A stretch of 64,000 nucleotides of DNA from an uncultured Sunxiuqinia sp. (GTDB lineage Bacteria; Bacteroidota; Bacteroidia; Bacteroidales; Prolixibacteraceae), in NCBI RefSeq assembly GCF_963678245.1, contig NZ_OY782774.1:124001-188000 (forward strand). Reading direction: 5' to 3'. The notes beneath the pieces are model-generated. The model was not told the DNA's origin. It did no database searches and saw only the letters and a program-made list of their open reading frames with translations. The position numbers and the translations under genes were made by a program. Below, piece after piece: positions 1-64,000 of the stretch (the first letter of the stretch is position 1; every line of letters begins with the position of its first letter).

Positions 1-129
1 GTCAATTTGACTAAAAACTTACAGAGTGATGGCGCTAAGTCTAAAGTTCGGAATGTAGTAGAGACTGTAAAAACAGAGTCGTCAGCAAAAACAAACTATG
101 TGAAGACACTTGGAATGTTTCGATTATAA
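1..129 (+). CDS. C-terminal end of an unidentified protein (partial)
   Basis: Frame 1 is open from the window edge and ends at TAA 127-129, giving the last 42 residues of a protein that begins outside the window. The tail is polar and Lys/Ser/Thr-rich and ends in GMFRL. No domain can be recognised. It lies 116 nt upstream of the injection-system tape-measure gene on the same strand, so it is probably another member of that locus, but this is inferred from position only. Confidence 0.5.
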   Translation, partial: VNLTKNLQSDGAKSKVRNVVETVKTESSAKTNYVKTLGMFRL

Positions 130-245
130 GTAGTGCGGATAATTTAGTGTCATGTTTCGAGTCTTTTACAATTTGTGATAGAAGCGAAACAGAAAATATC
201 AAACAAATAGGTCCGTGACCTTAATTTAAATACGCCCCAGCTAAA

Positions 246-1733
246 ATGGAAAAAGAAAAGCATCATATAATTCAAGGACTTCAAGTTGAGATCAATGTTG
301 CCAATAAACAAACTGGCCAGGCTGCAGCCGATCAAACTCAGGATATCATTAAAAATAAGATCATTCCAATTACAGAGAAAGTGTTGGATGAATGGTCCGA
401 TGAAAACACACATATCCAGCTGGATCGTCTGGAGATTGATTTGGGAACCATTCCGTTTGATGATTTGGCAAATGAAATGCCGGATCTATTTGAAACAAAA
501 ATTAAGGAAACATTGAAGGGTTTGTTTTTGCAAAGGCAGGAGATCGAAGAAGAATCACGCGATAATGCTGAGTATCCGAAGGTCTTATTAGATCAACTTA
601 TCTTCTTTCTGCAAAAAGGGCACTTCCCATGGCAATTGCATGTTGCTTACAAAAATCCTGATGAGATTGTGTTAGAATTGTTGAATGACGACAGTTCACA
701 GCTGATGAAACAACTAAAACCACTTTTGATTTCGAATGATGTGTTGAACCGCTTGATTCGTTCGCTGCATTCGGATACCATTGACTTGTTTTTAGCCGAA
801 ATTGCTTTCTCAGATGCGGCTACACAAGCTATGCTTCTGATTGGGGAGCTGGCACGTTTCAATCACATGCAAAATATTCATTTTGGTCGGGAGCAAATTG
901 AAGCCGCGGTATATCGACAGGCTATTAAGCGAGCTGCTCTCGGGCAGATTATTTTTACAGGCGAATCGGTGGCGAAAGTTGTTAGCGAGTTGCTCTTGTT
1001 TCTTAACTACGATCGAAAGCAAATTCCGGAGTACGTTAGGCAATTCTCAATGTTTGCAAAGTCAGAAAGGTTTTTAGCGCAATTTATAGATGTGATTGAT
1101 GAACTGACAAAGGAAGGGAGATTGGACGAATTGGATCGTCCTGATTCTGCAAACGAGGAAAACAGGAAAAAGCAGAAACCCGACAAAAAGGTCGCCGAGC
1201 AGGAACAAGGAAAAGAGCAGGTTGAAGACTCTACTATTTGTAACCTTGACAATGCCGGCTTAGTTCTGCTTTATCCCTATTTAAAACATCTTTTTGAGCA
1301 CTTGAAGTGGATGGAAAACAACCAGTTCAGAAACGAAAATAGGCGAGCACAAGCCGTATTGTTGACCGACTATTTGGTTTATGGTGAGCAGGACTTTGTT
1401 TCGGAGCATAAGTTGGTATTAAATAAAATCTTGTGCGGGATGCAGTCAAAGAAGGCTTTAAGTCCTTTGGTTGAAATAGGCGAGCAGGAAAAAAAGGAGG
1501 CTGATAAGCTTCTGATTTCAGCGATCAAACATTGGAGCATTATAAAAAATACATCGCCAGACGGATATCGCCATTCTTTTTTGAAACGAGACGGCGTATT
1601 GAAATTTGTAACTGAAAGTTGGCAGTTGAACATTGAACGTAAAAGTTACGATATATTGTTAGAATCGTTGCCTTATACAATCAGTATTATTCAACTGCCT
1701 TGGATGACTAATAAACTGAAAGTGGAATGGTAA
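246..1733 (+). CDS. Contractile injection system tape measure protein
   Basis: A 495-residue protein. Its N-terminus has the pattern of the CIS tape-measure family: HHIIQGLQVEINV, then a conserved stretch around residues 35-75 with the IQLDRLEIDLGTI motif. In phage-tail-like injection systems this protein sets tube length. A charged Lys/Glu-rich linker lies around residues 297-330, and a further conserved-looking segment near 340-390 (LVLLYPYLKHLFEHL). It is at the short end of the family, which would imply a short tube. The stop codon overlaps the start of the AAA+ ATPase gene (TAATG), the usual neighbour in Bacteroidota injection loci. The sheath, tube and baseplate genes are not in the window. 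Confidence 0.75.
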   Translation: MEKEKHHIIQGLQVEINVANKQTGQAAADQTQDIIKNKIIPITEKVLDEWSDENTHIQLDRLEIDLGTIPFDDLANEMPDLFETKIKETLKGLFLQRQEIEEESRDNAEYPKVLLDQLIFFLQKGHFPWQLHVAYKNPDEIVLELLNDDSSQLMKQLKPLLISNDVLNRLIRSLHSDTIDLFLAEIAFSDAATQAMLLIGELARFNHMQNIHFGREQIEAAVYRQAIKRAALGQIIFTGESVAKVVSELLLFLNYDRKQIPEYVRQFSMFAKSERFLAQFIDVIDELTKEGRLDELDRPDSANEENRKKQKPDKKVAEQEQGKEQVEDSTICNLDNAGLVLLYPYLKHLFEHLKWMENNQFRNENRRAQAVLLTDYLVYGEQDFVSEHKLVLNKILCGMQSKKALSPLVEIGEQEKKEADKLLISAIKHWSIIKNTSPDGYRHSFLKRDGVLKFVTESWQLNIERKSYDILLESLPYTISIIQLPWMTNKLKVEW

Positions 1734-2950
1734 TGGACAACATCATGAATAATGCGATGTCGCTTGAACAAGACTTTAAATGGTTTTCGAAGGTTTTGAA
1801 GGTTCGAATGAAGCTCTATTTTGATCAGGAGAACTCCGTGTCATCTGTTTACGATATTGAACCACCTGCTTTTAAGAAGGAGGAGTCTATTTATGCTGGT
1901 TTTATTAAATATTACAATTTGTCATTTGCTGAACGGATTTTGCTTTTGTTAGCCTTAATTCCGCATGTAAAACCAGAATTGCTTGATCCCTTGCTTTTGG
2001 TCAATCAAACGACTAATCGGGGCTGGACAGAATTTGGCGGCATCAAAGGAAAGAATCATGGCGGAGTTTTGCCAACGGGTGAAACCTTCGTGTTTATTAT
2101 GACTGGTGGTGTTTTGCAGGAGCGTTTTGCTTTGTCAGAAGCATTCAGTGGCGAACATGTTTTTGCGAAGCACCAAATATTGAAATTGGAGTCGGCCCCT
2201 GAAGGAGAACCTTATTTGTCTGGGATCATTCAAATTTCAGGCGATATTTTGGATCATTTAACGCGGGGCGAAGTTCATCGTCCGATGATGAGCTCAAAAT
2301 TCCCGGCTAAGCAGATAACCACAGAGCGAGACTGGATCGACCTTGTAGTCGATGAGAAGACCTTTCATCAAATTGAAGAAATAAAAACCTGGCTTGAATA
2401 TGGCAACACTTTACTTTACGAGTGGAACATGAGCAAGAAACTTCGTAAGGGCTATCGCTGTTTATTTCATGGTCCTTCAGGAACAGGAAAAACAATGACT
2501 GCCTGCTTGTTGGGAAAAGATACAGGCTGCGATGTTTACCGAATTGATTTGTCTATGGTTGTTTCTAAATACATTGGGGAAACCGAAAAAAAACTGTCGG
2601 CGGTTTTCAATCAGGCTGAAAATAAAAACTGGATTTTGTTTTTTGATGAGGCCGATGCTCTTTTTGGCAAGCGCACCAGCGTATCGGATGCACACGACCG
2701 CTATGCCAACCAGGAAGTTTCGTACTTGCTACAACGTATTGAAGATTATAATGGCTTGGTTTTATTGGCTTCCAATCAAAAAGATAATATGGATGAAGCC
2801 TTTACCCGACGATTTGATAATATCATCAATTTCTCTTTGCCACGGCCCGATCAACGATTGAAAATATGGGAAAATGCTTTTGCCGAAAAATCAACCTTAG
2901 CTAGTGATATTTCGCTAAAAGATATGAGCTATCAGGAGGAGCAATCATGA
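1727..2950 (+). CDS. CIS-associated AAA+ ATPase (C-terminus frameshifted)
   Basis: AAA+ ATPase of the contractile-injection type, thought to act in assembly or recycling of the particle. Walker A GPSGTGKT is near residue 248, Walker B ILFFDEADALF near 302, followed by a sensor-1-like LLASNQKDN and arginine finger region FTRRFDN. The first ~200 residues are the family-specific N-terminal domain. It overlaps the tape-measure gene (ATG at 1727 or 1733), indicating translational coupling. The frame ends early: after KDMSYQ the reading frame shifts and family-like lid sequence (GGAIMNAVGYASLMTLKKN) continues in the next frame to 3045. A lost G in the GG at 2935-2936 would restore it. Confidence 0.8.
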   Translation: MVMDNIMNNAMSLEQDFKWFSKVLKVRMKLYFDQENSVSSVYDIEPPAFKKEESIYAGFIKYYNLSFAERILLLLALIPHVKPELLDPLLLVNQTTNRGWTEFGGIKGKNHGGVLPTGETFVFIMTGGVLQERFALSEAFSGEHVFAKHQILKLESAPEGEPYLSGIIQISGDILDHLTRGEVHRPMMSSKFPAKQITTERDWIDLVVDEKTFHQIEEIKTWLEYGNTLLYEWNMSKKLRKGYRCLFHGPSGTGKTMTACLLGKDTGCDVYRIDLSMVVSKYIGETEKKLSAVFNQAENKNWILFFDEADALFGKRTSVSDAHDRYANQEVSYLLQRIEDYNGLVLLASNQKDNMDEAFTRRFDNIINFSLPRPDQRLKIWENAFAEKSTLASDISLKDMSYQEEQS

Positions 2951-3045
2951 ATGCTGTTGGCTATGCATCGCTAATGACTTTAAAGAAGAACTCGCAGGAA
3001 ATTTCGAAAAACGACTTGCTAACCTCAATGGAAGTGCCTCTATGA
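2935..3045 (+). pseudogene. Out-of-frame lid segment of the CIS ATPase
   Basis: Reading from 2935 gives GGAIMNAVGYASLMTLKKN, then SQEISKNDLL, ending at TGA 3043-3045. This is the helical lid that follows the AAA+ core in CIS ATPases. It is one frame behind the main ORF, consistent with one deleted base near 2935. Even when joined, the end is shorter than usual, because the family typically continues with a basic C-terminal helix. Confidence 0.55.
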
Positions 3046-3415
3046 TCTTCTAATCAAACAAATTTCCTTTCAGAATATAATACTCAGTGTCTTCAATTGA
3101 GCTCACTGTGTAGTTTTTATTTCATAAAGGATAATACGGAATAGGCTTTTCCGATTTTTTTTCTGGCTTAATGTAAAAAACGAATAATATCGGGCATGGT
3201 ACTCTTTCGTGTATTGATAGTCGATTACTAAGTTTGTTTGATACCAATTGTTAAACTCTTCCGAAAGAGTTTAGTAAAAGATTATTCGGGGTTGTAACTG
3301 TTTTGTAAACATTTGAATATGAGAAATAAATATACTCTGTTTAAAAAATACGTGTGAATATTAAACAAACATACTGTTTGCTTGTTGGTTAAACATGAAA
3401 ACATTAGGAGTATAG
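3046..3415. other. Intergenic stretch between CIS genes and folE
   Basis: This 370-nt AT-rich region holds no credible ORF. A perfect 9-bp inverted repeat (TAAACTCTT / AAGAGTTTA, loop CCGA) lies at 3252-3273 but has no T-run after it, so it is not a standard terminator. A purine-rich TTAGGAG at about 3403-3409 precedes the folE start and is a plausible ribosome site. No TAnnTTTG promoter was found. Confidence 0.5.
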
Positions 3416-4153
3416 ATGATGAAAGTAAAGGGTTTTGTTAAAACAAGTCAGCCGTTGCAATTAGTGAACGGTGGAACAAATGGGAGCTCTGTTAGTAATT
3501 TTGTAGATCATGATATCATTGGAGATAACCATGTCGCAACTTCAGTAGATACGCCATTGCGTGATGATGCATTTATGAAGAGCGCTGAGCAAAAGATGGC
3601 AATCATTGAAGACAAATTCCGAGATATAATGAATGCACTTGGACTCGATTTGACTGATGATAGCCTAAAGGGCACTCCCGGACGTGTTGCCAAAATGTAC
3701 GTTAAGGAGATCTTTAATGGACTACATCCTGAAAACAAGCCCAAGATTTCAGTTTTCGAAAATAAGTTTCTGTATGGCGAAATGCTAGTCGAAAAGAATA
3801 TTAATCTTAACTCGACCTGTGAACATCATTTTCTTCCAATTGTGGGAAAAGCTCACGTTGCTTACGTTTCTAGCGGGCAGGTAATAGGCTTATCAAAAAT
3901 AAATCGCATCGTTGACTATTTCGCCAGACGTCCACAGGTGCAGGAGCGCTTAACGGTTCAAATTGCAAGCGAATTGAAACGGATTTTAAAAACAGATGAT
4001 GTGGCTGTTTTAATAGATGCCAAACATATGTGTGTTTCATCGAGAGGTATTGAAGATGAAAGTAGTGCAACTGTTACTGCGGAGTACAGTGGCATATTTA
4101 AGCAACAAGACCGCAAGGACGAATTTCTAAAATATATTTCACTTGGAAAGTAA
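3416..4153 (+). CDS. folE: GTP cyclohydrolase I
   Basis: Converts GTP to 7,8-dihydroneopterin triphosphate, the first step of tetrahydrofolate and pterin synthesis; cytosolic. The catalytic domain starts near residue 60. The zinc ligands are visible: Cys135 and His138 in CEHH, and Cys206 in HMCVSSRG. The QVQERLTVQIA segment and the GLSK substrate motif are also present. At 245 residues it carries an N-terminal extension of about 50 poorly conserved residues. The start is ATG 3416 or 3419, supported by an upstream GGAG. It stands alone and is followed by a terminator at 4179-4205. The next folate gene in the window, folP, is 12 kb away. Confidence 0.93.
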   Translation: MMKVKGFVKTSQPLQLVNGGTNGSSVSNFVDHDIIGDNHVATSVDTPLRDDAFMKSAEQKMAIIEDKFRDIMNALGLDLTDDSLKGTPGRVAKMYVKEIFNGLHPENKPKISVFENKFLYGEMLVEKNINLNSTCEHHFLPIVGKAHVAYVSSGQVIGLSKINRIVDYFARRPQVQERLTVQIASELKRILKTDDVAVLIDAKHMCVSSRGIEDESSATVTAEYSGIFKQQDRKDEFLKYISLGK

Positions 4154-4178
4154 TTAGTTTTGCGCTATTCAGATTAAC

Positions 4179-4205
4179 CTCTCAATTTGTCTTGGGAGTT
4201 TTTTT
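4179..4205 (+). terminator. Intrinsic terminator after folE
   Basis: A stem CTCTCAA / TTGGGAG (7 bp with one T-G wobble, 6-nt loop) is followed directly by seven T residues. It starts 26 nt after the folE stop codon. Confidence 0.65.
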
Positions 4206-4296
4206 ATTCTTTGGCTTCGTTTGTATTTATTAAGAACGTTTGCAGCTTTTTGGAACAATTCTTGTCATTTTTATTAAAAAGAAAACAAGAACGACC

Positions 4297-4650
4297 ATGA
4301 AAAAAAGAATATTTTCAATTATACTAAGCTTATTTTTAATACTTCCTATCGCTTTTGGCGCCAAAGCAACCGAACCAGAAGTTGATAAAGAGGCCTTTAA
4401 AATCGAGAAAATTTATCCAAATCCGGTAAAAGACTTTGTTTATGTTGAGCTTTCTTCTAAAGAATATTCAATCGTTCAGTTTGATTTGATTGATATTCTT
4501 GGAAATAAAGTCAAACTATGGAAAAAAGTTGAACTAGTTCCGGGAAATCAGCATATACGACTAGAAACAAATGACTTAAATAATGGGTTTTACTTGCTTA
4601 GAGCGACGATCAATAAGCAAATAATTGTGAAGCGAATTCGCAAGCTCTAA
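4297..4650 (+). CDS. Small secreted protein with T9SS type A sorting domain
   Basis: 117 residues starting at ATG 4297; an upstream in-frame extension to 4240 lacks a good start. Residues 1-23 are a signal peptide (MKKRIFSIILSLFLILP). From about residue 35 the protein matches the C-terminal Por/T9SS type A sorting domain: KIYPNPVKDFVYVEL, a DILGNKV beta turn, NGFYLLRA, and the terminal VKRIRKL. This domain normally directs a large cargo protein through the type IX secretion system and is then removed. Here there is virtually no cargo, only about a dozen residues. It may be a remnant of a larger gene or a genuine small anchored protein. Confidence 0.75.
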   Translation: MKKRIFSIILSLFLILPIAFGAKATEPEVDKEAFKIEKIYPNPVKDFVYVELSSKEYSIVQFDLIDILGNKVKLWKKVELVPGNQHIRLETNDLNNGFYLLRATINKQIIVKRIRKL

Positions 4651-5003
4651 ATTACAATAGTTGTTGTTGTCTAATTTTTCTCCAAGACTTCAATTGATCT
4701 ATTGAACCACCAAAAACAAACGGCACATTTTCTAACGAATAATGGAATGTTATTGATGATTTGCCTATTTTATTTTGTAGTAACTAAACGATACGGCACT
4801 TGCTTTTTGATGATTTTCATAGAATCAGGTTTGACATTTTTCAATGTGTGTTATATAAAATATTTCCATAATTTCGATTTACTGTTAGGTATAATGGGAT
4901 TCTTTCAACTTGAATTACGAATAGAATGGAATTTGTAGGATGAGTTAAAGTTTATTTCAACGTCATTTTTTACTAACTTGTATATAAAACGTCAGAATTA
5001 GCG
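4651..5003. other. Intergenic stretch upstream of hutI
   Basis: 353 nt of AT-rich sequence. A 78-codon frame (4702-4938, TTG start) has a low-complexity hydrophobic translation with no recognisable features and is judged non-coding. No terminator, tRNA or promoter consensus was found. Confidence 0.5.
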
Positions 5004-6252
5004 ATGAAGTTGATATTGGAAAATATTAAGGAATTGGTGCAGGTTGAAGGAAAATCTAGAGGTTGGGTTGCAGGAAAAGAAATGGCTAAATTAGACGTAC
5101 TGAAAAATGCATATTGGGTTGTTGATGATGACCAAATTGATATTTTCGGATCGATGGATGATTTTAGCGAAGATTTGGTTGATGGTATGGAACTGATTCT
5201 GGAGATTGATTGCACAGGAAAAATCGTGTTACCCGGTTATTGCGATTCTCATACCCATGTGGGTTTTCCGGCTGGTTGCGAGTATGAATTTGTTAACCGG
5301 ATCAAGGGCCGAGCTTGCGAAAAGAATGCACGAAGAGAGCGAATGATTTTGAATTCGGCTAAAGAAATGGAGCAAGCTTCGGAAGATGATTTATTTGAAG
5401 CTGCAACAGTACGCTTGAATGAGATCAAACAAATGGGACCACCTCGGTGGAGATCAAGAGTGGGTACGGGCTAACTGTAGAGTCGGAGTTGAAAATGTTG
5501 CGTGTAATTATGCAGTTGAAAGAACATAGCCCTTTAATTATAAAATCCACATTTTTAGGGGCTAATGCAATACCTCCCGGTTTTAAGAATAATCGTCAAA
5601 AATATATCAACCTGATTATTCAGGAAATGCTTCGCGAGATCGCGAATGAAGGATTAGCGGATTACATAGATGTGTTTTGCGATCAAGGCTTTTTCACTCC
5701 TACAGAAACGGCCAGAATCCAAGAAGCGGGATTGAAGCATGATCTCCAGCCCAAAATACATACGAATGGATTTGGCCAGACCGGAGGGGTAGATATTGCA
5801 GTAAAGCATCAAGCACTTTCTGTTGATTGTTTGACGTATATTGGAGAAAACGAAATTTCCGCTTTGCTTAAGTCGGAGACCATGCCAACCATTTTGCCTG
5901 GAGCTGCTTTCTTTTTAAACGAACATTTATCACCTGTACGAAAGATGATTGATGCTGGTTTGCCTATCGCTCTGGCCAGCGATTATAACCCGGTAATGCA
6001 CCTTCTGGTAATATGAATTTTGTTCAATCATTGGCCTGTATTAACTCCTGCATGACACCTGAAGAAGCGCTTAATGCCAGTACCTTGAATTCGGCTTATG
6101 CGATGGGCTTAGAAAACAGTGTGGGAAGCATTTGTAAAGGAAAGCAGGCCAATTTGTTAATAACAAAGGAACTTCCATCGTACACAGCTATTCCTTATTA
6201 TTTTGGAACCAATCCTATTGAGACTGTCATTATCAATGGCGAAATTTATTAG
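5004..6252 (+). pseudogene. hutI: Imidazolonepropionase (two frameshifts)
   Basis: Hydrolyses 4-imidazolone-5-propionate to N-formimino-L-glutamate in histidine degradation. The reading frame is broken in two places. Segment 5004-5437 carries the metal-binding DSHTH. A base is missing near 5435-5438 (GGG), after which VEIKSGYGLTVESEL continues in another frame. A second base is missing near 5989-5993 (CCCGG), where NPGNAPSGNMNF would be restored. Joined, the product is about 416 residues, normal for the family. Besides the indels, the usual VDHL motif reads VDCL, losing a conserved catalytic-site His, and the VFAGxR segment after HTH is altered (GFPAGC). These substitutions suggest real decay rather than only base-calling error. 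Confidence 0.8.
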
Positions 6253-6328
6253 TTTCGAAGAACTAGTTCGTATATATTTGAAGCAAAATTCACGTCATTA
6301 AAGACCCGTGGATAAAAGTTTAAACGTA

Positions 6329-7375
6329 ATGACACAACTAATAGAATGTGTGCCGAATTTCAGCGAAGGAAGAAATCTAGTCGTAATCAATCAGATTACA
6401 GATGCGATTGAAAGCGTTAACGGCATAAAACTACTAAATGTTGATCCAGGGAAAGCTACCAACAGGACTGTTGTGACTTTCGTTGGCGAACCACTTGCTG
6501 TGATTGAAGCAGCTTTTCGCGGTATACAAAAAGCTTCTGAAGTTATTGATATGAGTAAACAACACGGGGAGCACCCTCGCTTTGGTGCTACTGATGTTTG
6601 TCCTCTGGTGCCAATTACAGGTATTTCAATGGAGGAAACTGTTGAGTATGCCTACCGATTAGCAAAGCGAATTGGCGATGAACTTGAAATACCTGTGTTT
6701 TGCTATGAGTTTGCAGCAAGAAGCGAGCTTCGAAAAAGCCTTGCAAATTGCCGTCTTGGAGAATATGAAGGATTGCCTGATAGGTTGAAAGATCCAAATT
6801 GGCAACCGGATTTTGGTCCCTCAAAACCAAATGTAAATGCTGGAGCAATTGCAGTTGGAGCCCGCAATTTCTTGATTGCTTATAATGTTAATTTGAATAC
6901 CCGTTCGGTAGTATCGGCTAATGCAGTTGCTTCTGATGTGCGGGAGTCTGGCCGTTTGAAGCGTGAGAGAGGCAAAATAGTTAAAGATGAAAACGGGAAT
7001 TCGGTTCGCATCCCGGGAGCATTAAAGAAAGTGCGTGCGATTGGTTGGTACATTGAAGAATATGAGATTGCACAAGTTTCCATGAATTTGATCGACGTTT
7101 CGATAACCCCGATCCATATCGCTTATAACGAAGTATGTAAAAGCGCAGAACGAAGAGGGTTGAGTGTTACTGGTTCCGAGCTAATCGGACTTATTCCATT
7201 GCAGGCAATGCTTGATGCCGGTAACTATTTTTTGCCAAACCGAAATCGTACAACTCATATTTCTGATGAAGAGATTATCGATATGGCAATCAAGTCAATG
7301 GGATTAGATGAGCTGGCACCATTTAATCCACGTGAACTGATTATTGAGTATTTATTGGAAGCTCGACTGACATAA
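6329..7375 (+). CDS. ftcD: Glutamate formimidoyltransferase
   Basis: Transfers the formimino group of N-formimino-L-glutamate to tetrahydrofolate, yielding glutamate. It corresponds to the transferase half of the bifunctional mammalian FTCD, without the cyclodeaminase. The N-terminus has the family signature LIECVPNFSEGRN, followed by GEHPRFGATDVCPLVP containing the catalytic His, then NAGAIAVGARNFLIAYNVNL. 348 residues from ATG 6329; a GTG 21 nt upstream is in frame but extends before the conserved start. It lies directly downstream of hutI, which makes its substrate, so the two form a histidine-utilisation pair. hutH and hutU are not in the window. Confidence 0.9.
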   Translation: MTQLIECVPNFSEGRNLVVINQITDAIESVNGIKLLNVDPGKATNRTVVTFVGEPLAVIEAAFRGIQKASEVIDMSKQHGEHPRFGATDVCPLVPITGISMEETVEYAYRLAKRIGDELEIPVFCYEFAARSELRKSLANCRLGEYEGLPDRLKDPNWQPDFGPSKPNVNAGAIAVGARNFLIAYNVNLNTRSVVSANAVASDVRESGRLKRERGKIVKDENGNSVRIPGALKKVRAIGWYIEEYEIAQVSMNLIDVSITPIHIAYNEVCKSAERRGLSVTGSELIGLIPLQAMLDAGNYFLPNRNRTTHISDEEIIDMAIKSMGLDELAPFNPRELIIEYLLEARLT

Positions 7376-7473
7376 TTAGAGTTTTACCGAAACTGTGAAC
7401 ACTATATTCCATCCCCAATTATGAAGTGATTATGTGTCTTGTTATGACGAGCAATATGAAGCGTAATAGGGTT

Positions 7474-8340
7474 TTAAAGGAAGTTTGAAATTTGGCGCAA
7501 GTCTTTTACTTTATCCTGATGCCCGAGTGACTCATAGCTTTCGATCAGGCTACCCAGTAATTTTTTCACAATTATTTTGTCTTCACAAGGTTTATAAAAA
7601 TCATCGGAGCCAAATTGCTCATTTTTGTTCAAAAAATAATCAACTTCCTTCCGCCCTATAATAGCTCCTTTATTTGATGGATTGATATAAAAAAGAACCG
7701 GTGATTGATGTCCTCTTCCGTGTGCTTTTTGAGCTGCTTCAGCATCAACATAAGCGAGTAAAGGCGTTTTTGGAAAGTTGACAAAATGTACTGGCAAACT
7801 CAACTCGCGAGCAACCAACGCATACAAAATAGCGATTGAAATTGCATTGCCTTTTTTTGTCTCAAGTAATTGATTGATATAACAGTTTTGTGGCGAATTG
7901 AGGTTGTTAAGATTGACCGAAAATTTATTGGTGTCGTAGAAAATATGATTTAGAACGGTAATCTTTTCCAGAGAAGTCAGCCTGTTATTAATTTCAAGCC
8001 AGACATCATTACTAATCTTCTGAATTTTAGACTTGATGCTTTTTAACTTCAAATCAGGGTATTGGTAACTGGAAATGAGAAAGATGCCTTCAAATAGATC
8101 AACTTCTTTTTGGTTGTTCCAATTCCATAGTTTAGTTCGGGTTTCGCTGAATTGGATTTGTTGAATCAGATTTTCAATTCGCATTTGGATTAATTCATCT
8201 AAACTGGTCTCCCAAATATGTTCCAATTGATCAACAATTTTGCTATCCTCACACAGCAATTGTTGCTCTACTTCTTCATACACGGCTTCATCCGGATCAT
8301 CCAATAACGTAATTAGGGCTTGCAATCGATCACTTTTCAT
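7474..8340 (-). CDS. SirB1/transglutaminase-like family protein
   Basis: 288 residues. The central part (about residues 90-230) matches the transglutaminase-like superfamily found in SirB1 proteins: LEKITVLNHIFYD, then FSVNLNNLNSPQNCYINQLL, then KGNAISIAILYALVARELSLPV. The active-site cysteine expected in true transglutaminases is not obvious, since the KKGNAIS position lacks it, as in most SirB1-type members. The N-terminal 80 residues are helical and charged. The start is 6 nt downstream of the nucleoside phosphorylase gene, so the two form an operon. The molecular function of this family is unknown. Confidence 0.75.
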   Translation of the reverse strand: MKSDRLQALITLLDDPDEAVYEEVEQQLLCEDSKIVDQLEHIWETSLDELIQMRIENLIQQIQFSETRTKLWNWNNQKEVDLFEGIFLISSYQYPDLKLKSIKSKIQKISNDVWLEINNRLTSLEKITVLNHIFYDTNKFSVNLNNLNSPQNCYINQLLETKKGNAISIAILYALVARELSLPVHFVNFPKTPLLAYVDAEAAQKAHGRGHQSPVLFYINPSNKGAIIGRKEVDYFLNKNEQFGSDDFYKPCEDKIIVKKLLGSLIESYESLGHQDKVKDLRQISNFL

Positions 8341-8346
8341 AGCATA

Positions 8347-9222
8347 CTATGAGTTACTTATCTTTTCTAAAACTAATTCAATCAATTTTTCCATATAGGA
8401 ATGATAGGATCCGTTTGCTTTCTTATTCGTTCGGCTTGCAATAATCAGGCAAACCGTTATAGCCTCATGACCAAGTAAAGCCGAAAGTCCGTAAATAGCA
8501 GAGCACTCCATTTCGTAGTTCGTGACCTGAAGTTCATTGTAGTAAAAGCTCTCTATTTTTTCATTCAATGATGGATCAATTGTTTTCAGCCTGAGTTCAC
8601 GCCCTTGGGGGCCATAAAACCCGGGAGCCGAAATCGTCACCCCTTCGTGAAAAAGGTTTTTGTCAGAAAATAATTTGAATAGTAAGGGCGAACAATCTAC
8701 CACATAAGGACGTCCAAGTATCGTGTTCCACTCTGTGTGATTAAAAAAGTTCTTCTCAAAGTCAATATCTGATATGAGCTCTCGATCTGCGTAAAAATTT
8801 AGCAATCCGTCGAAGCCAATTGCTTTTTTTGATACTACAAAGGAGTTAACCGACAAATGTTTTTGCATACCTCCGGAAGTTCCAATGCGTATAATTTTAA
8901 GAGAGCGCTTTTCATCTTTTATTTTACGTTTGTCCAGATCAATATTTACCAATGCGTCAAGTTCGTTTAATACAATATCGATATTGTCGGTGCCAATGCC
9001 TGTGGAAATGACTGTTATACGCGTATTGTTGTACTTTCCGGTAGTGGAAACAAATTCTCTGTTTTGAACAGTATATTCAACTTCTGAAAGAAATGACTGA
9101 ATTGCTTTAACCCGAGATGGATCGCCTACAAGAATCACATAATCAGCTATGTTTTCAGGCTTTAAATGAAGGTGAAAAATACTTCCGTCTTTGTTGATGA
9201 TTAGTTCTGAAGACCCGATCAT
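8347..9222 (-). CDS. Nucleoside phosphorylase (uridine phosphorylase-like)
   Basis: Member of the PNP/UDP phosphorylase family, which splits nucleosides with phosphate to base and ribose-1-phosphate. Visible motifs are VILVGDPSRVKAI (phosphate-binding GDP), TVISTGIGTDNIDIVLNEL, a glycine-rich RIGTSGG near residue 115, and the nucleoside-binding NYEMECSAIYGLSALLGHEA near residue 233. The MECSAIYG variant resembles uridine phosphorylases more than purine enzymes, but the substrate cannot be fixed from sequence. 291 residues, full length. A canonical promoter lies just upstream (9246-9276), and the SirB1-like gene follows in the same transcript. Confidence 0.85.
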   Translation of the reverse strand: MIGSSELIINKDGSIFHLHLKPENIADYVILVGDPSRVKAIQSFLSEVEYTVQNREFVSTTGKYNNTRITVISTGIGTDNIDIVLNELDALVNIDLDKRKIKDEKRSLKIIRIGTSGGMQKHLSVNSFVVSKKAIGFDGLLNFYADRELISDIDFEKNFFNHTEWNTILGRPYVVDCSPLLFKLFSDKNLFHEGVTISAPGFYGPQGRELRLKTIDPSLNEKIESFYYNELQVTNYEMECSAIYGLSALLGHEAITVCLIIASRTNKKANGSYHSYMEKLIELVLEKISNS

Positions 9223-9245
9223 ACAAGAGTATTTTGATTATATGC

Positions 9246-9276
9246 CAAATCTAACTAAAAAAAAGATTTTAACAAA
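9246..9276 (-). promoter_or_regulatory. Bacteroidota-type promoter of the phosphorylase operon
   Basis: On the minus strand TTTG (9276-9273) is followed after exactly 19 nt by TAGATTTG (9253-9246), matching the Bacteroidota sigma factor consensus TTTG-N19-TAnnTTTG perfectly. The ATG of the phosphorylase is 23 nt downstream. Confidence 0.7.
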
Positions 9277-9332
9277 CCTTTCTGAGTTATGAATCAGCTT
9301 AATTAAAGCTTGGTTTTAATTAGGGCTAAATA

Positions 9333-9363
9333 TTTGAGTATTTGTTTAAAAACCTTACATTTA
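9333..9363 (+). promoter_or_regulatory. Bacteroidota-type promoter of the prohibitin gene
   Basis: TTTG (9333-9336), a 19-nt spacer, then TACATTTA (9356-9363), which matches TAnnTTTG at all but the last base. The ATG is 30 nt downstream. It is arranged back to back with the phosphorylase promoter at 9246-9276. Confidence 0.6.
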
Positions 9364-9393
9364 CCTGAATGACAAATTAAAAATATAGAGCGA

Positions 9394-10212
9394 ATGGATT
9401 TCAATTTTAAAAAATCGTATTTAATTATTGTGGGCGTAGTAGTAGTGGTACTTTTATTTTTTGGAAGTAGCATGTTTGTAACTATTCAACCAGGAGAACG
9501 AGCAGTTATTTTCCGCCCTTTTAGTTCGGGATTGGACAAAGAGAATATTTACATCCCCGGGTTTCATGTTGTGGCACCATGGAATACTCTATTTGTATAC
9601 GATGTAAAAGAACAACAGCGAGAAGAAACAATGGATGTATTAGATAAAAACGGATTGTCGCTAAACTTAGATGTTTCGGTTCGTTTCAATCCTACTTATA
9701 CCAGAATCGGTTATCTACATGAGATTTTTGGAAAGCGGTACATCGATCAACTTATTGTACCAGAGGTACGTTCGTCGGTTCGCCAGGTAGCCGGTCGTTA
9801 CACTGCCGAAGAAATATACTCTACCAAGAGGAGTGAGGTTGAGGCGTCAATTATTAACGAAACCAAACAGGTTTTAGAGAGTAATGACATTGCCATGAAG
9901 GCTTTGTTGATCCGTTCCATCAACCTTCCAGACAAGATTAAACAAGCTATTGAGAAGAAGCTGGAGGAAGAGCAGGCTTTTTTAACTTACCAGTATACGC
10001 TTGAAACTGCAAAGCAGGAAGCTGAGAAAAGACGAATTGATGCTGAAGGTATTGCTCGATTTAATCGGATTCTTAACGAATCGCTGACTACCAGTATTTT
10101 AAAACAACGAGGCATTGAAGCGACTTTAGATTTAGCTAAATCACCGAATTCAAAAGTGATAGTAATTGGAAGTACCAAAGATGGACTACCGCTTATTTTG
10201 GGTGGAAACTAA
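9394..10212 (+). CDS. Prohibitin family (SPFH) membrane protein
   Basis: 272 residues with one N-terminal membrane anchor (about residues 9-30), then an SPFH/prohibitin domain. Features include VTIQPGERAVIFRPFSSGL, the PGFHVVAPWNTLFVYDVKEQ segment, and RSSVRQVAGRYTAEEIYS. A Glu/Lys/Ala-rich coiled coil follows (about 185-235, EEQAFLTYQYTLETAKQEAEKR). Such proteins form large ring- or cage-like oligomers at the inner membrane and often associate with FtsH-type proteases; partners here are unknown. It is a single-gene transcript with its own promoter and a very strong terminator at 10234-10270. Confidence 0.9.
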   Translation: MDFNFKKSYLIIVGVVVVVLLFFGSSMFVTIQPGERAVIFRPFSSGLDKENIYIPGFHVVAPWNTLFVYDVKEQQREETMDVLDKNGLSLNLDVSVRFNPTYTRIGYLHEIFGKRYIDQLIVPEVRSSVRQVAGRYTAEEIYSTKRSEVEASIINETKQVLESNDIAMKALLIRSINLPDKIKQAIEKKLEEEQAFLTYQYTLETAKQEAEKRRIDAEGIARFNRILNESLTTSILKQRGIEATLDLAKSPNSKVIVIGSTKDGLPLILGGN

Positions 10213-10233
10213 CAAATACTAGTTGAGTGAACC

Positions 10234-10270
10234 AAGAGCCGGCAAGATAAAATCTTGCCGGCTCTTTTTT
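10234..10270 (+). terminator. Strong intrinsic terminator after the prohibitin gene
   Basis: A perfect 15-bp stem (10234-10248 with 10252-10266), a 3-nt AAA loop, and a run of T residues to 10270. It starts 21 nt after the prohibitin stop. The A-rich left flank allows weaker function for the converging lipoprotein gene on the other strand. Confidence 0.9.
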
Positions 10271-10303
10271 ATAACGGATGTGGTTTTCAACTAGAATATT
10301 ATC

Positions 10304-11542
10304 TCATGATTTCTTTTTGATATCGTACGCTCCAAGATAGTTGCCATGCCTTATGTATAAAACTCCATGATGAATTACAGGGTGAGCGAAATGTTCCTTG
10401 GTCCCTTTTTTAATATCAAAAGAGCTAATTAATTCCAGTTTATTTAAAGGGTCAACAAGCGAAAGCTCTCCTTTATCAGCGTAAAAATAGATCAGCCCAT
10501 CTGCCAATATCGTAATTCCTCGGCCAAGTTTAAGACTGTCGGTTTTTTCCGCTGTTTCACCGCTTATGACAACGAGTTGTCGTTTACTGTGGCTGCCTGT
10601 ATAAAGTTGGTCGTCGAGCTTAATAAAACCACCCATGTAGTTGTCGAAGTCTGGTGTTTGCCATATTTCTTCAATCGAATTTCCATCTTCGCTGATTGCT
10701 AGTTTTACGCCTCCATTTCCATCTGCCGCAGAATAATAGATAAAACCGTTGTCAAACAGGATCGTGTTTCCGTGGGTGTCACCTTTTCCTGGGCTTCTGT
10801 CGGCAACAGGAGTATTTGTCTGTTCATGCGACCAAAGCAATTCTCCCGATTGAGCATCAACTGCAAGTAGATGATAGGCTGAAAATGTGGCTAGTATTTT
10901 TTTATTATTCCATTCGAAAAGGAGAGGAGAGTTGTATCCGGGGCGTTCTTTAAAATAAGGATGTGACCAAACCAATTCTCCACTATTTCGGTCCAGTGCA
11001 ATCAAATTATGCTCCTCTCCACCGGGTTGACAATAAACTAGATCCCCGTTAATAACTAGCGATTGCGAATATCCAAAGCGTGGGATCTCGCCGCCAAAGT
11101 CGTCGAGCATATTTCTTTTCCACAAAACACTGCCGTTTCCCGTTTCAATACAACACAAATGACCAGATCCGGAACAAACATAAATCTGGTCATTCAATAA
11201 GCTTGGTGTTCCTCGTGATCCTGGGAAGTTCTTTGTCCATTCTTTACCATAGGCTGAACGCCAGATTTCTTTTCCTTGATGATCCAATTTAAACAGGTAT
11301 CCGAGGCTATCAATTTCACCGGTTATATACACAAATTTATCAGTAATAATCGGGCTGCTGTAGCCATTTCCAATGGATTCAGTTCCCCATATTTCAGCGG
11401 GACCAATCTCCGGCCAACTTTTTAATAAGTTGGTTTCATGATAGGTGCCTGAACGATTTATCCCGCGCCATTGAGTAACTTTGGGTTTAGAATTACAAGC
11501 CAATAGGCTGGCTACGATAATTAGGGCGAAGATTTTTTTCAT
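10304..11542 (-). CDS. PQQ-like beta-propeller lipoprotein
   Basis: 412 residues. The first 16 residues are a lipoprotein signal peptide ending in LLAC, so Cys16 would be lipidated. The rest consists of repeated propeller blades of the PQQ-binding-like type, recognisable from recurring units such as GELVWSH, GELLWSHEQ and GSVLWKRN, each preceded by an ALD/AVD strand. BamB-like and dehydrogenase-like proteins share this fold, but no cofactor ligands or dehydrogenase motifs can be identified, so a binding or scaffold role is more likely than an enzymatic one. It is transcribed convergently to the prohibitin gene. Confidence 0.75.
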   Translation of the reverse strand: MKKIFALIIVASLLACNSKPKVTQWRGINRSGTYHETNLLKSWPEIGPAEIWGTESIGNGYSSPIITDKFVYITGEIDSLGYLFKLDHQGKEIWRSAYGKEWTKNFPGSRGTPSLLNDQIYVCSGSGHLCCIETGNGSVLWKRNMLDDFGGEIPRFGYSQSLVINGDLVYCQPGGEEHNLIALDRNSGELVWSHPYFKERPGYNSPLLFEWNNKKILATFSAYHLLAVDAQSGELLWSHEQTNTPVADRSPGKGDTHGNTILFDNGFIYYSAADGNGGVKLAISEDGNSIEEIWQTPDFDNYMGGFIKLDDQLYTGSHSKRQLVVISGETAEKTDSLKLGRGITILADGLIYFYADKGELSLVDPLNKLELISSFDIKKGTKEHFAHPVIHHGVLYIRHGNYLGAYDIKKKS

Positions 11543-11619
11543 GTGTTCGTAGTTCAGAAGACAATTAGTTTTTAACTAAGAGTAGCTAAAAACGTGTTTT
11601 TATTACAACCTATCTTGAA

Positions 11620-12039
11620 TTAAGCGTTGAGTAGCAGATCGTCAATCCAATTTCTAAAGGACCGAATTTCATCTAAGATACTCTTTCTGCTTATAGTTGT
11701 TCCTACTTCTGAGGATATTCCATTCGCATCATTTTGCGTGTAAACAAAAGCATTTTCAAGGGCTGAATCGAACTCGATCAAAACGGTTTCACGCTCGTAA
11801 AAAGGAACATCTTCCCATAGATCTAAAATTTTTAATTCCTCCTCATTAACCTCTACTAATTTTCCACTTACTGTTGATCCTTGATCCGGTTTTACAAACA
11901 GATAACCACTTTCAGGATTTACAAAAAGACTAAAGTTAGGCATACGGCCCGCTTTATATATGGGTTTTCGTTTCAATAAACACTCAAAAAACTCAGGATC
12001 AGCAATTGTTCCGTAAACAAAAAGTTGTGTTTTTTTCAT
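11620..12039 (-). CDS. Gamma-glutamylcyclotransferase-like (AIG2/GGACT fold) protein
   Basis: 139 residues with the hallmark N-terminal LFVYGT motif (residues 6-11) that binds the gamma-glutamyl group. Also visible are GRMPNFSLFVNPESGYLFVKP and the loop GSTVSGKLVEVNEEELKILDLWEDVPFYER. That last segment matches the GGACT-type core, with a glutamate near residue 75 in the catalytic position. These small proteins cleave gamma-glutamyl amines or dipeptides, releasing 5-oxoproline; the true substrate is unknown. It is followed 77 nt downstream by the lipoprotein gene on the same strand. Confidence 0.75.
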   Translation of the reverse strand: MKKTQLFVYGTIADPEFFECLLKRKPIYKAGRMPNFSLFVNPESGYLFVKPDQGSTVSGKLVEVNEEELKILDLWEDVPFYERETVLIEFDSALENAFVYTQNDANGISSEVGTTISRKSILDEIRSFRNWIDDLLLNA

Positions 12040-12208
12040 TGCTCGTTTTTAATTGAAGGAACTCTTGCAGATACTTATCTATATGTTTCCTTTTATGTTT
12101 TTGTAAATCGATTAAGATTAAATGTAAGAAATTTGAGAAGAAAACAGAGGCAACTGTTCCGGGAAAACTAAAAATTGATTAATTTCGGATTATAATTAAT
12201 AATTTAAA

Positions 12209-12252
12209 CCCCCGCCAAAATCCTTTCTCTCACCTTACCGGCGGGGGATTTT
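12209..12252 (-). terminator. Hairpin terminator at the end of the sensor-kinase gene
   Basis: An 8-bp G+C-only stem (CCCCCGCC 12209-12216 with GGCGGGGG 12240-12247) with a 23-nt loop that includes the kinase stop codon. The stem overlaps the last codons of the kinase. On the minus strand it is followed by TTTAAATTATTA, a weak T-run; on the plus strand by ATTTTT. It may act in either direction. Confidence 0.45.
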
Positions 12253-14302
12253 TGCAATATGTCGGAAATTACTTGTTGTATTAGGCTTCGAAAAGGAGAA
12301 GCTTAAATAGAACTCCGATCCTTTACCTTTTTTAGAAATAACATGAATTTTTGAACCTAGCAATTGAGCAAGTGAATGAGAGATCGCTAGTCCTAATCCG
12401 ACACCTTGCTTTAAATTATCGATTTGAGTAAATCGAGAAAATAGAACCGCCTGTTCTTCTTTGGAAATACCGATGCCAGTATCTTTTACGAAAAGATCAA
12501 AATTGCCGGGAATGGATGATTCTCGACCCCCTAGTGTAACAATACCTTCAGGCGTATATTTAATGCATTCGAAATGAAGTTGTTTAATATTTGTTCCAGA
12601 CGAGTCTGATCGGTATTGATAATGCAATCGTAATAATCCAACTGAATATCGAGTTTAAAGTCGATCGAAGCCGGACAATCTTCTTTGTGTTGGTCGTAGA
12701 TATTTTTCAGTAAGGGTTTTACTTCCGTTCTTTTTTTTACAATTTCAAGTGAGTTGGTTTCTATTTTCGAAATATCAATAATATCGTTAATGATTGTCAG
12801 TAGCGTCTCATTTTGTTTAATAATAATATTCATGAAATCCTGTTTTCTATCTTCTTCAACCTCATTAGACGCAATTAAGTTTGAAAAACCAATGATTGAG
12901 TTTAGTGGAGTTCTTATCTCGCGACTCATATTTGCTAAAAAAGCTGACTTCAGTTTTTCGTTTTTCTCGGCTGTTTCTTTTGCTTTAATTAGCTCTTGCT
13001 CATGCAGTTTCTGGTTTGTTATCATTTGGATGATTCCGATAGATTTTACAGGAATTTGGTGCTCATTTTTTATAAGCTGACCGACAAGCCGGACATAAAT
13101 TGTTTGATCAAGCTTATTAATTATCCGGCATTCTTTTTCTATCGTGTCTTTCTGATCAAATTTTTCGAAAAAATCTACTACATCCTCAAGATCATCAGGA
13201 TGAATAATACTTTTGATATATTCTGCAGTCAAATATTCTTTTTCTTTGTTTATCCCGGTAAAACTATACACTTCGTCAGACCAGTAAGTTTTTCTATTCT
13301 CCAAACTCATTTCCCAAGTTCCCATTTCTCCAACTTCCATTGCTTTATGCAAATAGGTATCCCGGTCTTTCAGCTCTCGGGTTCTGGTTTTTACCTGTTG
13401 TCTCAGCATAGCTATAAAAAGAGAAGCAACACTAAAAAGAGTTATAAATCCGTAGATTGAAAATTGCACCCAGATTGGCAAAACCCAGTGATATTGCTCG
13501 AAAACAGCCTTTTTATAATCAGTAATTAGTTGATAGTATATTGAGTTGGGAGTGCTTTTGTAAATACTCAGGCGGTGGTCTATCATTTTTCGTAAAGCTT
13601 CATTTTTGCCAATTGGGAAAGAATATTTCAACTCTGTGGGGGTAAAATACAGGCCAGAGCTAACCACTTCCGGTGGGAGTTCCCCCAACAAATTGGGTGA
13701 AGGACCTACAATGGCAAACAGTTCTTTCCTCTTCAGCCTGTTTAAGGCTTCGGAATGACTATCGATGTATACCGCTTGTATTTTGATATCGAAATCGGCA
13801 ATATATTCAAGAAAACCAGCGGCGTTGTTGTCGTCAATAACCAGTCCTATTTTTTTATTCTCGAGCTGAAGGATATTCCTGAAATTCGTTTGCTTGAGCA
13901 TATAAAGCTCGCTCCATATAGTGTGCAAATTGGAATCGGAAAAGTCAAGTATTTCTTTTCGCTTAGCCGTTTCTTGTGTGCCCGGTAATTAATTTCTTCG
14001 TTCTGCACTTTAATGAAAAGCTCGTTCCACGACCCATCGACCCATTCATACTGAATATTTTCATCTTGAGCTATTTTTTCGAACAGTACTAACGGAAATC
14101 CTTTTACTTCTCCGTTTTGGTCACGAGACATAAAGCCAGGGACTTTGGGAAGTCCCACCTTATACAAAGCAGTCTCTTCAGCAAAGGTCGTAATGAAGCC
14201 AAAACACAGGATGAGAATCAATCCGGTTTTGTACAAGCCCTTAATGTTTTTTAAGTTATCTTTGGATGTACCGTTTTTAAGGCTGTAACGGCTTGGGTTC
14301 AT
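12235..14302 (-). pseudogene. Membrane sensor histidine kinase, frameshifted and lacking the phospho-acceptor His
   Basis: In order, the conceptual protein of about 688 residues has a signal peptide and a periplasmic solute-binding (SBP_bac_3-like) sensor domain. A transmembrane helix (WVQFSIYGFITLFSVASLF) follows, then a PAS domain (GTWEMSLENRKTYWSDEVYSF ... IIHPDDLEDVV), a HisKA segment and an HATPase_c domain (DTGIGISKEEQ, GVGLGLAIS). Two single-base deletions break it. One near 13985-13990 lies in the sensor domain, where LPGTQETAKRKEILDFSDS resumes in another frame. One near 12564 lies in the N box, where SNAIKYTPEGIV is restored by one base. The H box reads NMSREIRTPLNSI: the histidine that accepts phosphate is Arg (codon CGC for CAC). 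No response-regulator gene is adjacent. Even if the indels are errors, autokinase activity is unlikely. Confidence 0.85.
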
Positions 14303-14321
14303 TTTGCACCATCAATATTAT

Positions 14322-14329
14322 CAAAAGTA
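14322..14329 (-). promoter_or_regulatory. Putative -7 element upstream of the kinase gene
   Basis: TACTTTTG on the minus strand matches TAnnTTTG, 19 nt before the kinase ATG. No TTTG lies at the right distance upstream, so this is a partial match. Confidence 0.35.
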
Positions 14330-14377
14330 CAAAATGAACTTGTATTAAAAAGATGAATATGAGTTTGTTACAAAAAT

Positions 14378-15523
14378 CTATTTTCCTAGCACTTCGAAGT
14401 ATTTTAATTGCTTCTCAAATTCCTCAATTGTTGGAAAATCGTTGTAATGCCATTTATCCAGAATGGTACCATTTTTAATAAGCATTAGCCCAGGGTTCGA
14501 ACGGATCATTGTTTTTAAAGTAATCTCGTCGGCGTTAAACATTTCGAAGGGTAAATCATGTTCAGCAATGTAGGCATCAACATTTTCAGGGAGCGAAGAA
14601 GTTAGTCCTATAAAATTGATCTCATGGTCATTTGCGTATTGAGCCAGTTCTCTCAGCTGTTCTATATTCGAAGTGTCGGCGTCATCGAGGTTTTTAGATA
14701 TGAAGAAAAAAGTAAAATTCTCATCGTAAAGGAAAAAGTCTTTAATGTCTTCCCCCTCGGCTGTTTCTATAAAGAAATTGTGAATTGGAGCTTTGTAGCC
14801 TTCCTGCACCAATTTTGTGTCGATTGATTCATATTCCCAGTTTATCGAATCTTGCCAAGGGGAATTCTCTTCGGTAAATTCCTTGATTTCTCCTGTATTC
14901 TTGTTTTTATAGTACAAGGTATTTTCATACACATCTTTAGGAGCATCGTCGGGAACAGTCATTCCCTCAGGAATATTAACTCCAATTTTATAAGGCCGAA
15001 AATCGATGATGGGAAGGTGGTTGTACGAGTAGTCAATAAGATAAGCAAACACCAGTATTGTAGATATTACCATCATTGAGGCAATTGGTTTAAATTCTCC
15101 GGAATGATGTCGCTTACGATAGGCAAAAACAACAATTGCGAACGCAAAAAACACGATATTTTTAAAAAAGGTTTCCCAATTGGTTAAAATTAGCGCATCG
15201 CCAAAACAACCACAGTCGGTGACCGGATTCGTCAAGGCCAGAATAAATGTAAGCACTGTGAAAAAGCTCATCATCAATACGGCAAGAATTGAGGTGAATG
15301 AGATAAAAGTATTGAAAACCAGTGCGATGCCAATGGCGAATTCTGTTGCCGATAACAAAATACCGAGAGGGAGCGCGAATGACGTTAGAGAATCCATACC
15401 CCAGACATTAAAATAATCGGTGAATTTATAAGCCATTCCCCAAGGATCAACGCCTTTTACAAAACCTGAAAAGATAAAAACCAACCCGAGTAGAATTCGG
15501 GCAATGTGCCAAAATGTTTTCAT
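14378..15523 (-). CDS. DoxX/MauE-type membrane protein with C-terminal thioredoxin-like domain
   Basis: 381 residues. Four hydrophobic helices in residues 1-130 form a DoxX/MauE-like unit containing FSGFVKGVDPWG and a TDCGCFGD cysteine pair, as in redox-relay membrane proteins. A further helix is near 150-165. The C-terminal part (about 240-380) resembles a thioredoxin-like fold (NFTFFFISKNLDDADTSN, PGLMLIKNGTILDKWHYND), but the usual CxxC is missing. Similar fused proteins (the BT_3928 type) are common in Bacteroidota next to a DUF1599 gene, as here (9-nt gap). A role in envelope thiol chemistry is a guess. Confidence 0.75.
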   Translation of the reverse strand: MKTFWHIARILLGLVFIFSGFVKGVDPWGMAYKFTDYFNVWGMDSLTSFALPLGILLSATEFAIGIALVFNTFISFTSILAVLMMSFFTVLTFILALTNPVTDCGCFGDALILTNWETFFKNIVFFAFAIVVFAYRKRHHSGEFKPIASMMVISTILVFAYLIDYSYNHLPIIDFRPYKIGVNIPEGMTVPDDAPKDVYENTLYYKNKNTGEIKEFTEENSPWQDSINWEYESIDTKLVQEGYKAPIHNFFIETAEGEDIKDFFLYDENFTFFFISKNLDDADTSNIEQLRELAQYANDHEINFIGLTSSLPENVDAYIAEHDLPFEMFNADEITLKTMIRSNPGLMLIKNGTILDKWHYNDFPTIEEFEKQLKYFEVLGK

Positions 15524-15532
15524 AAAATTCCT

Positions 15533-16084
15533 CTATTCTTTATATTCTAGCTTAATTAACGCAAAAACGGCGTAATTGATCATGTCTAAATAATTGGCAT
15601 CAATTCCTTCTGAGATGATTGTTTTTCCGGCATTATCTTCTATCTGTTTTGTTCGCTTAATCTTCATCAGTATAAGATCGGTAATGGAGCTGATTCGCAT
15701 CTGACGCCATGCCTCATCGTAGTCATGGTTTTTATTTCGCATCAGATTTTTAGCTTGATTGAAATAATTCAGGTAAAGCTCATGGGTTTCCTCTTCAGTA
15801 AGGTCATCCTTATCAGCAATTCCTTTTTCAAGTTGAACAAGTGCCATGATGCAGTAATTGATAATTCCGATGTATTCTGATCGACTACCTTCATCAACTT
15901 TCATGTTTTCCTTCATTTCAATGCTTCGTATTCGCTGAGCTTTGATGAAGATTTGATCAGTCATAGAGCTGGGACGCAAAATACGCCAGGCAACTCCGTA
16001 GTCTTTCATTTTTTTAACGAAAATATCCTCGCAAGTTTCAATAATATGATTGTATTGTTCAATGGTTCTTTCCATTTTTTGCAT
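15533..16084 (-). CDS. DUF1599 domain protein
   Basis: 183 residues built of two tandem copies of one unit. Residues about 20-85 (KKMKDYGVAWRILRPSSMTD ... YIGIINYCIMALVQLE) and 115-180 (NKNHDYDEAWRQMRISSITD ... YLDMINYAVFALIKLE) align directly, each with the D/HDYxxAWR and SSxTD motifs of DUF1599. The function is unknown; the helical pattern recalls nucleotide-pyrophosphohydrolase-like bundles, which is speculation. It starts at ATG 16084 or 16075 and is followed 9 nt later by the DoxX-type gene. It is divergent from folP. Confidence 0.85.
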   Translation of the reverse strand: MQKMERTIEQYNHIIETCEDIFVKKMKDYGVAWRILRPSSMTDQIFIKAQRIRSIEMKENMKVDEGSRSEYIGIINYCIMALVQLEKGIADKDDLTEEETHELYLNYFNQAKNLMRNKNHDYDEAWRQMRISSITDLILMKIKRTKQIEDNAGKTIISEGIDANYLDMINYAVFALIKLEYKE

Positions 16085-16137
16085 TTAATTTTGAGCCATA
16101 AAAATAGGAAAAAATGCGTATTTTGTTGGCTTTATTA

Positions 16138-16145
16138 TACTTTTG
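16138..16145 (+). promoter_or_regulatory. Putative -7 element of the folP-cdaA-mscS operon
   Basis: TACTTTTG matches TAnnTTTG, 38 nt before the folP ATG. A TTTG occurs upstream but only 12 nt away, so the upstream element is not convincing. Confidence 0.4.
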
Positions 16146-16183
16146 TATGAAGCATTGTTTAACTTATCTAATACTTAGGTTTT

Positions 16184-17065
16184 ATGTTGATCACAAGCTC
16201 AGCAAGTAAGTTCTTTAAACGAAAACATACGATCAATGTTAACGGGCAACTAATCGACCTGTCGAACCCTGTTGTGATGGGGATTTTAAACGTAAGTCCT
16301 GATTCTTTTTTTGACGGAGGAAAATATGTAATCGAAGATGCCATTCTACAGCGCGCCGAACAGATGCTGGAAGAGGGGGTAAGCATTATCGATATTGGTG
16401 CAGTGTCATCTCGTCCGGGGGCTGATGCTATTTCAACAAAGGAAGAACTGACCCGCTTATTGCCAGCAGTAACCGCTATTCGGAAACGGTTTCCGGAGGC
16501 TCCAATTTCAATCGATACTTTTCGTTCGTGGGTGGCATTGCGCGTAATTGACGAATGTGGCGATTGTATCATCAATGATATTTCAGGAGGTGATTTTGAT
16601 GAGCACATGTTTGACACCGTTGGGAAATTGGGGATGCCGTTCATTTTGATGCACATGAAAGGAACGCCTCAAACGATGCAGGACGATCCTCAATATGATG
16701 ATATAATAAAAGATATTTCAAAATATTTCTCTGAAAAAGTACGAAAACTGACTAAAGCGGGAGTCAAAGATGTTATTCTTGATCCGGGTTTTGGTTTTGG
16801 TAAAACCTTAGAAAATAATTATGATTTGCTAAATCGGCTGGATTCCTTTAAGGTTTTTCAATTGCCGGTAATGGTTGGTATGAGCCGAAAATCAATGATC
16901 CAAAAGCTGTTGGGAGTTGATGCCGAACAAAGTTTAGGAGGAACAATTACGGCTAATACAATGGCACTGCTTGGTGGAGCTGATATTTTGAGGGTGCACG
17001 ATGTGAAAGATGCTGTTGAGTCGGTAAAGATTTTTACCAAGCTTAAGGAGACGGCTAATTTATGA
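16184..17065 (+). CDS. folP: Dihydropteroate synthase
   Basis: Condenses 6-hydroxymethyl-7,8-dihydropterin pyrophosphate with p-aminobenzoate in folate synthesis. A TIM-barrel enzyme with the signatures VMGILNVSPDSFFDGGKY (residues ~31-48), IIDIGAVSSRPGA (~69-81), INDISGG, MHMKGTPQTMQ, ILDPGFGFGKT and VGMSRKSMIQ. 293 residues, full length. The usual GAESTRPG motif reads GAVSSRPGA, a conservative variant seen in some Bacteroidota. It overlaps the cdaA start by 4 nt and is the first gene of a coupled operon. Confidence 0.93.
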   Translation: MLITSSASKFFKRKHTINVNGQLIDLSNPVVMGILNVSPDSFFDGGKYVIEDAILQRAEQMLEEGVSIIDIGAVSSRPGADAISTKEELTRLLPAVTAIRKRFPEAPISIDTFRSWVALRVIDECGDCIINDISGGDFDEHMFDTVGKLGMPFILMHMKGTPQTMQDDPQYDDIIKDISKYFSEKVRKLTKAGVKDVILDPGFGFGKTLENNYDLLNRLDSFKVFQLPVMVGMSRKSMIQKLLGVDAEQSLGGTITANTMALLGGADILRVHDVKDAVESVKIFTKLKETANL

Positions 17066-17856
17066 GCTTATTTATAACATTAAGGTTTTTAGATGTTTTA
17101 GACATATTGCTGGTGGCGTTTTTGCTTTACCAGCTTTACTTGCTGATTAAAGGCACGGTAGCCTTTAATATTTTTATTGGGCTTTTTTTAGTGTATCTAT
17201 TCTGGCTGCTGGTGAGGGCGCTAAATATGGAGCTGCTCGGATCATTTATGGGGCAGTTTATTGGAGTTGGTATTTTGGCTCTGATTGTTGTGTTTCAACC
17301 CGAAATCCGGCGCTTTTTGTTACTAATTGGGAGTAACCCACAGGTAAATCGCTTTCTAAGTGTTGAAAAACTATTCAATCTAAAAACGAAGTCAGCTTCC
17401 GGACAACATTTGAAAATGATTGTTAGAGCTTGCGAAAACATGGCGAAAGTGAAAACAGGAGCTTTAATTGTTGTTGCACAAAATTCAGAGTTGAAAGAAT
17501 ACATCAGAACGGGTGAAAAATTGAATGCTCGGATTTCGGATAGTTTACTGGAGACCGTTTTTTTTAAAAATACTCCTTTACATGATGGAGCTGTAATCAT
17601 TAGCGGGAATAAAATAATGGCAGCAAGATGTATTTTACCACTGACCAATAAGGAAGATTTAAATCCGCTGTTTGGATTGCGTCATCGGGCTGCAGTTGGA
17701 ATAACAGAAAATACAGATGCTTGTGCGATTATTGTTTCTGAAGAAACCGGAAGGATTTCAGTTGCTCTATCTGGAGAGCTTAGGCACAATCTCTCTGGGA
17801 TTGATTTGAGTAATATACTTGAAAATATTATTATAGATATTGACGATGCTGACTAA
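17062..17856 (+). CDS. cdaA: Diadenylate cyclase CdaA
   Basis: Makes cyclic di-AMP from two ATP. Three N-terminal transmembrane helices lie in residues ~8-77. They are followed by the DisA_N/DAC domain with the catalytic Asp-Gly-Ala at 175-177 (LHDGAVII) and Arg-His-Arg at 207-209 (GLRHRAAVGITE), both intact. 264 residues. It overlaps folP by 4 nt and the mscS-type gene by 11 nt, which implies coupled translation. Because c-di-AMP commonly controls osmolyte and ion transport, its close linkage to a mechanosensitive channel fits turgor control; the functional link is inference. Confidence 0.92.
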   Translation: MSLFITLRFLDVLDILLVAFLLYQLYLLIKGTVAFNIFIGLFLVYLFWLLVRALNMELLGSFMGQFIGVGILALIVVFQPEIRRFLLLIGSNPQVNRFLSVEKLFNLKTKSASGQHLKMIVRACENMAKVKTGALIVVAQNSELKEYIRTGEKLNARISDSLLETVFFKNTPLHDGAVIISGNKIMAARCILPLTNKEDLNPLFGLRHRAAVGITENTDACAIIVSEETGRISVALSGELRHNLSGIDLSNILENIIIDIDDAD

Positions 17857-18931
17857 ACTTAAAGAACTTGTTTTATTTGAAAATGATGTGCTCAGGTTTG
17901 ATCTGTTGGATTTGATTTTAATTATTGCGATAGGCTTTATTGCGTTTATAATAATACGTTTATTACATCGATTCATTAAAAAACTACTGATAAATAAGCG
18001 TATCTCTTTTCGTTTTTCTCGCTATTTATTGCAGGGAGCCAGATTGTTGGGCTGGATCAGTTTCTTTTTTATTGCACTTGAAGTGCTGGGAATTAAAAGT
18101 TCTATCGTTTTTAACTACGTATTGTATGCCGGCGAAAAATTTAAGTTGCAAATTTTTAATATTTTTATCATTCTGGTCGTCCTGTATATTGTCAGGGGCT
18201 TATCTTTTTTTGTCGAGTATTGGTTTGATGATCGGATTGATAGTAAAAAACTTGATAAAGGAAGGGGAAAGTCATTCCTTCAGATTGTTAAATACGTTAT
18301 TTGGATGCTGGGGATTAGTGTGGCAATTGGCTCACTTGGATTCGAAATTACCTTGATTATCGCTAGTGTGTCAGCCTTGTTGATTGGTGTGGGATTCGGG
18401 TTGCAACATATTTTCAACGACTTCTTTTCAGGGATTATTATTTTATTTGATGGATCGATTGAAGTGGACGATGTGGTAGAAATGGAAGGCGTTGTAGGGC
18501 GTGTGCTTGAAATTGGCTTACGTGTTTCAAAAGTGTTGACGCGCGACAACGTTGTTATTATTGTACCCAACTCTCGGTTTACAGGACAGCAAGTGATCAA
18601 TTGGAGTCATAACGCCGATGTCACCCGGTTTTATGTTCCCGTGGGTGTTGCTTATGGTTCCGATGTCAGATTAGTGGAACGAATATTACTTGATGCTGCT
18701 AAAGATCACTCTCAAATTGTGAAGACCCCGGCCGCATTTGTACGATTTAATGACTTTGGAGAGTCTTCACTTGATTTTGAGCTGTATTTCTGGACAGCTA
18801 ATGACTTCATGGTTGAGAATATCAAAAGCGATCTACGCTTTGAAATTGATCACCAGTTCCGCGAAAATAAAGTTGAGATCCCATTTCCACAACGTGATTT
18901 GCATTTTAAAAGCAGGAACTTTGATTTATAG
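17846..18931 (+). CDS. MscS-family mechanosensitive ion channel
   Basis: About 361 residues from ATG 17846; a TTG 6 nt upstream is also in frame. It has four hydrophobic helices in the first ~180 residues. The pore-lining TM3 and beta domain of MscS follow: IIASVSALLIGVGFGLQHIFNDFFSGIIIL, then VVEMEGVVGRVLEIGLRVSKVLTRDN and IIVPNSRFTGQQVINWS. The C-terminal part forms the cytoplasmic vestibule. It opens under membrane tension to release solutes. It is the last gene of the folP-cdaA operon and overlaps cdaA. Confidence 0.9.
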   Translation: MLTKLKELVLFENDVLRFDLLDLILIIAIGFIAFIIIRLLHRFIKKLLINKRISFRFSRYLLQGARLLGWISFFFIALEVLGIKSSIVFNYVLYAGEKFKLQIFNIFIILVVLYIVRGLSFFVEYWFDDRIDSKKLDKGRGKSFLQIVKYVIWMLGISVAIGSLGFEITLIIASVSALLIGVGFGLQHIFNDFFSGIIILFDGSIEVDDVVEMEGVVGRVLEIGLRVSKVLTRDNVVIIVPNSRFTGQQVINWSHNADVTRFYVPVGVAYGSDVRLVERILLDAAKDHSQIVKTPAAFVRFNDFGESSLDFELYFWTANDFMVENIKSDLRFEIDHQFRENKVEIPFPQRDLHFKSRNFDL

Positions 18932-19010
18932 GTTCTGGTTTTTAAGGCTCCTTTCAAAAATTTAAATGAAAAAGCAGTTTTGATGTGACCAAAAGAAGGA
19001 AAGTGATTGC

Positions 19011-21422
19011 TTAAAATTGAGGATACTTTTTGATATCTACTTCCCGCATCATTTCGTAAATATTTTCAAAGATTTGCTCCACGTTTGGTTTGCTGAAAAA
19101 TTCGCCATCAATTCCATATGCCGGACGATGCTCTTTCGCTGTGAGCGTGCGAGGAGCCGTGTCCAGATAATTGAATGCTTGTTGTTCTTCAATTACTTTT
19201 TGCATCATGTAGGCTGTTCCGCCTCCCGGCACATCTTCATCCACAAAAATGACTTTCCCCGTTTTTTTGATCGAGTCTAGAATTCGGTGATGAACATCGA
19301 AGGGTAGGAGAGTTTGAACATCAATAACCTCTACTGAAATTCCCTTCGTGTCAAGCAGTTCAGCTGCCTTAATAGCGTGATTAACATTCCAGGCATAAGT
19401 AACAAGAGTAACATCAGAACCTTCAACCATCACCTCAGGAACACCAAGCGGGATTTTAAATTCTCCCAAATTCTCAGGAAGTGGCTCTTTGATATTGTAG
19501 CCTTTTAATGGTTCAATAACCAACGCCGGATCGTTAGCCGATAAAAGCGTATTGTAAAAACCTGCAGCTTGCGTCATATTACGCGGTACGCACAAATATA
19601 ATCCGCGCAACGATCCAAGTATCATTTGCATGGGAGAACCGGCATGCCACATGCCTTGTAGCTGATGTCCACGGGTACGAATAATAAGAGGCGCAGATTG
19701 TTTGCCTTTTGTACGATATTGCATACTGGCTAAATCGTCGCTCAAGGTTGAATGAGCATAAATCAAATAATCGAGATATTGAATTTCTGCAATTGGACGA
19801 AATCCTCTTAATGCCAATCCTATTCCCTGACCAATAATCGTTGTTTCGCGTATGCCGGCATCAGAAACCCGATCGGTTCCATACTTCTCCTGCATTCCTT
19901 TCATACCTTGGTTTACGCCACCAAGTTTTCCGGTATCTTGCCCAAATGTCACCAGATTTGGGTATTTGTCAAAGAGCGAATTAAAGTTATTACTCAATAT
20001 TCCTGAGCCGTTCACTTTGGCTATCTCTTTCCCATATTGAGGAGCTACGGCTTCTACATTCAATACGGAGTCGACTCCTTCCCGGTATAGTTGACGATTG
20101 TAAAAATCGGAACTTTGATTTTTGAATTCTTCAATCCAGCGGTACAATTCATTGCAAGCATCTTTAACTTGTGTGTTGTTAAAAATATCGTAATAAATAC
20201 GTTGGGCAAAGCTCAAATATTTTCGGCGCGTAGGAAAAGTCCTTTGATCTATTTTCTCCAATTCGGCCAGATGATCTATTTCTCCTGAAGACTGTTTATC
20301 TAAGTTTTTAATGATGTCTTTAAGACTGTTGGCTTCCTTTAAAAATCCATTACTGTAGTTCTTCCACGCTTTGTTTTTAGCTTCTTTGGCACATTTTACG
20401 GCTTTATTTTCAATGGCTGAAATTGCATTCATCTTGATGCCATTTTCAACCAGCCATAGTTTAAATTGATAAAGACAGTCGTATTCTTTTTCCCATTCCA
20501 AACGCTCCTTACTTTTGTACCGTTCGTGTGAGCCGGAAGTAGAGTGCCCTAGCAATTGAGTGACTTCCTGAATATGAAACAAGGTTGGAGTATGCGTTTT
20601 TCTACAGTTGTCGATACCTTTAGCAAAAGTTTCTACCAGCTCGGTATAGTTCCAACCTCGGCAGGTATAAATCGAAATACCATTCGTTCCACGTTTCTTT
20701 TGAAAACCTTTTAGCGCTTCAGAAATACTTGACTTCGTTGTTTGCAGTTCGATCGGAACGCTGATTCCAAATCCATCATCATAAACTGATACCGCTAAAG
20801 GAACCTGCATAACTCCGGCAGCATTGATTGTTTCGAAAAACATTCCTTCCGATGTGCTGGCATCACCAATACTTCCGAAAGCAACTTCATTACCGGTTAC
20901 ATTGTTATTCAGTGCTTTTGCCAGCGATGCATTATCCCGCACCAATTTTGAAGCTTGGGCTAAACCGAGTAGCCGGGGCATCTGGCCTCCCGTAGAGCTG
21001 ATATCTGAGCTGGAGTTATAACTTTCAGTCAAGTTCTTAATTTCTCCTTGCTCATTAATGTTTGCGGTACAGAAGTGGTTGTTGAAGTTTCGTCCACCAG
21101 TTGATGGGTTCATTTTATCATCGGTATCACCATAAATCATGGCAAAGAATTCTTCCGGTTGTAGTAGTCCGAGAGCTAGCATGAAAGTTTGATCGCGGTA
21201 ATATCCGGATCTCCAGTCTCCTTTTTTAAAGGTTTTAGCATAAGCTATTTGTGCTAGCTCTTTTCCGTCACCAAAAATACCAAAATGAGCTCTGCCATTG
21301 TGTACTTCCCGCTTACCCAAGACGCTCAATTGACGGCTTAAATAAGCAATATAATAATCGTTGAGTAACTCATCCGTTTTTGTATTGCTTGATGTAAGCA
21401 TTTCAGCTTTTTCTAAAAGCAT
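19011..21422 (-). CDS. Alpha-keto acid dehydrogenase E1, fused alpha and beta subunits
   Basis: 803 residues. The N-terminal half (to about 430) is an E1-alpha dehydrogenase domain with a TPP-binding motif GDASTSEGMFFETINAAG and the GISVPIELQ, HTPTLFHIQEVTQLLGHS segments. The C-terminal half (about 480-790) is E1-beta/transketolase-like, with FGQDTGKLGGVNQGMKG, GIRETTIIGQGIGLALRGF, IEPLKGYN and VIDVQTLLPFD. It probably decarboxylates branched-chain 2-oxo acids, or pyruvate, in a lipoate-dependent complex. E2 and E3 genes are not adjacent. The fusion is usual for Bacteroidota. No frameshift was seen, and the gene appears to be transcribed alone. Confidence 0.87.
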   Translation of the reverse strand: MLLEKAEMLTSSNTKTDELLNDYYIAYLSRQLSVLGKREVHNGRAHFGIFGDGKELAQIAYAKTFKKGDWRSGYYRDQTFMLALGLLQPEEFFAMIYGDTDDKMNPSTGGRNFNNHFCTANINEQGEIKNLTESYNSSSDISSTGGQMPRLLGLAQASKLVRDNASLAKALNNNVTGNEVAFGSIGDASTSEGMFFETINAAGVMQVPLAVSVYDDGFGISVPIELQTTKSSISEALKGFQKKRGTNGISIYTCRGWNYTELVETFAKGIDNCRKTHTPTLFHIQEVTQLLGHSTSGSHERYKSKERLEWEKEYDCLYQFKLWLVENGIKMNAISAIENKAVKCAKEAKNKAWKNYSNGFLKEANSLKDIIKNLDKQSSGEIDHLAELEKIDQRTFPTRRKYLSFAQRIYYDIFNNTQVKDACNELYRWIEEFKNQSSDFYNRQLYREGVDSVLNVEAVAPQYGKEIAKVNGSGILSNNFNSLFDKYPNLVTFGQDTGKLGGVNQGMKGMQEKYGTDRVSDAGIRETTIIGQGIGLALRGFRPIAEIQYLDYLIYAHSTLSDDLASMQYRTKGKQSAPLIIRTRGHQLQGMWHAGSPMQMILGSLRGLYLCVPRNMTQAAGFYNTLLSANDPALVIEPLKGYNIKEPLPENLGEFKIPLGVPEVMVEGSDVTLVTYAWNVNHAIKAAELLDTKGISVEVIDVQTLLPFDVHHRILDSIKKTGKVIFVDEDVPGGGTAYMMQKVIEEQQAFNYLDTAPRTLTAKEHRPAYGIDGEFFSKPNVEQIFENIYEMMREVDIKKYPQF

Positions 21423-21677
21423 TTATCGTAATTTAGTGATTAAGACTGTCTAGTCTGAAATACATTAGAAACAACGCACAAAATGGTGTTTTGTTTACAA
21501 AATCTACTGTTTCAAACACGATGTTAATTCTAATAAAAACTTTATACTATTCAAAGTAAATGAACCTCGGAGGTCTGTCGGTTATCGTGTTTTCCGATAG
21601 CGTAAGACCGTTTAAAGAGGTAAACGGGAAATTGTCCGTTAGGTGTATTTTTAACGAACAATTTTCTGTAACATCAT
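21423..21677. other. Intergenic region with an imperfect hairpin
   Basis: A 12-bp inverted repeat with one mismatch lies at 21629-21640 / 21653-21664 (ATTGTCCGTT against AACGAACAAT, 12-nt loop). It sits just past the stop of the carboxyltransferase gene. It has no T-run, so it may be a processing or transcript-end structure. A 63-codon plus-strand frame here looks non-coding. Confidence 0.35.
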
Positions 21678-23213
21678 TTATAGTGGAATGTTTCCATGCT
21701 TTCTTGGCAGGTTCGATTTTCGTTTGTTGTTTGTCATTTCTAATGCGTTGATAATCTTAATTCGCGTGTCTTCCGGATAAATAATTTCATCAATGTAGCC
21801 AAGCGAAGCTGCCCGATAAGGGTTTGCAAAAGCTTCGCGGTACTCTTCAACTGCTTGGGCCTTTTCTTTGGGATTTGTGATGTTTCGGTTTAAAATATTT
21901 ATTGCCCCCTCTGGCCCCATCACTGCAATTTCTGCGGTTGGGTAAGCATAATTGATATCACCGCCTATATGTTTGCTCGACATCACATCGTAAGCGCCTC
22001 CATAAGCTTTACGAGTAATTAGGGTGATTTTAGGAACGGTGGCTTCGGCAAATGCATAGAGTAATTTAGCCCCATGCTTAATGATACCACCGAATTCCTG
22101 TTGCGTTCCTGGTAAGAACCCTGGAACATCAACAAGCGTAACCAGCGGGATGTTGAATGCATCGCAAAAACGCACAAACCGTGCAGCTTTTGACGACGAA
22201 TTGATGTCCAAAACACCTGCTAGATGAGATGGTTGGTTGGCAATAATTCCAACAGATTTACCGCCAAAACGAGCAAAGCCAACAACAATGTTTGATGCAT
22301 AGTGAGGTTGAACCTCAAGAAAATGTTCCTCATCAACAATTTTATAAATGATGTCTTTCATGTCGTATGGCTTATTTGGATCTACCGGAACGACATCATG
22401 CAAAGCATCAACTTTTCGATCAATAGGATCGGTTGTGGTTTGTAAAGGAGGTTCTTCCATGTTGTTTGATGGAAGGAAGCTGATCAACTCGCGAACCATC
22501 ATAATGGTTTGTTCTTCACTATCGCCTGTAAAATGAGCAACACCGCTTCTCGAACTATGTGTTACAGCACCGCCCAGGTCTTCTTTTGAGACTTCTTCAT
22601 GTGTTACCGTTCTGATTACATCTGGGCCGGTTACAAACATGTGACTGGTTTCGTTCACCATGAAAATGAAATCGGTCAGGGCAGGAGAATAAACCGCACC
22701 TCCTGCGCATGGGCCAAGTATGGTACTAATTTGGGGGATAACTCCCGATGATAAAACGTTATTATAAAAGATATCAGCATATCCCGCTAAACTTTGTACG
22801 CCTTCCTGAATACGTGCACCACCTGAGTCGTTTAAACCAATCAGAGGGGCTCCATTTTCAACGGCCATCTTTTGTATTTTAACGATTTTATCGGCATTGG
22901 AGCGACTCATTGTACCTCCAAAAACGGTGAAATCCTGAGCGAATACATAAACCAGGCGGTCATGTATTTTTCCGTAACCGGAAACGACACCGTCTCCGCG
23001 AAATTTCTTTTTATCGATACCAAAATCGGTAGCGCGGTGAAGGACAAATTTGTCTATTTCATTGAATGTGTCTGGATCCAAAAGTTCATCAATCCGCTCA
23101 CGCGCAGTTTTTTTTCCTGCTGCGTGTTGTTTTTCAACGCGCTCAATTCCACCACCAGATTCGGCTTCTATATTTGTCTGTTCAAACTTCTCAAATTTGC
23201 TTTTTAAGTCCAT
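21678..23213 (-). CDS. Acyl-CoA carboxylase, carboxyltransferase subunit
   Basis: 511 residues with the crotonase-like double fold of propionyl-CoA carboxylase beta or methylmalonyl-CoA decarboxylase alpha chains. Motifs include [48 protein letters not shown], and the C-terminal [25 protein letters not shown] and [10 protein letters not shown]. It transfers the carboxyl group between carboxybiotin and an acyl-CoA, most likely propionyl-CoA. It is the last gene of an operon with the biotin carboxylase and biotin carrier (12-nt gap). That partnership argues for an ATP-driven carboxylase rather than a sodium-pump decarboxylase. Confidence 0.9.
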
Positions 23214-23225
23214 AGTTTCTCTGAA

Positions 23226-23735
23226 TTAGTCAATTTCAATCAATACTTGGTTTGATTCCACCGTGTCTCCATCTGAAACATTTACAGCTTTTACAACACC
23301 ATCAATAGCGACTTTATATTCACTTTCCATTTTCATGGCTGAAATGATCACCGCTGTTTGTCCTTGTTTTACTTCTTCGCCTTCTTTTACCAAAACTTTT
23401 ACGATTTTACCGGGCATCGGTGCTGTTATTTGCTTTTCACTTTGGGCTATTGCTCCGGCTCCGCGATTACGGATATAGCGTGCTTCTGCATCAATCACTT
23501 CCAAGTCATAAGTGTTGTGCAGGGTAAATGCAGTGTAGGTCTTGGGTTTTTGTGATGGGACCAGCGAAATATTATGAGACCGATTATTCTCAATTATTGA
23601 AAAAGTTCCTTCATCGTTATGCATCAGGTCAATATTATATGTTTTGTCATCGACCATTACCTCGATGAGGTTTTCATTTTGATTTAAAATTTTAACTGAA
23701 GCAATACGGTCACCTAATTTAATTTCAATAGGCAT
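23226..23735 (-). CDS. Biotin carboxyl carrier protein of acyl-CoA carboxylase
   Basis: 169 residues. The C-terminal biotinyl domain (about 100-169) contains the biotin-attachment motif SAMKMES, with the biotinylated lysine at residue 135. It has the flanking PMPGKIVKVLVKEGEEVKQG hammerhead pattern. The first ~90 residues are a beta-rich region typical of Bacteroidota carriers. It swings carboxybiotin between the biotin carboxylase and the carboxyltransferase encoded on either side, with gaps of 11 and 12 nt, as one operon. Confidence 0.9.
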   Translation of the reverse strand: MPIEIKLGDRIASVKILNQNENLIEVMVDDKTYNIDLMHNDEGTFSIIENNRSHNISLVPSQKPKTYTAFTLHNTYDLEVIDAEARYIRNRGAGAIAQSEKQITAPMPGKIVKVLVKEGEEVKQGQTAVIISAMKMESEYKVAIDGVVKAVNVSDGDTVESNQVLIEID

Positions 23736-23746
23736 AATTTTATGTT

Positions 23747-25261
23747 TTATAAACGATCAAAGTTTTTCTGGTAAGTATATTTTTTCCAGCGGTTGTTAGC
23801 CGGATTGAGTTCTTTTGTTGGAATAATTTTATTCTTGCGATTCACAAAATCAAAATAGGCTGAAATAATAACCATATCTTGTTGTTCCAATTCTTCGACA
23901 CTTTCAGCCATCAAGGTTGTTCTATTCTTCTCAATGAAATTGGTATCATAGTTTCCTGACACAAAATCAGGGGTTTCCATAATCCGGTTTAGAAACTTTA
24001 GCGAACTGCGAATTCCTGTTATTTTATATTCGTAAAGGGCTCTACGCATGCGCTGAATTGCCTCTTCGCGAGTTTGCGCCCAAACAATCAGTTTAGAGAT
24101 CATCGGATCGTAATGAATTGGAATCTCATAGCCTTCGTAAACATAGCCATCAGTTCGTACTCCTAGCCCAAGCGGTTCGGTAATGTTATGGATTTTACCC
24201 GGACTTGGCATAAAGTTATTGTCTGAATCTTCAGCATATATCCGACATTCTATGGCGTGACCTTTTTGTTCCAATTCACTTTGAATTAGATTGAGGTGCA
24301 TTCCTCCTGCAACTTCAATTTGCTTTTTAACCAGATCGATTCCAGTTACCCGTTCGGTAATTGGATGTTCAACCTGCAAGCGCGTATTCATTTCCAGAAA
24401 GTAGTAGTTTAAATCGTTGTCTACCAAAAACTCAATGGTTCCGGCCCCAACATAATTTACTGCTTTTGCGGCATCAACGGCATGCTTGCCCATCTGGTAG
24501 CGCAGGTCCTCGGTCATTAATACGGAAGGTGTTTCTTCTACCATCTTTTGGTGTCGCCTTTGGATTGAGCATTCCCGCTCAAAAAGGTGAACGACATTAC
24601 CATGTTCGTCTCCAAGCACCTGAAACTCTATGTGGTGTGGTGAGCTTACATATTTCTCAATATATACTGCATCGTCGCCGAAAGAAGCCAGAGCTTCAGA
24701 TCGAGCAGCACGAACGGCAGAAATAATGTTTGCAGTTTTTTCAACTAGTCGCATTCCTTTTCCACCACCTCCGGCAGAAGCTTTAATCATAACCGGCAAC
24801 CCAATGGATTGAATGGTCTCAATAGCTTCGTCCTCTGACTTGATGGCTTCCGTAGTTCCGGGAACAACAGGAACACCAGCTGCAATCATTGCTTTTCGAG
24901 CCTGAATTTTATCACCCATTTTATCGATCACTTCGGCAGTAGGACCGATAAAAATAATACCATTTTCTCTGCAAAGCCTTGCAAAGGCAGCATTTTCAGA
25001 TAAAAAGCCGTAGCCCGGGTGGATCGCGTCAGCTTTTGATTTTAAAGCAACTTCTATAATTTTATCAGCTTTTAAATAACTGTCTTTTGAAGGAGCCGGG
25101 CCAACGTAGTATGCTTCATCAGCATAGCGAACATGCATAGATGTGCGGTCGGCTTCGGAAAAAACAGCAACAGTTGCTATGCCCATTTCACGGCAGGTGC
25201 GCATGATTCGGATAGCAATTTCACCCCGGTTTGCCACCAGGATTTTGTTGATTTTATTCAT
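23747..25261 (-). CDS. Biotin carboxylase subunit of acyl-CoA carboxylase
   Basis: 504 residues; ATP-grasp enzyme that carboxylates biotin with bicarbonate. Visible are KILVANRGEIAIRIMRTCRE at the start, GYGFLSENAAFARLC, the glycine-rich ATP loop KASAGGGGKGMRL, EKYVSSPHHIEFQVLGDEHGN, ERECSIQRRHQKMVEETPS, and EMNTRLQVEHPITE. The C-terminal tail past residue 450 is specific to this subgroup. It is the first gene of the carboxylase operon. It is divergent from the DUF5916 gene across about 200 nt with no obvious consensus promoter. Confidence 0.92.
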   Translation of the reverse strand: MNKINKILVANRGEIAIRIMRTCREMGIATVAVFSEADRTSMHVRYADEAYYVGPAPSKDSYLKADKIIEVALKSKADAIHPGYGFLSENAAFARLCRENGIIFIGPTAEVIDKMGDKIQARKAMIAAGVPVVPGTTEAIKSEDEAIETIQSIGLPVMIKASAGGGGKGMRLVEKTANIISAVRAARSEALASFGDDAVYIEKYVSSPHHIEFQVLGDEHGNVVHLFERECSIQRRHQKMVEETPSVLMTEDLRYQMGKHAVDAAKAVNYVGAGTIEFLVDNDLNYYFLEMNTRLQVEHPITERVTGIDLVKKQIEVAGGMHLNLIQSELEQKGHAIECRIYAEDSDNNFMPSPGKIHNITEPLGLGVRTDGYVYEGYEIPIHYDPMISKLIVWAQTREEAIQRMRRALYEYKITGIRSSLKFLNRIMETPDFVSGNYDTNFIEKNRTTLMAESVEELEQQDMVIISAYFDFVNRKNKIIPTKELNPANNRWKKYTYQKNFDRL

Positions 25262-25526
25262 AAATAAACTTTTAATACTTCAAATACTTGTCTTATTAAA
25301 TAGTCTAATTAGACCCTTTTTGACCTAAATTCTACCATAAAAACCATATTCGGTCTAAAAAGTTTTCACAAGACTATCATTAATTAATCTTTACGTCTAA
25401 AAAAAGTTAATATTAAGAAGTATATGAAATAAATAATTATGTATATTAGTCTGCCCTTGTTGAAAAACTATATTTTACCAAAAATCGCTATCTAAATTAA
25501 TCCTATTTATTGGATTTGTATCTTCG

Positions 25527-28100
25527 GTGAGTTCAAATTACGCTCAGGGAGTAACTGACTATTCACTATCTACTGACACAATGGTTAACCGAACAGCTAG
25601 TGATATAAAAGTATATCGCGCTGATTTCATTTCAGAAAAAATAAAAATTGACGGAGAGCTTGATGATGCTGCATGGAGCCATGCGAAATGGGAGGGTGAG
25701 TTTCTACAGCAACAGCCTTTACAGGCAAATGCGCCTTTGCAACGAACCGAATTCTGTATTTTATATGATAAGGATAATCTATACATTGCGTTAAAATGCT
25801 ACGATTATGAGCCTGAAAAAATCAGATACATATTAAGTCGACGAGATGAAATGAGCGGCGATATTGCAGGCGTGGCTATTGACTCGTATGCAGACAAACG
25901 AACAGCTTTTGAATTTAATGTATCGGCTGCCGGTCAGAAGGTTGACCTCATGCATCTCGGAGCATACCAATGGGATTATAATTGGGATGCCATTTGGGAT
26001 GGCAAATCAGATGTAAAAGATTCGATGTTGACTATTGAGATGCGTATTCCTTTTAGTCAGCTAAGGTTTTCTGATGTGCAAGAGCAGGTGTGGGGAATGC
26101 ATATCTGGCGTTGGATTGACCGAAATTCGGAAGAAGATCAGTGGAAGTTAATTCCGGTTGATGCTCCAGCCATGGTTTATTTATTTGGCGAACTGCGCGG
26201 AATAAAAGGTATTAATGCAAAACGAAAAATGGAGTTTCTACCATACTCCAGCTATAAGTATTCGCCAAATAGCGATCTGGAAAATAGTACAAGATTCGAC
26301 ATCGGACTAGATGGAAAGACTGGTCTGAGTTCCGATTTTACACTGGACTATACTGTAAATCCTGATTTTGGACAAGTAGAAGCCGATCCTTCGGAGTTGA
26401 GTTTGTCGTCGTATGAAGTTTTTTACGATGAAAAACGGCCGTTTTTTCTGGAAGGAAATAATGTACTTGACTTTAGCATGGGGCGCGATTTGCTTTTTTA
26501 TTCCCGGAGGATAGGACGTGCTCCTTCTCATCGGCCGGGTCTTCGGGAGAATGAAAGTCTTTCTATGCCTGATAATACATCGATTATTAGTGCTTTAAAG
26601 GTGACCGGAAAGAATAAGAAGGGCTTTTATCGTTGGGAATTGTCCAGAGTTTTACAGCAAAAGAAAAGGCCACTGTTTATTCAGCTGACAACGAGAAGCA
26701 AGTTACCGTAGAGCCTTTTTCCAATCACTTTGTTGGTCGTGTAAAACAAGATTTTAATGAAGGGAATACCGTACTTGGGGGAATTGTGACTTCCAGTGTG
26801 AGTTCGATCAATGAGGAGCATTTGGAGTTTCTACCTCACTCATCCTTGGTTGGAGGAGTTGATTTTCAACATAATTGGAAAAGCACAAGTATTTTATTGA
26901 TTTAAAGAGTTTCTATAGCCGAATTGGAGGAACGGAAGAAGCGATTGCTGATTTGCAGTTGGCGTCGCAACATTATTTTCAACGACCGGGTGCTGATCAC
27001 TTAACTTATAATCCTTCAAAAACAAGTTTAATCGGTCATGGAGGACAACTTGCAGGAGGAAAACAAAGCGGTAAATTTCGGGCGAATGGAACATTCAGCT
27101 GGCGCTCTCCTGGCGTGGATTTAAACAACTTGGGCTACATGTACCAGGCCGATTACCTTGAAGGGGTTGCCGAATTTAAGTATCAGGTGAATAAGCCGAT
27201 TGGAATTTTTCGTGACTATTATTTAAAATATACTCAAAAACACGAATGGAGCTATGGAGGTGAAACAACCAAGGAAGAATTTCAACTCCATTCGTATACC
27301 CGGTTTACAAATTTGTGGCGTATACATGCATTTCTTGAACACGATTATAATGTTTTTGATACCCGTGAGTTGAGAGGAGGCCCTAAATTGTTTAAAGATG
27401 ACACCTGGGAAACCCGTTTGTTTTTTCAATCCGACAATGCAAAGAATCTACTCTTTGCCGGAGGGCCACACTACATTTGGTCTGTTGATGGAATTTCAAA
27501 AAGAGATCGTTACAATATAACCGCTCGCTGGCAAATTGGTGATCGGATTTCTATGTATGGACAAATGGACTATGAAGATCTGACGGATTATCACCAATAT
27601 ATTCGAAGGCTTTCGCTTTCCGATAATTCAACGGGGTACCTGGTTGGAAAAATGGATCGTAAGACGATTTCCACAACTCTGCGGTTGGAATATTTGTTAC
27701 ACCAGAGATATCGTTCCAATACTATGTGAATCCGTATGCCTCAGTCGCTAAATATTCTGATTTTAGAAGGGTGAACAAAGGCGATAGTAAAAGTTTGCCT
27801 GAACGGTATTTTTCAGCACAGTCGGTTCTGCTCGAAGACAACAGTTATGAAATCATGGATGAAGGGGGAGAAGAATACGCTTTTGTGAACCCCAATTTCG
27901 ACTACAAAGAGTTACGATCGAATTTGGTTGTCCGCTGGGAGTTGCGACCGGGATCTACACTTTATTTTGTTTGGAATACTTCCAGTATGTTTTATGAGCG
28001 AAGTAATAACTACTCGGTTAGCAAAAGCTATGGCGATCTGTTTGGTGTGAAATCCAACAATGTTTTCATGATAAAATTTAATTACTGGTTTTCGCTTTAA
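25527..28100 (+). pseudogene. DUF5916/CBM9-like outer membrane protein (three frameshifts)
   Basis: The conceptual product is about 858 residues. An N-terminal carbohydrate-binding family 9-like domain (KIDGELDDAAWSHAKWEGEF, DKDNLYIALKCYDYEP) is followed by a DUF5916 beta-barrel-like region (DYTVNPDFGQVEADPSELSL, FFLEGNNVLDF, SRRIGR). The reading frame is broken by single-base deletions at the TTTT of 26625-26628, the AAAA of 26879-26882 and the TTT of 27693-27695. Adding one base at each restores family-like sequence. The GTG at 25527 leaves no complete signal peptide. Codons just upstream in frame (25494-25526) encode LILFIGFVSSV, a signal-peptide core with no start codon, so a further lesion near 25460-25495 is likely. 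Confidence 0.8.
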
Positions 28101-28115
28101 TCTGAATCAAACAAT

Positions 28116-28123
28116 TACTTTTG
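28116..28123 (+). promoter_or_regulatory. Putative -7 element of the MATE transporter gene
   Basis: TACTTTTG matches TAnnTTTG, 48 nt before the MATE ATG. No upstream TTTG lies at 19 nt. Confidence 0.35.
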
Positions 28124-28171
28124 CCAGCTTTTAGAATTCTGACGTCACAAGTAAACTAATCATTATTAAAT

Positions 28172-29542
28172 ATGTTTTTTTGTGGCAACAATCAATACAA
28201 GAATGCCGTGAAATTTTCAAATTATATTCCACTTTATAAAAGAAATTTACACTTGGCTTTTCCGGTAATTTTGTCGCAGATAGGACAAGTAACGGTTAGC
28301 CTCGCTGATAACATGATGGTTGGACATGTTGGAACAGTCGAATTGGCTGCTGCAGCTTTCTCCATTAGTATCTTTCATATTGGCATGCTAATGGGCATTG
28401 GCGTCACGATGGGAATAACTCCGCTTGTCGGAAATGTATATAGCCAGAGAAAGGAGCAGGAGGTAGGCGAGTACTTGAAGAATGGCTTGGTGGTGCATAT
28501 GGGTGCAACTGTGCTAATTGGATTGGTAATGGGATTGTTAAGCTTTTATCTTGACCGGATGGGGCAGCCGGAGCAAGTTGTTGCCAAGGCTATTCCTTAT
28601 TACTTATTGTTGGTTGCATCTTTGCTGCCGATGTTGTTGTTTATGTCATTCAAGCAATTTCTGGAAGGAGTGGGGAATACCAAAATAGCCATGTACATTA
28701 CTCTGACGGCTAATGTGCTAAATATTGCGCTGAACTATATTTTGATTTATGGAAAGTTTGGAGCTCCGGCTTTAGGCTTAAATGGAGCTGGAATTGCTAC
28801 TTTAGCCTCAAGAATTTTGATGCCCATCTTGTTGATTCCGTTTGTGCTGAAAAATAACCAGTTTAAGCGGGAGTTTCGGATCGCGTATCATGCCCGGATT
28901 AAACTAAAAAAGCTAAAGGAATTGTTAGCGGTGGGTTTGCCAATCGGCTTGCAGATTATTTTAGAAATAAGCACATTTAGCTTTGGTGCAATTATGATGG
29001 GGTGGATTAGTAAAGAAGCGTTGGCAGCTCATCAGGTTGCTATTGGTTTAGCCTCATTTACGTATATGATTAGTTTAGGCGTTGGAGCAGGAACAACTAT
29101 CTTAGTGAGTCATGCGAGGGGAGCAAATGATAGGTTACAGTTGCGCAGGAGTATTTACTCTTCATTTCACCTTGTCGTTCTTTTTATGGGAATTATGGCT
29201 ATTTTATTTGTGCTTTTCCGGCATCAGTTCCCGCTATTGTTTACGAATGATCCTGCTGTTGTTACTATGGCTGCCAATCTGATTATTGTTGCTGCTCTTT
29301 TTCAGATTTTTGATGGAATTCAGGTTGTTTTGTTGGCTTCGTTACGTGGAGTGTCAGATGTAAAATACCCCATGTTTATGGCATTTATCAGCTACATGAT
29401 TTTAGGCTTGCCAATAAGCTACCTTTTGGGTGTTATGCTCGAATATGGAGCTGTCGGTGTTTGGGGCGGTTTTTTAAGCGGGCTTGGCTTCGCCGCTTTG
29501 TTATTTTCCTTGCGGTTAAAAAGACATATTCGGTTTGATTAG
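28172..29542 (+). CDS. MATE family efflux transporter
   Basis: 456 residues forming 12 hydrophobic helices in two pseudo-symmetric halves. Recognisable are LHLAFPVILSQIGQVTVSLADNMMVGHVG, GVTMGITPLVGNVYSQRK, FKQFLEGVGNTKIAM, the second-half repeat LLAVGLPIGLQIILEISTFSFGAIMMG, and LGVGAGTTILVSHARGANDR. It exports cationic drugs or metabolites in exchange for sodium or protons; the substrate is unknown. A GTG at 28208 is a possible alternative start that removes 12 polar residues. It converges on the rnf operon across a bidirectional terminator. Confidence 0.9.
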   Translation: MFFCGNNQYKNAVKFSNYIPLYKRNLHLAFPVILSQIGQVTVSLADNMMVGHVGTVELAAAAFSISIFHIGMLMGIGVTMGITPLVGNVYSQRKEQEVGEYLKNGLVVHMGATVLIGLVMGLLSFYLDRMGQPEQVVAKAIPYYLLLVASLLPMLLFMSFKQFLEGVGNTKIAMYITLTANVLNIALNYILIYGKFGAPALGLNGAGIATLASRILMPILLIPFVLKNNQFKREFRIAYHARIKLKKLKELLAVGLPIGLQIILEISTFSFGAIMMGWISKEALAAHQVAIGLASFTYMISLGVGAGTTILVSHARGANDRLQLRRSIYSSFHLVVLFMGIMAILFVLFRHQFPLLFTNDPAVVTMAANLIIVAALFQIFDGIQVVLLASLRGVSDVKYPMFMAFISYMILGLPISYLLGVMLEYGAVGVWGGFLSGLGFAALLFSLRLKRHIRFD

Positions 29543-29665
29543 TAGTGGCAGGTTGCTTTTAAGCAACGTTACAACTCATATTTCGCCGTTGTTACAGATT
29601 TTTATTTTACCTATTCCTATCAACGGAACTGCCTTCTCTTCGATGAAATAGGTGCCGAAATGAAA

Positions 29666-29699
29666 CAAAAAAACAGCACCAAATATTGATGCTGTTTTT
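29666..29699. terminator. Bidirectional terminator between MATE and rnf genes
   Basis: A 10-bp stem AAAAACAGCA (29669-29678) / TGCTGTTTTT (29690-29699) with an 11-nt loop and T-rich ends on both strands. It lies 124 nt after the MATE stop and 80 nt after the end of rnfA on the other strand. Confidence 0.7.
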
Positions 29700-29778
29700 G
29701 ACTTATTTTTCAATTGTTTTGTTGGAAATCTAACTGTCGATAAGCCTAACTACTAAATTGTAAATATTAATTGTTGTT

Positions 29779-30351
29779 TTAAACTAAACCACTGAATCCC
29801 ATAAAAGCCATTGCCAGAATTCCGGCTACAATTAATGCAATTGGCGTTCCTTTTAAGCCCTTTGGAATATTCATCATATCTAAATGTTCTCTAAGTCCTG
29901 CAAATAGTACTAATGCCAACCCGAATCCGATTGCATTTGCAATAGCAAAAACAACGCCTTCCATCAGGTTGAATTCTTTTTGGTAAGTCAAAATTGCAAC
30001 ACCAAGAATCGCACAGTTTGTTGTGATTAATGGCAAGAACACACCTAGTGCCTGATAAAGCGAAGGGCTTACTTTCTTTAAGATAATTTCAACCAACTGT
30101 ACTAAAGATGCAATAACAAGAATGAAAAAAATGGTTTGCAGAAATACTAAATTCAGTGGATTCAATATATAATTTTGAATGAGGTATGTAACGATTGTCG
30201 CAATAACCATCACGAAAGTTACTGCACCTGTCATTCCTACCGCCGTAGACAGCTTTTTGGAGACTCCTAGAAAAGGACAAATTCCTAAAAACTGATTCAA
30301 TACAATGTTGTTTACAAAGATGGCGGCTATGATAATAAAAATATATTCCAT
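29779..30351 (-). CDS. rnfA: Rnf electron transport complex subunit A
   Basis: 190 residues, six transmembrane helices. It carries the RnfA signatures [20 protein letters not shown] near the N-terminus and [16 protein letters not shown] in the second half. It is one of the two homologous membrane subunits of the Rnf ferredoxin:NAD+ oxidoreductase, which couples electron transfer to sodium or proton export. It is the last gene of rseC-rnfBCDGEA, 10 nt after rnfE. Confidence 0.93.
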
Positions 30352-30361
30352 GGTATATTTT

Positions 30362-30946
30362 TTAAGCTTTGTTCAAACGATTAATAATGGCAATTAAATA
30401 GCCTAATACAAGAAAAGCTCCGGGAGCTAACACGAATAGTAGCATTCCGTAATCTTCGGGAAAAATTGTCAGATTGAAGATTTTTCCGCTTCCTAAAAAT
30501 TCACGCGCTGCACCAAGTAATGTGAGTGCAAAAGAGAACCCAAGTCCCATCCCCAAACCATCAACTGCCGAGGTGAAAATCGTGTTTTTTGAGGCGAATG
30601 CTTCTGCACGTCCTAAAACAATGCAGTTCACTACAATCAGAGGAATGAAAAGTCCCAAGCTCTTGTAAAGAGCAGGTAAGTATGCCTGCATAACCAATTC
30701 AACAACAGTAACCAGCGAAGCGATTACCACAATGAAACTAGGTATTTTTACTTTGCTGGGGATGACATTTTTGATGACAGAAATAACGATATTTGACATC
30801 AACAGTACAAAGGTTGTTGCCAGTCCCATCCCCAGCCCATTGATGGCCGATGACGTAACCCCAAGGGTGGGACACATACCCAGTAGTAAAACAAAAACCG
30901 GATTTTCTTTGATAAATCCTTTGGTGAAGTTTTGCATCTGATTCAT
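30362..30946 (-). CDS. rnfE: Rnf electron transport complex subunit E
   Basis: 194 residues with six membrane helices, homologous to RnfA. Key stretches are [36 protein letters not shown] and [21 protein letters not shown], with conserved cysteines in the CPTLG and NCIVLGRA half-helix motifs. With RnfA these likely hold the membrane iron-sulfur site of the complex, from knowledge of the family. It overlaps rnfG by 4 nt. Confidence 0.93.
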
Positions 30947-31575
30947 GATTGTCCTCCTTTTTTAGTCTGATTCTCTGCTGTTTTTTCGGACTCTTGATTT
31001 TGATTATAGGTATTGTAAGCTCTTCTGACGGCATCTAGAAATGCACGGCTGGTAATCGTTGACGCGGTAATGGCATCCACTTCACCACCGTCTTTACTTA
31101 CTTCAAATTTTGTTGTTGCCGGGCTTTTGCCAATAATGTTTTGCTTGGGTTTTGCTTCATCTTTAAACCACTTATCCATCTTAGCTCCAAGTCCCGGAGT
31201 TTCTTTGTGTTCGAGTATTTCGTAACCGGTAACTGCTCCGTCGGGTGAAAAACCAGCCATCAGTGTAATTAAGCCGCTAAAGCCGTTTTTAGTGTACGTC
31301 TTTACAGCTACTCCTACCAATTGCTCATCCGCGCCGTAAGCTGGGAAAAACTCCAAGCTGTCAGCTCCGTCGTCAGGAAGTACTTTGTACGAATCGCCAA
31401 GCGTTTCAAAAGCCGGTAGCACACTTTCAATAGCTTCTTTTTGAGCTTTCATTTTTGCCAAAGCAATATCTTCCTTGGTTAGGTCGTGTATAAATCCAAG
31501 TATAGTTGCTGCAATCAGCGTTACCAAAAATAAGGTAACCGTCATGTTTGTAAATGTCGATTCTTTTTGTGCCAT
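30943..31575 (-). CDS. rnfG: Rnf electron transport complex subunit G
   Basis: 210 residues: one N-terminal membrane helix and a periplasmic FMN-binding domain. The flavin-attachment region reads [17 protein letters not shown], with the Thr that would take FMN by phosphoester linkage. [20 protein letters not shown] is also typical. The C-terminal 25 residues are a Gln/Lys/Glu-rich tail. It overlaps rnfE by 4 nt and abuts rnfD (shared A at 31575). Confidence 0.92.
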
Positions 31576-32558
31576 TACTTCGTCCCTCCAAATCGTTTTG
31601 GTTTGATGTACGCATTTATTAGTGGTGTAAACCCATTCATAATTAAAATGGCAAAGGAAATTCCTTCAGGGTATGCACCAAAATTTCTAATCAGTACTGT
31701 AATGACTCCAATGCCAACTCCAAAAATCAACTGTCCTTTTACCGTCATCGGTGAAGTAACCATATCAGTGGCCATAAAAATAGCTCCAAGCATGGCACCA
31801 CCTGTTAATAAATGAAAGAGGGGTTCGATAAAATTTTCAGGATTTAACATCCAAAGCACACCCTGAAAAACAAAGATAGTACCGAGTACAAAAACCGGAA
31901 TGTGCCAGGTAATTACTTTTTTCCATAACATATAGCCAAATCCCAGCAAGAGGAACATGGCTGAAATCTCACCCAATGAACCCGACATGTTTCCGTATAA
32001 AAGATTTAGGTTTGTTGGTAGAGTAGACATTATTTCGCTTACCGGCTGCCCGGCTTTGACACCTTCTTTTAATAAAGCTAGCGGAGTGGCTGTTGTTAAA
32101 GCGTCAACAGCAGCATGCTGTGTTACTGGCCAGCTGGTCATGTGAACAGGAAAGGAAATCAATAAAAAAACACGACCAACCAACGCCGGGTTAAATGGGT
32201 TGTTTCCCAGCCCGCCGAATGATAGTTTTCCCACTCCAATTGCAACAAGTGCCCCAACAATGATCATCCAGGTTGGAAGGCTTGCCGGAACGTTAAATGC
32301 TAATAAAATACCTGTCAATGCAGCTGAACCATCAGTGATTTTAGGTATTTCTTTCATGATGAATCTTTGAATCAGGTATTCAAAAGCCACACAGGCAGCA
32401 ACTGCAATGAGCGTTACTCGAATAGCTTCGAAACCAAACATAAAGACAGACCAGACAAGTGCAGGCACGAGAGCCAGTAGTACCCGGTACATGATTTTAT
32501 TCACCGAATCGCTGGTATGAACGTGCGGTGAAGGCGATATCGTTAGAAGTTTACTCAT
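31575..32558 (-). CDS. rnfD: Rnf electron transport complex subunit D
   Basis: 327 residues, multi-spanning membrane protein related to NqrB. It has the covalent FMN site DALTTATPLALL near residue 155, plus SPHVHTSDSVNKIMYRVLLALVP at the N-terminus and GGLGNNPFNPALVGRVFLL. The C-terminal FATDMVTSPMT-like segment reads FMATDMVTSPMTVKGQ. It forms part of the ion-translocating core. The gap to rnfC upstream is 38 nt. Confidence 0.93.
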   Translation of the reverse strand: MSKLLTISPSPHVHTSDSVNKIMYRVLLALVPALVWSVFMFGFEAIRVTLIAVAACVAFEYLIQRFIMKEIPKITDGSAALTGILLAFNVPASLPTWMIIVGALVAIGVGKLSFGGLGNNPFNPALVGRVFLLISFPVHMTSWPVTQHAAVDALTTATPLALLKEGVKAGQPVSEIMSTLPTNLNLLYGNMSGSLGEISAMFLLLGFGYMLWKKVITWHIPVFVLGTIFVFQGVLWMLNPENFIEPLFHLLTGGAMLGAIFMATDMVTSPMTVKGQLIFGVGIGVITVLIRNFGAYPEGISFAILIMNGFTPLINAYIKPKRFGGTK

Positions 32559-32596
32559 TTCTTTTGATCAGAATTATGAATTAGACTTTTGTGTTT

Positions 32597-33928
32597 TTAG
32601 CTTTTGCGGTTTCGGATAATGTTTCCTACTCTTCCTTTTCCTAGACGAATATAATCTAATAATGGACGATCGGCAGGGCAAGTGTAACTGCAGGAGCCAC
32701 ATTCAATACAGTCCATGATGTTGTTATCTTCGGCCTTCTCCCATATTTGCTTGTCGGATACGGTCATTAAAAAGTAGGGCTCTAGTCCCATTGGGCAAAC
32801 AGTAACACAGCGAGTGCAACGAATGCAGTTTTTCATTAGCTCCCGATTGGCTTCCTTTTTTGGTAGAATCAGAATACCTGAAGTTCCCTTGGTTACCGGA
32901 ATATCAGTTGTGGAAATTGCTTTTCCCATCATGGGTCCACCGCTGATCACTTTACCCGTATCTTCTGGTAATCCCCCGGCAGCCTCAATTAAATCTTGTG
33001 CAGGAGTTCCTATTCGAACCAGTAGGTTTGATGGTTTGGCAACTGACTTGCCGGTAATTGTGACAACCCGCTCAACCAGAGGTTTATTTTTTTGCACCGC
33101 ATCGTAAACTGCCAATGCTGTCCCTACATTGCTAACAACTGCGCCAACCGAAATTGGAAGAGCTCCCGAAGGAACCTCGCGACCTGTCACGGCTTTTATC
33201 AATTGTTTTTCTCCCCCTTGTGGGTATTTCACTTTTAGCGGTACAACATCAATTGTCGGGTCTGATGCGGTTAGTTTATTCAGATGGTTAATCGCATCCG
33301 GCTTATTGTTTTCAATGCCAATGTGAGCTTTGTTTACTTGCAGGGCACACATTAAAAGACGAATGCCAACCAATAATTCTTCTGCTTTTTCCAGCATCAC
33401 CCGATGATCGGATGTTAGGTACGGTTCGCATTCTACGCCATTGATTAACAGGACTTCGGCTTTCATCCCTTGCGGTGGCATTAGCTTTACATGGGTCGGG
33501 AAAGTTGCTCCTCCCAGTCCAACAACACCGGCTGCATTTATTTTGTCAACAATTGTTTTGCTATCAGCTTCAAAATTTTTAACTAACTCTGAAGAAATGT
33601 CAATTCCGTCTTCCCATTCATCACCTTCAACATCAATATAAAATCCTTGTTTTGGATAACCGGAACTGTCCATTGACAGGTCAACCTTTTTTACTTTTCC
33701 GGAAACAGATGAATGAATGTTTGCAGAAACAAAACCGCCAGATTTGGCAATGAGCTGTCCAACTTTTACTTGATCGCCTTTTTTAACGAGGGCTTGAGCT
33801 GGTGCTCCAATATGTTGGGTTACGGGGATAAAGACACTTTTTGGTAAAGCCAGCTTTTCTATGGCTTTATTGGCCGAAAGTTTATTTTCAGCCGGGTGCA
33901 CTCCGCCGAGTTTGAATGTTTTTAACAC
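32597..33928 (-). CDS. rnfC: Rnf electron transport complex subunit C
   Basis: 443 residues, cytosolic. Residues 1-120 form the barrel-sandwich domain. An NADH/FMN-binding NuoF-like domain follows (GVVGLGGATFPTHVKLMPP, ECEPYLTSDHRVMLE, YPQGGEKQLI). Two 4Fe-4S clusters are at about residues 368-377 (CIRCTRCVTVCP) and 407-416 (CIECGSCSYTCP). It is the site where NAD+ is reduced, or NADH oxidised. It lies 9 nt downstream of rnfB. Confidence 0.93.
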   Translation of the reverse strand: MLKTFKLGGVHPAENKLSANKAIEKLALPKSVFIPVTQHIGAPAQALVKKGDQVKVGQLIAKSGGFVSANIHSSVSGKVKKVDLSMDSSGYPKQGFYIDVEGDEWEDGIDISSELVKNFEADSKTIVDKINAAGVVGLGGATFPTHVKLMPPQGMKAEVLLINGVECEPYLTSDHRVMLEKAEELLVGIRLLMCALQVNKAHIGIENNKPDAINHLNKLTASDPTIDVVPLKVKYPQGGEKQLIKAVTGREVPSGALPISVGAVVSNVGTALAVYDAVQKNKPLVERVVTITGKSVAKPSNLLVRIGTPAQDLIEAAGGLPEDTGKVISGGPMMGKAISTTDIPVTKGTSGILILPKKEANRELMKNCIRCTRCVTVCPMGLEPYFLMTVSDKQIWEKAEDNNIMDCIECGSCSYTCPADRPLLDYIRLGKGRVGNIIRNRKS

Positions 33929-33937
33929 GATGGCCTC

Positions 33938-34870
33938 CTATTTTTTATCTACGTTATCTGGTTTAATATCTTCGGATGACTTGCCTTCCACCTTTTTCGG
34001 AACTTCCTTTTTTACTGCTGGTTTAGGAGGTAGGTCTGTTTTGACTTTTCGAGGTGGAAACCCAACTTCGATAATCGCATTTGTAGGACATTCGACAACG
34101 CATTTACGGCACAATTTACATTTGTCTGAATCAATAAATGCCAGGTTGTTGTTCATCGTAATCGCATCGAACGGACAAACCTTGAAACATTTGGAACATC
34201 CAATACATGCAACTTCGCATGATTTCTTTGCTACTCCTCCTTTGTCTTCGTTACGGCACGAAACGTAAATTTTACGGTCTTTTGGTCCTCGTTTACGAAG
34301 CTCAATCAGCGTTTTTGGGCAGGCTTCAACACAGGCACCACAGGCCACACACTTATCGTCCACAACTTCCGGTAATCCGGTTTCCTGGTTCATGTGAATC
34401 GCATCAAAGTCACAGGCTGCAACGCAGTCGCCGTGTCCGAGGCACCCATATTGGCATCCAGTATCTCCGGCATAAAGCGAAGAAGCTACAGCGCACGATG
34501 TTGCCCCATCATACTGATTGGTTTTTGGCCGATGTTCACAGGTTCCGTTGCACCGAACAACCGCTATTTTTGGATCTTGTGCAATAGCTTCGAGTCCTAA
34601 AATATCAGCGACTCCTCCCATGCAATCGTTTCCACCAACAGGGCAAAAAAGAGACGATAACTCATTTTCTTTAACACATGCTTCAGCAAACGCGCGACAA
34701 CCGGCATAGCCACATCCTCCGCAATTGGCTCCAGGCAAGGCATTTTCTACTTCGTCGATCCGTGGATCTTCATATACTTTAAACTTTTGAGCTACTAAGT
34801 ATAAAATGACAGCAGCCAAAATACCTATAGCGCTCAAGGCAATCATAGTATAAATAATCGTATCACTCAT
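33938..34870 (-). CDS. rnfB: Rnf electron transport complex subunit B
   Basis: 310 residues. An N-terminal membrane helix is followed by the RnfB 4Fe-4S domain (ALPGANCGGCGYAGCRAFAE ... FCPVGG). A cysteine-rich segment and at least three ferredoxin-type clusters come next: CVACGACVEACP, CIGCSKCFKVCP and CKLCRKCVVECP. It takes electrons from ferredoxin and passes them into the membrane part. The C-terminal 45 residues are a Lys/Pro-rich tail, as often seen in Bacteroidota. It starts 2 nt downstream of the rseC-like gene. Confidence 0.93.
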   Translation of the reverse strand: MSDTIIYTMIALSAIGILAAVILYLVAQKFKVYEDPRIDEVENALPGANCGGCGYAGCRAFAEACVKENELSSLFCPVGGNDCMGGVADILGLEAIAQDPKIAVVRCNGTCEHRPKTNQYDGATSCAVASSLYAGDTGCQYGCLGHGDCVAACDFDAIHMNQETGLPEVVDDKCVACGACVEACPKTLIELRKRGPKDRKIYVSCRNEDKGGVAKKSCEVACIGCSKCFKVCPFDAITMNNNLAFIDSDKCKLCRKCVVECPTNAIIEVGFPPRKVKTDLPPKPAVKKEVPKKVEGKSSEDIKPDNVDKK

Positions 34871-34872
34871 AA

Positions 34873-35289
34873 TTATAGTAAAGGCTTGATTTCAAATTCA
34901 AAGCTCTTGCGAATTTTATTTCGAGTAAGATAAAGTATGGTGTAATATGGAATTAAAGTGAACAGCGAAACGAGTCCGCTGATGCCTTCGCTAAACTGAA
35001 GGCTTGTTAATAATATCAACGCAAACAAAACAAGTATAAACGGAAAGACGTAGCCATAAAACAAAGCCTTGAAACCTTGCGATGTTTTTCCAACGACTTC
35101 AACAGATTGTCCGAGGCTATAATCACCGTTGAAATGATTAATTTCAATTTCTTTGTCTTTCATGTCTGACATAGAACATGCTCCTTTTGCATGGCAGCCG
35201 GAGCAGGCTGATTCGTTGACAATGCCAACGACTATACTTTTTTCAGTAAGCTTTTTTATAATCCCTTTATGTGAAATCTCTCCCGACAT
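34873..35289 (-). CDS. RseC/SoxR-reducing-type membrane protein
   Basis: 138 residues. It has an N-terminal beta-rich domain with the cysteine motif ACSGCHAKGAC (around residues 28-38), then two membrane helices (GYVFPFILVLFALILLTSL and GISGLVSLFTLIPYYTILYL). This is the RseC family, whose genes sit beside rnf operons in many bacteria and assist Rnf or SoxR reduction. It is the first gene of the rnf transcript. Confidence 0.85.
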   Translation of the reverse strand: MSGEISHKGIIKKLTEKSIVVGIVNESACSGCHAKGACSMSDMKDKEIEINHFNGDYSLGQSVEVVGKTSQGFKALFYGYVFPFILVLFALILLTSLQFSEGISGLVSLFTLIPYYTILYLTRNKIRKSFEFEIKPLL

Positions 35290-35317
35290 TTGTTTCTTCT
35301 TCCAGCTTTTATGACTG

Positions 35318-35325
35318 CAAAACTA
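35318..35325 (-). promoter_or_regulatory. Putative -7 element of the rseC-rnf operon
   Basis: TAGTTTTG on the minus strand is an exact TAnnTTTG match, 28 nt before the rseC-like ATG. No TTTG at 19 nt. Confidence 0.4.
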
Positions 35326-35685
35326 AAGATGTTTGGATAACTAGAATCCATATTTTTATCATTTTTAAAACATCTTCGGTTATTTATATTCTTTTTAAAT
35401 AGTTAATCTTTGTTTGAGTTGTTTTTAAGTGTCAATTATTCAGTCTTTTGTGTGTTTTATTTGCTTGTTGTAGCTGTACTTATCTTGTTTTATTGTAATA
35501 TGGAGATTGCATTAAGTAATCAGTAAAACAATCTCTGCGTTGCAAAAAATGCTCATCTTTATATTCTGAGTTGAACAAAAACGACAAATTTCTGCTAACT
35601 TCTGCTAACTAAATCGACATAAATTGACAATTGAAAAGATCACTTTAGAAGCGTCAAAAAAGGATAATTAATTTTGTAATATAAT

Positions 35686-35725
35686 AAAAGAGGGATGTCA
35701 AATTTTAAGCAGACATCCCTCTTTT
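35686..35725 (-). terminator. Terminator of the carbohydrate esterase gene
   Basis: A perfect 14-bp stem (35686-35699 with 35712-35725) with a 12-nt loop. On the minus strand it ends in CTTTTATTATATT, 20 nt after the esterase stop codon. Confidence 0.8.
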
Positions 35726-35745
35726 GAACTCTAATTGGACACCAG

Positions 35746-36657
35746 TTATTTTTCTTTCTCATGTAATAATTTTGACATTTTGTCGGCAAATTGAATTCCA
35801 AGGTCTATAAATCCTTTTGAGTCGTAGTGCCATTTGTCTGAATACTCGTAATTATCGGTTGTCTTAACCAGAGCGGCGGCCGGATCATTTTCAACAAAAT
35901 GCTCTTGTGCTGCGCGAATCACATTTCCAAAATCCCATACCAAGCCGTCTTCATCTTTTCCGCTATCAGAAATACGTCCAATAACTAGCGGGAGTTTGTC
36001 GTGTCGCAGCGATGCTCTGATCATATCCATTAGTTGCGTCAGGTTTTCCTCGTATTTTATGGCTACTTCGGCGGAATGGCCATCGCTTTCACCTTGCATC
36101 CAGACAATCCCTGTCGGAATTAGTTGGTCTTTCTCTCCATCACCGTCAATATCTTCGATTTGTAATGCGCTCCGAAGGGTTGCCAAATAATGGTCCCACT
36201 GATTTACGCCATTTTTCTCAGTATAATCGGGATCCCAGCATCCTGCAGAGCTTGCTCCAATAGCAATTGACGTTCCTCCACGAGAGTATTTAATTAGCGC
36301 AATTGATTCTCCAGGAAATAGTTCCTGCATTCTTTGTGCAAAGGATAGTTCAACGCCAAAGCGCTCACCGTATTGATTCATTTTTCCGTCAGTTTTAAAA
36401 TCCTTGCCATGGCCCGGTTTTAGTTTTGCCCATATACCGTCGCCGTTCGGCTCCTCTCCATCCTTAGCCATTTGCGCCTGATAAATCATAACATTATTAA
36501 ATGTTTTAGAAAGATCCGATGGTAACTCTTTGACATAGCCATAGCCATCCATGTTCGACTGTCCTCCCAGGTAAAAGACTCGATAAACTTTGGCATGGCA
36601 AGTAAGACTTGCAACCAGAAGAAAGGCAATTGAGAAATAAATTTTTGACTGTCTCAT
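35746..36657 (-). CDS. Secreted carbohydrate esterase (sialate O-acetylesterase/SASA family)
   Basis: 303 residues with a signal peptide (about residues 1-22, ending SLTCHAK). Mature sequence begins VFYLGGQSNMDGYG, the GQSN block carrying the catalytic Ser of the SASA/CE6 SGNH hydrolases. Downstream are KYSRGGTSI (oxyanion Gly), IVWMQGESD (block III) and the C-terminal DKWHYDSKGFIDLG with the catalytic Asp/His. It probably removes acetyl groups from sialic acid or plant xylan; the substrate is not determined. It is followed by its own terminator and lies 19 nt after recG on the same strand. Confidence 0.87.
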   Translation of the reverse strand: MRQSKIYFSIAFLLVASLTCHAKVYRVFYLGGQSNMDGYGYVKELPSDLSKTFNNVMIYQAQMAKDGEEPNGDGIWAKLKPGHGKDFKTDGKMNQYGERFGVELSFAQRMQELFPGESIALIKYSRGGTSIAIGASSAGCWDPDYTEKNGVNQWDHYLATLRSALQIEDIDGDGEKDQLIPTGIVWMQGESDGHSAEVAIKYEENLTQLMDMIRASLRHDKLPLVIGRISDSGKDEDGLVWDFGNVIRAAQEHFVENDPAAALVKTTDNYEYSDKWHYDSKGFIDLGIQFADKMSKLLHEKEK

Positions 36658-36676
36658 GTTAGTTTCGATTTATTAT

Positions 36677-38776
36677 TTAGCTTATTACACTCCAGTTGAA
36701 TTCAGTGTTTTTCATTTTTTGAAATTGATACCGAAGTATTTTGTTTTCTTCTTTTTCCAGCTTAGGATCGTCATCAAGAATATCGCTGGCAACATTTCGG
36801 GCAATACGCAAAATCTCGCCATCTTTTCCTAAATTGGCAATGTTCAGGTCCACGCCCAATCCGCTTTGCTGAGTTCCTTCTATGTCTCCGGGGCCCCGGA
36901 GTTTCAAATCCACTTCAGCAATATCAAATCCATCATTGGTACGAACCATCGTTTCCAGTCGTTTTCGGCTTTCGTTACTTATTTTATACGAAGACATTAG
37001 TAGGCAGTAGGATTGCTCAGCTCCGCGCCCAACTCGTCCTCGAAGTTGATGTAGTTGAGACAAGCCAAAACGTTCGGCACTCTCAATGACCATGATTGAG
37101 GCATTCGGTACATCAACCCCAACTTCAATAACTGTGGTAGCGACCATAATCTGTGTTTTACCCTCTTTAAATAATTGCATTTCTGCATCTTTTTCAGTGG
37201 GTTTCATGCGGCCGTGAACCATACTTATTTTATAGCGCGGAAAAACTTCTCGCATCAATTCATAGCCATCTTCCAGATTTTTGTAATCCATTTTTTCTGA
37301 TTCACTAATCAGTGGATATACAATATAGGCCTGTCGACCGGCGTCAATCTGTGAACGAATAAACTGATAAACTTGCTTTCGGCGGTTTTCGAAATAATGG
37401 CGGGTGTCAATTGGTTTTCGTCCGGGTGGAAGTTCATCGATGACCGATACTTCCAGATCACCATAAAGCGTCATGGCTAAAGTTCGTGGAATTGGAGTAG
37501 CGGTCATCACTAAAATATGAGGAGGAATTCCTGCATTCTTCTTCCAAAGTTTAGCCCGCTGGGCAACTCCAAATCGATGCTGCTCATCAATGATTACCAG
37601 CCCTAATTTATCGAAGCTTACCACATCTTCGATTAATGCATGTGTTCCGATTAATAGTTGTAAATTGCCACTTTCTAATTGCTCATGAATAATTTTTCGT
37701 TCGCTCTTTTTGGTTGATCCCGTTAATAGCGCAGTTTTTACACCAAGTCCGGTAAGCATTTTTCGAATGGTGTTGAAATGCTGAATGGCCAAAATTTCAG
37801 TTGGAGCCATCAGGCTGGCCTGGAAACCATTGTCGAATGCAATGAGTGAAACCATTAAAGCAACCAGTGTTTTCCCACTGCCCACATCGCCTTGTAAAAG
37901 GCGATTCATTTGTTTGCCGGAACCTAAATCTTTACGTATTTCTTTAATGACCTTTTTTTGTGCTCCCGTGAGTTCAAATGGTAAATTATTATTATAAAAT
38001 TGGTTGAAGTTGTAGCCTACGTTAGAAAATAAGAATCCCCTGAATGCTTCATATCGATTATGTTTGAGACTCAGTATTTTTAGTTGAATGAAAAATAGCT
38101 CTTCAAATTTAAGCCGAAAGGTTGCTTTTTGCAACTGATGAGTACTTTCAGGAAAATGAATTTGCTGGAGGGTATCCTTGAGCCCCATCAATTTGAACGG
38201 TTCAATTACTTTTTGTGGCAGGGTTTCATAAATTTTCCCACGTATTTGCTGAGCGAGCGAATACTGAATTTTATTGAGAGCCTGCGTATTTAAAAAACGC
38301 TTTTTAAGTTTTTCTGTAGTATTGTAAAAAGCTTGAAGAACACCGGTTTTTATTTGTTCGCTGGTCTGGTCTTCAACTTCTGGATGAATAATATTTACCC
38401 GACCGTTAAAAACAGAAGGTTTGCCAAAAACCACGTAAGTTTTTCCCGGCAACAAATTTTCTCTGATGTATTTAATTCCCTGAAACCAAACCAAATCCAT
38501 TACTCCGGTTTCATCTGCGAAAACAGCAGTTAGTCGCTGCTTATGTCGTTCGCCTTGTAATTCAAAAGATCTGATTTTTCCTTTTACCTGAATGTAAGCT
38601 TGATTGGACCTTACTTCGGCAATGGAGTGGAATTTTGTCCGGTCGATATATTTATAAGGAAAATAGTAAAGTAGATCACGAAATGTGTTGATGTTAAGCT
38701 CTTTTTTTAGCAGCTCAGCTCGCTTTGGGCCCACACCCGGTAAAAATTTAATGTCCTGATCTAGATACTCCGGCAT
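36677..38776 (-). CDS. recG: ATP-dependent DNA helicase RecG
   Basis: 699 residues. An N-terminal wedge/OB domain (FLPGVGPKRAELLKKELNI ... VKGKIRSFELQGER) is followed by superfamily 2 helicase motifs: LLQGDVGSGKT (Walker A, ~290), IIDEQHRFGVAQR (motif II), VMTATPIPRTLAMT (motif III), TTVIEVGVDVPNASIMVIE and QLRGRVGRG (motif VI). It reverses stalled forks and migrates branched DNA. The start is ATG 38776. A -7-like TATCTTTG lies only 5 nt upstream, so the transcript may have almost no leader. Confidence 0.95.
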   Translation of the reverse strand: MPEYLDQDIKFLPGVGPKRAELLKKELNINTFRDLLYYFPYKYIDRTKFHSIAEVRSNQAYIQVKGKIRSFELQGERHKQRLTAVFADETGVMDLVWFQGIKYIRENLLPGKTYVVFGKPSVFNGRVNIIHPEVEDQTSEQIKTGVLQAFYNTTEKLKKRFLNTQALNKIQYSLAQQIRGKIYETLPQKVIEPFKLMGLKDTLQQIHFPESTHQLQKATFRLKFEELFFIQLKILSLKHNRYEAFRGFLFSNVGYNFNQFYNNNLPFELTGAQKKVIKEIRKDLGSGKQMNRLLQGDVGSGKTLVALMVSLIAFDNGFQASLMAPTEILAIQHFNTIRKMLTGLGVKTALLTGSTKKSERKIIHEQLESGNLQLLIGTHALIEDVVSFDKLGLVIIDEQHRFGVAQRAKLWKKNAGIPPHILVMTATPIPRTLAMTLYGDLEVSVIDELPPGRKPIDTRHYFENRRKQVYQFIRSQIDAGRQAYIVYPLISESEKMDYKNLEDGYELMREVFPRYKISMVHGRMKPTEKDAEMQLFKEGKTQIMVATTVIEVGVDVPNASIMVIESAERFGLSQLHQLRGRVGRGAEQSYCLLMSSYKISNESRKRLETMVRTNDGFDIAEVDLKLRGPGDIEGTQQSGLGVDLNIANLGKDGEILRIARNVASDILDDDPKLEKEENKILRYQFQKMKNTEFNWSVIS

Positions 38777-38958
38777 AAAGCAAAGATAAAAAACAAAATT
38801 CAGCTCAAGTTTGAAATATTTTTAGAGTTATTAAGATTTTTTGTTCATATTTATTATGTATTGCATGGTTTTTGTTGAATGCCAAAAATACAAATACTGA
38901 AAAGTACTTATTGCAAGTGAGAAATCAATATCATATCCTTATATTTACTAACCAAATA

Positions 38959-38989
38959 AAAAAAGAGTATTGTCAGTTTTCTCTTTTTT
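38959..38989 (+). other. A/T-rich hairpin upstream of the ABC ATPase gene
   Basis: A 9-bp stem AAAAAAGAG (38959-38967) / CTCTTTTTT (38981-38989) with a 13-nt loop ends 17 nt before the ABC gene ATG. Only three G-C pairs; the T-run is part of the stem. It could be a weak terminator or attenuator. Confidence 0.35.
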
Positions 38990-39006
38990 GAAATTAATCA
39001 AAATAC

Positions 39007-39717
39007 ATGTCAAACACAATAAATCAGGTAATCAGTTTAACCGATATTGTAAAGAATTACAAGGTTGGAACGCAGGTTGTTCGAGCTCTTCGCTCGGTTA
39101 GTATTCATATTAATGAAGGCGAGTATGTTGCCATTATGGGGGCTTCAGGATCAGGTAAGTCTACTTTAATGAACGTAATTGGTTGTTTGGATACGCCTAC
39201 AAGTGGTACCTATATTTTGAACAATCATAACGTTAGTGATTTAATCGATGATGAATTAGCGATGATTAGAAACCGCGAAATAGGGTTTATTTTTCAAACC
39301 TTTAACTTGCTACCCCGAAGCACAGCTTTAGACAACGTGATGTTACCTATGGTTTATTCGGGCGTGAAGAAGCAAGAGCGGTTGCAACGAGCTACCGAGA
39401 TGTTGAAAGATGTTGGCCTGGCTGACCGGATTGACCACAAACCTAATGAACTATCCGGAGGACAGCGACAGCGCGTTGCAGTAGCTCGCGCTTTAATCAA
39501 TAAACCTGCTATTCTTTTAGCTGATGAGCCAACAGGAAACCTCGATTCGAAAATTTCAAAAGAAATCATGCAATTGTTTTCTGAAATTCATCAACAAGGC
39601 AATACCCTGATTGTTGTAACTCATGAGGAGGATATTGCCCTACATGCACACCGCATTATTCGGTTAAAAGATGGGGAAGTAGAATCAGATGAAATAAACC
39701 CAAATCCGGTAATTTAA
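39007..39717 (+). CDS. ABC transporter ATP-binding protein (LolD/MacB type)
   Basis: 236 residues, one nucleotide-binding domain: Walker [10 protein letters not shown] near residue 43, Q-loop FQTFNLLP, signature [15 protein letters not shown], Walker [16 protein letters not shown]-loop VVTHE. The [20 protein letters not shown] segment places it in the LolD/MacB/FtsE-like group that drives lipoprotein release or macrolide/peptide export. No permease gene is adjacent, so its partner must be elsewhere. The stop overlaps the start of the adenosyltransferase gene (TAATG). Confidence 0.9.
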
Positions 39718-40280
39718 TGGAAAAAGAAGTTCGCGTATATACAAAAACAGGAGATGATGGCACCACTGGTTTAATTGGTGGTGCGCGGGTGAAAAAGTAT
39801 AATATCCGTTTAGAATCGTATGGGACAGTCGATGAGCTAAATAGTCATGTTGGTTTAATTGTGGCGATGAATATTGATGAAAATGCGAAGGAGGTTTTGA
39901 AGCATATTCAGTCTGTATTATTTACGATTGGAGCTCAATTGGCAACCGATGATTCGGTGTCGGAGTTTAAAAAGCAGATTCCATGTAAAATAGAAGACAT
40001 TGAAATGCTTGAAAAAGAGATGGACCAAATGTTTGAAGTACTCCCTAAGCTAAACAGTTTTATTTTGCCAGGAGGCAGTATTGCTGCAGCACAGGCACAA
40101 ATTGCACGTACTGTTTGTCGGAGGGCTGAGCGCCGAATAATTGAACTTTCAGAACAGAATGAAGTCAATAAAAATCTGGTGAAATTCATAAATCGACTGT
40201 CTGACTACCTTTTTGTACTGGGAAGAAAAATATCATTCGATGAAAATGTGCCAGAAACGCAATGGAAATCGGGGGTTTAG
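39717..40280 (+). CDS. Cob(I)alamin adenosyltransferase (PduO type)
   Basis: 187 residues. N-terminal VYTKTGDDGTTGLIGGARVKK binds ATP; SYGTVDELNSHVGL, FILPGGSIAAAQAQIARTVCRRAERR and FINRLSDYLFVLGR are the conserved helices of the PduO/MMAB family. It transfers adenosyl from ATP to cob(I)alamin, giving coenzyme B12, for example for methylmalonyl-CoA mutase. That would match the propionyl-CoA carboxylase elsewhere in the window. It is translationally coupled to the ABC ATPase gene upstream. Confidence 0.92.
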   Translation: MEKEVRVYTKTGDDGTTGLIGGARVKKYNIRLESYGTVDELNSHVGLIVAMNIDENAKEVLKHIQSVLFTIGAQLATDDSVSEFKKQIPCKIEDIEMLEKEMDQMFEVLPKLNSFILPGGSIAAAQAQIARTVCRRAERRIIELSEQNEVNKNLVKFINRLSDYLFVLGRKISFDENVPETQWKSGV

Positions 40281-40367
40281 ATAACAAATCTTTTTTTTAG
40301 GTTTTGCTTTTATTTTTTATATATTCGCAAAATCGAAAAAATGAATCAAAACTAAATACCGTCGAAT

Positions 40368-40589
40368 ATGTATTGGACACTAGAATTAGCTTCAAAATTA
40401 GAGGATGCCCCTTGGCCTGCAAGCAAGGACGAGTTGATCGATTATGGCATCAGATCAGGTGCACCCCTTGAAGTGATTGAAAATTTGCAGGAAATTGAAG
40501 ACGAAGGGGAGATTTATGAGAGCATTGAAGATATTTGGCCTGACTATCCAAGTAAAGACGACTTTTTTTTCAATGAAGACGAGTATTAA
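40368..40589 (+). CDS. DUF2795 domain protein
   Basis: 73 residues, highly conserved in Bacteroidota: MYWTLELASKLEDAPWPASK, then DELIDYGIRSGAPLEVIENL and a strongly acidic tail (DFFFNEDEY). No catalytic residues are evident and the function is unknown. A terminator follows at 40621-40656. Confidence 0.85.
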   Translation: MYWTLELASKLEDAPWPASKDELIDYGIRSGAPLEVIENLQEIEDEGEIYESIEDIWPDYPSKDDFFFNEDEY

Positions 40590-40620
40590 CTAAATCGAGG
40601 GCAAATAAAAGAAATATTGG

Positions 40621-40656
40621 AGCAAGGTGGATCAGTTTCGCCTTGCTATTTTTTTT
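40621..40656 (+). terminator. Terminator of the DUF2795 gene
   Basis: A 7-bp stem AGCAAGG (40621-40627) / CCTTGCT (40641-40647), 13-nt loop, then eight T residues. It overlaps the last codons of the converging OstA-like gene. Confidence 0.75.
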
Positions 40657-42163
40657 GCCTTTCAAAGATATCTTCAACTCGCTTTGGCCGAATGGCATCT
40701 AACCAGTGAAACCCAGGAAGTACTTTTTCGTCTTCAGAAATTTCGAGCAGCGGCATCAATTGCCCGTCAGGCGATTTTATAAACACAATTTTTTTGATTT
40801 TGCTACTGTCCAGATAGATTTCGATGGTGCTGCTAATCGCTTTGTTTAATCCAATTATGCCATTTTTATCTTTGGCATAATAAATTGACTGCCCGTTTCC
40901 ATCCACATCAATTTTATAAAGTTCATTTTCCCTGATGTACCCAAGCATATCGCGTCCCTTGATCTGGTTATATCTCCCGGAATCTTCCATGGCAACGATA
41001 AATGCATTATGATCCAGTTTTACCAAATCAGGATCATTCGTTTGATTAATCATTTCAATGTAGTCACCAGTCATTTGGTTATTGTCTGACCAAACAACCG
41101 GATCGTGGAAGAGCTGAATCGTTGAATCCAGTGACCAATAAACCATCGAGTCGCACTTCCCTTGCATGTCGTCTCTGAAAAACTTAACCTGATAATAGGC
41201 CATCACCAGTTTCTCGTCAGGAATGGTGTCAGGGATTGATTTGAGCGTGTCGGCGTGTAGGTAAAGGGTATCTTTCTCCGAATAGAGAAGAAGGTGGGCA
41301 GAATCAGTCGCCATGGCTGTTTCCTGTGTCTCATTATAAACAACCCGATTTCCTTTTACAATCATTCGGTTTTTATAATCCTCAATGCTGGCATTGCCAA
41401 TTGCTCGACCATCACCTGTGGTTTTATCGTAGAAAATTGAGTCGGCAATCACTTCTTGTTCCTCACCCGTAATCATCGGATTGTTGTACAATTCTGCATT
41501 ACCCGTTATACTGTTGTAAAAACCACTTTCAGCATAAAGTGTTGTCTCTTCATCGTGAATATGTGTTGGCCCTACAATCGAAACAACTTTAGTTTGGGTG
41601 TCGTAAATCAGGGTGTCTGAGTCCAACGTGTAATCTTCAGAAAATACATGAACTTCTTTTTTGAAGTAGGCTTTATTAAGGTCGGCATAGTACTGTCCAA
41701 TCTTACTATTTAAAGTACTTGTGCTGTCTACTACTGTTCCGTAATCATCATAAAATCCGATGTTTTGCGCCATATCGAAATCTAATGTGTCTGTGGTTAA
41801 GGTAGTGGATTTGTTTACTAGTTTTACATTTCCTGTTGCCACTGCCCATTTGGTATCTCCATTGTAATTCAGGTAATTGGAGTACATATGCAGGGTGTCA
41901 TCTTTTAAAATATGAACATGCCCATAAGCATCAACCATATTGGTGTCTGTGTATGAATAGGCACTGTCGCACCACATCCGAATACCTTCATGAGTAATAA
42001 TCACATTTCCAATTAACCGTTGGGCATTTTGAATAATATTTTCATTGTACTCCAAAAAGTCGGCCTGTTCGATATCTACTCGTTTTTTTGTCTGTGAAAA
42101 AGCAAATACCGGAATGAGTACAAGTAAAAATATTAGTTTGCAGGTGGTCGCTTTCAACTTCAT
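40646..42163 (-). CDS. OstA/LptA-like envelope protein
   Basis: 505 residues with a signal peptide (FLLVLIPVFAFSQ, cleaved near residue 24). It is followed by repeated beta-jelly-roll units of the OstA/LptA family (QRLIGNVIITHEGIRMWCDSAYSY, DAYGHVHILKDDTLHMYSNYLNY, GNASIEDYKNRMIVKGNRVVYNE). Such proteins bridge the periplasm for lipopolysaccharide transport. It is the last gene of the guaB-parvulin-moxR cluster, 12 nt after moxR, and complements the LptD-like gene at 61134. Confidence 0.85.
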   Translation of the reverse strand: MKLKATTCKLIFLLVLIPVFAFSQTKKRVDIEQADFLEYNENIIQNAQRLIGNVIITHEGIRMWCDSAYSYTDTNMVDAYGHVHILKDDTLHMYSNYLNYNGDTKWAVATGNVKLVNKSTTLTTDTLDFDMAQNIGFYDDYGTVVDSTSTLNSKIGQYYADLNKAYFKKEVHVFSEDYTLDSDTLIYDTQTKVVSIVGPTHIHDEETTLYAESGFYNSITGNAELYNNPMITGEEQEVIADSIFYDKTTGDGRAIGNASIEDYKNRMIVKGNRVVYNETQETAMATDSAHLLLYSEKDTLYLHADTLKSIPDTIPDEKLVMAYYQVKFFRDDMQGKCDSMVYWSLDSTIQLFHDPVVWSDNNQMTGDYIEMINQTNDPDLVKLDHNAFIVAMEDSGRYNQIKGRDMLGYIRENELYKIDVDGNGQSIYYAKDKNGIIGLNKAISSTIEIYLDSSKIKKIVFIKSPDGQLMPLLEISEDEKVLPGFHWLDAIRPKRVEDIFERQKK

Positions 42164-42175
42164 TCTACTTATAGA

Positions 42176-43138
42176 TTACAGCAATTCCTGAATAATTTGA
42201 TCAACGGAGATATTCTCGGCTTCAGCTTTGTAGTTTTTGATGACCCGATGACGAAGTATGGTCTTTGCAATCGCTTTTACATCTTCAATGTCAGGTGAGT
42301 ATTTTCCCGACAGTGCAGCATGGGTTTTGGCTCCAAGTACTAAATATTGTGAGGCTCTTGGTCCTGCTCCCCATTTTAGGTATTTATCGGTAATTGGTGC
42401 AGCTAGTTTTGTTCCGGGGCGGGTTTTGGCCGACAAGGAAACGGCATATTTCAATACATTGTCGTTAATGGGGATTTTTAAAACAAGCTGCTGGAAATAC
42501 TTAATTTCTTCGGCTGAAATTATTTCTTTCAACTCGGTTGAAAAGTCGGACGTTGTATTTCTTACGATGGTTAATTCATCGTCATATGCCGGGTAGTCCA
42601 ACCAAATGGAAAACATAAATCGGTCGAGCTGAGCTTCGGGCAGGGGATAGGTTCCTTCCTGCTCAATCGGATTCTGCGTTGCCAAAACAAAAAACGGCTT
42701 ATTCAATTCGAAACGTTCCCCGCCTGCTGTTACCGCTCTTTCCTGCATAGCTTCGAGCAGTGCCGCTTGCGTTTTAGGTGGTGTTCTGTTTATTTCATCG
42801 GCCAAAATAATATTGGCAAATAACGGCCCTTTGATGAATTTGAACTCACGGTTCTTATCCAGAATATCAGTACCAATGATGTCGGAAGGCATTAAATCGG
42901 GTGTAAATTGTATCCGACTATATTTTAACCCCAGTACTTCAGCGATGGTGTTTACAAGCAAGGTTTTAGCCAACCCCGGAACTCCAACCAGCAAACAATG
43001 TCCGCGGCTAAAAAGCGAAATGAGTACCTGTTTGATGATTTCATCCTGTCCATAAATACGTTTCTGTATTTCTGTCTGAAGTAAATCTATTTTGGCTTTT
43101 AAAGCATCGACTGCTTCAACATCATTTTTGAATTTCAT
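42176..43138 (-). CDS. MoxR-family AAA+ ATPase
   Basis: 320 residues. Walker A GVPGLAKT near residue 57, followed by RIQFTPDLMPSDIIGTD. The Walker B region reads ILADEINRTPPKTQAALLEAMQE, sensor 1 FVLATQNPIEQEGTYPLPEAQLDRFMF, sensor 2 LKWGAGPRASQYLVLG. MoxR ATPases act as chaperones that insert cofactors or activate von Willebrand factor-A-type partners; no such partner gene is adjacent here. It sits between the SurA-like and OstA-like genes. Confidence 0.92.
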   Translation of the reverse strand: MKFKNDVEAVDALKAKIDLLQTEIQKRIYGQDEIIKQVLISLFSRGHCLLVGVPGLAKTLLVNTIAEVLGLKYSRIQFTPDLMPSDIIGTDILDKNREFKFIKGPLFANIILADEINRTPPKTQAALLEAMQERAVTAGGERFELNKPFFVLATQNPIEQEGTYPLPEAQLDRFMFSIWLDYPAYDDELTIVRNTTSDFSTELKEIISAEEIKYFQQLVLKIPINDNVLKYAVSLSAKTRPGTKLAAPITDKYLKWGAGPRASQYLVLGAKTHAALSGKYSPDIEDVKAIAKTILRHRVIKNYKAEAENISVDQIIQELL

Positions 43139-43154
43139 AAAACTATTTTCTCTT

Positions 43155-44498
43155 TTATTTTATCCAGCCTTTAAACTCAAAATTACAATTTACGTAAGAG
43201 TCATCAATGCTGATGTATGTTTTCGATTGCTGCTTGGAAATCCATTCGTTCATCGCTTCTTCTTGCTTTTTCTGCAAATAGATATCATTCAGCATTTGGT
43301 AATCCTCCTTGAGGTTGGCGCGGTGTTGTTTGATCCGGTTTTTCAGTTTGACAATTTTATATACCGAACGCTGTTTATCATCGATAGTTTTAAAAGGATC
43401 AGAAATTTCATTCACCTTCAATTCGTCCAATACTTTACTGACATCGGGATCCAATTCTTCCTGGTTCCACTTGGTTGACATGGTTTGTGGGTTAATAACT
43501 GTTCCGCCACTATTTCGTGAATTCTTATCAAATGAGTAACGCATCGCAGCGTCCTCAAAAGAAAGATCTTCTTTGCGAATAAAGTTGGCCAGGCTGTCTA
43601 AGCGGTTGTATGCATTTTGCATTGTTTCGGCTGTTGCTTTTGGCTTTAAAATAATGTGGCGGGTATTGACCTGCTCTCCTTTGCGATCAACCACTTGGAT
43701 AATATGGTAGCCAAACTCACTTTTAACCACATTCGAGACACGGTCGCCTTTGAGGTTGAACGCTGTTGATGCGTAGTTCTTATCGAGCTCTGCACGTCCC
43801 ATGTAGCCGAGCTCTCCTCCATTTGCAGCCGACGGTCCTTCAGAGTAAAGAACAGCGAGAGTGGCAAAGTTTTCACCATCTTCAACCCGCTTTTTAAACT
43901 CACGAAGGCGTGCTTTAATCCGGTTTTCTTCTTCCAGTGATATGGCGGGGAAAAGGGTAATCTGGGAGTATTCAACCTGTGATTCGACCATCGGGATTTC
44001 GTCCTGTTTTAACCCTCTATAGTGATAGCGAACCTCAGATGGTGTTACCTGAACTTTATCAATAATTTTCGACTGCATTTGTTGCGTCAAAGACTGGTTT
44101 CGGATCACATCTTCCAAGTCAGCCTTAATTTCGGTGATAGGCTTTTTAAAGTAGGCTTCAACCGCTTGCTCTGAACCTAAATGCTGTACAAAATACTGAA
44201 TACGCTGATCTAACTGTTGGTTGATCTGATTATCTGTTACTTCAATTAATGTATCAAGTTCAGCTTCTGCTAAAAGCAGCTTTTCAACCAGAAAATCTTC
44301 TAATATTTCGCATTTCATGTCTCCATCCGACACAATCCCTTGCGCCTGTTGTTGGATGTACATGTTCTCGACATCCGATTTGAGGATAATATTGCTACCA
44401 ACCACGGCTACAATCTGGTCAACAATTTTATCCTGGGCCATGATTGCTGTGGATAAGCAGCTTAAGAACAGTGTTACGACAAAAAATTTTCTGAACAT
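43155..44498 (-). CDS. SurA-like periplasmic peptidyl-prolyl isomerase
   Basis: 447 residues with a signal peptide ending near AMAQ (residue 21). A SurA N-terminal chaperone domain (DKIVDQIVAVVGSNIILKSDV) is followed by two parvulin domains. The first is complete (EEENRIKARLREFKKRVEDG ... GELGYMGRAELDKNYASTAF ... FGYHIIQVVDRKGEQ). The second is partial (RHIILKPKATAETMQNAYNR ... NSRNSGGTVINPQTMSTK). It helps outer-membrane proteins fold. It lies in a run of three related genes, 6 nt after the lipoprotein gene. Confidence 0.88.
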   Translation of the reverse strand: MFRKFFVVTLFLSCLSTAIMAQDKIVDQIVAVVGSNIILKSDVENMYIQQQAQGIVSDGDMKCEILEDFLVEKLLLAEAELDTLIEVTDNQINQQLDQRIQYFVQHLGSEQAVEAYFKKPITEIKADLEDVIRNQSLTQQMQSKIIDKVQVTPSEVRYHYRGLKQDEIPMVESQVEYSQITLFPAISLEEENRIKARLREFKKRVEDGENFATLAVLYSEGPSAANGGELGYMGRAELDKNYASTAFNLKGDRVSNVVKSEFGYHIIQVVDRKGEQVNTRHIILKPKATAETMQNAYNRLDSLANFIRKEDLSFEDAAMRYSFDKNSRNSGGTVINPQTMSTKWNQEELDPDVSKVLDELKVNEISDPFKTIDDKQRSVYKIVKLKNRIKQHRANLKEDYQMLNDIYLQKKQEEAMNEWISKQQSKTYISIDDSYVNCNFEFKGWIK

Positions 44499-44504
44499 AT
44501 TATT

Positions 44505-45356
44505 TTAATTTTGAATATTATAAAGTCTAAACTTATTCGATTCCATTCCTTCCTGGTACACATCAGCTTCAATTTTTTTCAGAAAACTAATCTTTCGCTG
44601 GTTGAGTAAAATATTTTTTATTGCCGATGACACAAACTCAACAGGTGCATTTTCGCCTTTAAACCTGAAATCGCGGATACAAATAAAATAATAATAATCT
44701 GTATCTTCACTTTCAATAAACTTGTTTCTCCTTAAAAAACGTTCCAGATTATCAATTTCTTCCGGAATCTGCTCTAACAGTTGGTTGACCTCGACCCATT
44801 TATTGTCAAAACGATCGTAAGCTTTGGCGTACCGGATGCAGTACTCATCCAGTTCCTCTAGCTTCTGAGGATCCTCGTCCATTGACAAACTTTTGATTGT
44901 TTCCGGGTTTGCAACTTCCAATGGTGTCTTTAGATAAATTGCTTTCACAATATCATTCTTCAGTACAAATTCATTGATATGACCTTTATAATAAGCATTG
45001 ATTTGCTCATTGGTAATTGTCGTATCCATTTTTTGCTCCATCAGTGCTTTTTTATAACGATAAATAAGCAACGAGTTTCGATAATCTTCTACCTCCTGGC
45101 TTACGTCCTTCTGGGCGTGAGTGAGGTTCGCCTCAGCATTTAAAATCATTAATTCCTTTTGCACCCATTTTTTGATAAAATCATCGACCCAAATGCTGCT
45201 GTCACTTTCTGAAAGTCTCCCAGGAATCACCTTTTTCACATCTTCAAGAAAAAGTAGTTTGTCGCCAACCTGAGCTAGCGGCACCTGATTTTTCACCTCG
45301 GAGCATGCCGATATGAAAAGTACTAAACAGAAAATGTATAAATATTTTAAGCTCAT
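44505..45356 (-). CDS. SurA/parvulin-associated lipoprotein
   Basis: 283 residues. Lipoprotein signal LVLFISACSEV places the acylated Cys near residue 18. The body is helical, with a KVIPGRLSESDSSIWVDDFIKKWV segment like SurA/PpiC N-terminal regions, but no parvulin active-site domain is visible. It overlaps the preceding parvulin gene by 4 nt (ATGA). This set (parvulin, lipoprotein, SurA) is repeatedly found together in Bacteroidota, suggesting a common complex for outer-membrane protein maturation; that is inference. Confidence 0.75.
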   Translation of the reverse strand: MSLKYLYIFCLVLFISACSEVKNQVPLAQVGDKLLFLEDVKKVIPGRLSESDSSIWVDDFIKKWVQKELMILNAEANLTHAQKDVSQEVEDYRNSLLIYRYKKALMEQKMDTTITNEQINAYYKGHINEFVLKNDIVKAIYLKTPLEVANPETIKSLSMDEDPQKLEELDEYCIRYAKAYDRFDNKWVEVNQLLEQIPEEIDNLERFLRRNKFIESEDTDYYYFICIRDFRFKGENAPVEFVSSAIKNILLNQRKISFLKKIEADVYQEGMESNKFRLYNIQN

Positions 45357-47308
45357 TTTATTGATTCAACGCTTTTCAAGACACGCTTTTTTACTCTTAT
45401 TTTATATCTTTTTTTAAGTTCTTTTAACCAGTTGTCTTCTAAAAACTGCTGATAATCGGAAATGTATAATCCCTTGGCTTCTTCCAATGTTTTGGGCTGC
45501 GGTGGTATTTCATTTCCGCGGATAAAATGTAAACTTTCGTTATAATCTTCTGGTTCGCGGGCATTCCAAACTTGGTTGTCAACGAGTTCATCGTCACCTT
45601 TTTCAAAATAGCCATAAATAATTTCGGCTTTCCCTTCTCCGAAATGGTCAGTAACCTGATCGCGCAGCCCCGTTGCCTGGATGTCGGGATCTTGTTCAAA
45701 AACAGCATCTATAAAGTCCCGAACCTTCAGGTTGTCGCACTTAATAACCCATCCCTGAAATCGATCTTCCCAGAAATACTTCTTTTTGTTTTTCTCGTAA
45801 AAAGCTTGTAAGCCAATAGAATCTTTTGCCGCGGCATTCCAAATTTTATCTTCCGAAATATTGAACAACAAAATGCCATCATGGTATTCTTTGATCAAAT
45901 ATTTGAACTCCGGATAATTGTCTTCCAAATGATCATCTTCATACTGTAGGAGTCGATCTTCAACGAATTTCTGGTATTTGTTATCTACAGATAATTGAAA
46001 GTCGGTGAGTTCTTCGTTGTCAGGATTGTTTAAATAGTAATCCCAGAAGTCACCGGTTGTAATCTGTTGGTCGGAAAAACTAAAAATAACTTCTCCTGGC
46101 TTTTTAAGTTTGAGTAACTTAAAATGATCATTCCCAAAAGCGGGCTCTATTTCTTTTTTCAGTTGTCCTAGAATTTGCTTGTCTTCGTTGAAGCCGTATT
46201 CTTGTTTCAGCTTATTGATGAAAATTTCGTCGCTATGTCGACTAATCGACGAGTTTTTACGAATTTTATCAGCTAAGAAATCTTTGATTTCTTCAAATTT
46301 GGGAACCGGGCGATATTTAATTCGTTTAATAATATGCCAGCCATATGGCGTGCGAATGACCGGCGAAATATCGCCATTATGCTCAAGTGCAAATGCCGGG
46401 TCGGCAAATTCAGGCATCATGCTCGATGAACCAAACCAAGATAACTGACCTCCATTTGGAGTAGAGCGTCTATCGTCAGAATGCGCTTTGGCCAACTCCC
46501 CGAAATCCGCTCCCTTTTTTAGCTCTGTCGCTAAGCTATCAATCACGTGTTTTTGGTGATTGATGGTCTCTTCGCTGGAGTTTTCGGCTAACCTTTTCAT
46601 GATATGAGCCACTTTGATTTGCCCTTTGGCAGCTCGTTTTTTATTCAACTTGATTAGGTGATATCCAAACTTTGAGCGAACAGGTTTTGATACCTTGCCT
46701 ACTTCTAAATTATACGCAGCGTTCTCAAACGGGTAAACCATTTGAAAAGCACTAAAGTATCCTAAATTACCCTTGTTTTGTTTAACGGAAGGGTCTTCAG
46801 AATAATTTTCGGCTAGAGATTTGAAGCTCTCACCATTCTCGTATTTTTGAATTATTTCATTTGTTTTATTCCAGGCTTTTAGCGTATCATTGGGCATTGG
46901 CTTTTCAGGTAGTCGAATTAAGATATGACTGGCATTAAGCTCCGTTTTCATACGTTGGTAAGCTGTTTTTACCATTTCTTTGGTGTACTGAACATCAGTG
47001 AGGTATGGTTTTGCCAATTCGGCGCGATAACTTTTCAGTTCACTAATAAATCCAGGGAGGGTATCGTAGCCCAATCGTTCTGCTTCAAAGACTTTCAACT
47101 TAAAATTAATGAACAAGTCGAGGTATTCTTCGGGTGTTTTTTTTTCTGACTCATCTATCAAGTGATCATTGTTCTTCTTGTACAAGTGAACAAATTCATC
47201 TTTCAATATGACATGATCACCAATTTTAATAATAAGGTCACTGTTGTTTTGTGCAAATCCGCTTATCGCGAAAAGAACAACAAAAAATAATAGCGTAAAA
47301 CGATTCAT
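45353..47308 (-). CDS. Peptidyl-prolyl isomerase with two parvulin domains
   Basis: 651 residues with a signal peptide (residues 1-19, FVVLFAISGFAQ). A SurA-like N-terminal domain (DLIIKIGDHVILKDEFVHLY) precedes two parvulin domains, about 120-225 (LNASHILIRLPEKPMP ... NKGNLGYFSAFQMVYPFENA) and 230-330 (IKVAHIMKRLAENSSEE ... PNGGQLSWFGSSSMMPEFAD). The C-terminal 300 residues resemble a further substrate-binding region. It is the second gene of the guaB operon, 49 nt after guaB. Confidence 0.88.
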   Translation of the reverse strand: MNRFTLLFFVVLFAISGFAQNNSDLIIKIGDHVILKDEFVHLYKKNNDHLIDESEKKTPEEYLDLFINFKLKVFEAERLGYDTLPGFISELKSYRAELAKPYLTDVQYTKEMVKTAYQRMKTELNASHILIRLPEKPMPNDTLKAWNKTNEIIQKYENGESFKSLAENYSEDPSVKQNKGNLGYFSAFQMVYPFENAAYNLEVGKVSKPVRSKFGYHLIKLNKKRAAKGQIKVAHIMKRLAENSSEETINHQKHVIDSLATELKKGADFGELAKAHSDDRRSTPNGGQLSWFGSSSMMPEFADPAFALEHNGDISPVIRTPYGWHIIKRIKYRPVPKFEEIKDFLADKIRKNSSISRHSDEIFINKLKQEYGFNEDKQILGQLKKEIEPAFGNDHFKLLKLKKPGEVIFSFSDQQITTGDFWDYYLNNPDNEELTDFQLSVDNKYQKFVEDRLLQYEDDHLEDNYPEFKYLIKEYHDGILLFNISEDKIWNAAAKDSIGLQAFYEKNKKKYFWEDRFQGWVIKCDNLKVRDFIDAVFEQDPDIQATGLRDQVTDHFGEGKAEIIYGYFEKGDDELVDNQVWNAREPEDYNESLHFIRGNEIPPQPKTLEEAKGLYISDYQQFLEDNWLKELKKRYKIRVKKRVLKSVESIK

Positions 47309-47357
47309 AAATGATTGTCAGTTTAAAATATCAGACAAAAAATTAATTCAATTCTTA

Positions 47358-48829
47358 TCAACGGCTGCTGTAATTGGGGGCTTCGCGCGTTACCGAAACA
47401 TCATGAGGGTGACTTTCCTGAACTCCTGAAGACGTGATTCGTGTAAACTTAGCATGCATTAATTCTTCAATATTTTTGGCTCCGCAATAGCCCATTCCTG
47501 CTCGCAGTCCACCAATCATTTGGTAGAGTACTTCATGTAGAGATCCTTTGTAGGGAACTCTTGCTGTAATACCTTCAGGAACTAATTTTTTAATATCATC
47601 TTCAACATCCTGGAAATATCGGTCTTTTGATCCGGCTTGCATGGCTTCAACAGAACCCATTCCCCGATAGGCTTTAAATTTTCGTCCTTGAAAAATGATG
47701 GTTTCTCCCGGAGACTCTTCAACACCGCAAACAGCGAACCGGCCATTACTGAATTTGCCCCCGCTGCAATTGCTTTCACAATATCGCCCGAATAGCGGAT
47801 TCCTCCATCGGCAATTAATGGTACATCGCTTTTACGAAGGCTTTTTGCTACTTCGTATATTGCTGAAAGCTGCGGAATTCCAACTCCGGCAATAACCCGT
47901 GTAGTACAAATTGACCCGGGGCCAATACCAACTTTCACGGCATCAGCTCCTGCTAAAACCAGATCCGCAGCTGCTTCAGCCGTTGCAATGTTCCCTGCAA
48001 CAAAATCGATCTCTGGATATTTGGCTTTGGCTTTTCTGAGAGTTTCCAAAACACCTTTTGAGTGTCCGTGTGCGGTATCAATCACAATCGCATCAGCCTG
48101 AGCTTTTACCAACTCATCAATCCGATCGATTGAATCGTGAGTAGCGCCAACAGCTGCGGCTACACGCAAACGACCTTTTTCATCTTTACAAGCCAGTGGT
48201 TTATCCTTGGCTTTTGTAATATCTTTGTAAGTTACCAGTCCAATCAGCTTTCTAGACTGATCGACAACCGGAAGTTTTTCAATTTTATGTTGCTGAAGAA
48301 TTGCAGCCGCTTTCTCCAGTGTAGTGGATTCTGTCGCGTAGACCAAGTTTTCCGATGTCATCACTTCAGAAATTGGTCGATCAAGGTCTTGCTCAAAACG
48401 TAAATCACGGTTAGTTACAATTCCAACCAATATTTTATTCGAGTCAACAACCGGAATGCCGCCAATTTTGTAGCTTCGCATTATTTCCTGCGCATCTTTA
48501 ACCCGCTTTTCACGTTCAATGGTAATGGGGTCGTAAATCATTCCATTTTCGGCCCGTTTAACCGAAATTACTTGCTTGGCTTGCTCTTCAATACTCATGT
48601 TTTTGTGGATAACACCAATTCCTCCTTCGCGTGCTATCGCAATCGCTAATGTTGCATCGGTAACGGTGTCCATTGCCGCCGAAACAATGGGAGTATTTAG
48701 TTTAATATTTCTTGTAAATGAAGAGCATAAATCAACATTTCGGGGTAATACATCAGAATATGATGGGACTATAAGAACATCATCAAATGTCAATCCCTCT
48801 GAAACTACTTTTTCTGTGTAAAACGACAT
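47358..48829 (-). pseudogene. guaB: IMP dehydrogenase (one frameshift; probably intact in the cell)
   Basis: Oxidises IMP to XMP, the committed step of GMP synthesis. The start is ATG 48829 (MSFYTEKVVSEGLTFDDVLI). Two CBS domains lie at ~95-205, followed by the catalytic loop GIGPGSICTTRVIAG with the active-site Cys. The frame breaks at the CC of 47725-47726 (plus strand), where one missing base turns [11 protein letters not shown] into [10 protein letters not shown]. The following frame then gives the normal C-terminus ([10 protein letters not shown] flap, [17 protein letters not shown]). Everything else is family-perfect, so the break is most likely a sequence error. Confidence 0.9.
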
Positions 48830-48854
48830 GCGCAGACTTTTTATTTTAATAGGG

Positions 48855-48862
48855 CAAAAATA
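48855..48862 (-). promoter_or_regulatory. Putative -7 element of the guaB operon
   Basis: TATTTTTG on the minus strand matches TAnnTTTG exactly, 25 nt before the guaB ATG. The TTTG element is not present at 19 nt. Confidence 0.45.
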
Positions 48863-48983
48863 CAAAAAATAACCGGATATAGCCGTGGAATTAGCCTTGC
48901 ATGTCAGCATTAAAAAAATTAAATTTCATTAAAATTTGTTAAGTTGAATTCGTTTTTATAATCATTGTAAAAAAATAGTTTTA

Positions 48984-50882
48984 TTGAGTGATTTCAAATC
49001 CATATTGACCCGCTTTTGGGGCTATTCAGCATTTCGTCCTTTACAAGAAGAGATTATTCAATCCATTGATGATGGTCATGATACACTGGGATTAATGCCG
49101 ACCGGTGGAGGAAAATCAATAACCTTTCAGGTTTATTCGCTAGCGAAACCCGGAATATGTCTGGTTATAACGCCTTTGATTTCCTTAATGAAAGACCAGG
49201 TGGAGAACCTGAACAAGAAAGGCATAAAAGCCTTGGCGATACATTCAGGCTTAAGCCAGCAAGAGATCAAAATAGCTTTTGATAAAGCAAGTTGGGGCGA
49301 TTACAAGTTCTTGTATTTGTCGCCGGAGCGTATTAATACCGAGCGCTTTAAAGATAATTTGTCAAATATGGAGGTCAACTTAATCACAGTTGATGAAGCC
49401 CATTGTATCTCTCAATGGGGATTTGATTTCAGACCATCGTACCGAAAAATAAAGGAGTTAAGAAAACTCTTACCCGGGGTGCCGGTTTTAGCACTTACTG
49501 CCACTGCTACACACGAGGTTGAAAAGGACATCCAGAAACAGCTTGATTTTAAGAAAGAACATGTTCTTCGGGAAAGTTTTTTTCGTGAAAACGTGGTTTA
49601 TGTGGTTCGCGAGCGTGAAGACAAAATGCAGTACTTACTGCAATCGACCCAACGAGCAAAAGGGACTGGCATTGTGTATGTTCGAAGTAGGAAATTGACC
49701 AAAGAGATTAGCGAGTATCTAAAAAGAAATCGGATTTCAGCAGACTATTATCATGCCGGTTTAAGTAGTTTAAATCGGGAGAAGAAACAAAATGATTGGA
49801 AATCGGGAAAGACCCGCATAATTGTGGCAACCAATGCATTTGGGATGGGAATTGATAAAGCCAATGTGCGTTTTGTCATACACTTTGGTCCGGCTGATTC
49901 TCCGGAAGCGTACTTCCAGGAAGCGGGCAGGGCGGGGCGTGATGGCAACAAAGCTTTTGGCGTCATGATTTATGGGAAGTCTGATATTTTGACATTGAAA
50001 AAAAATGTTGAGAAGTCATTTCCTGAAGTTGAAATTATAAAAAAGGTGTATCAGGCCATTTGTAATACGTTCCAGTTGGCTGTTGGTTATGGAATTAATC
50101 AAACGAAGGATTTTAATTTGGGCGAATTTGCATCGAAATATAACATGCAGATTCAGCAAGTTTACAATAGCATTAAAATATTACAACGCGAAGGATATTT
50201 GGAGTTGACCAGTGAGGCTGATAATCCGCCTCGGGTAAATTTTATTGTAACACGCGATGATTTATATAAATTTCAGGTGGCTAATTCCAGTTTCGATGGA
50301 TTCATTAAACTACTGCTTCGTTCGTATTCCGGTTTGTTTTCTGATTATGTGCCTATTAATGAGGATCTTTTGGCAAAACGAGCCGGATTAAGTATGGAAG
50401 TGGTGTCGCGTTTTTTATCTCATTTAAGTTCGTACAAAATCATTCATTATATTCCTCGAAAAAATACGCCTTACATTTATTTTCCGAAAGAACGGATTGA
50501 CATTAGTCGGTTGAAGATATCTAAAGAGCATTATGCTGATCGAAAAAAAGACTACCAGAAGCGTATTGAGGCGATGATCTATTATGCTACCCAAAAACTG
50601 AAATGCAGAAGCCAGGTTTTGCTCGAATATTTTGGAGAAACAGATTCGGTTCGTTGCGGAAAGTGTGATGTTTGTTTGGAACGAAATGAATTGGGGCTTA
50701 GTAAGCTAGAGTTTGATCAGCTTGCACAGGAAATTAAAAAAATCCTAAAAGATGCATGTACTTTTGAAGAATTGATTATGAAACTTGCCGGAAATGAAGA
50801 CGAAAAAATTAATGTTATTCGCTGGCTTATGGATAACGGAAAAATTGTACATCGTATTGATAATAAGTTGGAGTGGAAGTGA
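48984..50882 (+). CDS. recQ: RecQ-family ATP-dependent DNA helicase
   Basis: 632 residues from TTG 48984; no ATG fits before the conserved start ILTRFWGYSAFRPLQEEII. Helicase motifs: MPTGGGKSITFQ (Walker A), VDEAHCISQWGFDFRPSY (motif II and aromatic loop), ALTATAT, GIVYVRSRKLTKEI, YFQEAGRAGRDG. The zinc-binding domain has four cysteines (CRSQVLLEYFGETDSVRCGKCDVC). A winged-helix region precedes it in part, and no HRDC domain is seen. It unwinds 3'-to-5' in recombination repair. Confidence 0.92.
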   Translation: MSDFKSILTRFWGYSAFRPLQEEIIQSIDDGHDTLGLMPTGGGKSITFQVYSLAKPGICLVITPLISLMKDQVENLNKKGIKALAIHSGLSQQEIKIAFDKASWGDYKFLYLSPERINTERFKDNLSNMEVNLITVDEAHCISQWGFDFRPSYRKIKELRKLLPGVPVLALTATATHEVEKDIQKQLDFKKEHVLRESFFRENVVYVVREREDKMQYLLQSTQRAKGTGIVYVRSRKLTKEISEYLKRNRISADYYHAGLSSLNREKKQNDWKSGKTRIIVATNAFGMGIDKANVRFVIHFGPADSPEAYFQEAGRAGRDGNKAFGVMIYGKSDILTLKKNVEKSFPEVEIIKKVYQAICNTFQLAVGYGINQTKDFNLGEFASKYNMQIQQVYNSIKILQREGYLELTSEADNPPRVNFIVTRDDLYKFQVANSSFDGFIKLLLRSYSGLFSDYVPINEDLLAKRAGLSMEVVSRFLSHLSSYKIIHYIPRKNTPYIYFPKERIDISRLKISKEHYADRKKDYQKRIEAMIYYATQKLKCRSQVLLEYFGETDSVRCGKCDVCLERNELGLSKLEFDQLAQEIKKILKDACTFEELIMKLAGNEDEKINVIRWLMDNGKIVHRIDNKLEWK

Positions 50883-50929
50883 GTCGATGACAAAAGGAGC
50901 TAAATACGGACGAAACGAAAAATCTTTTC

Positions 50930-50937
50930 TATTTTTG
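50930..50937 (+). promoter_or_regulatory. Putative -7 element upstream of the DUF5063 gene
   Basis: TATTTTTG, exact TAnnTTTG match, 18 nt before the ATG. No TTTG at 19 nt. Confidence 0.35.
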
Positions 50938-50955
50938 CATGATTAATTCCAAGCT

Positions 50956-51585
50956 ATGACAGAGGAAAGTTTAAATCCAATTGTTTATTCAAAAAATGTA
51001 ATCGAATTTGTTACGGTTGCCAATGAATACTGTGGTTTCGTTGAAACAGCAGGTAATCAAACAACTCGTAGCTTTTTAGATAAGGTGCAAAAGATTTTAC
51101 CTTTGTTGTATCTGAAAACCTCGGTTTTACCCAAAATTGAGAGCTACGAGGAAATGGGGCTCGAAAAGTTTGTAAGTGAAGTTGACTATAATTTTCTTCA
51201 ACAAAAAATCATGAATCTTCTTGGTCAATATGATGATTTTCAAGAGGTTTTTGATCCGGAGATGCAGTTTAGTGATGCTCCTTTAATAGCAAGTATTTCT
51301 GAGTGTCTGGCAGATATATTTCAAGATTTGAAAGACTTCCTAATGTCGTACCGGACAGGTGACGAGCTTGTTATGGAGGAAGCTTTGTGGATTTGTCAGG
51401 ATAATTTCAGAAATTTCTGGGGGCAGCGTCTGGTCAATTGTTTACGCGCAATTCATTCGCTTGTTTACAGCGATTTAAACCTGGATGACCAGGTTACCGG
51501 AAGAAAGACAGATGAGGAGGAGCGTGATGGAGATAGCAGTAAACCGGACTGGCTGAATCAATTGTTTAATAATCAGGAAGATTAA
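50956..51585 (+). CDS. DUF5063 domain protein
   Basis: 209 residues, mostly helical, acidic. The segment VIEFVTVANEYCGFVETAG through KVQKILPLLYLKTSVLPKIE and ISECLADIFQDLKDFLMSYRTG matches DUF5063, a Bacteroidota family of unknown function. No signal peptide or membrane helix. It is the first of three tightly packed genes (2-nt gap, then 4-nt overlap) with an RNase D-like exonuclease and an rRNA methyltransferase. The cluster suggests a role in RNA metabolism, by context only. Confidence 0.8.
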   Translation: MTEESLNPIVYSKNVIEFVTVANEYCGFVETAGNQTTRSFLDKVQKILPLLYLKTSVLPKIESYEEMGLEKFVSEVDYNFLQQKIMNLLGQYDDFQEVFDPEMQFSDAPLIASISECLADIFQDLKDFLMSYRTGDELVMEEALWICQDNFRNFWGQRLVNCLRAIHSLVYSDLNLDDQVTGRKTDEEERDGDSSKPDWLNQLFNNQED

Positions 51586-51587
51586 CT

Positions 51588-52166
51588 ATGTTTATTGAAA
51601 ATATAACAAAAGAAGCACTGGCAGATTTGCCGTTGAAATCCTTTGAAGGAGATATTGTATTGATTGAAAACGAAAGTCAATATAAAGAAGCGGTGAGTTA
51701 TTTGAAAAAACAATCGATTCTTGGCTTTGATACCGAGACGAAGCCTTCGTTTAAGCGTGGGCAAATTAATCAGGTTGCGCTGTTGCAGTTATCTACTGAC
51801 AAAAAAGCCTTTATCTTTCGGATCAATAAAATTAGTTTACCTAATGGATTAAAAGCAATTTTAGCCGATGAAAAAATCACCAAAGTTGGTGTTGCCATCC
51901 GCGATGATATAAAAACCTTGCAAAAGGTAAATTACTTTAATCCACGTGGTTTTGTGGAACTTCAGGAAGAGGTTAAAGAATATGGCATTCAGGATTTCAG
52001 CCTGAAAAAAATCACTGGTATTGTACTTGGCTTTCGTATTTCAAAATCGCAGCGCTTATCGAACTGGGAGGCTGATAATCTCACTGAAGCACAATTGAGT
52101 TATGCAGCGACTGATGCCTGGGTTTCTCATGAAATTTTCAATTCGTTAATAGCAGCACAATCATGA
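51588..52166 (+). CDS. RNase D-like 3'-5' exonuclease
   Basis: 192 residues with a single DEDD exonuclease domain. Exo I ILGFDTETKPSF carries the Asp and Glu metal ligands near residues 45-47. Exo II is seen in KVGVAIRDDIKTL. Exo III YAATDAWVSHEIF has the final Asp with Tyr five residues before it (DEDDy type). There is no HRDC domain, so it is shorter than true RNase D. It probably trims RNA 3' ends. It overlaps the methyltransferase gene by 4 nt. Confidence 0.87.
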   Translation: MFIENITKEALADLPLKSFEGDIVLIENESQYKEAVSYLKKQSILGFDTETKPSFKRGQINQVALLQLSTDKKAFIFRINKISLPNGLKAILADEKITKVGVAIRDDIKTLQKVNYFNPRGFVELQEEVKEYGIQDFSLKKITGIVLGFRISKSQRLSNWEADNLTEAQLSYAATDAWVSHEIFNSLIAAQS

Positions 52167-53347
52167 CATTACCCGTTGTTACATTAAAATCAGGGAAAGA
52201 ACAATCGCTTAACCGTTTTCATCCCTGGGTGTTTTCTGGTGCTGTAAAATTCATCAGTCGCGAACTCGAAGAAGGAGAACTGGTCCAGGTCGTTTCAAGC
52301 AAGAAAGATTTTCTGGCGATTGGCCATTTTCAGATTGGCTCAATTGCTGTTCGTATTATTTCATTCGAAGATACCCCAATTGATGAGGATTTTTGGATAA
52401 GGAAGTTGTCTGATGCCGTTCAGTTGCGACGCGATTTAGGATTGCTGGGTAGTGAGCACACGAATGTCTTTCGCCTTATTCATGGCGAAGGCGATGGCAT
52501 GCCTGGCCTTATCATTGACTACTATAATGGAACGGCAGTTTATCAGGCTCATTCAGTCGGAATGTATCCAATCAGGCACGAATTGGCGAAAATCCTGAAA
52601 AAAATAATGGGCGATTCGTTGAAAGCCGTATATGATAAAAGTGAAAAGACACTGCCTTATAAAGCTGATATCAATCCTGAGAATGGATATATCCTCGAAA
52701 GTTCAGAACCTTGTGTTGTGAAGGAGTATGATTTGTCCTATCAGGTTGATTGGATTTTGGGGCAGAAAACAGGCTTTTTCATTGATCAACGTGAAAACCG
52801 AAAGTTGGTTGAGCAATATTCCAACGGACGGGATGTGCTGAATATGTTTTGCTACAGCGGAGGCTTTTCGTTTTTTGCCTTGCAGGGTGGGGCTAAGCTG
52901 GTTCACTCGGTCGATGCTTCGGCAAAAGCCATTGAACTTACCAAGCAAAATGTTGAGCTGAATTTTAAAAATGACAAACGACATGAAGCGTTTGTAGCAG
53001 ATGCTTTTGATTTTATGCGGGAGATTAAAGATCGCTATAACTTGATTGTATTGGATCCGCCGGCGTTTGCGAAACACCGGGGAGCTTTACGTCCGGCACT
53101 TCAGGCCTACAAACGAATAAATGCGAAGGCATTTGAGCAAATCCGTCCGGGTGGAATTCTGTTTACATTTAGCTGTTCGCAGGTGGTTAGTAAAGATAAA
53201 TTCAGAGAGGCTGTCTTTTCCGGAGCAGCCATATCGGGTCGTAAAGTTCGTATTTTGCACCAACTGCATCAGCCGGCCGATCATCCCATCAATATCTACC
53301 ATCCCGAGGGAGAATATTTGAAAGGCTTGGTTTTATATGTTGATTAA
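52163..53347 (+). CDS. Class I rRNA methyltransferase (RlmI family)
   Basis: 394 residues. An N-terminal PUA domain (residues ~1-75, RFHPWVFSGAVKFISRELEEGELVQV) precedes the RlmI central domain (GEGDGMPGLIIDYYNGTAV) and a SAM-binding fold (DVLNMFCYSGGFSFFALQGG, VHSVDASAKAIEL). The catalytic region reads LIVLDPPAFAKH, and a conserved cysteine FSCSQ lies near residue 337. By homology it methylates C5 of a 23S rRNA cytosine. It is the last gene of the three-gene cluster. Confidence 0.88.
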   Translation: MTLPVVTLKSGKEQSLNRFHPWVFSGAVKFISRELEEGELVQVVSSKKDFLAIGHFQIGSIAVRIISFEDTPIDEDFWIRKLSDAVQLRRDLGLLGSEHTNVFRLIHGEGDGMPGLIIDYYNGTAVYQAHSVGMYPIRHELAKILKKIMGDSLKAVYDKSEKTLPYKADINPENGYILESSEPCVVKEYDLSYQVDWILGQKTGFFIDQRENRKLVEQYSNGRDVLNMFCYSGGFSFFALQGGAKLVHSVDASAKAIELTKQNVELNFKNDKRHEAFVADAFDFMREIKDRYNLIVLDPPAFAKHRGALRPALQAYKRINAKAFEQIRPGGILFTFSCSQVVSKDKFREAVFSGAAISGRKVRILHQLHQPADHPINIYHPEGEYLKGLVLYVD

Positions 53348-53666
53348 CTGCAAGATAGTAAGCTTACTATTATTGTTTGCTTTACACAAAAAAAACATGT
53401 AAAGTATTTGCAAATTTAAAACAATACCTATTTTTGTATATGAGTCTGGTTGAGAATTGGCTGTTTTCTGAGTTTTGAAACCTCCCTTTTCTCTTAAAAT
53501 GAATTTTTTCATTTCCAAACTGGAAACGTTACTTTATGTACTTAGGGTGGGGTAAACTGATTAGGTTTCTGCGATAATTTCATTTTTGTGATTAAATTTT
53601 TCGGTCCCCTTTTTTTACCTCACTTATTGTGTTTTTGTTTTATTTCTAATTTTTATTTTTTTGATT
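53348..53666. other. Long leader region upstream of the RRM gene
   Basis: 319 nt without an ORF. It holds a near-consensus promoter at 53407-53436. The inferred transcript would have a leader of about 225 nt, ending in a very T-rich stretch (53600-53662). This is unusual for this window, where most leaders are short. Confidence 0.45.
53407..53436 (+). promoter_or_regulatory. Bacteroidota-type promoter of the RRM gene
   Basis: TTTG (53407-53410), an 18-nt spacer, and TATTTTTG (53429-53436, exact TAnnTTTG). The RRM start is 230 nt downstream. Confidence 0.5.
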
Positions 53667-53942
53667 ATGAACATTTATGTAGGTAACCTGGACTACAATC
53701 TTCAAGAAGACGAACTGGGTCAAGTTTTTGCAGAATACGGAGAAGTTACATCCGTGAAAATTGTAACAGATCGTGAAACGGGCAGAGCTAAAGGTTTTGG
53801 CTTTGTTGAGATGGCTGTTGACTCGGAAGGTGAAAAAGCCGTTCAAGAGTTGGATGGAGCTGAAGTAAACGGACGAAATATAAAAGTGAACCAAGCCCGT
53901 CCAAGAACGGAACGGCCTCAAAGAAGACCTCAGCGTTATTAA
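53667..53942 (+). CDS. RRM-type RNA-binding protein
   Basis: 91 residues from ATG 53667; a TTG 6 nt upstream also fits. A single RNA recognition motif has RNP2 IYVGNL at residues 2-7 and RNP1 KGFGFVEM near 41-48, then an Arg/Pro-rich tail (RPRTERPQRRPQRY). Such small proteins are common RNA chaperones in Bacteroidota, often abundant or cold-induced. A clear terminator follows at 53972-54004. Confidence 0.92.
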   Translation: MNIYVGNLDYNLQEDELGQVFAEYGEVTSVKIVTDRETGRAKGFGFVEMAVDSEGEKAVQELDGAEVNGRNIKVNQARPRTERPQRRPQRY

Positions 53943-53971
53943 TTGAGACTTTTATAATGTACGAAGATAAT

Positions 53972-54004
53972 GGTTCGCCAGGGGATGCCTGAGCGAACCT
54001 TTTT
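53972..54004 (+). terminator. Terminator of the RRM gene
   Basis: Stem GGTTCGC + CAGG against CCTG + GCGAACC (11 bp with one bulged A), 5-nt loop, then TTTTT. It lies 30 nt after the RRM stop and just before the end of the converging GAF gene. Confidence 0.8.
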
Positions 54005-54009
54005 GTTTG

Positions 54010-54459
54010 TTAGAAGGTGTCGGCCAATATTTCACAAACCTTTTCAAGAAATAGCTGATCGTTGGCAGAAAATGGAGCAGGAGAGTGGCTGTCAATATCT
54101 AATTCGGCAACAAACTCACCATCTTTTAGCACCGGAACCACAATCTCCGACTGTACGTCAATGCTGCATGAAATGTAATTATCTTCCTGGCTGACATCCT
54201 GTACAATTATGGTTTTCTTCTTTTCAGCAACCTGTCCGCAAACTCCTTTCCCAATAGCGATGCGAGTATGATCGGTTGGTTTCCCAACATAGGCTCCAAG
54301 TTTTAAGGTGTTCTCGTTTAAAATATAAAAGCCAACCCAATCGTAATGGAAAACTTCCTCTTTTAGCAAAGCACAAATTTGATAGTGTATATTTTTTGGC
54401 TTTTTACGAGCTAAGTCTTCAATTTTTTCAACTAACCTGTTAAAGTTTGTTCGTTTCAT
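54010..54459 (-). CDS. GAF domain protein resembling free methionine-R-sulfoxide reductase
   Basis: 149 residues, one GAF domain: HYDWVGFYILNENTLKLGAYVGKP, then AIGKGVCGQVAEKKK, YISCSIDVQSEIVVPVLKDGEFVAELDID. This matches the fRMsr (YebR/MsrC) group, which reduces free methionine-(R)-sulfoxide. Two of its three redox cysteines are present (GVCG and ISC), but the first one, normally before the RIPxGKGVCG motif, is absent (PTDHTRIAIG). It may be a reductase using two cysteines or only a ligand-binding relative. Confidence 0.7.
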   Translation of the reverse strand: MKRTNFNRLVEKIEDLARKKPKNIHYQICALLKEEVFHYDWVGFYILNENTLKLGAYVGKPTDHTRIAIGKGVCGQVAEKKKTIIVQDVSQEDNYISCSIDVQSEIVVPVLKDGEFVAELDIDSHSPAPFSANDQLFLEKVCEILADTF

Positions 54460-54489
54460 TTTAAATAATTGAATTCTACTTTTTTGTAT

Positions 54490-54957
54490 TTATTTGATAA
54501 CGATCTGGCTTTCGCTTGTAATCTTTTCACAGTACATGCATTTCAGTGCTATTGGCTCTTTTGAGGTCACTTTAAAAGAAGTGGTGATTGGTTCCGCATT
54601 GGTAATACACTTTGGGTTAAAACATTTTACAATGCCAATTACCTGGTTTGGAACTTCAACAACTTTCTTTTCAACAACTTCGTAATCTTTAATGATGTTA
54701 AGTTTGGCATGTGGTGCAATCAATGCAATTTTGTTGATGTCGTCATTTTCAAAAAACTGATTGGAAACCTTAATAATCGCCTTATTAATAAGCTTATCAC
54801 TGTCCAGATTGGCTCCAAAGGTGATCATATTTGGAGTTTTGTCTAATTCGAGAATGGAAATAACATCGAATAAGTTTTCGGATGGAATATGGTCAATAAC
54901 AGTGCCTTCGCTAATGGCACTGACTTTCAGTTTTAGTTTCTTTTTGTGTTCACTCAT
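54490..54957 (-). CDS. pyrI: Aspartate carbamoyltransferase regulatory subunit
   Basis: 155 residues. The N-terminal allosteric domain (LKVSAISEGTVIDHIPSENLFDV) binds nucleotide effectors. The C-terminal zinc domain has the four cysteines at 112, 117, 140 and 143 (KCFNPKC, KCMYC) that hold it to PyrB. Its presence shows the E. coli-type dodecameric ATCase. It lies 6 nt after pyrB as a two-gene operon. Confidence 0.94.
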   Translation of the reverse strand: MSEHKKKLKLKVSAISEGTVIDHIPSENLFDVISILELDKTPNMITFGANLDSDKLINKAIIKVSNQFFENDDINKIALIAPHAKLNIIKDYEVVEKKVVEVPNQVIGIVKCFNPKCITNAEPITTSFKVTSKEPIALKCMYCEKITSESQIVIK

Positions 54958-54963
54958 GGCTGA

Positions 54964-55875
54964 TTACTTTAAATTTAAGGCATGTGCTATAATTGCTTCT
55001 CGGGTAAAAACACCATTTAAGGCTTGTTGAAAATAGTAGGCTTTCTCGTTTTTATCGACGTCAGTCGCAATTTCGTTTACACGAGGTAGTGGGTGCAGAA
55101 TGCGCATGTTTGGCTTCGTATTTTCAAGCATGCTGTTTCTTAAAATGTATACGTTTTTAACTTCTTCGTATTCCATCGGATCAGAGAAACGTTCTTTCTG
55201 AACCCGAGTCATGTATACAATGTCAGCTTCTGAAATAATGTCGGTAAATTCGAGGTGCTCAAAAAAGCGGATTCCTTTTTCGCGTAGGTAGATTTTGTAC
55301 TCCTCGGGCATTAAAAGCTCCTCGGGTGCAATAAAGTTAAAAATAGGATTCTCAAATTGCGACATAGCCATTAGTAGCGAATGAACGGTTCGTCCGTATC
55401 GTAAATCGCCAACCATGAAGATGTTTAGGTCATCGAATGTGTTTTGTGTTTTCAATATGGAGTACATATCCAATAAGGTCTGAGTCGGATGTTGGTTTGC
55501 TCCATCACCTGCATTGATCACCGGCACTGATGAAACCTCTGCTGCGTAACGAGCACTTCCCTCCAGTGGGTGCCGCATGACAATCAAATCAGCATACTGT
55601 GAAACCATTCGAATCGTATCATGCAGTGTCTCACCTTTAGTAACACTGGAAGAGCCTGCATCCGAAAAGCCAACGATTCGCCCACCCATGCGGTTTATGG
55701 CTGTTTCAAAACTTAGCCGGGTGCGCGTCGATGGCTCAAAAAAGAGCGAAGCAACCACTTTCCCCTCCAGTAATTTTTGGTTGGGATTCTTTTCAAAATC
55801 AGCTGCCAGATCCATTATTTGAAGGTGTTCTTCCTTCGAATAATCCATGATGGAAATCAAGTCTTTTTTATTCAT
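54964..55875 (-). CDS. pyrB: Aspartate carbamoyltransferase catalytic subunit
   Basis: 303 residues. Condenses carbamoyl phosphate with aspartate, the first committed step of pyrimidine synthesis. Carbamoyl-phosphate binding motif [13 protein letters not shown] near residues 48-60, [14 protein letters not shown] (mobile loop), [10 protein letters not shown] (~131), RYGRTVHSL, and the aspartate-site HPLPRVNEI (~265). The leader upstream contains a translated ORF and terminator that look like a pyrBI attenuator (see 55898-56090). Confidence 0.95.
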
Positions 55876-55897
55876 GCGATCTTTTTATTAAGGTTTC

Positions 55898-55936
55898 AAA
55901 AAAAAACCAACAGGATTAAAAATCCTATTGGTTTTT
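55898..55936 (-). terminator. Intrinsic terminator/attenuator in the pyrBI leader
   Basis: On the minus strand a 15-of-16-bp stem (55936-55921 with 55917-55902, single mismatch, 3-nt loop) ends in nine consecutive U residues (55906-55898). Only 22 nt separate the U-run from the pyrB ATG. That is too little for a promoter, so transcription of pyrBI must read through this site. Confidence 0.8.
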
Positions 55937-56090
55937 ACTTCCCGGGATAAAGGCCGGTAGTAGAATTATGTGTTGAGCAAAAGCTTCTATCAAAAAAATA
56001 AGTGATGCAACGTTCAACGAATGGGAAAAAAATTGTCAGGTGATCCTGATCACCTCGTTGGGAATTATATTGAACGATTAAACGCTTCAT
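55935..56090 (-). CDS. Candidate pyrBI leader peptide
   Basis: A 51-codon ORF on the minus strand, ATG 56090 to TAA 55937-55935. It encodes MKRLIVQYNSQRGDQDHL, then TIFFPFVERCITYFFDRSF. Two Phe-rich blocks coincide with U7 tracts (56032-56026 and 55998-55992). The stop codon touches the base of the terminator stem (55936). The enterobacterial PyrL leader likewise carries an FFFP-type block and ends at its attenuator. Between the ATG and the first U7 tract there is a 7-bp hairpin (56055-56038). It overlaps no other gene. The ribosome site is weak, as is usual in Bacteroidota. Confidence 0.65.
   Translation of the reverse strand: MKRLIVQYNSQRGDQDHLTIFFPFVERCITYFFDRSFCSTHNSTTGLYPGK
56026..56055 (-). 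promoter_or_regulatory. Candidate RNA polymerase pause hairpin and U7 tract in the pyrBI leader
   Basis: Minus strand AGGTGAT (56055-56049), loop CAGG, ATCACCT (56044-56038), then GACAA and seven T residues (56032-56026). A hairpin followed by a U tract inside a translated leader is the layout of the UTP-sensitive pause region in pyrBI attenuation. Confidence 0.5.
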
Positions 56091-56097
56091 CAAAACT

Positions 56098-56105
56098 CAA
56101 AATTA
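56098..56105 (-). promoter_or_regulatory. Putative -7 element of the pyrBI leader transcript
   Basis: TAATTTTG on the minus strand matches TAnnTTTG exactly and ends 7 nt before the leader ATG at 56090. The transcript would start at or next to that ATG. The TTTG element at 19 nt is missing. Confidence 0.35.
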
Positions 56106-56174
56106 GTTAATCTAGTATATATAAACATATGACAATGGACAGGATTTATTACTGACTTATTAACAGATCGAATT

Positions 56175-56777
56175 TTATTCAATAACCCGTATTTCAACAC
56201 CTTCCAGCTTTTCAAATTTTTCGATTACCCGATTGGCTTCACTATTTCGGATCGAACTTGTTATTTTACACCGTAGTTCGAACTGGTTTTTCTTTTGTTC
56301 CAGCTTGTCTTCTTTAAAAATGCGCATCACCGGATTCATCATCGAATAGTCAAATTCAATCTCAAAAGTCGTTTCGATTAATTTTTCTATGATCGTGGCT
56401 TTTTGAAGTACATCAGCACTGGCTTCTTTGTAGGCAGTTATTAGCCCGCCAACACCAAGCAGAGTGCCGCCAAAGTAGCGAACCACAACTACCAATACAT
56501 TGGTGAGATTATTACGCTTAATTTGTCCTAAAATCGGCTTCCCTGCTGTGGATGAAGGTTCTCCATCGTCATTTGCACGGAAACGTTTTTTATTAGCTCC
56601 CAATCGCCAGGCATAACAATGGTGCCGTGCAGAATGATGAGTTTTCTTTAGTTCTTGGATCAGCTCTTTAATTTCTTCCTCTGTTTCAACCGGATAGGCG
56701 TAAGCAATAAATTTGCTGCCTTTTTCTTTAAACAATCCTTCTTCAGCTTTTGAAATGGTCAGAAATGAATCAGTCAT
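56175..56777 (-). CDS. YigZ/IMPACT family protein
   Basis: 200 residues. The UPF0029/IMPACT N-terminal domain shows KGSKFIAYAYPVETEEEIKE, KTHHSARHHCYAWRLG, DDGEPSSTAGKPIL and VVVVRYFGGTLLGVGGLITAY. A C-terminal DUF1949-like ferredoxin-fold domain follows (EFDYSMMNPVMRIFKED). Eukaryotic IMPACT regulates translation stress signalling; the bacterial role is unknown. It starts 45 nt after the dnaA stop, with the dnaA terminator between them. Confidence 0.9.
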   Translation of the reverse strand: MTDSFLTISKAEEGLFKEKGSKFIAYAYPVETEEEIKELIQELKKTHHSARHHCYAWRLGANKKRFRANDDGEPSSTAGKPILGQIKRNNLTNVLVVVVRYFGGTLLGVGGLITAYKEASADVLQKATIIEKLIETTFEIEFDYSMMNPVMRIFKEDKLEQKKNQFELRCKITSSIRNSEANRVIEKFEKLEGVEIRVIE

Positions 56778-56788
56778 CTTTCAAGGAT

Positions 56789-56817
56789 AAAAAAAAGGCA
56801 GATCATAATGACCTGCC
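56789..56817 (-). terminator. Terminator of dnaA
   Basis: Minus strand GGCAGGTCA / TGATCTGCC (9 positions with one mismatch, 3-nt loop) followed by eight T residues (56796-56789). It starts 5 nt after the dnaA stop codon. Confidence 0.75.
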
Positions 56818-56822
56818 GTTAT

Positions 56823-58253
56823 TTACATCTTTAATTTCTTTTCTATTTCATCAACAAAGACCTTAAAGTTTTTGTCGGTGTCTTTGAGGTTGTTCACCGT
56901 CTTACAAGCATGTAATACCGTGGCGTGGTCTTTATTTCCTATTTGAGATCCGATAGAGGCTAGTGACGATTTCGTCAGGCTTTTTGAGAAATACATGGCC
57001 AGCTGTCTGGCTTGAACGATCTCTCGTTTACGGGTTCTTGCCTGAAGTGAATCTGTCGGCATACTGAAATAATCGCAAACCACTTTTGAAATATAGTCGA
57101 TTGACAATTCTCTTTTTGAGCTTTTTACCAGTTTATTGACCATGTCGCTGGCTAGTTCAATCGTTACTTCTTTACGATTTAATGTAGACTGGGCCAATAA
57201 TGAAACCAGAGCACCCTCCAATTCGCGAACGTTATTTCCAATGTGCGAGGCGATGTATTCCAAAACTTCGTCATTGATTTCAATACCATCCTTATAGGTT
57301 TTTCTTTTCAGAATCTCCATTCTGGTTTCAAAATCAGGAATTTGCAAGTCTGCAGTTAGTCCCCATTTAAATCGAGATAACAATCTCTGTTCCATGCCTT
57401 TTAGCTCAATTGGAGGCTTGTCTGACGTCAATATCAATTGCTTTCCGCTTTGGTGAAGGTGATTGAAAATATGAAAGAATGTTTCCTGTGTTTTTTCTTT
57501 CCCCGCAAATTCATGTACATCATCTAAAATCAATACATCAATCATTTGGTAAAAATGAAGGAAGTCATTTCGGTTATTATTCCGAATGGCTTCGGTGAAC
57601 TGTGTTTGAAATTTATTGGCATTTACGTACAAGACAATTTTCTCAGGAAACTGTTCTTTTACCTCAATACCAATTGCGTGAGCAAGGTGTGTTTTTCCTA
57701 ATCCTGAATTACCGTAAATCATTAGCGGATTAAAAGCTGTTCCTCCCGGATTTTGCGATACAGCATAGCCTGCACTACGTGCTAATCTATTACATTCTCC
57801 TTCAACAAAATTCTCAAACGTGTTATCCGCTTTTAATTGAGGATCAACTTGAAGCTTTTGGATTCCAGGAATGATAAACGGATTTTTAATTGATGATTTC
57901 CCCTCTGTTCTTAATGGTACATTGAGTGGTTTATTCTGGATTTTACTATTGTTGTTTGTTGGATACTTGACGGTGTATGGTTGAGTATTGTTCTGGTTAT
58001 TCCCCATAACAACAACATATTCCAATTTCGCTTCGTTCCCAACTTCTTTACGCAATGTCTTACGAAGCAAGTCAATGTATTGCTCTTCCAAGTATTCATA
58101 AAAGAATGGACTTGGAACTTGAATCGTCAACACTTGATTGTTGATCTTTACTGGAACGATTGGCTCAAACCATGTTTTAAAACTAATTGCTGGAACATTA
58201 TCTTTAATAACAGACAGACAACGATTCCATACAGCAAGATGATTGTTACTCAT
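56823..58253 (-). CDS. dnaA: Chromosomal replication initiator DnaA
   Basis: 476 residues from ATG 58253 (MSNNHLAVWNRCLSVIKDN); an in-frame extension to 58316 lacks conservation. Domain I is at residues 1-85 (FKTWFEPIVPV), then a variable linker rich in Asn. Domain III is AAA+ (Walker A NPLMIYGNSGLGKTHLAHAI ~185, Walker B DVLILDDVHEF, sensor SDKPPIELKGMEQRLLSRFKWG). Domain IV is a DNA-binding helix-turn-helix with the signature GNKDHATVLHACKTV. It binds origin boxes and melts DNA. No cluster of DnaA boxes was seen in the flanks. Confidence 0.95.
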   Translation of the reverse strand: MSNNHLAVWNRCLSVIKDNVPAISFKTWFEPIVPVKINNQVLTIQVPSPFFYEYLEEQYIDLLRKTLRKEVGNEAKLEYVVVMGNNQNNTQPYTVKYPTNNNSKIQNKPLNVPLRTEGKSSIKNPFIIPGIQKLQVDPQLKADNTFENFVEGECNRLARSAGYAVSQNPGGTAFNPLMIYGNSGLGKTHLAHAIGIEVKEQFPEKIVLYVNANKFQTQFTEAIRNNNRNDFLHFYQMIDVLILDDVHEFAGKEKTQETFFHIFNHLHQSGKQLILTSDKPPIELKGMEQRLLSRFKWGLTADLQIPDFETRMEILKRKTYKDGIEINDEVLEYIASHIGNNVRELEGALVSLLAQSTLNRKEVTIELASDMVNKLVKSSKRELSIDYISKVVCDYFSMPTDSLQARTRKREIVQARQLAMYFSKSLTKSSLASIGSQIGNKDHATVLHACKTVNNLKDTDKNFKVFVDEIEKKLKM

Positions 58254-58528
58254 TTTGAACAGCAGGATTAATATATGTTCGACAAATTTTTTCCCTATTT
58301 GAATTCCCGAAAACAAATTTTGTGAAAAAAAAAGTATTAAAAAAATGCAAAATTGCTTGACTTTTAAGAAAAGGATACAATCTAGTTATTAGTCAGACAG
58401 TTAAAAAATATTAATTTTTTATGCTGTACAACAATCAGATTATCAGGCGTTTAAAATATTATTCTTTTGGAAGTGTTGTATTTAGAGGGACTTGAGTATT
58501 TCAATATTTTTTTAGAACAATTCGGATG

Positions 58529-59794
58529 CTAATTTCCTAATTTCCTTAAAGCCTTTTCTAACCGTACTTTTCGCCCATTTTTGAAAGCGATTATACTTGC
58601 ATCAGGAAAAACAGTTTTAGCAGCAGTATGAGTTTTCATAATTTTTGCGACGTCAGATGTTTCGCCAGTTAAATAACTATATCCTCCTGAAATTTCAACT
58701 TCTTCGACTTGATCGAAATCGCTAAACATGGTATTGTTTTTCGATAATCTTGATGGGCTTGAAATAAGGTGTACTTTGAAAGTGTATTCAGTTTGACTGG
58801 TCTTATTTTTTTCCTTTTGAGGAGAGATATAAACATCTTTTCCAAGGTCGAATGCGGAAAAATGAACGTAGCGTTTCGGGTTGTTCCGAATATCTTTTAA
58901 CAAGAAATCCAGGCTTTGGCTCATCTCCGCCAGGTTATCGTATAGCTGTTCGTCACCTAAAAGTTTACCAGCAGTGCCTTCTCCGCTTTCGATTTTAGCC
59001 AACACGGCGTTAATTCCTTGTACTGACATTTGCAGATCCGAAACCATACCAGCTATATTCACAGCCGCTAAACTGTCGCTTATAGATGAAAAATTACCTA
59101 TGATGTTTGTAAAGTCATCAGAATTCTCGTTAAGGGTTGAACTAATTTTGTTCATGTTTTGAATAATCCCTTTCAAATTGGATTTTTCAGCACCAAGCAG
59201 TTCGTTAATATCAGCTGATACTGACTCCAGATTCAATATGGTCTGATTAATATGAGCAAAACTTTCTGAAAGGTTTTTTCGTGCTTCTTCATTAAAAACG
59301 TACGTTACTACCGTAATGGCAGAATCAAGCGATGCTAAAAGCTGTTCCGCTTTATTTTTTAAAGGGAGTACCTGCATGCTCACTTGTTCTTTCAAGCCTT
59401 CTTCAATACTTCCGGGTATCGTGTCACCTTCCTGATAGTATACATTTGAGGGATTGATTTGCAATACGATAGATTTGGTACCCATGAGATCCGAAGAAAC
59501 AATTCTAGCGATGGAACCTTCCGGGATTTCAAAATCTCCTTCCAGCGAAAAATTAACGACCAAACTACCATCATTTCTGTTTGAAAAGTCGATCGTTTTA
59601 ACCTGACCGACTTGGTAGCCATTAATCATAACAGCACTTGATTCGAGGAGTCCATCAATTCTCTCATAAACAACATAGTAGCTTGTGTTTTGTTTGAAGA
59701 AATCGATTCCTTTCAAATAGTTCATTCCCCAAATAAAGATGGCAAAACTAAAGACGATAAGAATTCCTAGTTTGGCGTATTTAGACAGTTTCAT
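58529..59794 (-). CDS. MCE/MlaD-family protein with a C-terminal SPOR-like domain
   Basis: 421 residues. One N-terminal membrane anchor (residues 9-28) is followed by an MCE domain (YYVVYERIDGLLESSAVMINGYQVGQVKTI), and a helical segment (about 130-290) that likely forms the tunnel or coiled coil. This is the lipid-carrier subunit of Mla/MCE phospholipid transport. The last ~85 residues (YTFKVHLISSPSRL ... TVFPDASIIAFKNGRKVRLEKALRKL) match the C-terminus of the neighbouring amidase, a SPOR-like fold. Most Bacteroidota MCE proteins known to me end before such a domain. No Mla ABC genes are adjacent. Confidence 0.85.
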   Translation of the reverse strand: MKLSKYAKLGILIVFSFAIFIWGMNYLKGIDFFKQNTSYYVVYERIDGLLESSAVMINGYQVGQVKTIDFSNRNDGSLVVNFSLEGDFEIPEGSIARIVSSDLMGTKSIVLQINPSNVYYQEGDTIPGSIEEGLKEQVSMQVLPLKNKAEQLLASLDSAITVVTYVFNEEARKNLSESFAHINQTILNLESVSADINELLGAEKSNLKGIIQNMNKISSTLNENSDDFTNIIGNFSSISDSLAAVNIAGMVSDLQMSVQGINAVLAKIESGEGTAGKLLGDEQLYDNLAEMSQSLDFLLKDIRNNPKRYVHFSAFDLGKDVYISPQKEKNKTSQTEYTFKVHLISSPSRLSKNNTMFSDFDQVEEVEISGGYSYLTGETSDVAKIMKTHTAAKTVFPDASIIAFKNGRKVRLEKALRKLGN

Positions 59795-59863
59795 AATTGT
59801 TTTCAGCTTGTTTTATACAATATTAGTAAGCATTCTGATACTAAACAAACAATGAGATCAGAA

Positions 59864-61012
59864 CTATGGTTTTATTTTTCTCAAAGCTTTTTTGATCGAA
59901 ATGGGCTCTTCATTTTCAAAAGCAACAATAAATGCATCGGGATATTTTGCTATGATTTGTTGCTTAAGCGATTGTATCTCTTCCAGCGAATTGCTTTTTC
60001 CGTAGAAAAACTTAAAGGTAGATTTAATTTTCTTTCTCTCAACTTTTTCAAGGCCTTTAAAATTGGTTGGTGTTGGTTCTATCGCCTTGCTGGTGGCTGC
60101 TAGTTGAACACTAAAATAAAACTTGTCGATGTGTTCTTCTTTTTCCTGAGAAAGCTCTTTTTCTGAGGTTTCTGCTGATAGTTTCAACCTTTCGGGCATT
60201 GATGAACCTAATTGATATTCACTTTTGTGATCAACCGCATTTTTATAATCGCGTATTGCTCTGAATATGGCAGAAGCCAGATAGGTCTGCCCTTCATCAC
60301 TGTTCATATAGTTTGCTTCATAGCGATTGCTTAAAAAACCGGCTTCCACCAATACGCTTGGCATACTTGTTCGTCGTAAAACCAGAAATCCTGCTTGTTT
60401 TACGCCACGGTCATGACGTCCGGCTCTATTCTTAAACTGATTTTGAATTGACGCAGCCAAGCTGATGCTTTGATCGAGGTGTTCATCTTGCACCATTTCA
60501 AACATGATGTATGATTCGGGTGAATTGGGATTAAACCCCTGGTAGGTTGAAGAATAATCTTCCTCCATCAAAATTACAGAGTTTTCTTTCTTGGCTACCT
60601 CCAGGTTTTCTTCTGAGCGGTGGAGACCTAAAACAAAAGTTTCGGTTCCGGTGATCGAAGGAGTTCCGCAATAGTTAGCGTGTAAGGAAACAAAAAGGTC
60701 GGCCTTGTTACTATTTGCAATAACAGCACGCTGATGTAATGGAACAAACACATCGGTGTTTCTAGTGTAAATTATACGAACACCGGGTAATTTCTCTTTC
60801 AGATAGTTCCCGAGTTTTATTCCAATGTTTAATACAATGTCTTTTTCCCGTATGCCTTTATATACTGCACCCGGATCTTTCCCTCCATGACCGGGATCAA
60901 TAATTACTGTAAACGGTTGATCTGGCGCGCTTTTTGCTTGTGCAGGATTCAATAATTCAAAAAATACACACAGAAATACAATAAACAACTTTCGGCTAAT
61001 GTTCATATACAT
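59864..61012 (-). CDS. N-acetylmuramoyl-L-alanine amidase with C-terminal SPOR-like domain
   Basis: 382 residues from ATG 61012 (alternative ATG 61006); the open frame runs further upstream but without a signal. A signal peptide (KLFIVFLCVFFELLNPAQA) is followed by an Amidase_3 catalytic domain: TVIIDPGHGGKDPGAV (zinc His), NIGIKLGNYL, SLHANYC (second His), and VLVEAGFLSNRYEANYM with the catalytic Glu. The last ~80 residues (FSVQLAATSKAIE ... KYPDAFIVAFENEEPISIKKALRKI) are a SPOR-like domain expected to bind septal peptidoglycan. It cleaves the bond between MurNAc and L-Ala. Confidence 0.92.
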   Translation of the reverse strand: MYMNISRKLFIVFLCVFFELLNPAQAKSAPDQPFTVIIDPGHGGKDPGAVYKGIREKDIVLNIGIKLGNYLKEKLPGVRIIYTRNTDVFVPLHQRAVIANSNKADLFVSLHANYCGTPSITGTETFVLGLHRSEENLEVAKKENSVILMEEDYSSTYQGFNPNSPESYIMFEMVQDEHLDQSISLAASIQNQFKNRAGRHDRGVKQAGFLVLRRTSMPSVLVEAGFLSNRYEANYMNSDEGQTYLASAIFRAIRDYKNAVDHKSEYQLGSSMPERLKLSAETSEKELSQEKEEHIDKFYFSVQLAATSKAIEPTPTNFKGLEKVERKKIKSTFKFFYGKSNSLEEIQSLKQQIIAKYPDAFIVAFENEEPISIKKALRKIKP

Positions 61013-61027
61013 GTTGTTTGAACGGAA

Positions 61028-61035
61028 CAAAAATA
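61028..61035 (-). promoter_or_regulatory. Putative -7 element of the amidase gene
   Basis: TATTTTTG on the minus strand, exact TAnnTTTG match, 15 nt before the amidase ATG. It faces away from the LptD-like gene's element at 61089-61096. Confidence 0.45.
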
Positions 61036-61088
61036 GAAATATTAAAATTATTTTGCATTTGTTCACGCATTTGTCTGGGTTGAATTTA

Positions 61089-61096
61089 TATTTTTG
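61089..61096 (+). promoter_or_regulatory. Putative -7 element of the LptD-like gene
   Basis: TATTTTTG, exact TAnnTTTG match, 37 nt before the TTG start. A TTTG lies 15 nt upstream, shorter than the usual 19. Confidence 0.45.
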
Positions 61097-61133
61097 CAGT
61101 CCAATGTAACCGAAATGGCTAACATTTTCTGAT

Positions 61134-63740
61134 TTGACGAAAATAATCTTCACATATATTTTGTTTTTTTTCTGTGTTAATACTTATGCACAGGAATTGC
61201 CCGACACGGAACTTTCTTCTATTCCTCAGCCTGAGTTAAAGCCTGATTCTATTTTGTCATCCAGAGTATCGGCCACTCAGGATTCAATAGCGAAGCGGGA
61301 TACTGCAAATACAACGGTTCTTGAAGCTCCTATAAATTATAACGCATCGGACTCTATCGTGATTTCGCTGGATGGCCAAAAGGTATATTTATACAAAGAG
61401 GCGATGGTCACTTATCAAACGATTGAACTGAAAGCCGATTACATTGAACTTGATTTGGAAACGAAAGAGGTATACGCGGAAGGTGTTCCTGATTCGGTGG
61501 AGGTTGTCCAAGGTTCGCCGGTATTTAAAGATGGAGAGGAGGAGTTTGAGAGTAAAACGCTGCGGTACAATTTTGAAACTCAAAAGGGAATAATCACTGA
61601 AGTGAAAACTCAGCAGGGCGACGGATATGTTCATAGTGAGCGAACCAAAAAAATTGATGCCAACTCTTTTATTTTGAAAAAAGGGAAATATACGACCTGT
61701 GATGCAGACCATCCGCATTTTTATTTAAGAATGACCAGAGCAAAGGTTATTTCGAACAAAAAAATTATTACTGGGCCGGCATACTTGGTGTTAGAAGATT
61801 TTCCGATTTATTTCCCAATGATTCCATTTGGATTCTTCCCAAACTCACCCAGTTATTCGTCTGGTATCATAATACCTACCTATGGCGAAGAACAAAGCAG
61901 GGGATTCTTTTTGCGCGAAGGGGGTTATTATTGGGCCGCAAGTCCTTATTTCGATTTAACGATGAAAGGGGATATTTATTCTAAAGGTTCGTGGGGAGCC
62001 AACGTGCATACCAACTATAAAAAACGGTATAAATTTTCAGGAAACTTTGATTTCAGGTATAATGTAAACCGTTACAGCGATCCTGACTTACCTGATTTTA
62101 GCCGTTCGCCGGGGTTTTCAGTTAAGTGGTCGCATTCGCAGGACAGTAAAGCCAATCCATATCAATCATTTTCGGCCAGCGTAAACCTGTCTACAACAAG
62201 TTACGACAAGCAGAACTCATATGATGTACAAAGCTATTTGCAAACCACTAAATCGTCGAGTATTTCATATTCTAAAAAATGGGAAAACTCACCATTTAAT
62301 ATGTCAGCCAGTTTCAGGCATTCTCAAAACTCACGAGATACGACTATTTCATTAAGTTTTCCGGAGCTAACCTTTTCCATGGCGAAAATCTATCCGTTTC
62401 GACAGAAAGATCGAGTTGGGGCTCCAAAGTGGTACGAGAAAATTGGCTTTAGCTACACCGGTAATATAAAAAACTCCATAACGGCAAAAGAAGATGAATT
62501 GCTTAATCAGTCAATTATACGCGATTGGCAAAATGGATGGAAACACTCTATTCCAATCAGCTTGCCGAACTTTAATTTATTCAAATATGTCAATGTAAGT
62601 CCCAGTGTTAGTTATTCGGAGCGTTGGTATACAAATTATATTACTCAAAATTATGCCTACGATAATGTCGCTCAGGAAGGAACTGTTTGGGAGGATACCA
62701 TCTATCATTTTCGTCGAAATTATAATTATTCATTTAGCCTGAGTTCGCAAACGAATATTTACGGGATGTATTTAATGAAAAACCCCAATTCCCGAATGAA
62801 AGCCATCAGACATAAAATGTCGCCTTCGGTTAGTTTTAGTTATACTCCGGATTTTGGTGACCCTAAATACGAATTTTATGACTCGTATATGGATCATGAA
62901 GGAAATCAAATTTATTACAATCGTTTTAAAGGTGCAATTTTTGGTTCGGCCGGGAGAGGAGAGAGTGCAGCGATTAACTTCGGACTTACCAACAACCTGG
63001 AAGCTAAAATGACAGCTAAAAACGATACTACATCGGACGAAGAGAAATTTGAAAAAGTAAAGATTATCGATAATCTGGGATTTAGCGGATCGTACAATTT
63101 TATTGCTGATTCATTAAATCTAAGTACCATTAGAATAAATGGGCGGACAACAATTAAAGGTGTAAGCCTGAACTTTGGGGGGACGGTTGACCCATACAAT
63201 ACTGATGAAAAGGGAACCCGAATTAATCAGTTTATGTGGAATGAAGCTTCGGGCTTAGCCAAGTTGGGTCGGTTAACCAATGCAAACCTTTCCTTCGGGA
63301 TGTCTTTTAAATCGAAAAAGAAGGAAGAGGCGAATGCCGAAGAAGGAGACGAAATAGGTGAGCAAATCATGTATCCTGATGGGAGCATCGAATACTACGA
63401 TTTTGATATTCCATGGGACTTTCGGTTTAATTATAGCTTTAGCTATTCAAAAAGAAGTAATTATCATGATGCACAAGTCAACCAGAGTTTAAACTTTAGT
63501 GGCCGGTTAAAATTAACGCGCGAATGGAATATGTCGCTTTCTACAAACTTTGATATTCAAGCCGGTGAATTTTCTTTTACCACCTTCAACATAAATCGTC
63601 GGCTACATTGCTGGAATATGGCCTTTAATTTTGTGCCATTTGGTCAGCGTAAACATTATAGCTTTACAATTAATGCTTCATCAGCCATGCTTAAAGACTT
63701 AAAGATAGACAAGAAACGAAGCTGGTTTGACAATAATTAA
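61134..63740 (+). CDS. lptD: Putative LPS assembly outer membrane protein LptD
   Basis: 868 residues from TTG 61134; no ATG is available between the upstream stop and the signal peptide (IIFTYILFFFCVNTYAQ). Residues ~60-190 form an OstA/LptA-like jelly roll (SDSIVISLDGQKVYLYKEAMVTYQ, LRYNFETQKGIITEVKTQQG). The rest is a beta-barrel region with many short amphipathic strands (FPMIPFGFFPNSPSYSSGIIIPTYGEE, RYKFSGNFDFRYNVNR). It ends in a characteristic DLKIDKKRSWFDNN. It inserts lipopolysaccharide into the outer leaflet. It is divergent from the amidase gene. Confidence 0.88.
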   Translation: MTKIIFTYILFFFCVNTYAQELPDTELSSIPQPELKPDSILSSRVSATQDSIAKRDTANTTVLEAPINYNASDSIVISLDGQKVYLYKEAMVTYQTIELKADYIELDLETKEVYAEGVPDSVEVVQGSPVFKDGEEEFESKTLRYNFETQKGIITEVKTQQGDGYVHSERTKKIDANSFILKKGKYTTCDADHPHFYLRMTRAKVISNKKIITGPAYLVLEDFPIYFPMIPFGFFPNSPSYSSGIIIPTYGEEQSRGFFLREGGYYWAASPYFDLTMKGDIYSKGSWGANVHTNYKKRYKFSGNFDFRYNVNRYSDPDLPDFSRSPGFSVKWSHSQDSKANPYQSFSASVNLSTTSYDKQNSYDVQSYLQTTKSSSISYSKKWENSPFNMSASFRHSQNSRDTTISLSFPELTFSMAKIYPFRQKDRVGAPKWYEKIGFSYTGNIKNSITAKEDELLNQSIIRDWQNGWKHSIPISLPNFNLFKYVNVSPSVSYSERWYTNYITQNYAYDNVAQEGTVWEDTIYHFRRNYNYSFSLSSQTNIYGMYLMKNPNSRMKAIRHKMSPSVSFSYTPDFGDPKYEFYDSYMDHEGNQIYYNRFKGAIFGSAGRGESAAINFGLTNNLEAKMTAKNDTTSDEEKFEKVKIIDNLGFSGSYNFIADSLNLSTIRINGRTTIKGVSLNFGGTVDPYNTDEKGTRINQFMWNEASGLAKLGRLTNANLSFGMSFKSKKKEEANAEEGDEIGEQIMYPDGSIEYYDFDIPWDFRFNYSFSYSKRSNYHDAQVNQSLNFSGRLKLTREWNMSLSTNFDIQAGEFSFTTFNINRRLHCWNMAFNFVPFGQRKHYSFTINASSAMLKDLKIDKKRSWFDNN

Positions 63741-64000
63741 GGCGATAGATGGTCACATTTCTAAGTTGCTTATTCCTAACGATCTTCATTTTTTAGAAAA
63801 ATGATTTTCCAATCTTGTTAGCACAACATGTTTTCTGAAAGGAAGAATCTGTTGATGATAAAATGTGTTTTGAGAGAATCTTTCTAAATGAACTGAAAAA
63901 AGTGGTATAAAAACAGACAAATTATAAACCAACAGAATTCTATGATGTTAACATTAAATGTATATTCCATCGAGTTTTGTGCTCTTTGATATATCAATGT

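Follow-up and report, generated by a model that had tools for sequence, protein, structure and literature searches.

A probable translation-coupled, UTP-linked attenuator with a possible start-codon gate ahead of pyrBI in Bacteroidales

In the trp and his leaders, a hairpin serves as a synchronising pause. The closest described counterpart of the locus analysed here is the E. coli pyrBI leader, with its leader ORF pyrL (b4246). According to PMC5021804, tight coupling across this leader is needed to prevent the terminator from forming, and the pause mapped in one study is reported to be unlikely to rely on NusA or on an RNA hairpin and to precede the pause of earlier work by about 24 nt (PMC9291695). 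A second relevant system is the leaderless rnTrpL of Sinorhizobium meliloti, an attenuated RNA that starts at the leader ATG (PMC7298713), much as we predict below, although it leads the trp operon, a different operon in a different phylum. The titles and abstract openings that we surveyed on Bacteroid- pyr attenuation and on attenuation generally, a survey outside of which the classic pyrBI work falls, mention no attenuator or start-codon helix of the kind described here.

The 64,000-nucleotide stretch of DNA that was analysed, referred to as the window, carries pyrB and pyrI on the minus strand. The preliminary description had named pyrBI as the target of a leader at this site, and this assignment was confirmed, since PyrB and PyrI score above the TIGR00670 and TIGR00240 cut-offs. 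The genome is Prolixibacteraceae-like and close to Sunxiuqinia indica, a record of which matches the window PyrB at 100% identity (rounded). Base-by-base reading located each of the elements listed in that description, namely the box, short ORF, hairpin, T tracts and terminator, at its minus-strand position. Beyond these, we found a helix over the leader start codon (P0), a hairpin at the terminator base (H2) and a very short predicted 5' UTR. The features are as follows.

56098-56105, minus strand: leader promoter -7 box TAATTTTG, read directly, with consensus and spacing as given in PMC9723704 and PMC6847099
55935-56090, minus strand: leader ORF of 51 codons, ATG at 56090, stop TAA at 55937-55935, at the stem base of the terminator
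56077-56092, minus strand: 5' arm of P0 over the leader start codon, from the whole-leader fold, arm swaps and covariation
56038-56055, minus strand: H1, a pause-like 7-bp hairpin AGGTGAT-CAGG-ATCACCT, read directly and backed by covariation and a synonymous control
56023-56032, minus strand: pyrimidine tract TTTTTTTCCC, T7 at 56032-56026 and then CCC, a predicted pause region
56003-56018, minus strand: 3' arm of P0, the anti-start strand, made right after the pyrimidine tract
55992-55998, minus strand: second T7 tract, read directly
55942-55957, minus strand: H2, seen by eye and as a near-set stability peak
55898-55936, minus strand: predicted intrinsic terminator (attenuator), -17.9 kcal/mol, with T9 at 55906-55898
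54964-55875, minus strand: pyrB, aspartate carbamoyltransferase catalytic chain
54490-54957, minus strand: pyrI, regulatory chain

In the RNA, the order is start codon, H1, pyrimidine tract, anti-start strand, H2 and terminator, and 22 nt separate T9 from the pyrB ATG at 55875. We interpret the pyrBI leader as a translation-coupled transcription attenuator that is probably linked to UTP and equipped with a start-codon gate (probability about 0.68). As judged by comparison among relatives, the leader is a real, conserved and attenuator-like element; this comparison covers the frame, H1, the tract, P0 (in the near set defined below) and the terminator. We infer the RNA start, the pausing, the loading and following of the ribosome, and UTP as the signal. 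Our confidence is high for the parts, moderate for the gate and lower for UTP as the signal.

We compared the window leader to that of E. coli MG1655. Both precede pyrBI, and in both the leader ORF reaches to or through the terminator. Measured from the ATG, the hairpin and the following pyrimidine tract occupy +32..+50 and +60..+70 in E. coli (placed by hand) and +35..+53 and +58..+67 in the window, so that the E. coli tract TTTTTCTTCCC lies at nearly the same distance from the start. Ribosome entry to the leader is predicted to be hidden in both, in E. coli by base pairs between the Shine-Dalgarno region and the tract itself, and in the window by a separate anti-start strand. The E. coli pairing appears in a single-sequence fold of pyrL, with a z of -3.3 for the part before the terminator. 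The 5' UTR is predicted to span 0-5 nt in 100 of 103 leaders here, compared to 18 nt with a GGAGG in E. coli, where we take the RNA to start at AATTTG, and the TAnnTTTG promoter is unlike that of E. coli pyrBI. To our knowledge, Bacteroidales mRNAs lack Shine-Dalgarno sequences.

The leader peptide showed no significant similarity to PyrL (BLASTP E 0.57) and no match in Pfam or NCBIfam up to E 10. Rfam gave no match at the gathering score for the window and six loci of relatives, and seven weak matches below threshold in the leader stretch. The element lies before pyrB-pyrI, its ORF reaches the terminator and an intrinsic terminator sits just before pyrB, as in a PyrL-type attenuator; as no peptide homology was found, it is classed as working like PyrL and not as a homologue. 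Thus, the PyrL-type reading put forward in the preliminary description stands for its logic, which is well supported comparatively by the leader frame, H1, the tract, the terminator and the rarity of a second promoter box, but not for a sequence relation to PyrL or for a conserved peptide.

Conservation was assessed around pyrB in related genomes. PyrB searches returned matches in 94 of 100 genomes of the family and 189 of 198 of the order, whereas only 7 of 149 genomes of the class, own genome included, matched at E 1e-80; the pyrB of this element is therefore mainly a Bacteroidales gene. A scan of named contigs for pyrB gave 50 loci. We took in 93 of 96 family matches and the best-scoring part of the order matches (28 loci and 77 stretches). 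After orientation, the set comprised 255 sequences (the window twice), 231 of them non-identical, with pyrI beside pyrB in 247 of the 255. We used the 228 non-identical loci with at least 150 nt upstream of pyrB. A strong terminator lies within 180 nt of pyrB in 132 of these and is absent in 96; where PyrB is at least 80% identical to that of the window, 64 of 67 loci possess one. Leaders were sought at the 132 terminator loci by a TAnnTTTG-like box (score at least 5 of 6) placed 4-12 nt ahead of an ATG, and this combination was found at 106 and missing in 26. The leader ATG was chosen by the box alone and not by ORF length, an approach adopted in place of earlier ORF filters, which had missed leaders reading through the terminator. 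The near set consists of the 62 open leaders that accompany a PyrB with 80% or more identity to that of the window, and the far set of the remaining 41, some of which belong to the same family. Among the named holders beyond Prolixibacteraceae are Labilibaculum, Butyricimonas and Paludibacter MAGs. The Paludibacter-type leaders (L062-L065, L067, L069-L072) have 26-32 codons and a stop near the terminator base. Several of them have a hairpin without a clear tract after it, so their design may differ.

The position of the box predicts an RNA that begins almost at the leader start codon. Of 103 leaders, 58 have a box-to-ATG gap of 7 nt, and in 100 the gap falls within 4-9 nt. The TAnnTTTG box of Flavobacterium is reported to span -12 to -5 (PMC9723704), and promoters were accepted when the start lay 4-5 nt past the box (PMC6847099). 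By this spacing, the window RNA is predicted to start 2-3 nt before the leader ATG, and the start codon to fall 0-5 nt from the RNA 5' end in 100 of the 103 leaders. Few transcripts of the phylum have 5' UTRs this short: those below 10 nt are given as about 3.7% in B. thetaiotaomicron (PMC7366714), leaderless transcripts as 5.5% in F. psychrophilum (PMC9723704), and in F. johnsoniae 13% of leaders do not exceed 10 nt while 87% do (PMC6847099). Two controls lacked this arrangement. At the 96 pyrB loci without a terminator, an exact box was found within 160 nt in 39, the nearest being at least 15 nt from the pyrB ATG in all of them, and in the own genome the box-to-ATG gap is 20 nt for the his leader, 15 nt for trp (where the box is a poor match) and 18 nt for leu. 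A transcription start beyond the terminator, the finding that the preliminary description had said would count against it, has little counterpart among the promoter boxes, as an exact TAnnTTTG between terminator and pyrB is rare (6 of 126 loci).

Of 106 leaders, 103 keep the leader frame open as far as the terminator, compared to 0 and 10 for the other two frames and 9.5 expected from base shuffles. With one leader per cluster (41 clusters at 65% identity), 38 are open and the other frames give 0 and 7. In the three closed leaders the stop lies 110-135 nt ahead of the stem. The stops of the 103 open leaders fall 1-11 nt before the stem in 7, in its first 24 nt in 26 and further on in 70, and in 19 the stop overlaps the pyrB ATG by 4 nt. 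The encoded peptide is another matter. No residue is conserved over codons 2-40 in the near set, and pN/pS is about 0.64 over 16 close leader pairs, with a value of 1.3, resting on 6 changes, for the pair that includes the window's own leader; the peptide does not clearly appear to be under purifying selection. Since the peptide sequence drifts, what is kept is an open frame. The alignment of relatives proposed in the preliminary description thus recovered a kept frame and terminator, without a clear synonymous bias of the changes, and conservation of the peptide itself was not borne out.

Hairpin registers shift between clades, so we named each structure and counted its pairs, and added register-free synonymous controls. 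For H1, 58 of the 62 near-set leaders were aligned (A1), leaving out L104, L105, L107 and L110, which had no clear H1; alignments A2 and A3 include all 62. All 6 of the H1 pairs are altered on both sides, with 50 double-changed cells compared to 18.3 in shuffles and 15-24 when the arms are slid. Two of five covariation measures are not distinct from shuffles (pairs changed on both sides, reached by 62 of 500; pair types, by 116 of 500), and RNAalifold predicted no pairs on A1. With the protein held fixed, near-set H1 is 2.4-3.0 kcal/mol more stable than its synonymous versions (t -8 to -11, n=59) in windows starting 30-36 nt past the ATG, and a less pronounced peak is seen at 30-39 nt in the far set (n=36); this control omits 3 near-set and 5 far-set leaders with a stop before the stem. 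In a synonymous control with 45-nt windows, applied to 100 of the 103 leaders, the mean z reached just -0.75. Among cluster representatives from both sets (n=34), 76% pass -1 kcal/mol at H1, compared to 26% at other positions. H1 covaries in these Bacteroidales leaders, whereas the mapped E. coli pyrL pause is reported as unlikely to be hairpin-dependent (PMC9291695). Measured from the ATG, the median position of the H1 3' end is 54 nt, and the stretch 10-23 nt past it is 66-89% pyrimidine in 61 near-set leaders; the far set has no clear pyrimidine tract there.

In a fold of the complete window leader, the start codon is paired with 56018-56003. Across the near-set leaders, the native P0 arms pair at -10.06 kcal/mol compared to -6.81 kcal/mol when arms are swapped between leaders (n=61, t -6.1), the signal arising mainly in windows within ATG+66..98. 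Over all 62 near-set leaders, 10 of 10 pairs are altered on both sides and double-changed cells number 59, compared to 35.4 +- 5.5 in shuffles (reached by 0 of 500) and 19-39 in slid controls; the pair count is reached by 14 of 500 shuffles. The same helix is made of different letters in different leaders, as individual examples illustrate. When the 3' arm (ATG+72..96) is resampled synonymously, an average of 2.9 kcal/mol is lost (t -7.4, n=61). Of the 62 near-set leaders, 39 have a P0 over the ATG that reaches -8 kcal/mol or better and has its partner at ATG+66..86. The best partner falls where expected in 44 of the 62 leaders and in 11 of 19 representatives, compared to about 21% by chance. 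With one leader per cluster the effect is weaker (14 of 18 beat the swapped mean, t -2.5), P0 is weak in some clades, and in the far set it was not clearly seen by the arm-swap and synonymous tests (t -2.1 and -1.5 at best).

The terminator is recovered by a consensus fold of the near-set leaders, with 9 of 14 pairs altered on both sides in at least one leader, and the terminator pattern occurs once in the genome. The synonymous control revealed extra stability at the terminator base, where H2 lies, in the near set and not in the far set. A single fold of the window leader accommodates P0, H1, H2 and the terminator together, which makes a competing antiterminator unnecessary and gives no hint of an exchange between terminator and antiterminator; a ribosome would disrupt this group of structures. 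By eye, the H2 hairpin seems to be kept with different letters in each clade (CCGG/CCGG, AAAAG/CTTTT). As a separate observation, none of the 62 near-set leaders departs from CCA..TTGG in the core of the terminator stem, a constancy greater than termination would require, and the frame in which this core is read differs between leaders.

We propose that the RNA would begin within a few nucleotides of the leader ATG, and that the polymerase would make H1 and next enter the U/C tract. When UTP, and perhaps CTP, is scarce, the polymerase would dwell in the tract, the anti-start strand would not yet be made and the start codon would be free. A ribosome could then load at the 5' end, translate through H1 and trail the polymerase closely, covering the 5' arm of the terminator or beyond, and pyrBI would be transcribed. 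When pyrimidines are plentiful, the polymerase would move on, the next strand would pair with the start codon as P0 and no ribosome would load; H2 and the terminator would then form and transcription would stop. In its kinetic form, which we advance tentatively and at slightly less than even odds, the sensor is the time that the polymerase spends in the tract between the 5'-terminal AUG and the anti-AUG strand, and the outcome depends on whether ribosome loading precedes the synthesis of that strand. E. coli pyrBI may gate likewise, through its Shine-Dalgarno region and its own tract, and the two phyla may have reached this solution independently.

The explanation that overlaps most with this one differs in the gate alone: P0 might protect the 5' end or stabilise the leader RNA, the switch being the plain PyrL race. 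The weakness of P0 in some clades is in its favour, yet P0 covaries, and the strong form found in 39 of the 62 near-set leaders places its partner just past the tract, so we hold this version to be doubtful. Alternatively, the same ribosome-coupled attenuator might sense ribosome supply or the rate of translation and not UTP, with H1 merely a synchronising pause. The nearly fixed distance of H1 from the start, and a leader ORF that reaches or covers the terminator, would suit such a device, whereas the pyrimidine tract past H1 and the pyrBI target fit nucleotide sensing; far-set leaders show no clear tract. We regard a ribosome-supply sensor as unlikely overall.

Two further explanations would dispense with nucleotide sensing by a coupled ribosome. 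The hairpin before pyrB could simply terminate a transcript from upstream while pyrB has its own promoter, or could end a small RNA. A leader RNA of about 190 nt would indeed be released at the terminator, but the paucity of exact boxes between terminator and pyrB (6 of 126 loci) and the conservation of the frame, H1 and P0 make this explanation highly improbable, though the released RNA may additionally act in trans. We give still less credence to a Phe-rich leader peptide that senses an amino acid. Phe is the commonest residue at several leader positions, but codons 2-40 contain no position with a conserved residue, and the combination of a control codon run with a stop upstream of the terminator, which marks amino-acid attenuators, was not found. 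The leader stop lies at or past the terminator base, so ribosome stalling would favour termination, and the window-leader fold contains no competing antiterminator. The his, trp and leu leaders of the own genome are alike in having a leader peptide and a terminator, but differ in their box-to-ATG gap (15-20 nt), in their runs of His, Trp and Leu/Ile codons and in stopping 26-42 nt before the terminator (36, 26 and 42 nt, respectively).

If the attenuator reading is correct, ribosome-coupled nucleotide attenuation extends to Bacteroidales, and close coupling of transcription and translation is predicted in this order. P0 would provide a concrete switch point, ribosome loading, beyond a mere race to the terminator.

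Finally, we inspected other leaders of the own genome. Leader peptides of classical appearance (L262, L263 and L264) precede hisG (HHH), a trpE-like gene (WWW) and leuA. No terminator was found upstream of pyrE, and the terminator upstream of pyrG was set aside as it appears to end the preceding gene. The carA start (L259) is preceded at short distance by a hairpin that resembles a terminator and by a T-run, and a 13-codon ORF (MNVLEVLKYDGEE) is found upstream.
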